From a virus, in the IMG/VR virus record IMGVR_UViG_3300035670_001417, positions 1 to 21,084 of that record: a stretch of DNA of 21,084 nucleotides; one strand, given 5' to 3'. The position numbers and the translations under genes are program-made. This document shows, piece by piece, positions 1 through 21,084 of the stretch (its first letter is position 1; each line of letters opens with the position of its first letter). Below the pieces are notes generated by a model. That model did no database searches. It was not told where the DNA came from and saw nothing but the letters and a program-made list of their open reading frames with translations.

Positions 1-105
1 GGCGGTTATTTCCGCCAGTGCATGTCCATCGATTCGCAGAGCCGTCCGTCGATCAGCCTGGACGAGCGCGACGCCTTCCCGCTGATTAGCGTCCGGTTAC
101 TGTAA
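1..105 (+). CDS. C-terminal end of an upstream virion gene, probably a gp11-like tail tube protein (partial)
   Basis: An open frame runs from the first base to a TAA at 103-105, giving the last 34 residues of a protein that starts outside the window (ends ...DAFPLISVRLL). The TAA overlaps the ATG of the next gene by one base (TAATG), so the two are probably translationally coupled. The fragment is too short to identify from its own residues. In T7-like phages the gene just before the gp12-type tail tube B protein is the gp11-type tail tube A protein, so that is the positional guess. Confidence 0.6.
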   Translation, partial: GGYFRQCMSIDSQSRPSISLDERDAFPLISVRLL

Positions 106-2309
106 TGAGCCGTGTCGTCCTAATTCAAACCAATTTTGTGGTCGGCGAGATCGACCCGCTGCTGCGTGGCCGTATCGACTTGAACCAGTATTACAACGGC
201 CTGCAAAAGGCCACCAATGTCGTGATCCAGCCGCAGGGTGGAGCCAGGCGCCGCGAAGGCTTGCAATACATTTCCGCCCTGGACGCAGTTCTTGCAGCTC
301 AGGCCGTGCGCCTGGTCCCTTTCCAGTTCAATGTCAACGATTCGTACATGTTTGCAATCGTTCCTGGCCGGGTCTATATCTTCAAAAACAAGGCGCTTGT
401 CACCAACATTAACGGGTCTGGCAATAACTACCTGGCCGTGGCCGCATTCACCTCGGCAATCATCCCAGCTCTAAAATTTGCGCAGTCAGCCGACACGATT
501 ATTTTTGTGCAAGAGGACATGCAGCCCGTCAAGTTCGTCCGCGGCGCCAGTGACTCCAACTGGACCGTGAGCAATTTGTCTTTTGACAAGATTCCACAGT
601 ACGCTTTCCAGCTGCAGAATTTTGAGCCAGTGGCCACAATGACGCCGTCTGGTACCAGTGGCAACATCACCATCGATGTGTCGGCATACACCAGCGACAC
701 CGGAAACCTACAGGCTGCCACCACTAGCACCGTCACACTCAAAGCAGCTGCAAGTGGAACCAATGACATTTTCAAGGGCCTTTGCGTCCGCATGACTTCC
801 GGGACGCAGAATGGCAAAGCCAGGAAGATTAGCGCCTACAACGGCACGACCAAGGTGGCGACCATATTCCCTGATTGGGACACAGCTCCATTGGCCGGCG
901 ACAGCTACAAGGTGGTCCCATTTGCCGACGAGAGCGTCAACCAATATATCAACGCGTCGCCCCAGGGCCGGGCCAAGATTGTCGAGTATGTCGACGACGA
1001 CACGGTCAAAGCGATTACCGAGATTCCGTTTTTCGACACGACGGCCAGGACCAGCGGAAGCTGGGACCTGGAGTGCCTGTACGAAAACACCTGGTCAACA
1101 GCTCGAGGCTGGCCGCGGTCCGTTACTTTCCATGAAGGCCGCCTATTCTTTGCCGGCTCCAAGTCCAGGCCGACCACCGTCTGGGGCTCCCGCGTCAACG
1201 ACTTTTTTAATTTCGAATATGCAGAGGGTTTGGATGACGAAGCGGTCGAAGCTACGATCGACACCTCGCAGCTCAACACTATCACCGACATTTACTCGGG
1301 CAGAGACCTCCAGATTTTCAGTATTGGCGGCGAGTTCTATGTACCGCAGGCTCTACTTGATCCGATTACCCCATCTAATTTCATTGTCCGCACTGCCACG
1401 AAGATTGGCGCGAAGAATAATTTCCCGATAATCGGCCTCGACTCCGGGACGCTATTCCTCCAGCGCCAGGGCAAGAGCATTAACGAGATGCTGTTTACCG
1501 ACACAGAGGCGACCTACATTGCCAACAATGTGACGCTGCTCTCTGGACACCTGGTCAAAAACCCGGTAGACATGGCGCTCAAGCGCGCCACCTCGACGGA
1601 CGACACAGACCGACTATTTGTGGTCAACGGCGACGATGGCTCGATTATGAACATCTCGCTGCTGCGCTCACAGAATGTGATCGCCCCATCCGAGCTCACG
1701 ACAGACGGCCAGTTTAAATCGGTGGCCGTCGATGTCGACACGGTCTATGTCGTGGTCAAGCGCACGATCAACGGGGCCGACGCCTACTATGTCGAGGCTT
1801 TCAACCGAGACCTGACGCTAGATTGTGCGTCGTTTGCCAACACCGGCGCAGCCAATGCAACAGTGGCCCACCTGGTGGCAGAGTCCGTCAAGATCATTCG
1901 AGACGGCGTTCTCGAGCCTGACCAGACGGTGCCGGCTGGCGGCCTGGTGACATTCGCCACAGCTGCGACGAGCTCATGGCGCATTGGCTTAAATTACGAC
2001 ATCCAGATCAAGACCATGCCCGTCGAGGCAAAGCTTCCGTCCGGCACGATCCGTGGATTCAAAAAGCGGATTATTGAAATAAACGCAGACCTGTATCAGA
2101 CCCAGGCCATGACGATCAACGACAACCAGGTCCAGTTCCGCCAATTCGGAGAGGATGTTCTCGACAAGGCGATTACAGAATACACTGGCGTCAAGCGCGC
2201 CGGACCGCTATTAGGCTTTACGGATGAGGGAGCGATAACTGTCACACAGCCGATCCCGTTGAAATTTAACCTGCTCAACCTTGAGTACAAAGTTTCGATA
2301 GGACAATAA
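105..2309 (+). CDS. Tail tube protein B-like virion protein (T7 gp12-type)
   Basis: A 734-residue structural protein. Residues about 10-52 contain the N-terminal signature I associate with this podoviral family: NF..GEI.P.L.GR.DL..Y.NGL, then N..I.P.GGA.RR.G. The rest has the long beta-rich, Gly/Thr/Asp-heavy composition expected of a nozzle or tail-tube propeller protein, and no signal peptide or membrane segment is visible. T7 gp12 is 794 aa, so the length fits. Known role: it forms the distal part of the short tail and contacts fibres and ejected proteins. It follows the upstream fragment with a one-base overlap and is followed two bases later by a gp14-like gene. The general family is well supported; the exact T7 equivalence is inferred from gene order. 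Confidence 0.8.
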   Translation: MSRVVLIQTNFVVGEIDPLLRGRIDLNQYYNGLQKATNVVIQPQGGARRREGLQYISALDAVLAAQAVRLVPFQFNVNDSYMFAIVPGRVYIFKNKALVTNINGSGNNYLAVAAFTSAIIPALKFAQSADTIIFVQEDMQPVKFVRGASDSNWTVSNLSFDKIPQYAFQLQNFEPVATMTPSGTSGNITIDVSAYTSDTGNLQAATTSTVTLKAAASGTNDIFKGLCVRMTSGTQNGKARKISAYNGTTKVATIFPDWDTAPLAGDSYKVVPFADESVNQYINASPQGRAKIVEYVDDDTVKAITEIPFFDTTARTSGSWDLECLYENTWSTARGWPRSVTFHEGRLFFAGSKSRPTTVWGSRVNDFFNFEYAEGLDDEAVEATIDTSQLNTITDIYSGRDLQIFSIGGEFYVPQALLDPITPSNFIVRTATKIGAKNNFPIIGLDSGTLFLQRQGKSINEMLFTDTEATYIANNVTLLSGHLVKNPVDMALKRATSTDDTDRLFVVNGDDGSIMNISLLRSQNVIAPSELTTDGQFKSVAVDVDTVYVVVKRTINGADAYYVEAFNRDLTLDCASFANTGAANATVAHLVAESVKIIRDGVLEPDQTVPAGGLVTFATAATSSWRIGLNYDIQIKTMPVEAKLPSGTIRGFKKRIIEINADLYQTQAMTINDNQVQFRQFGEDVLDKAITEYTGVKRAGPLLGFTDEGAITVTQPIPLKFNLLNLEYKVSIGQ

Positions 2310-2311
2310 TC

Positions 2312-2773
2312 ATGGCCCAATTAGCACTTGTTGCATCGGTCATTAGCGCCGTCGGTCAATACCAGGCCGGACAGGCCCAACAAAAAATCTATCAGGCACA
2401 GGCCCAGCAAGAGGAAATTAAGGGGCGCACTGAAGCGATTCGAGCCAGGCAAGAAGGCGTCAAAACGCTCGAATCTATTCAGCGCACCATGTCGACGATC
2501 AACGCTCGCGGCGCAGCTGGGGCCATTGATCCAGCAAGCGGGTCAGCCGGCAGCTTGCAGACTTATGCCCTGCGAGAGGGCTACACCGAGTTTGATATAT
2601 CACAGGAAAACGCCAAGCTCGCTGCGGCGTCTGCTGGTTTCCAGGCAAACATTTATAGAGCTAGTGGCCAGGCAGCTGCAAGGGCCGGGCTATTCCAGGC
2701 TGTTGGCACCGTTGGCCAGGGGTACACAAGCTACAGATCAATTGGCGGCAAGCCGCTGACTAGCTGGGGTTAA
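2312..2773 (+). CDS. Internal virion (ejection) protein, T7 gp14-like
   Basis: A 153-residue protein starting MAQLALVASVISAVGQYQAG, with a short hydrophobic N-terminus, a Gln/Ala-rich helical stretch (residues about 17-65) and a Gly/Ala-rich C-terminus. This matches the small internal core protein of T7-like virions (gp14, 196 aa), which is ejected at infection and placed in the host outer membrane to start the DNA channel. It sits between gp12-like and gp15-like genes, exactly where gp14 lies in T7. The start ATG is two bases after the previous stop. The assignment rests on order, size and composition more than on specific catalytic motifs. Confidence 0.7.
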   Translation: MAQLALVASVISAVGQYQAGQAQQKIYQAQAQQEEIKGRTEAIRARQEGVKTLESIQRTMSTINARGAAGAIDPASGSAGSLQTYALREGYTEFDISQENAKLAAASAGFQANIYRASGQAAARAGLFQAVGTVGQGYTSYRSIGGKPLTSWG

Positions 2774-2775
2774 TA

Positions 2776-5019
2776 ATGGCAGAGCGACTACCGGTTTATA
2801 AACAAAGAGGAGTTCAGATCGACCCGTACAGGGCAGCTGATTTTTCGCCTTTACTGCGCGAGACGAGAAACCTACAGCAGGTTCAGAGCAGAGCTCTCGA
2901 TCGCGTTATTGATTATGCGACCCAGGTCGGCAAAGAGCAGGCAATCCAAGAGGGCCGACAGTCCGTCACGGATGTCGAGCAGGCAAAAGTTATTCTCGGC
3001 CAGGTCAAAGAAAAGGGAATGCCGTTTAGCGCATTTGACCGCGCCGCATACGACCAGGCAAACGAAGTGCTGGCCCTCGAGCTCGACAATCAGGGTCGGG
3101 CGATGTTTTCCCAGAAGATCAAGCAGTACAAGCAAGACCCAAACGCCGACCCAATCAATTTCCTGGCAGAGACCGGCGACATTGCGCTGGGCTTTGATTC
3201 GCTCACCTCGCTGCTCGATCCAAAGCTGCGGGCCAAAACTGCAGCTGGCCTACAGAGAGCTCGCGACACGGCATTCCTGGAAATCTCAGAAACCTACAAT
3301 GACCGCGTCGCAAAAGAAGTCCAGGCCAAGGGCATTGCAGGTATCGCTCAGCGCCGCGACGACATTAGCAGGCTTGGCGCTTCCAACAAGATTGGCGCCG
3401 AGAATGATCTTTTCCTCGAGATTCAAGACATTCGCACATTTGCGCGGGCCAGCCAGATTGGCGCGATCGAAGCTGAGAAGCAGGTTATCGGCGCAATCGA
3501 GGATTTTCACATTCAGCGAATCCGCAAGGAGTTTGCAAAAGCTCCGGACAAAGCAGCTTTTCTGAAAAATCTGCAGGCGGATTTAAGCAGCGGTCCAATC
3601 GGTGATCTATTTGATGAAAAGGGCAATCCGACCAAAACAGACCGTTTGAGCCGCGGCATTGACCCAGCCAAGGTCACTGCACTAACCAATGAGTTTGAGG
3701 CCGACCTAAGGGCTCAGGACGCCCAGGTGAGGGCATTGCGCACCGAGATCAAAGGCGACATCACCGAGACGATGCGCATATTCAGCCTGGGCGCTGTCCC
3801 GGACCAGTCCGTGGTCTCTGATATTCAGCGCCGCGTTACCAGCCTGGGCGGTGCAGCTGACCCTGATCTAGTGGCCCAGGCAAATTACCTCGGTGTTTTG
3901 CGCCAACAATCCATTGCATTTAGCAAAATGAATTCAGCGCAGCTCGGTGATTGGATTCGCAATGCCGAGCAGCAGACGGCCAATGGTGCAAACCTTCAGC
4001 AGGCCATGCTGATCGATGTGGCCAGAAAATCCCTGTCGTCCCTGACCAATGACCTGGAAAAGGACCCGGTGGCCAGGATGAACCGCACCGGGTTTGCGCC
4101 GGTCAAGACTCTGGATTTTACGGCCCAGCCAGACCAGCTCATGTCCCAGATTAAAGAGCGCGTGACCCAATCCAGGGCTTTTGCTGAGACGCAGGGCCTG
4201 GCCGTTCCAAGATTTCTCTCGAATGACGAGGCGGCTCTGATGAGCTCATTCCTCGACAAAGCCCCGATCGACAATCAAATTGCATTCCTCGGGACGATTA
4301 ACCAGGGTTTTGGCAAAGACACCGGCCTGGTGCTGTCAGAGATGTCCAAGTTCGCCCCAGAGTTTGCCCATGTGGCTGGCCTGTCTACGGTCGGCGCCAG
4401 CAAGTCCACCCTGGTTGACGCGCTCAACGGCATCAAGCTTTCTAAAGAGGGCGTGAAGACATTCGAGGGTTCCGGCGACGCGGCTACCAAAAAAGCGCAG
4501 CTCGCCGACCAGCTTGGCGGCGCCTATATCTACGCACCCAAGACGCGCCAGGCCATCGTCAAGACAGCCGACGCCATCTACCTGTCGCGCTCCATCGGTA
4601 TGGACAAGACGGTATTCGACGGCGAGCTCTACAAGCAGGCATTCCAGGAGGCGTCCGGTGCCGTTATGTATAAGGACGGCAAGCTGCGCGGCGGCATTAT
4701 TGAGCACCGCGGCGTGAAAATGGCCATTCCCAACAACATTCCGCAAAACGATTTCTCCAGCATTTTGGACAAGGCGACGCTAGAGGATTTTGCAGCTGCG
4801 ACCGGCGTGACCCCACAGGACGAGAAGGGCAGGGCGTACACGGTGGACCGTTTGCGCAAGGCTTACCTTGTGTCGCGAGATGACAGCACGGCCATCATGT
4901 ATTACGAAAACCCGACCGACAAATCCAATCCGGTCGCATTCGGCGGCGCAAACGGCGAGCAGCTAATCATCAACTTACGCGTCTTGGCTGACCGCGTAAC
5001 GCAAAGGACCAAGCGATGA
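2776..5019 (+). CDS. Internal virion (ejection) protein, T7 gp15-like
   Basis: A 747-residue, strongly charged, largely helical protein without signal peptide or membrane segments, and the same size as T7 gp15 (747 aa). T7 gp15 forms the periplasmic part of the ejection channel together with gp16. N-terminal sequence (residues 1-40: MAERLPVYKQRG, then Y.AADFSPLLRE) resembles the N-termini of proteins annotated as internal virion protein in many podoviruses. The middle is rich in Gln, Ala and charged residues, consistent with long helices. Its TGA overlaps the ATG of the next gene by four bases (ATGA at 5016), so expression is coupled to the large polyvalent-type protein. Family assignment is by position, length and composition. 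Confidence 0.65.
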   Translation: MAERLPVYKQRGVQIDPYRAADFSPLLRETRNLQQVQSRALDRVIDYATQVGKEQAIQEGRQSVTDVEQAKVILGQVKEKGMPFSAFDRAAYDQANEVLALELDNQGRAMFSQKIKQYKQDPNADPINFLAETGDIALGFDSLTSLLDPKLRAKTAAGLQRARDTAFLEISETYNDRVAKEVQAKGIAGIAQRRDDISRLGASNKIGAENDLFLEIQDIRTFARASQIGAIEAEKQVIGAIEDFHIQRIRKEFAKAPDKAAFLKNLQADLSSGPIGDLFDEKGNPTKTDRLSRGIDPAKVTALTNEFEADLRAQDAQVRALRTEIKGDITETMRIFSLGAVPDQSVVSDIQRRVTSLGGAADPDLVAQANYLGVLRQQSIAFSKMNSAQLGDWIRNAEQQTANGANLQQAMLIDVARKSLSSLTNDLEKDPVARMNRTGFAPVKTLDFTAQPDQLMSQIKERVTQSRAFAETQGLAVPRFLSNDEAALMSSFLDKAPIDNQIAFLGTINQGFGKDTGLVLSEMSKFAPEFAHVAGLSTVGASKSTLVDALNGIKLSKEGVKTFEGSGDAATKKAQLADQLGGAYIYAPKTRQAIVKTADAIYLSRSIGMDKTVFDGELYKQAFQEASGAVMYKDGKLRGGIIEHRGVKMAIPNNIPQNDFSSILDKATLEDFAAATGVTPQDEKGRAYTVDRLRKAYLVSRDDSTAIMYYENPTDKSNPVAFGGANGEQLIINLRVLADRVTQRTKR

Positions 5020-8000
5020 GCTTTGTTTACGACGAGCTCCAGCCAGCCCCGAGACAAGGCAAGTTCGCGCCAGGCGGCGAGGACACCGGGTTCACCGAAA
5101 ATTTCAATGCAGCTTACGAGTCTGGCCTGCGCCTAAACCGGACAGATTCCAGAGCCATTGGTCTGCGCCAGGAGTGGCAGCCAATCATCGAGGACATTCA
5201 GAGCAAAACCGGACAGCGCTTTGTCAACCCGGGCAATTTCTTGTCTGGTTATCAGGCGAGCTCGGAAACCGGAGCTCGGCAGTACGACTACACCAGCAAG
5301 CAGATTCTGGACTATGTGAAATCAAAATCGGATCTGTTCCCCGATTATCAAAACATCTCCAATGAATCGCTATTCGAGAATGCTAAGAAAAAGGCTATTG
5401 ACGCCAAAGATGTCGACGCAGATGTTGCGGCGAAACAGACATTCTCCGGCTGGCTCGGAAACTTTGGCGGCACTGCAGCTGCGGTTTTGACCGACGCACC
5501 TAACCTGGCGATCACCGCAGCTGACCTGGCATATACCCGCGGCGCTGGCTGGTCGGCCATGCGCGAGATCCTGTTTCAGTCTGTACTCAACGGCGGCGCA
5601 GAAGCGATCACCCAGGCCGAGGTGGCCGACTGGTATAAGCAGCTCGAGCTGCCCTACGACTGGACGACATTCGTCACCAATGTCGGCACCGCTGCAGCTG
5701 GCGCCGGCGTGATTACAGCTGGTGTGCTCGGTGCCAAGCCGGCCATTCGGTTTACCAGAGAGCAAATCTCCAACGGCGTCGAGGCGCTTGGAAAGTACAT
5801 GTCCAAGCGAGACGGCACCCCATACGAGATCGACCCGGATCTAAAGGTGGTTAAAGATGTGGCGGCAGACGAAGCTTCCATCTCAACGGCCAATGTCATT
5901 AAGGACGACGCAGGCGACCTGGAGCATACAGCCAGGGTCAGCAATGCTTACCGGGCAGTGGTCGAATCCGATGTGTCGAAGATTCCAACAAACCTGCCGG
6001 AAAACGAGCGGGCCCCGATTACCGACATCAACTACCACGACAAGATCAACAGCCAGATTTTTGCCTACAAGCCCAATGAGCTGCTGGTCGACGCCGAGCT
6101 GTTCCAGTTTAAAACCGGCGGCGATGTGATGGGCGTGACCGAGCGCTTGCAAGGCGTTACCAGCTGGGACCCGATCAAGGCCAACACGGCCATCGTGTTT
6201 GAGTTCGCAGACGGCAAAACCTTTATCGCTGACGGCCACCAGCGCCTGGCCCTGGCCAAGCGCCTGCAAGAGACAAACCCTGAGCTCGACATTCAGATCA
6301 ACGCATTCAAGCTGCGCGAGGTCGATGGATACACGCCAGCTGAGGCGCGAGCTGTTGCAGCTGGTAAGAATCTAGCGGAAGGCAGCGGGACCCTGCTCGA
6401 CGCGGCCAAGATATTAAGAGACGCGCCTGGCCTGGTAGATACCCTACCACCGCGGTCCGTGTTTGTCCGCCAGGCTCAGGACCTGTCGAATCTGTCGGAC
6501 ACAGCGTTTATGGCCGTGGTCAACGACATTGTCCCGCCTAACATGGCGTCGCTGGTCGGTCGGTACATTACCGACGAGGCGCAGCAGCTGGCGATCCTAA
6601 ACCTACTCAAGCGCCTCGAGCCAGCCAACATGACCCAGGCCGAGCAGATTGTGCGCCAGGCGCGTGAGGCTGGATTCGTACAGGCAGCAGAGCAGGGTGG
6701 TCTATTCGGCGACGAGGTCCTGGCCGAGAGCCTATTCCTGGAGCGCGCCAAGATTCTCGACAGGGCGATCAAGGAGATCCGCAAGGACCGCGAGCTTTTT
6801 GCGACGCTGGTCAAAAACGCTGATGAGATTGAAGAAGCAGGCAACACGCTGGCAAAATTAACGAACCAGCAGAAAGAGGAAATCTATGGCAAAGCCATTG
6901 CAATCATCCAAGCCAACGCAAATACAAAAGGGCCAATCGCAGAATCTCTCACCAGAGCGGCCCAAGCGTGGAAAGAAAGTGGCGGAGCCAAAGCTCAAGA
7001 CATTGTCCGCGACTTTACCGAAAGCGTCCGACGAGCGATTGAGAGCGGCGATTACGAAGGGATTCCAAATGGCGGAGATCGCGGCGATTTCACAGATGCG
7101 GCGCAAAGCAATCGCAGCGCAGAGCCAGGCGCAGACGAGCTAAACCTATTCGACGAGGGGCCTGGCTCCAGAGGAGCTGAGCGCCAGAGCGAGCAGCTTG
7201 AGGGCGACCTGCGTGGCGAGATGCCAAACGAGGGTAGGCCGATCACGGTCGATGAGTATGTGGCCAAGTCCCTTGCGCAAGAAGATTTAGACAAGCTTGC
7301 ACCTGAGGCGCAGCTGGCATTGCGCAATCTGTACCAGGACGCAGCTCTGCGCAAGGAGGCATTCGACGCCACCAATCGTCGGATCGCTGACCTGGTAAGC
7401 GGCAATTATCTGCAGGCCGACCTAAAGGGTTCGCCACGAGCTGTTGAGAAAATTCTGTTTGACTACGCCGGCGACCCATCGAAGATCAAGGACCTGCTGC
7501 GCGCCACCATCGTCGTGGAGAATTTCCAGCAAGCTGGCGTCGCACTGCGTGAGCTGCGGTCCCAGTACAAGGTCCTGGACGAGGGCTTTAGAAACTTACT
7601 CGACCCGAGCGTCAAGGCGCTCGACGGTGGTTATCGCGACATCAAGATGAATGTCGAGGTCGACGGCCACATTGCCGAGATACAAATTACGATCCCGGAA
7701 TTCGCAGCTGCCAAGAAACAGATGCACTCGCTCTATGAAGAGCGTGATGCAATCTTGCGTCGCGTCGATGCAGACAATCGTTTACCAACAGCTGAAGAGG
7801 CTGCCAGCATTGCTGATCTAAATGGCCGTATGAATGCTACTTACGAGGCAGCTTTTGAAGCAGCTCTAAGCCGTTCAAACTCGGCCTTGTCGATTGGTGC
7901 GCCGTTGCGCAGCGCAGAAGCGGAAGGGAAAGGTCTTGGAGCTGGACCATCCCAGGCGGCGCAAAAGCCGTCGAAACCGTCTACTGAACCCAGCGTAACG

Positions 8001-8255
8001 GGTATGCCCTCAACATCGAGGAATTCGACATTTTTGGATGATTTCATATCTGATACCTCTGACCTAAGTTTAGCGCGAATCGATACCGGTAGCAAAGCAA
8101 ATCAGGAGCTCATGGACCTAGAGGTTCCGGTGGGCGAAAGGATCGATCCGGAAACTGGTGAGCGTGTCGCACAGACTGCTACAGTGCGGGAAATACTCAA
8201 TGAGTTTGAGCAAGACAAGTCTATGCTAGACCGACTGATAGGGTGCGTCAAATGA
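5016..8255 (+). CDS. Large ejection protein with ParB-like and RelA/SpoT-like domains (polyvalent-type)
   Basis: 1079 residues. Residues 1-280 resemble ejection proteins and include two Ala/Gly-rich hydrophobic stretches (about 145-170 and 225-245) that could insert in membranes. Residues about 340-455 form a ParB/DdrB-like domain: IVFEFADGKTFIADGHQRLA, with the GHQR box at 407-410, then the EGSGTLLDAAK segment. Residues 455-700 are helical. Residues about 795-915 resemble a RelA/SpoT synthetase fold: KGSPRAVEK (804-812), DLLRATIVV (826 onward), GGYRDIK (Y873), AEIQI (E888, Q890) and H904..LYEE. D826, Y873 and E888 fall where the catalytic Asp, guanine-stacking Tyr and catalytic Glu lie in RelA-type enzymes. 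The usual His of GYRxxH is Lys and the Arg of GxR is not conserved, so activity is uncertain. A Ser/Pro-rich linker (about 968-1010) precedes a conserved-looking C-terminal tail. Its stop overlaps the next ATG. Injection with the DNA is inferred from position. Confidence 0.72.
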   Translation: MSFVYDELQPAPRQGKFAPGGEDTGFTENFNAAYESGLRLNRTDSRAIGLRQEWQPIIEDIQSKTGQRFVNPGNFLSGYQASSETGARQYDYTSKQILDYVKSKSDLFPDYQNISNESLFENAKKKAIDAKDVDADVAAKQTFSGWLGNFGGTAAAVLTDAPNLAITAADLAYTRGAGWSAMREILFQSVLNGGAEAITQAEVADWYKQLELPYDWTTFVTNVGTAAAGAGVITAGVLGAKPAIRFTREQISNGVEALGKYMSKRDGTPYEIDPDLKVVKDVAADEASISTANVIKDDAGDLEHTARVSNAYRAVVESDVSKIPTNLPENERAPITDINYHDKINSQIFAYKPNELLVDAELFQFKTGGDVMGVTERLQGVTSWDPIKANTAIVFEFADGKTFIADGHQRLALAKRLQETNPELDIQINAFKLREVDGYTPAEARAVAAGKNLAEGSGTLLDAAKILRDAPGLVDTLPPRSVFVRQAQDLSNLSDTAFMAVVNDIVPPNMASLVGRYITDEAQQLAILNLLKRLEPANMTQAEQIVRQAREAGFVQAAEQGGLFGDEVLAESLFLERAKILDRAIKEIRKDRELFATLVKNADEIEEAGNTLAKLTNQQKEEIYGKAIAIIQANANTKGPIAESLTRAAQAWKESGGAKAQDIVRDFTESVRRAIESGDYEGIPNGGDRGDFTDAAQSNRSAEPGADELNLFDEGPGSRGAERQSEQLEGDLRGEMPNEGRPITVDEYVAKSLAQEDLDKLAPEAQLALRNLYQDAALRKEAFDATNRRIADLVSGNYLQADLKGSPRAVEKILFDYAGDPSKIKDLLRATIVVENFQQAGVALRELRSQYKVLDEGFRNLLDPSVKALDGGYRDIKMNVEVDGHIAEIQITIPEFAAAKKQMHSLYEERDAILRRVDADNRLPTAEEAASIADLNGRMNATYEAAFEAALSRSNSALSIGAPLRSAEAEGKGLGAGPSQAAQKPSKPSTEPSVTGMPSTSRNSTFLDDFISDTSDLSLARIDTGSKANQELMDLEVPVGERIDPETGERVAQTATVREILNEFEQDKSMLDRLIGCVK
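7425..7760 (+). other. RelA/SpoT-like nucleotidyltransferase domain within the large ejection protein
   Basis: This segment encodes residues about 804-915 of the 1079-aa protein. By-eye comparison with small alarmone synthetases lines up, in order, the KG...S...K element, the D-x-x-x-x-x-I-V-V strand carrying the first acidic residue (D826), a helix of about 25 residues, GYR (872-874), a strand ending in E-I-Q (888-890), and a helix with H904 and LYEE. Order and spacing are what make the match convincing. Not checked by profile search. Confidence 0.6.
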
Positions 8256-10747
8256 GTTTTCGGGAATGTATCGTCAACGGTGAGAACGAGGGCAAGCTCA
8301 CGCCCGACCAGGCTGCCAAGGCTGGCGGCTTATTTGATGAGCTCGAGGCGCAATACAAGGAGCGCATGACCCCGTCCGAGGCCAGCGCCCAGGCAGCTCG
8401 GGACACATTCGACGCACTGAAGAAAGAGGCGATCGAGAAGCGTCGCGTCAAGCTGTTGCAAATCCGCAACTGGAAAGAAATCAGCATGAACCTCCAGCAA
8501 TACGCTGGTGGCAAAGACCTGGGCAAAGCGGCCCAGGCCCTGCTGGACCGGGACGAATTCGCCCGATATTCCAATGTCGAGGCGCGTCGCAAGGCGGTGC
8601 TCGGCCAGATTTACTCCAAAATGGACGATGTTCTGGCCACCTTCCGACGCCGCGGCGCCACGGGATACCTGGGCAACAAGGCCACAGCCGAGGACATGGT
8701 GCGTGAAGTATTCGGGGAGGACACGGGAAACCAGGCTGCCAAGCAGCTAGCCCAGTCCTGGAGCGAGGCAGCTGACTATGCCCGCCAGCGCTTTAACAAG
8801 GCTGGTGGCGCTATCCCGAAACGCAAGGATTGGGGAATGCCCCAGATCCATGAGTCGATGCTGGTCCGAAAGGCTGGCCGGGACGAGTGGAAAAATTTTA
8901 TCCGGGACAAGCTCGACGCAGAGAAGATGATCGACGAGCGGACCGGGCTGAAGTTTACGCCGGAGCGTCTCGAGCTTGCGCTCGACGAGGTCTATGAGTC
9001 TATCGCCACAGAGGGCTGGAGCAAGGTCAGGCCGTCTGGAGCTGGTGGCAATCGATCACTAGCTGGCCGTCGCCAGGACCACCGGTTCCTGTCATTCAAA
9101 AACGCCGACGCCTGGCTCGAATACCAAAACCGATTCGGCAATCCGCAGCCGTTTGCGACGATGGTCAATCACCTCGAGGGCATGGCCAGGGACATCTCCA
9201 TGATGGAGATACTAGGGCCTAACCCTAATGCGACGGTCCGGTTTGTCCAGCAGACGGTGCTTAAGGACGCCAACATGCGCCAGGCAAGCGACGCAGCTGG
9301 CAATTATGTGGACCGAGCTCGCAGCCAGCTTGGGCAGTTTGACTCAATGTATTCGATCCTCAACGGCTCGACCATGTCGCCGGTCGATGGGGTGGTGGCC
9401 AGGACCTTTGCCGGAGCCAGGCAGATTCTCCAGGCGGCCCAGCTTGGCGCCGCTGCCGTCTCAGCTCTGACCGACATTAACTTCCAGCGGATCGCCGCCA
9501 AGACTTCCGCGGTCCCAGCTGCCAAAGTGGTCAAGCGGGTTGTGGAAAACATGATGCCCTTGGGCGTCGATGAGCGTGGCCGCCTGGCGTCTCGCCTCGG
9601 ATTGATCGCTGAAAACTGGACCAGCCTGGCGTCAGCTCAAGCCCGATTCGTGGGTGATGTCACTGGCCCGGAAATCACCCAGCGCATCAGCGACACGGTC
9701 ATGCGGATCACCCTGCTGTCACCCTGGACCCAGGCTGGCCGGTGGGCATTCGGCATGGAATTTATGGGATACCTGGCCGACCAGGTGGGCAAGAAATTTA
9801 CCGAGCTCGACAAGCCACTGCAAGATACCTTGCGCCGCTACGGGTTCGGACCCGACGGCTGGGAGACGATTCGGACAGCTGGCCTGTATGACTATGAGGG
9901 CTCCAAGTTTCTGCGCCCCGAGGAGATCAGCGAAATGACCGGCCTGGGCGATAACCAGGCAGACCGATTCGCCACCCGGTTCCTGGAGATGATCCAGACC
10001 GAGACGGAGTTTGCGGTCCCCTCGAGCTCGGTCCGCGGTCGGACCATGCTGGTTGGCGAATCGCGGCCAGGAACCTTTATCGGTGAGGTGGCCAGGTCAT
10101 TCGCCATGTATAAGAATTTTCCGGTCACGCTGCTCAATACTCATGTCATGCGGGCCGTCAACCAGGAGGGCGCCGGCAAGAAGGGCGCCTACATGGCCGA
10201 CCTGATTATCTCGACCACCCTGTTCGGCGCTATGGCCATGCAGCTCAAGGAGGTCAGCAAGGGCCGGGACCCTCGGACCATTGCGACGCCAGAGTTCTGG
10301 GGTGCGGCCATGCTGCAGGGCGGTGGCCTGGGAATCCTGGGCGACTTCCTGTTTAACGATGTCAACCGATTCGGCGGTGGCCTGGAGCAGACCGTGGCCG
10401 GTCCGGTGGTCGGGTTCCTGGACGACACGCGGCGCCTGACTATTGGAAACCTCCAGGAGCTGGCCACAGGCAAGGACACCAATTTCGTGCGCGAGCTCAT
10501 CAATTATGGTGGCCGGTACACGCCAGGCGCCTCGATCTGGTACCTGCGCCTGGGGCTGGAGCGCCTGGTCCTGGACCAGCTGCAGACCTGGGGCGACCCA
10601 GAGGCAAAGCAGAGAATGCGCCAGCTCGAGGCAAAATACCGCAGGGAAACCGGTCAGAGATACTGGTGGGCGCCAGGCGATGTCTCGCCTGACCGGGCGC
10701 CAGACTTTTCAGCAATTACGGCGGAACCGCCGCCACGGAGGAAATGA
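8252..10747 (+). CDS. Large internal virion (ejection) protein, gp16-position
   Basis: 831 residues from the ATG at 8252, chosen because it overlaps the previous stop as ATGA; an in-frame GTG nine bases upstream is less likely. The N-terminus (SFRECIVNG, then GKLTPDQAAKAGGLFDELE) and the C-terminus (YTPGASIWYLRLGLERL, then GQRYWWAPGD..PDRAPDFS) are patterns I associate with very large podoviral ejection proteins. Several Ala/Gly-rich hydrophobic stretches near residues 385-410 and 650-700 could help cross membranes. No lysozyme or lytic transglycosylase motif of the T7 gp16 type is visible. Together with the 1079-aa protein it occupies the place of T7 gp16 (1318 aa), so the gp16 role may be shared between two polypeptides. 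The stop overlaps a 16-codon mini-ORF. Confidence 0.75.
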   Translation: MSFRECIVNGENEGKLTPDQAAKAGGLFDELEAQYKERMTPSEASAQAARDTFDALKKEAIEKRRVKLLQIRNWKEISMNLQQYAGGKDLGKAAQALLDRDEFARYSNVEARRKAVLGQIYSKMDDVLATFRRRGATGYLGNKATAEDMVREVFGEDTGNQAAKQLAQSWSEAADYARQRFNKAGGAIPKRKDWGMPQIHESMLVRKAGRDEWKNFIRDKLDAEKMIDERTGLKFTPERLELALDEVYESIATEGWSKVRPSGAGGNRSLAGRRQDHRFLSFKNADAWLEYQNRFGNPQPFATMVNHLEGMARDISMMEILGPNPNATVRFVQQTVLKDANMRQASDAAGNYVDRARSQLGQFDSMYSILNGSTMSPVDGVVARTFAGARQILQAAQLGAAAVSALTDINFQRIAAKTSAVPAAKVVKRVVENMMPLGVDERGRLASRLGLIAENWTSLASAQARFVGDVTGPEITQRISDTVMRITLLSPWTQAGRWAFGMEFMGYLADQVGKKFTELDKPLQDTLRRYGFGPDGWETIRTAGLYDYEGSKFLRPEEISEMTGLGDNQADRFATRFLEMIQTETEFAVPSSSVRGRTMLVGESRPGTFIGEVARSFAMYKNFPVTLLNTHVMRAVNQEGAGKKGAYMADLIISTTLFGAMAMQLKEVSKGRDPRTIATPEFWGAAMLQGGGLGILGDFLFNDVNRFGGGLEQTVAGPVVGFLDDTRRLTIGNLQELATGKDTNFVRELINYGGRYTPGASIWYLRLGLERLVLDQLQTWGDPEAKQRMRQLEAKYRRETGQRYWWAPGDVSPDRAPDFSAITAEPPPRRK

Positions 10748-10794
10748 TGGCAAAACCGACCATTCTAGGTTATAAAAACGCAGGGGAAAAATAA
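10744..10794 (+). CDS. 16-residue mini-ORF coupling the ejection gene to the tail fibre gene
   Basis: ATG at 10744 overlaps the upstream stop (ATGA), and its TAA overlaps the tail fibre ATG (TAATG). It encodes MMAKPTILGYKNAGEK. It bridges the only gap between two genes in this otherwise overlapping series, suggesting ribosomes are handed across by reinitiation. GGGGAAAAA just before the fibre start may be a weak ribosome-binding site. Whether the peptide itself does anything cannot be told from sequence. Confidence 0.35.
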   Translation: MMAKPTILGYKNAGEK

Positions 10795-12215
10795 TGGCAG
10801 ATTATCCGATCTCACCCGTAGTGCGTCGCGTTGTTTACACCGCCTCTGCTGGTGTAGGCCCCTACGCCTTTACCTTTGAAATCCTGGCTCAGACCGACAT
10901 CGATGTTTATGTCGACTCGACGCTAAAGACGCTGACCACGGATTACACGGTCACGATCAACGCAAACGGCACGGGCGAAATTACTTTTGTCTCTGCGCCG
11001 ACTTCAACAGCTCGCGTCACGATTGTCGGCGCCAGGTCGATCGAACGGGCCACGGACTTTGTGACCGGTGGCGACCTGACGGCCAGCTCCCTTAACCTGG
11101 CGCTGGATCAGAATGTGATCTTCTCTCAGCAAAATGCTGAAGCGCTTGGCCGTGCAATCCTTGCGCCGGTGACTGACCCGAGCTCCATTAACATGGTGCT
11201 GCCGGCTCAGACCAGCCGGGCCGGTAAGGTCCTGTCGTTTAACTCCAGCACGGGAAACCCAGAGACCAGCATTACGGTGACGGCCATTAACGATGCTGCC
11301 ACCAATGCAGCAGCCGCGGCGGCCAGCGCTTCAGCTGCGGCTAGCTCGGCCAGCGCTGCATCCTCAAGCGCCAGCTCGGCCTCCTCATCAGCAAGCGCTG
11401 CCAGCAGCTCGGCCAGTGCGGCGTCGAGCTCTGCAAGCTCGGCAAGCAGCTCGGCAAGCGCGGCATCTTCTAGCGCGTCAGCTGCAGCCTCGAGCGAAAT
11501 TCATGCAGCCTCTAGCGAGACTGCAGCTGCAGGCTCCGCCTCTGCTGCTGCCAGCTCGGCGAGCTCTGCATCCTCTAGCGCTTCAGCTGCAGCTGGATCG
11601 GCCAGCACGGCCAGCTCGGCTCAGGCTGCGGCGGAGGCTGCAAGGGACGCCACCCTGGCCGCTTACGATAACTTTGACGACCGCTACCTGGGAGCCAAGA
11701 GCTCCGACCCGTCGGTGGACAATGACGGCAATGCCCTGGTGGCCGGCGCCCTGTACTTCAACACCACCTCGAGCGTGATGAAGCTCTACACGGGCAGCGC
11801 CTGGGTCGCAGCCTATGTGAGCGGCGCAGACTACCTGGCCAAGGCGAATAACCTCTCGGACCTGGTCAGCGCGCCCACGGCTAGAATCAACATTGGGATC
11901 GAGACCGGAGCTACCGGCTCAACGAAAGTGGCCTCTGGCACTGCGGCGCAAAGGGATGGATCACCAGCTGCGGGTTACTTTCGGTTCAATACCGATGTCG
12001 CAAAGTTTGAGGGTTACAACGGAACAGCCTGGGGCGCAGTGGGTGGTGGGGCAACAGGTGGTGGCAGCGACGCAGTGTTCGTTGAGAATGACCAGGTGGT
12101 GACCACAAATTACACAATTCCGTCCGGCAAAAATGCGATGAGCACTGGGCCGGTTACTGTCAACTCCGGGGTGACTGTCACAGTCAGCACCGGCTCACGA
12201 TATGTGGTGATCTGA
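10794..12215 (+). CDS. Tail fibre protein with T7 gp17-type N-terminal domain
   Basis: 473 residues. Residues 1-125 match the T7 tail fibre N-terminal domain (VYTASAGVGPYAFTFEI near 14-30, D.YV.., and TASSLNLALDQNVIFSQQNA near 96-115), which attaches the fibre to the tail. Residues about 168-287 are an Ala/Ser repeat shaft. Residues about 290-350 contain DRYLGAKSSDPSVDNDG and GALYFNT, then LYTGSAW, a common fibre motif. The C-terminus (FVENDQVVTTNYTIPSGKNA then VNSGVTVTVSTGS) is a beta-rich cap seen in many marine phage fibres. There is no obvious enzymatic spike domain. The gene lies directly after the ejection genes, as gp17 does in T7, and the distal adhesin genes follow immediately. Confidence 0.88.
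   Translation: MADYPISPVVRRVVYTASAGVGPYAFTFEILAQTDIDVYVDSTLKTLTTDYTVTINANGTGEITFVSAPTSTARVTIVGARSIERATDFVTGGDLTASSLNLALDQNVIFSQQNAEALGRAILAPVTDPSSINMVLPAQTSRAGKVLSFNSSTGNPETSITVTAINDAATNAAAAAASASAAASSASAASSSASSASSSASAASSSASAASSSASSASSSASAASSSASAAASSEIHAASSETAAAGSASAAASSASSASSSASAAAGSASTASSAQAAAEAARDATLAAYDNFDDRYLGAKSSDPSVDNDGNALVAGALYFNTTSSVMKLYTGSAWVAAYVSGADYLAKANNLSDLVSAPTARINIGIETGATGSTKVASGTAAQRDGSPAAGYFRFNTDVAKFEGYNGTAWGAVGGGATGGGSDAVFVENDQVVTTNYTIPSGKNAMSTGPVTVNSGVTVTVSTGSRYVVI
11296..11655 (+). repeat. Ala/Ser-rich degenerate repeat shaft in the tail fibre
   Basis: About 120 codons are almost entirely Ala and Ser, in units such as AASSSAS and SASSASS, with recurring DNA words such as agctcggc and aagcgct. 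It is a low-complexity coding repeat, probably forming a trimeric coiled shaft, and could expand or contract by slippage or recombination. Confidence 0.85.
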
Positions 12216-12216
12216 T

Positions 12217-12744
12217 ATGGCACTAGAACTTAACGGAACGACTGGCGTATCGCTGGTACAGAACGGCGTTATCACTGACGCTAACCTGCCAGCGGGCAGT
12301 GTGTTGCAGGTGGTGCAGGCTATAAAGACAGACACTTTTTCTACATCAAGCACTTCATTTGTAGATGTAACAGGCATGAGCGCAACGCTGACGCCAGCTA
12401 GCGCTTCAAATAAAGTTCTTGTAATTGTCAACATGACTGTTGGTCAATGGCCTAATAATTTTGCCGTTTCAAATCTTGTCCGAAACGGAACGGCCATCGC
12501 CCAACCCACAACTGCCTCAACTTTTCAAGCCAGCATGAATAGTTATCCCGGTGATATTGGCGGAAGCGGATCATCTCAACTTGTTCAAGTGTTGACATGG
12601 CTTGATTCGCCAAACTCTGTGTCAGCGGTTACTTACAAGGTGCAAATGCTGACAACTGGCGGAACTGCTTGGGTTAATGCTAGACCGGTATCCCAAAACG
12701 GAACAACTGTTTCGTCAATTACCCTCATGGAGATTGCAGCATGA
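12217..12744 (+). CDS. Distal tail / receptor-binding module protein
   Basis: 175 residues, starting MALELNGTTGVSLVQNGVI, a start typical of distal tail proteins in marine phages. A beta-rich body (FSTSSTSFVDVTGMSATLTP, then SNKVLVIVNMTV, and a C-terminal SSITLMEIAA) resembles compact fibre-tip jelly-roll domains with unknown ligand. It follows the tail fibre with a one-base gap and overlaps the next small gene by ATGA. Base composition is lower in GC than the ejection genes, and the AGCT tetramer that is common elsewhere appears only once. Likely role, by context: receptor recognition or fibre tip. No enzymatic motif seen. Confidence 0.65.
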   Translation: MALELNGTTGVSLVQNGVITDANLPAGSVLQVVQAIKTDTFSTSSTSFVDVTGMSATLTPASASNKVLVIVNMTVGQWPNNFAVSNLVRNGTAIAQPTTASTFQASMNSYPGDIGGSGSSQLVQVLTWLDSPNSVSAVTYKVQMLTTGGTAWVNARPVSQNGTTVSSITLMEIAA

Positions 12745-13040
12745 GACACGAAGCAATCTACAACACGCACCCAACAGTAGTTTCGATCGACGACACGGCC
12801 GGTGCATTCGATGCCCAGGGCAACCAGGTCGCTATCGACGAGTCGCTGGTCGCCGCCGAGATCACCCGCCTAGAAGCCGACTACGCTGCCAAGAAATACC
12901 AGCGTGGCAGGGCTGCTGCGTATCCGTCCCTGGCAGAGCAGATGGATATGCAGTACTGGGACAGCGTGAACGGCACGACAGTCTGGGCCGACACAATTGC
13001 GGCGATTAAGGCCGCTCACCCGAAACCGGAGGGCCAATAA
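12741..13040 (+). CDS. Small tail accessory protein (XkdW-like pattern)
   Basis: 99 residues. The C-terminal half reads AAAYPSLAEQMDMQYWDSVN, then GTTVWADTIAAIKAAHPKPE. The pattern of YPS..EQ.DM.YWD, then W and I..IK..HPKP, is common in small phage proteins encoded next to tail fibre genes and sometimes called XkdW-like. Its function is not established; fibre chaperone or minor tail component are both possible. It overlaps the preceding adhesin gene (ATGA) and its TAA overlaps the next ATG, so it is expressed as part of the tail array. Confidence 0.65.
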   Translation: MRHEAIYNTHPTVVSIDDTAGAFDAQGNQVAIDESLVAAEITRLEADYAAKKYQRGRAAAYPSLAEQMDMQYWDSVNGTTVWADTIAAIKAAHPKPEGQ

Positions 13041-13570
13041 TGTCCAAGGTAGCCATCGCCGGCAACGCAAGCGGAACCGGCACTTTTACAATCGCTGCGC
13101 CAAACTCGAACAGCGACCGCACGCTGAACCTTCCCGACAGCGCAGGCACTCTGCTGCACGACGCATCGAGCCTGGCTGCTGCGAACCTTACCGGCGATGT
13201 CGCTGCTGCCCGGATTACTGGTGCGCTTAACGCCACCGGCTCTGCCCCCATTTATGCCTGCCGTGCTTGGGTGAACTTTAATGGCGAAAGTACTGTTGCA
13301 ATTCGTGCAAGCGGGAATGTATCAAGCATTACGGATAACGGCACTGGCGACTATACGGTTAACTTTACGACTGCAATGCCTGATGTAAATTATGCGACTA
13401 CTGCATTTGCTGCTCAAGAGAGTGGAGCAACGGATAACAATGTAACCATTGTTGGGCAAAAGGGAGCAGTATCGTCTAACTACACAACAAGCAGTTGTCG
13501 TTTACAGTGCATTCGGCAAGACGCGAATATTGGCGACCTTCGAGTAATTGCTGCGGCCTTCTTCCGCTAG
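13040..13570 (+). CDS. Distal tail / receptor-binding module protein
   Basis: 176 residues. The N-terminus (GNASGTGTFTIAAPNSNSDR then TLNLPDSAGTLL) is a recurring phage fibre attachment motif. The C-terminal domain (PIYACRAWVNFNG, then VAIRASGNVSSITDNGTGDY, and a Cys-containing end) is a compact beta domain that I recognise as widespread in fibre tips of aquatic phages. Ligand and exact function are unknown. It is the second of three adhesin-like proteins in a row, coupled by TAATG to the gene before. Its TAG stop forms part of the ribosome-binding site (TAGGAG) of the next gene. Confidence 0.7.
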   Translation: MSKVAIAGNASGTGTFTIAAPNSNSDRTLNLPDSAGTLLHDASSLAAANLTGDVAAARITGALNATGSAPIYACRAWVNFNGESTVAIRASGNVSSITDNGTGDYTVNFTTAMPDVNYATTAFAAQESGATDNNVTIVGQKGAVSSNYTTSSCRLQCIRQDANIGDLRVIAAAFFR

Positions 13571-13578
13571 GAGCAAAC

Positions 13579-13767
13579 ATGAACCAACGCATAATTTTTC
13601 CTACTGATGACGGCGGCGTGGCGATCATTGTCCCTGCTGAGTGCGGACTGACGATTGAAGAGATTGCCGCAAAGGATGTCCCTGCTGGCAAGCCTTATGA
13701 GATTGTGGACGCTGCTGACATTCCCTCTGACCGCACTTTTAGGAACGCATGGACATGGCAATCGTAA
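13579..13767 (+). CDS. Small tail accessory protein, 62 aa
   Basis: The start at ATG 13579 is fixed by the good ribosome-binding site TAGGAG just upstream; an earlier in-frame ATG would lie inside the previous gene. The protein begins MNQRIIFPTDDGGVAIIVPA and ends SDRTFRNAWTW. The P..DR.FR.AW pattern is common in small proteins next to phage tail fibre genes. Its function is unknown, but it probably acts in tail fibre assembly or as a minor tail component. Its 3' end overlaps the following small gene by 19 bases in a different frame, as these two small genes often seem to be paired. Confidence 0.65.
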   Translation: MNQRIIFPTDDGGVAIIVPAECGLTIEEIAAKDVPAGKPYEIVDAADIPSDRTFRNAWTWQS

Positions 13768-13991
13768 TCGACCTGACCAAGGCTAAAGGCATAGCCCACG
13801 ACAAGCGCAGGGCGGCTCGCTCTGTTGAGTTTGCGCCGCTGGACATTAAGGCCACGATCCCTGCCGAGGCTGCCGCTGCTGAAGCAGAGCGACAGGCTAT
13901 TCGTGACAAGTACGCTGCCATGCAGACTGCCATCGACGCAGCTAGCACAGTGGATGAAATCAAGGCGGCAATGCCACAGGAGGGTGCGTAA
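13749..13991 (+). CDS. Small tail accessory protein, 80 aa, helical C-terminus
   Basis: Begins MDMAIVIDLTKAKGIAHDKR; a second in-frame ATG at 13755 is an equally good start. The N-terminal IDLTKAK..AHDKRR.AR pattern and the Ala/Glu-rich helix, followed by IDAASTVDEIKAAMP, resemble small proteins paired with tail fibre genes in aquatic phages. The last part looks like the helical ends of phage DUF4376-type tail accessory proteins. No catalytic motif. Its TAA overlaps the next ATG (TAATG), coupling it to the third adhesin-like gene. Function inferred only from neighbourhood. Confidence 0.6.
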   Translation: MDMAIVIDLTKAKGIAHDKRRAARSVEFAPLDIKATIPAEAAAAEAERQAIRDKYAAMQTAIDAASTVDEIKAAMPQEGA

Positions 13992-15133
13992 TGTCTACGC
14001 TAAAAGTAACAGAGATTCTCGACACCGCTGGTGGCAACACAGTCACCATTAACGGAGCCACGCCCACGACATACAACACTATGGGCCGCAACCGCATCAT
14101 CAATGGGGCGATGCAGATAGATCAGAGGAATGCTGGTGCGAGTGTTACACCTACCGATGGACAGTACACGGTTGACAGGTTTCTTTGTGGTGTTTCTCAA
14201 GCATCAAAACTTACGGCTCAACAAAGCTCTACTGCTCCAACAGGTTTTAGCAATTCATTACTAATTACTTCAAGTTCAGCATATTCAATTACATCAACTG
14301 ATTACTTTGATATTCAACAACGAATTGAAGGCTTTAATACAGCAGACTTGATGTGGGGTACTGCAAACGCCAAAACAATTACTTTATCGTTTTGGGTTCG
14401 TTCTAGTTTAACTGGGACTTTTGGTGGGTGTATTCGCAATAGCGCACAAAACTATAGTTTTGTATTTGGTTACACAATCGGTACAGCAGATACTTGGGAA
14501 CAAAAAACAATAACTATTGCTGGCCCCACAAGTGGAACTTGGATCGGCGGAACTAACGGCGTTGGAATGATAGTTCAATTCTCTCTTGGTATGGGTTCGA
14601 CATTAAGCAATACTGCAGGGTCTTGGTATTCTGGCAACTATCGTTCCGTCACAGGCGCAACCAGCGTAGTCGGCACTTCAGGCGCCACTTGGTACATCAC
14701 CGGCGTACAACTAGAAGTCGGCAGTGTGGCTACTGAGTTTGAGCGCAGACCTTATGGCACTGAGTTAGCGTTGTGTCAGAGGTACTACCAGAAAGCAATG
14801 CCGCAAGGAACAAAGCCAGCCAACCCATGTGAGGGAACAGGCAGCACAGCAACCGCTATTAACGCCAATGAGTTAATAAGTTTTGCAATTAAATTTCCAG
14901 TTGTAATGAGAACCACCCCAACTTTGACTGTTTTTAAACCTAACGCAGGAATTTCTACTGCTGATGGAAAGTATTCCGTTAATTTAAGCGGCGGTTGGAC
15001 AGCAACTACAGATAGCACTTATAACTCTTTAACAGATTGTGAAATGCAATTTTATTTTACCCAATCTGGTTCGTTTACTTTTGGTCAAACTTATTTGATA
15101 TTAGGTTCTTACACATTAAGTGCGGAGTTATAA
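13991..15133 (+). CDS. Large distal tail protein, probable carbohydrate- or receptor-binding
   Basis: 380 residues. The N-terminus (MSTLKVTEILDTAGGNTVTI) and the MGRNRIINGAMQIDQRNAGA segment near residue 32 are recurring features of long distal tail proteins in aquatic phages. Residues about 60-250 form a jelly-roll-like beta region ending in ITGVQLEVGSVATEFERRPY, typical of carbohydrate-binding-like fibre modules. ELALCQRYYQK follows, and the last 100 residues form another beta domain. From about 14160 on, the gene is clearly AT-richer than the ejection genes and uses many codons ending in A or T, which suggests acquisition from a different source. Ligand unknown. Stop is directly followed by the next ATG. 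Confidence 0.72.
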   Translation: MSTLKVTEILDTAGGNTVTINGATPTTYNTMGRNRIINGAMQIDQRNAGASVTPTDGQYTVDRFLCGVSQASKLTAQQSSTAPTGFSNSLLITSSSAYSITSTDYFDIQQRIEGFNTADLMWGTANAKTITLSFWVRSSLTGTFGGCIRNSAQNYSFVFGYTIGTADTWEQKTITIAGPTSGTWIGGTNGVGMIVQFSLGMGSTLSNTAGSWYSGNYRSVTGATSVVGTSGATWYITGVQLEVGSVATEFERRPYGTELALCQRYYQKAMPQGTKPANPCEGTGSTATAINANELISFAIKFPVVMRTTPTLTVFKPNAGISTADGKYSVNLSGGWTATTDSTYNSLTDCEMQFYFTQSGSFTFGQTYLILGSYTLSAEL

Positions 15134-15289
15134 ATGTATAAATTATTCACACCACCGTCTGGGCAAGAATCCGTAAAACGCCTATCCGACAACGCTTTCA
15201 TCCCCTTCGACCCCGCCAACACAGACTATCAGGAATACTTGAAGTGGGTTGCCGAGGGTAACGAGCCTCTGCCTGCTGACGGAGAATAG
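15134..15289 (+). CDS. Small tail accessory protein, 51 aa
   Basis: ATG at 15134 directly follows the TAA of the previous gene; the frame is open to TAG at 15287-15289. The protein reads MYKLFTPPSGQESVKRLSDN, then AFIPFDPANTDYQEYLKWVA and a short acidic end. The pattern SD.AFIP.DPAN.DY..YL.W.AEG is very frequent in small proteins or C-termini next to phage tail fibre genes. Function is not established; a tail-fibre-associated role is likely. It is the third small accessory gene that follows an adhesin-like gene in this array. Confidence 0.75.
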   Translation: MYKLFTPPSGQESVKRLSDNAFIPFDPANTDYQEYLKWVAEGNEPLPADGE

Positions 15290-15291
15290 AC

Positions 15292-15456
15292 ATGAGCTCT
15301 GTAAGCGAGGTTGAAGCAAAGCTTATGACCCATGAGGAGGTCTGCGCCGTACGCTATGAAGGGATCAATGCCAGGCTCAAGCGCCTGGAGACAATCCTAA
15401 TCGGCTCAGCTGGGGCGATCATCATTTTGCTTTTGAGCATTGTCTTGAAAGTCTAG
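15292..15456 (+). CDS. XhlA-like small membrane protein, 54 aa (lysis-associated)
   Basis: The open frame runs from ATG 15292 to TAG 15454-15456. Residues 1-33 are charged and helical (MTHEEVCAVRYEGINARLKR near 12-31) and residues 34-53 form one strong membrane segment (ILIGSAGAIIILLLSIVLKV near 35-54). This is the architecture of XhlA-type phage membrane proteins, which act with a holin and endolysin in cell lysis. It is the first gene of a run of membrane genes leading to the endolysin, supporting a lysis role. There is no signal peptide. The exact partner relation is inferred. Confidence 0.7.
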   Translation: MSSVSEVEAKLMTHEEVCAVRYEGINARLKRLETILIGSAGAIIILLLSIVLKV

Positions 15457-15457
15457 C

Positions 15458-15952
15458 GTGGCTGGCATTGATGACCTGGTCTCATCCGTCACCAATCCAG
15501 TCAACCAACTCCGTGCCGGCGTCGACGCCGCAAAGGAAGCGGTGGCGGTGGTCGAGGACATGCAGCAGGTCGTCCAGCAGGTCCAGCAGCTCAACGAAAA
15601 AACCATCGCGGCGCGCACAGCCTGGCGCAAGAAGAAGGCCCAGGTCAAGGGCGACTATGCTTTTGTCGACGCAGTGGACGAGTACAAACGGGTAAAGGAA
15701 GCCGAGGAGCTGCGCAAAGAGCTGCGCGCCCAGGTGATTAGCAAATGGGGCGAGGCCGGCTGGGCCGAGGTGGAGGTGATCGAGGCCAGGCAAAGGGAGG
15801 ATCTGAAGAAGATCTACACCGAGGAGGGGCACGATCGCGCCAAGCTGCGGCAATTCGCCGTGGTCTACTGGTCCCTGTCGTTTATTTTTGTAGGGTGGTT
15901 ATGGGTCGCGGGTTACATTCGCGAGTGGTCGTCAATCGTTTTCCCGGAGTGA
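15458..15952 (+). CDS. Coiled-coil protein with one C-terminal membrane segment
   Basis: 164 residues, starting at GTG 15458 just after the previous TAG; no strong ribosome-binding site, so reinitiation is likely. Residues 20-60 (KEAVAVVEDMQQVVQQVQQL) and 75-130 look like coiled coils rich in Gln, Glu and Lys. Residues about 133-154 (FAVVYWSLSFIFVGWLWVAG) form a membrane segment followed by a short C-terminal tail. I do not recognise a named family. Placement between an XhlA-like protein and holins suggests it regulates or scaffolds lysis, or that it is a spanin-like linker, but no lipoprotein or classic i-spanin topology is seen. Confidence 0.65.
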   Translation: MAGIDDLVSSVTNPVNQLRAGVDAAKEAVAVVEDMQQVVQQVQQLNEKTIAARTAWRKKKAQVKGDYAFVDAVDEYKRVKEAEELRKELRAQVISKWGEAGWAEVEVIEARQREDLKKIYTEEGHDRAKLRQFAVVYWSLSFIFVGWLWVAGYIREWSSIVFPE

Positions 15953-15955
15953 GAA

Positions 15956-16243
15956 ATGTTTAAACCTTCTTATCATGGCCTGAGTCCAGACGAAATCGAG
16001 GTCCGCGTCTGGGCCTTTGTCGTTCGCATGATTACTCTCATGGTGTTTTTTATCGCCGCAGGCATCCTGTACTCCGTGGCCTTTGAGCCGCAAGACGCTT
16101 TCCTGGCTCCCATCGACGCAGTGTTTCTAGAGATTCTCAAGGCCATCGCATTCATGGGCGTCGGCACTCTGGGCGGAATCTCTGGCCGCAAGGCCGTGGC
16201 GTCCTACGCCAAGAAGGCTGCAGACGAGGAGGTGAAACCATGA
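15956..16243 (+). CDS. Two-TM membrane protein, holin candidate
   Basis: 95 residues. Membrane segments at about 18-42 (VWAFVVRMITLMVFFIAAGI) and 53-76 (LEILKAIAFMGVGTLGGISG), the second rich in Gly, with a basic C-terminus (ASYAKKAADEE). Two-TM, about 95 aa and a charged tail are holin-like properties, and the gene lies in the lysis cassette. GAGTGAGAA just before the ATG is a weak ribosome-binding site. Its TGA overlaps the next ATG (ATGA at 16240). It could equally be an antiholin for the following holin. Confidence 0.6.
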   Translation: MFKPSYHGLSPDEIEVRVWAFVVRMITLMVFFIAAGILYSVAFEPQDAFLAPIDAVFLEILKAIAFMGVGTLGGISGRKAVASYAKKAADEEVKP

Positions 16244-16746
16244 TGGATAAACTGATCGGCATGGTGGCCGGCGCAGCTCCAGCTGTTGCCACCGCGCTGG
16301 GAGGTCCTATGGCTGGCAAGGCGGTCTCGATGATCGCCGGAATGCTTGGCGTCGAGGACAATGTCGACGCAGTCACCAAGGCCATCCAGGCTGACCCGAA
16401 CCTGGCCTACAAGCTGCGCGAGCTGGACCTTAAGGAGCTCGAGGCGCATAACGCCAACACCGACTCAGCTCGCAAGATGAATGCGTCGATCCAGACATCG
16501 GAACACGCATCGAGCCTGGCCAAGAACGCTGCCTACATCATCGACTTTGCGATTGTCGGGGCGACTATCTTTATGACCTGGTTCCTGTTCTTCAAGGGCG
16601 TCCCCGAGGAAAACAAGGAGCTGGCCTACATGGCCTTTGGCTCGCTTCTGACACTGAGCGGGACGGTAGTCAACTTCCACCGCGGCTCAAGCCAGGGATC
16701 TAAAGACAAGGCCGATGAGGTCAAAGCACTGAAAGGAAGACTATGA
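16240..16746 (+). CDS. Holin, GTA-type 3-TM family
   Basis: 168 residues. The N-terminal 35 residues are Ala/Gly-rich and moderately hydrophobic (APAVATALGGPMAGKAVSMI). A charged helical region follows (about 40-92), then membrane segments at about 97-118 (AAYIIDFAIVGATIFMTWFL) and 129-146 (AYMAFGSLLTLSGTVVNFHR). The arrangement, with an LGG.....G....... N-terminus, a Q..P..A..LRE.. middle and a GT...FHRGSS..S..K end, is that of the holin family described from gene transfer agents (GTA_holin_3TM). Role: forms lesions in the inner membrane so that the endolysin encoded directly downstream can reach the wall. Overlaps both neighbours by ATGA. Confidence 0.78.
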   Translation: MMDKLIGMVAGAAPAVATALGGPMAGKAVSMIAGMLGVEDNVDAVTKAIQADPNLAYKLRELDLKELEAHNANTDSARKMNASIQTSEHASSLAKNAAYIIDFAIVGATIFMTWFLFFKGVPEENKELAYMAFGSLLTLSGTVVNFHRGSSQGSKDKADEVKALKGRL

Positions 16747-17207
16747 ACCTGACCGCAAACTTCACGCTGGCCGAGCTCACGAAATCTGAGACGGCTCTGC
16801 GCCACGACATGGACAACACGCCTGGGGAGGCCGAAATTGAAAATCTTAAAATCCTTTGCGAGAAAATTCTGCAGCCTGTTCGGGATCACTTCCAGCGAGG
16901 CGTCAAAGTCAACTCCGGATTTAGACATCCAGAAGTTAACGCAAGGGTGGGAGGGTCCAAAACCTCAGACCACTGCCAAGGCCAAGCGGCGGACATCGAA
17001 ATCCCGGGGGTCCCGAACGCAGAGCTCGCGCAGTGGATCGCGGAAAACCTCGAATTCCGCCAAGTGATCCTCGAGTTTTACACGCCAGGCGTCCCGGACT
17101 CTGGCTGGGTTCATGTGAGCTACGACGCGGCGGACCTAAAGAAGCAGGTCCTGACCGCGACGAAACAAAACGGCAAGACGGTTTACTTACCTGGCCTAGT
17201 GGCCTAA
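16743..17207 (+). CDS. Endolysin, M15 family zinc peptidase
   Basis: 154 residues. Zinc-site motifs of the M15A (Peptidase_M15_3) family are clear: SGFRHPEVN at 58-66, SDHCQGQAADIE at 75-86 (H77 and D84 as metal ligands) and GWVHVSY at 121-127 (H124 as third ligand). The family cuts peptide cross-links or stem peptides of peptidoglycan, as L,D- or D,D-peptidases. No signal peptide is present, so release depends on the holin encoded immediately upstream, with which it overlaps by ATGA. Length is normal for the family (about 120-160 aa). GGAAGA just upstream of the ATG could serve as ribosome-binding site. Confidence 0.92.
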   Translation: MNLTANFTLAELTKSETALRHDMDNTPGEAEIENLKILCEKILQPVRDHFQRGVKVNSGFRHPEVNARVGGSKTSDHCQGQAADIEIPGVPNAELAQWIAENLEFRQVILEFYTPGVPDSGWVHVSYDAADLKKQVLTATKQNGKTVYLPGLVA

Positions 17208-17217
17208 GGAGAGAGCG

Positions 17218-17379
17218 ATGGAAAAACCAGTGTGGGATAAGAAGCGCCCCAAGTCCCTGGGCAAGCCCAAGAAGTTAAGCGACTCGCAGAAGAAAGCAGC
17301 TCGCGCAATGGCCAAGAAAGCTGGCCGCCCTTACCCGAATATGATCGACAACATCCGGGCAGCTGCGACCAAAGCTTGA
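17218..17379 (+). CDS. Small highly basic protein, 53 aa
   Basis: ATG at 17218, preceded by the ribosome-binding site AAGGAGAG. The protein starts MEKPVWDKKRPKSLGKPKKL and continues with KKAARAMAKKAGRPYPNMID. It contains 16 Lys/Arg in 53 residues. The pattern W.K.RPK.LGKPKKLS..QK..A.A.AK.AGRPYPN is a recurring small protein of uncharacterised function in phages, usually near structural or lysis genes. It may bind nucleic acid or be packaged with DNA, but this is inference from charge only. Confidence 0.7.
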   Translation: MEKPVWDKKRPKSLGKPKKLSDSQKKAARAMAKKAGRPYPNMIDNIRAAATKA

Positions 17380-17481
17380 GGCGCAGCTCGCGTTGTGTGC
17401 AACAACCGAATCTCACGCTGCTAAATTCTGTCGTTCGCGAGCTGCTGTTGAATCTTAACCAAGACTGAAGGGGGAAAGACC
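17380..17481 (+). promoter_or_regulatory. Intergenic segment with a 10-bp inverted repeat and an inner hairpin
   Basis: The longest gap between plus-strand genes here. GCAGCTCGCG at 17383-17392 is the exact reverse complement of CGCGAGCTGC at 17436-17445. Between them GTTGT (17392-17396) can pair with ACAAC (17402-17406). There is no U-run after the arms, so it is not a classic terminator. It could be a folded 5' leader of the next gene, a small RNA, or a protein-binding site. No convincing sigma-70 promoter was found. A GGGGG-containing ribosome-binding site lies just before 17482. Confidence 0.45.
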
Positions 17482-17640
17482 ATGCCAATGACCGGCAAAC
17501 AAATGATGAAGATTCAGAAGGTGATGAAAGAGTACAAGGCCGGCAAGCTCAAGAGCAGCTCCGGTGGGAAGGTCATGGGGCGCAAGCAGGCGGTGGCCAT
17601 CGCCATGAGCGAGGCCGGCGCCAAGAAGCCCAAGAAATAA
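17482..17640 (+). CDS. DUF6496-like small basic protein, 52 aa
   Basis: ATG at 17482 behind GAAGGGGGAAAG, a purine-rich ribosome-binding site. The protein starts MPMTGKQMMKIQKVMKEYKA; GKLKSSSGGKVMGRKQAVAI follows, then A.SEAG and a Lys-rich end. The core KVM.E.K.GKL.SSSG..V..RKQA.AIA.SEAG is that of the DUF6496 family, small proteins found in bacteria and phages with no established function. The TAA stop lies inside the U-rich tail of the terminator for the opposite transcription unit (17638-17646). Being the last plus-strand gene, it ends the late unit. Confidence 0.8.
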   Translation: MPMTGKQMMKIQKVMKEYKAGKLKSSSGGKVMGRKQAVAIAMSEAGAKKPKK

Positions 17641-17665
17641 AAACGCCCCGGCGCGAGGCCGGGGC
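17634..17665 (-). terminator. Rho-independent terminator of the leftward operon
   Basis: A perfect 8-bp stem, GCCCCGGC (17645-17652) with GCCGGGGC (17658-17665), has a 5-base loop. Reading the minus strand, it is followed by GTTTTATTTCTT, a strong U-rich tail, so it should stop transcription from the LexA-like gene side. On the plus strand the same hairpin has no U-run and would be a weaker stop for the late genes. Confidence 0.8.
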
Positions 17666-17675
17666 TAAGAGGAGC

Positions 17676-17722
17676 CGCCCTGTGACGGGGCGAAGGAGAC
17701 ACTACCTGGCTGCAAGGTAGTG
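17676..17722. terminator. Two further hairpins in the convergent junction
   Basis: CGCCC (17676-17680) pairs with GGGCG (17688-17692), and CACTACCT (17700-17707) pairs perfectly with AGGTAGTG (17715-17722) around a 7-base loop. With the terminator at 17645-17665 they make a row of three hairpins in less than 80 bases. They may insulate the two converging units or process the RNA ends. None has a U-run in the plus direction. Confidence 0.5.
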
Positions 17723-17728
17723 CGGCAA

Positions 17729-17944
17729 TTATCTCACGATCTCCAGGCCGCGCTCAAGATACGGGTAAATCTTGACCATCTTGCGGCGCTCCAGGCGGTG
17801 CAGCATGGCGTGAGCGCTGGAGACAGACTTCCACCCCATCGCCCGACACATCTCCCGACAGCTGGGGTAAACCCCATGCTCGTCAAAGTATTCCACCAGG
17901 TAGTCGTAAAGTTTCTTTTGAGCTGGCGTCGGAGAGAGGTTCAT
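17729..17944 (-). CDS. LexA-type winged-helix DNA-binding protein without protease domain
   Basis: 71 residues: MNLSPTPAQKKLYDYLVEYF, then DEHGVYPSCREMCRAMGWKS, followed by SAHAMLHRLERRKM and a short basic end. This is the LexA N-terminal winged-helix pattern: T..Q..LYDYL, HG.YPS.REM...MG, S...A...L..LE...M. Full LexA is about 200 aa and has a Ser/Lys self-cleavage domain, which is absent here. It may bind DNA as a non-cleavable repressor, or compete at host SOS boxes, or regulate the phage operon. It is the last gene of the minus-strand unit, overlapping the exonuclease gene by ATGA, and is followed by the terminator. Confidence 0.8.
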   Translation of the reverse strand: MNLSPTPAQKKLYDYLVEYFDEHGVYPSCREMCRAMGWKSVSSAHAMLHRLERRKMVKIYPYLERGLEIVR

Positions 17945-18915
17945 CCCTTAGCCTCCGTAATGGCCAGGGTTTTGCTGCGCTCCACCCTGGCTGGCTTGGC
18001 TGGGGTGGTTTTCTCTGGCTGCGCCTTGTAATTACGCATGGCCCACTTCACCTCGTACTGCACCCGCCCGGTGGAATCCTTCACAAAGGCGCGCTCGCTC
18101 ATGGCCATCTGGTCCATGATCTTGGCCTGCAGCTGATCCTTCTCATCCTCGAGCAGGGCTATCTTCTCCTTGATCTCGACCAGGCGACGCACGAAATCGC
18201 CCTCTGGCCGGCTCGTCAGGTCGACCGGTGCAGAGCTATCATCCGTGGCCGGGTAGGCCGTCACGGCGTCAGCTGGTGACAGCGCGGGGTACCAATCGCC
18301 CTCCTCGACCCTGCGGATAAAGTCCTTGCACTTCTCGATGATCTTGTCTTGGGCCGCCTGGCTCGCCTTGTAGAAGAACAGACGCAGCTCGACGCCGCGG
18401 AACAGGGTGGCGATCACTCCCCACTTGAACCCGCCGCAGAGCATTTGAGCCTGCAGCTGGATCGGGCCGCGGTACTCGGCGGGGACATCCTCTGGCAGCG
18501 ACGCGGTGAGCTTGGACTCGCAGGCGCCTGGCCCGTCCAGGACCAAGGGCTCGTCGCCGATCACATAAATGCCCAGCTCCGGGTCGCTGTGGAGCTCACG
18601 GCCATCGCCCTCGAGGATCGAGTCGAGCGAGACCTGCAAGACATCCTTGCCGTCGACCTGGTAGCTCAGGGCATAGTCGACCTGCAGCTCCTTGATCTCC
18701 AGGCCAGCTCGCTTGGCCGCCTCCAGGATGATCGTGGTCTCCAGGGTGTTGCCCCAGTCAGCTGCCTCGGCCTTAAACGGTGGGCGAGGTTTGCCCTGCA
18801 GCGCGTTGATCGAATACGCGAGCTCGTCGTTGGGCGTCTTAAAGGGCGAGACGCCGAAGATTCCAGGCAGGCGTGAGCCGCTGGGCAAAATATCGTTGGT
18901 TACTTTTCCGACCAT
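17941..18915 (-). CDS. YqaJ/lambda-exonuclease-type phage recombination nuclease
   Basis: 324 residues from the ATG at 18915, chosen because AAAGGAG lies 8 bases upstream; a longer in-frame start at 18999 lacks this and would lie inside the preceding gene. Features of the family: GIFGVSPFKT (18-27), WGNTLE (54-59, E59), LDSILEGDG (97-105, metal-binding D98), ESK (133-135, the E-x-K motif) and IQLQAQM (152-158). Known role: 5'-3' degradation of double-stranded ends to feed single-strand annealing recombination. A C-terminal charged coiled coil (about 235-270) and a Lys/Pro-rich tail follow the nuclease core and may bind a partner. No annealing protein (Beta, RecT or Erf) is seen within the window. 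Confidence 0.82.
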   Translation of the reverse strand: MVGKVTNDILPSGSRLPGIFGVSPFKTPNDELAYSINALQGKPRPPFKAEAADWGNTLETTIILEAAKRAGLEIKELQVDYALSYQVDGKDVLQVSLDSILEGDGRELHSDPELGIYVIGDEPLVLDGPGACESKLTASLPEDVPAEYRGPIQLQAQMLCGGFKWGVIATLFRGVELRLFFYKASQAAQDKIIEKCKDFIRRVEEGDWYPALSPADAVTAYPATDDSSAPVDLTSRPEGDFVRRLVEIKEKIALLEDEKDQLQAKIMDQMAMSERAFVKDSTGRVQYEVKWAMRNYKAQPEKTTPAKPARVERSKTLAITEAKG

Positions 18916-18916
18916 T

Positions 18917-19075
18917 TCAAAAACTCCTTTTGATGAAGAAACATTCGTAAGCGTGGCGCTGGCCGTTGGCGTCGATATAAGTCTCGCCGCAGCCTGCAAA
19001 CCACTCGATTAAAAGAGCAGCGCCAAGGGCGCCACAAAACAGCAACAGCAGCAGGTCAATCAAAAACTTTTTCAT
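18917..19075 (-). CDS. 52-residue single-pass membrane or lipoprotein-like protein
   Basis: ATG at 19075, with AAGGAGG at 19080-19086 on the minus strand as ribosome-binding site (4-base spacing). The protein begins MKKFLIDLLLLLFCGALGAA and continues LLIEWFAGCGETYIDANGQR. Residues 4-27 are hydrophobic and follow two Lys; FAGC at 26-29 is close to a lipoprotein cleavage box. The rest is a small charged domain with three Cys in total after residue 28 or within the segment. Not recognised. Its last codons contain the ribosome-binding site of the exonuclease gene, which starts one base after its TGA. Confidence 0.6.
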   Translation of the reverse strand: MKKFLIDLLLLLFCGALGAALLIEWFAGCGETYIDANGQRHAYECFFIKRSF

Positions 19076-19164
19076 TCGTCCTCCTTAATTCCAATCCAAA
19101 TGCCGAGACAGATCACGGCCCCCATCCAAAAAATAAACTCCACGACATCCCACGGCGAGCTCAT
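19072..19164 (-). CDS. 30-residue single-pass membrane protein
   Basis: ATG at 19164 overlaps the stop of the recombinase gene as ATGA, and its TGA overlaps the ATG of the next gene as ATGA, so it fits perfectly between two coupled genes. It encodes MSSPWDVVEFIFWMGAVICL then GIWIGIKEDE, one membrane helix at about 8-25 with an acidic end. No upstream ribosome-binding site better than a weak GGCAGC. The overlaps on both sides are the main support that it is translated. Function unknown. Confidence 0.5.
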   Translation of the reverse strand: MSSPWDVVEFIFWMGAVICLGIWIGIKEDE

Positions 19165-19841
19165 GCTGCCTGCGCATTTATCAGAACATTGCGCACCGAG
19201 CTCGCTGACCACTGGCTTGCGCCGCGGAAAGTCTTGACGCCACGGGCAGCCAGCCCCTGGGCGAGCTTGGCCAATGTCTTGCAGCCATACTCGCGCAGCT
19301 CCTGGATCACCGGGTAAACCTCACGCGCAAACTCACGCGCAGCTCTCGCTGTCTCCTGGCCACCAGCTGCAGCTCCAGCCTGCGGAGCAGGGGAGCCAAG
19401 CTTCCCGCCTCGAGCTTGAATCGCACCGAGCGCCGCGATCGTTCTCTGGCTGATCTTCTCGCGCTCGAGCTCTGCCAGGTTGGCCATGAGCTGCAGCATG
19501 AATCGATTCATGGCCGGGTCTTGCATCTGCGGGACATCGAGGGCCACCAGGCTCACCTTGCGCTCGAGCAGGGTGGTCAGGAATGCCAGGTTACGGGTCA
19601 GACGGTCGAGCTTGGCGATCACCAGGACTGCGCCGCTGGCCTCGCACTGGGCCAGAGCTGCGCGCAGCTGGGGACGCTTCTTGTCCGTCTTGCGTCCGCT
19701 CTCCACCTCTACATACTCGCCGGCGAGCTCATATGGTGAGCCTGCCAGGTAAGCCTGGACCTGGGCCTGCTGCGATTCGAGGCCCAGGCCAGACTCGCCC
19801 TGGCGCCTGGTCGACACACGGTAATAAGCAATAGCTTTCAT
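19161..19841 (-). CDS. Small serine recombinase (resolvase/invertase family)
   Basis: 226 residues from the ATG at 19841, which has GGAGG at 19849-19853 on the minus strand and overlaps the previous stop (ATGA). Catalytic features: YYRVSTRRQ (6-14) with nucleophile S10 and R8; KLDRLTRN (77-84) with D79, R80 and R83 in the positions of the Asp-Arg-Arg set of gamma-delta resolvase; helix-E-like MANLAELEREKISQRT (119-134). A C-terminal helix-turn-helix (CKTLAKLAQGLAARGVKTFR, then WSASSVRNVL) binds DNA. The family resolves multimers or inverts segments, and a few act as integrases. No res, gix-like or attachment site is evident nearby. It lies in the minus-strand operon upstream of an exonuclease, suggesting a role in genome resolution or integration. 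Confidence 0.9.
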   Translation of the reverse strand: MKAIAYYRVSTRRQGESGLGLESQQAQVQAYLAGSPYELAGEYVEVESGRKTDKKRPQLRAALAQCEASGAVLVIAKLDRLTRNLAFLTTLLERKVSLVALDVPQMQDPAMNRFMLQLMANLAELEREKISQRTIAALGAIQARGGKLGSPAPQAGAAAGGQETARAAREFAREVYPVIQELREYGCKTLAKLAQGLAARGVKTFRGASQWSASSVRNVLINAQAA

Positions 19842-20098
19842 TTGAATACCTCCACGAAAAATTCTTGGGGCGTCTCGCCCGGGTTGGCGGTGACGCGCTT
19901 GCGGGTTTCGTACTCGGCCACGCAGAGCTCGAGCTCGCGGCTGTAATAGCCGTTGCGCAGCAGGTTGCCAATCCAGGTGAAGACGGCATACTCGACGCGG
20001 CCCGGGCGGGTGATCTTGGAGAGGATCACCTGGGTCTCGGGCCTGGCTCCGTCCCTGGGGAACAGAGCGCGCCGAAGGTTGCGCACTCGGTTCGTCAT
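19838..20098 (-). CDS. Hypothetical protein, 86 aa
   Basis: Starts at ATG 20098, overlapping the previous stop (ATGA). It reads MTNRVRNLRRALFPRDGARP, then ETQVILSKITRPGRVEYAVF, with TWIGNLLRNGYYSRELELCV near the middle and an acidic C-terminus (GETPQEFFVEVFK). A basic N-terminus and a mixed alpha/beta pattern can be seen; there is no membrane segment and no motif I recognise. Its 3' end carries the GGAGG ribosome-binding site of the recombinase gene. Coupling on both sides supports that it is real. Confidence 0.6.
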   Translation of the reverse strand: MTNRVRNLRRALFPRDGARPETQVILSKITRPGRVEYAVFTWIGNLLRNGYYSRELELCVAEYETRKRVTANPGETPQEFFVEVFK

Positions 20099-20268
20099 GC
20101 GTCTTTATTCCAAAGCAGCAGAACATTGCCGATGACCTTGGTGGCCAGGCCGTGTTTTTTAAACAAGGCCAAATTGCAGAGAAAGTATTCCTCCAGCTCG
20201 GCGGCATTGTCGAACTCGAAGCGCTCGACTGTGACGCCGTTTGGGTGGAGCACTTTGTAGTGCATCAT
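20095..20268 (-). CDS. Hypothetical protein, 57 aa
   Basis: AAGGAGG at 20274-20280 precedes two ATGs (20268 and 20265). The first overlaps the previous stop (ATGA); either could be used. The protein reads MMHYKVLHPNGVTVERFEFD, then AAELEEYFLCNLALFKKHGL and NVLLLWNKDA. Mixed hydrophobic and charged, no membrane segment, no recognised motif. Its TGA overlaps the next ATG, giving coupling at both ends. Function unknown. Confidence 0.6.
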   Translation of the reverse strand: MMHYKVLHPNGVTVERFEFDNAAELEEYFLCNLALFKKHGLATKVIGNVLLLWNKDA

Positions 20269-20543
20269 GCTTGCCTCCTTGCGTTGTCAATAACTAGCTC
20301 GGCCATGTCCGCGGCGATCGTCTGCATCGTGACCGCGTAGCGATTCTCGACCAGGCGCATGATCTTGCGACCGAGGGCGCCATCTGGGTTCACATCTGCG
20401 ACGCGATCGGCGTAGGCCGTGCGCCCTCTGAACCCGCGGACCGGGATCTGGTACCTGGTGTTAATCAGGACATCGCCGAGCGGGCTGATGCGGACCGTGT
20501 AGAGACGGCCCCTGAGCTCAACGACATCGAGGACCTGGGCCAT
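20265..20543 (-). CDS. Hypothetical protein, 92 aa
   Basis: ATG at 20543 overlaps the TAA of the upstream gene (TAATG). The protein starts MAQVLDVVELRGRLYTVRIS, followed by PLGDVLINTRYQIPVRGFRG, RTAYADRVADVNPDG and a helical Met/Ala-rich end. A beta-rich first half and a helical second half can be seen; no signal peptide, membrane segment or known motif. It is placed directly after the LPD29 gene in the same unit and may act with it. Function unknown. Confidence 0.6.
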   Translation of the reverse strand: MAQVLDVVELRGRLYTVRISPLGDVLINTRYQIPVRGFRGRTAYADRVADVNPDGALGRKIMRLVENRYAVTMQTIAADMAELVIDNARRQA

Positions 20544-21084
20544 TACGCGGCCCTCCTTCCGGTGCGTCCGTAACCGTAACCGTCGTCGCCGAGGTTCACG
20601 ACGCGATTGGCCGTCGCGCAGGGCGCTGGCTCGACCATGCCGGTCCTGGCGATCTGCTCGCCGATCAGTCTGCGGATCGTGTACTCGTCAAAGCCACGGG
20701 CCACCGTCTCCTCGGCGATGGTCATGTTGCCGACATAGTTGTCATACTCGCCGCGAATGACCTCGATCTCGGCGTCGAGACCGTACTGCAGGCGGACCGC
20801 GTTGATGCAGTCGGTCAGCACCTCAACAGTGAGAGCGCGGTTCGTGAAAATGTAGTCGGCACCGAATCGCACCTCCTCGCCGTCGAGCTGGTTGAAGAGC
20901 GCGCCTTTGTAGTCGGTCATGCCGTCGAAGTAGGCGCCCTCGAAGCGCCCGACGATCCCTTTGACAGCGTTGGCCGTCGGGCCGTCGGTCCAGCCGACAT
21001 TGATGCTGGCACCGCCGGCGTAGGTTTTGCTGCGGACCGCAAAGCGCACACCAGGGAAAGCCTCGCGCAGCGCCTGACGCACCA
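20543..21084 (-). CDS. LPD29-domain protein (large polyvalent protein-associated), partial at right edge
   Basis: The frame is open to the window end; the first in-window start codon is a GTG at 21082, which looks like an internal Val (RQALREAFPGVRFAVRSKTY), so the true start lies beyond 21084. Residues about 5-60 match the LPD29 pattern: L...FPGV.F.VRS..Y.GG.SI.V.WTDGPT...V, then FDGM.DY. LPD29 was described among domains associated with polyvalent proteins of phages and conjugative elements, and its biochemical role is unknown. The C-terminal 100 residues are less familiar (YDNYVGNMTIAEETVARGFD, then GYGYGRTGRR). First gene seen of the minus-strand unit. Confidence 0.72.
   Translation of the reverse strand, partial: VRQALREAFPGVRFAVRSKTYAGGASINVGWTDGPTANAVKGIVGRFEGAYFDGMTDYKGALFNQLDGEEVRFGADYIFTNRALTVEVLTDCINAVRLQYGLDAEIEVIRGEYDNYVGNMTIAEETVARGFDEYTIRRLIGEQIARTGMVEPAPCATANRVVNLGDDGYGYGRTGRRAA

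Follow-up and report, generated by a model that had tools for sequence, protein, structure and literature searches.

The stretch of viral DNA analysed here (the window; 21,084 nt) contains, on its plus strand, a run of virion genes in the order of p15–p20 of phiV10, an epsilon15-type phage. A tail protein gene (105–2309; phrog_376, cf. phiV10 p15 and epsilon15 p12) is followed by genes for a small internal virion protein (2312–2773; phrog_418), a “head protein” (2776–5019; phrog_992, cf. phiV10 p18, E = 7.7e-6), a 1079-aa protein (5016–8255) and a virion structural protein of the epsilon15 gp17 type (8252–10747; phrog_684, cf. phiV10 p20, E = 1.4e-101), whose start was set at the ATG at 8252, overlapping the preceding stop. 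By its ORF, its orthologues and synteny, the 1079-aa product, here called the carrier, is classed as an internal virion or polyvalent-type protein with a RelA/SpoT-like domain, in the epsilon15 gp16 position. Its full-length orthologues are 1073–1080 aa long and 64%–80% identical. The initial annotation had described it as a phage ejection protein; of this, gene order relative to phiV10 upholds its location within the cluster of ejection-protein genes, among the internal virion proteins. Proteins of this class enter the cell by ejection, with Epsilon 15 given as one of the phages that eject them (PMC8954989). The corresponding place in phiV10 is taken by p19, a 600-aa protein with no RelA-like domain and no significant sequence match to the window protein; the carrier is regarded as its counterpart because of its position and because the C-terminal tails look alike by eye. 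This backbone tail (8109–8252, plus strand; ..DLEVPVGERIDPETGERVAQTATVREILNEFEQDKSMLDRLIGCVK) is retained in homologues that have no cargo domain. Profile searches of genome contigs gave no matches with a first profile and, with a second, RelV-type and MuF-type genes and no orthologue of the window protein. A full-length AlphaFold2 model made with 10 orthologues (pLDDT 42.7) was too poor to be used or to show how the synthetase domain is presented. Elsewhere in the window, a free-standing protein with LPD29, a polyvalent-protein-associated domain, is encoded on the minus strand (20543–21082; Pfam E = 4.9e-22).

The domain of interest, a RelA/SpoT-type synthetase (SYNTH) domain by its profile match to Tas1 and its AlphaFold2 model, spans residues 775–962 of the carrier (7338–7901; this and all other carrier features lie on the plus strand). 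It had been placed at 7425–7760 in the initial annotation. Those coordinates map correctly (K804 at 7425, residue 915 ending at 7760, within the ORF), and the domain exists, but it is larger than they imply. The five elements by which it was recognised (KGSPRAVEK, DLLRATIVV, GGYRDIK, AEIQI and H..LYEE) are all found in that order, and a regular expression combining them with their spacings has one match in the protein and none in 20,000 shuffles. A single-sequence phmmer comparison with Tas1 (6ox6) gives E = 6.7e-8, and a profile of 21 relatives searched against the PDB finds Tas1 (E = 3.7e-20), then SaSAS/SaEAS (0.0034) and E. coli RelA (0.005). The Pfam RelA_SpoT model scores the window domain at a sub-threshold 17.5 bits (cut-off 27) and matches 11 of the 21 relatives, at best with E = 7e-8. 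The structure model of the domain (pLDDT 86.8, pTM 0.80) superimposes on RelQ/SAS1 with Z = 16.6 and 2.3 Å over 165 residues, followed by RelP (Z 15.3), Tas1 (15.2, at 30% identity), SaEAS (13.3), CapRel (11.9) and FaRel2 (7.2). With homology far above chance level and small alarmone synthetases as the best matches among known structures, the fold is that of a RelA/SpoT-type synthetase, in agreement with the initial annotation. Between orthologues, dN/dS within the domain is 0.04–0.12, which indicates purifying selection.

The active site can be followed through 40 viral copies of the domain. In the donor-nucleotide-binding motif region, K804-x3-R808-x3-K812 (7425–7451), K804 and K812 are present in 40/40 and R808 in 39/40, and equivalents of all three residues occur in Tas1 and RelV-type enzymes. 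In syn2, D826-L-L-R829-A-T831 (7491–7508) contains the metal-binding Asp and the R..T of Tas1/RelV-type enzymes, with D826 and R829 in all 40 copies. Equally invariant (40/40) are the acceptor-binding loop of syn3, G872-Y873-R874-D875 (7629–7640), and the catalytic Glu motif of syn4, E888-x-Q890 (7677–7685), as well as D816, G819, D820, K900, H904, Y907 and Y943. The invariance of D826 and GYRD in this set is partly selected for, because the scan patterns that gathered it covered both regions; they did not cover E888, Q890, K804, K812 or R829. An independent set of 22 copies, found solely through the neighbouring phrog_684 gene and so free of motif bias, has D826, R829 and E888 in 22/22 and Y873 and Q890 in 21/22, with H904 missing in many. 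The catalytic positions are invariant down to about 25%–30% identity. Hence D826, Y873 and E888 do lie in catalytic positions, as first proposed, and the fold claim stands with D826 and E888 invariant in the family alignments. What does not hold is the idea that a “changed” His and Arg set the domain apart: R829/T831 and an absent His are typical of active RelV/VpEAS-type and Tas1-type enzymes. R829/T831 is common to Tas1, and R829 with GYRD is common to the RelV-type proteins of Vibrio, Photobacterium and Shewanella. Loss of activity through these residues was considered and ruled out, since RelV-type and Tas1-type enzymes have the same ones. A group of related phages (L122–L132) has divergent RelA-like copies in the same slot; these have GYFD and ExQIW, lack the His of HxxY and may differ in substrate.

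Could the fold be a non-catalytic relic, retained for binding nucleotides or nucleic acid in the ejection machinery? DNA binding is known for internal virion proteins of this class (PMC8954989), and no enzymatic role is evident here for the other parts of the carrier. Nevertheless, a relic is quite improbable, given that the catalytic positions are invariant even in the 22 divergent copies found through the neighbouring gene and that homologous ejection proteins occur without the domain. A catalytically competent synthetase is the reading followed below.

What would such an enzyme make? The SxH of syn3 and the IR of syn4, features of the canonical (p)ppGpp-producing small alarmone synthetases RelQ and RelP, are absent; the window has GYRDIK and EIQIT. 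The (p)ppApp synthetases Apk2 and Apk1 have an RxT in syn2, which is present (D826-L-L-R-A-T), and a GxN in syn3, which is absent, with D-I-K there instead. The RelV/VpEAS motifs D..R.[TS], GYRD[LI][KN] and E[VI]Q are all present. The RelV-type enzyme VpEAS makes (p)ppGpp as its sole product and is toxic in the cytoplasm (PMC12691689), and the MuF-Apk2 toxin, whose syn3 has GxN, yields (p)ppApp alone (PMC12226406). Judged by motif, (p)ppGpp is the more likely product of the window domain, because its DxK in syn3 resembles the DxK or DxN of RelV-type enzymes, and (p)ppApp is the next. This prediction is uncertain because the deep forks of the tree are open, the domain not being joined to RelV-type enzymes with firm support, and because Tas1, a (p)ppApp maker, is as near in structure.

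The initial annotation had allowed for either nucleotides or tRNA as the target. The domain might modify tRNA, although its closest characterised relatives are nucleotide makers. A tRNA pyrophosphokinase of the toxSAS/CapRel type would block translation by modifying the tRNA 3′ end, and such enzymes share the fold, CapRel and FaRel2 being among the structural matches (Z 11.9 and 7.2). All the nucleotide makers compared (RelQ, RelP, Tas1 and SaEAS) score above these two, the motifs have a RelV/Tas1-like signature, and the hydrolase encoded by sibling phages (described below) is akin to small alarmone hydrolases, so a tRNA-directed activity seems improbable. A check for a CapRel/toxSAS toxin–antitoxin system with PADLOC gave no match, and the genes adjoining the carrier are virion genes.

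The synthetase domain lies in a slot whose contents are exchanged between related phages. DNA alignment with one relative (L157) is 74% identical over window positions 5601–7201 and 8112–11249; the segment between them (7202–8111) does not align. The L157 protein, a 1108-aa ORF upstream of the phrog_684 match, is 68% identical to carrier residues 1–739 and 73% identical to residues 1032–1079, and the segment between these conserved parts is a zeta-toxin kinase (PF06414, E = 7.6e-19). The same slot holds zeta kinases in L120, L142 and L116 and, judging from its near-identity to L116, in L115; in L154 it holds a GNAT-like domain. A search for the same fusion in related phages shows that close orthologues all keep the RelA-like domain, with 63%–79% identity within it, and that in the wider lineage, delimited by the phrog_684 gene, 22 of 50 records have one. 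The same backbone and C-terminal tail occur without the domain in Dunaliella virus SI2 (792 aa), L131 (780 aa) and L140 (774 aa), so the domain is dispensable for the role of the backbone. Between L015 and L020, dS is 0.98 in the RelA domain and 0.08–0.12 in the adjoining segments, a contrast as expected from domain replacement by recombination. The exchange with a zeta-toxin kinase, the absence from SI2 and the replacement within a clade thus mark the domain as cargo. The module has a conserved tail of its own (7902–8024; APLR.AE...G....SQA....VTGxPSTSRN), which trails the domain in unrelated backbones too. A stretch ending in TGxPSTS(K/R) also follows the RelA-like domain in L023, L024, L031 and L032, and could be a linker or a processing site. 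In L107, L110 and L152 (1244-aa ORFs), an additional insert of ~170 aa, without a Pfam match, lies ahead of the RelA-like domain.

With RelA-like, zeta-toxin kinase and GNAT-like domains exchanged in homologous backbones, the carrier is a large multidomain phage protein of the polyvalent kind. Its linkage with a ParB-like domain, as the initial annotation had it, finds no such support. The conserved region in question (residues 346–470, 6051–6425) has a DGHQRL motif and is ParB-like by that motif only; it has no significant Pfam hit and no profile match to Pfam-verified ddrB-ParB domains (hhalign probability 0.1%). A MuF domain was sought at the N-terminus, and the 1079-aa protein has no Pfam MuF match. 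Other carriers of RelA-like domains have domain make-ups of their own. For example, a Pfam-verified ddrB-ParB domain and a RelA-like domain occur in one protein in L023 and L028, and a single ORF of L031 (5465–10069) combines ART-PolyVal, a RelA/SpoT-like domain and the phrog_342 (“internal virion protein with endolysin domain”) and phrog_684 families. A portal protein (PF06381) has a C-terminal RelA/SpoT-like domain in the same ORF in L025 (3237–5528) and L029 (5192–7510). The records of L025 and L029 also contain an HD_4 hydrolase.

Sibling phages of the window encode an enzyme that may act on the predicted product. An RSH-type HD hydrolase (PF13328) is present in 6/6 siblings whose contigs cover the interval between a serine recombinase and a RecE-like exonuclease. 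It is located ~11 kb downstream of the carrier on the opposite strand (L094, 10750–11283, minus strand; L090, 5354–5875, plus strand; also L091, L092, L093 and L095) and contains the elements HDxxED and KLAD..N; its matches are to small alarmone hydrolases and to the hydrolase half of Rel/SpoT proteins. No hydrolase was found in the window, which covers the place where the siblings have theirs; there, the interval between the serine recombinase and the RecE-like exonuclease (18918–19160, minus strand) holds two tiny ORFs only. The zeta-bearing G062 has no hydrolase either. In the wider lineage, counting records of 30 kb or more, the hydrolase occurs in 1 of 14 that are RelA-negative and in 0 of 4 that are distant and RelA-positive. 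There are parallels: a hydrolase gene lies two genes downstream of the carrier of Bordetella phage PHB04, an HD hydrolase gene adjoins a pneumococcal MuF gene, and Apk2 and Aph1 form a synthetase–hydrolase pair (PMC12226406). The sibling hydrolase is a candidate antidote, in a role that is hypothetical because descent explains its distribution as well as function does. Its association with the RelA domain is not claimed as proof of a toxin and its antidote, being confounded with descent: the hydrolase is present in one RelA subclade.

How might these observations be explained? What computation shows is the fold, the homology, catalytic residues that are conserved, purifying selection, synteny, exchange of the module and a hydrolase in siblings. 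From these, the domain is probably a virion-delivered, catalytically competent small alarmone synthetase that forms exchangeable cargo in an epsilon15-like podoviral ejection protein; packaging, delivery, activity, product and benefit are the parts that we infer. The carrier would be packaged alongside the other internal virion proteins and ejected with the DNA into the cell. In the newly infected cell, its cytoplasmic part would then transfer pyrophosphate from ATP to a nucleotide’s 3′-OH, so that at entry, host transcription, translation and nucleotide pools might be throttled or a nucleotide-based defence disturbed. Later, in related phages, the hydrolase could clear the product. The position in an epsilon15/phiV10-type cluster, the phrog_684 virion structural protein downstream and the internal-virion fusion in L031 all favour delivery. 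The lack of a hydrolase in the window, the confounding of the hydrolase with descent and the poor full-length model weaken this reading.

The location of the gene in a structural cluster also makes its expression probably late, as would suit a toxin that works in the producing cell, through late or leaky expression, against host metabolism or rival phages, with its presence in the virion incidental. Homologues of the MuF-Apk2 type are toxic on expression (PMC12226406), and the sibling hydrolase could shield the producing cell. Such a toxin is nonetheless unlikely, since close orthologues always hold the cargo inside an internal virion protein and never as a free gene, and the other carriers are virion-type proteins too (portal, head morphogenesis and internal virion proteins).

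What would follow if the synthetase is delivered? First, the enzyme would act as an alarmone synthetase during the first minutes of infection, ahead of phage gene expression. Second, it would allow a direct test of deliberate (p)ppGpp or (p)ppApp elevation by phages at entry. Alarmone production by a phage is the opposite of the usual view, in which alarmones are the host’s own. Third, the exchange of RelA-like and zeta-kinase domains at one site between constant flanks would extend to the podoviral ejection machine the polymorphic-toxin principle, which is known from secretion systems and MuF proteins. Indeed, it is possible, although we suggest it with less assurance than delivery itself, that epsilon15-like podoviruses have, between a constant body and an equally constant C-terminal tail, a polymorphic-effector slot that is filled by a RelA/SpoT synthetase, by a zeta-type kinase, by an acetyltransferase or not at all. 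The effector would be injected at every infection, and in some genomes an alarmone-hydrolase antidote encoded elsewhere would restore nucleotides after entry.

The initial annotation took the fusion for a system not yet described; as far as its kind goes, this is wrong. In 2017, Iyer et al. described RelA/SpoT domains in the polyvalent proteins of phages, including some of Helicobacter prophages that also have DdrB-ParB, and in MuF head proteins as fusions to MuF. They also reported MuF fusions of zeta-type kinases and suggested that alarmone signalling takes place at entry (PMC5512222). In the Helicobacter prophage proteins, the RelA/SpoT domain stands beside DdrB-ParB and PBECR domains (PMC5512222). 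The carrier resembles these proteins in that a RelA/SpoT-type domain is part of a large multidomain phage protein presumed to be delivered on entry (PMC5512222). The earlier set was reported from (pro)phages of spirochaetes and epsilonproteobacteria and from MuF proteins, whereas the window has a carrier in the epsilon15 gp16 position, no confirmed DdrB-ParB and an exchange of RelA and zeta domains in one slot. A literature search limited mostly to non-subscription journals found no paper describing podoviral ejection proteins that carry a zeta or RelA module. Within that literature, the podoviral epsilon15-type carrier, the slot that exchanges RelA, zeta or no domain, and the hydrolase in sibling genomes appear to be new.

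Four further systems bear comparison. The system of MuF-Apk2 adenosine 3′-pyrophosphokinase toxins, for which IapK/Aph1 provide immunity (PMC12226406), likewise joins an alarmone-synthetase domain to a phage virion protein and has an HD-type hydrolase in the same genome, as is true here of the siblings only. Unlike MuF-Apk2, the carrier has no MuF context, the siblings’ hydrolase is non-adjacent and in an opposite-strand block, and GYRDIK stands against GxN, so the product may differ. RelV and VpEAS of Vibrio, Photobacterium and Shewanella (PMC12691689) share K...R...K, D..R.[TS], GYRD, E.Q and H..Y with the phage domain, but they are free-standing and Sec-exported, are ~26%–30% identical to it and form no firm common clade with it. 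In Photobacterium sp. DA100 (L003, 3636–5468), two RelV-type genes with signal-peptide-like N-termini lie in tandem. Tas1/Apk1 (6ox6) is the closest PDB sequence match, with 30% identity in the structural alignment and R..T after the metal-binding Asp; it differs in being a type VI effector, delivered by the T6SS, with a GYSGVN acceptor loop and (p)ppApp as its product. Finally, the region of gp15–gp17 in epsilon15 and phiV10 has the same order of tail protein, internal virion proteins, phrog_992, carrier and phrog_684, and a C-terminal tail that looks alike by eye.
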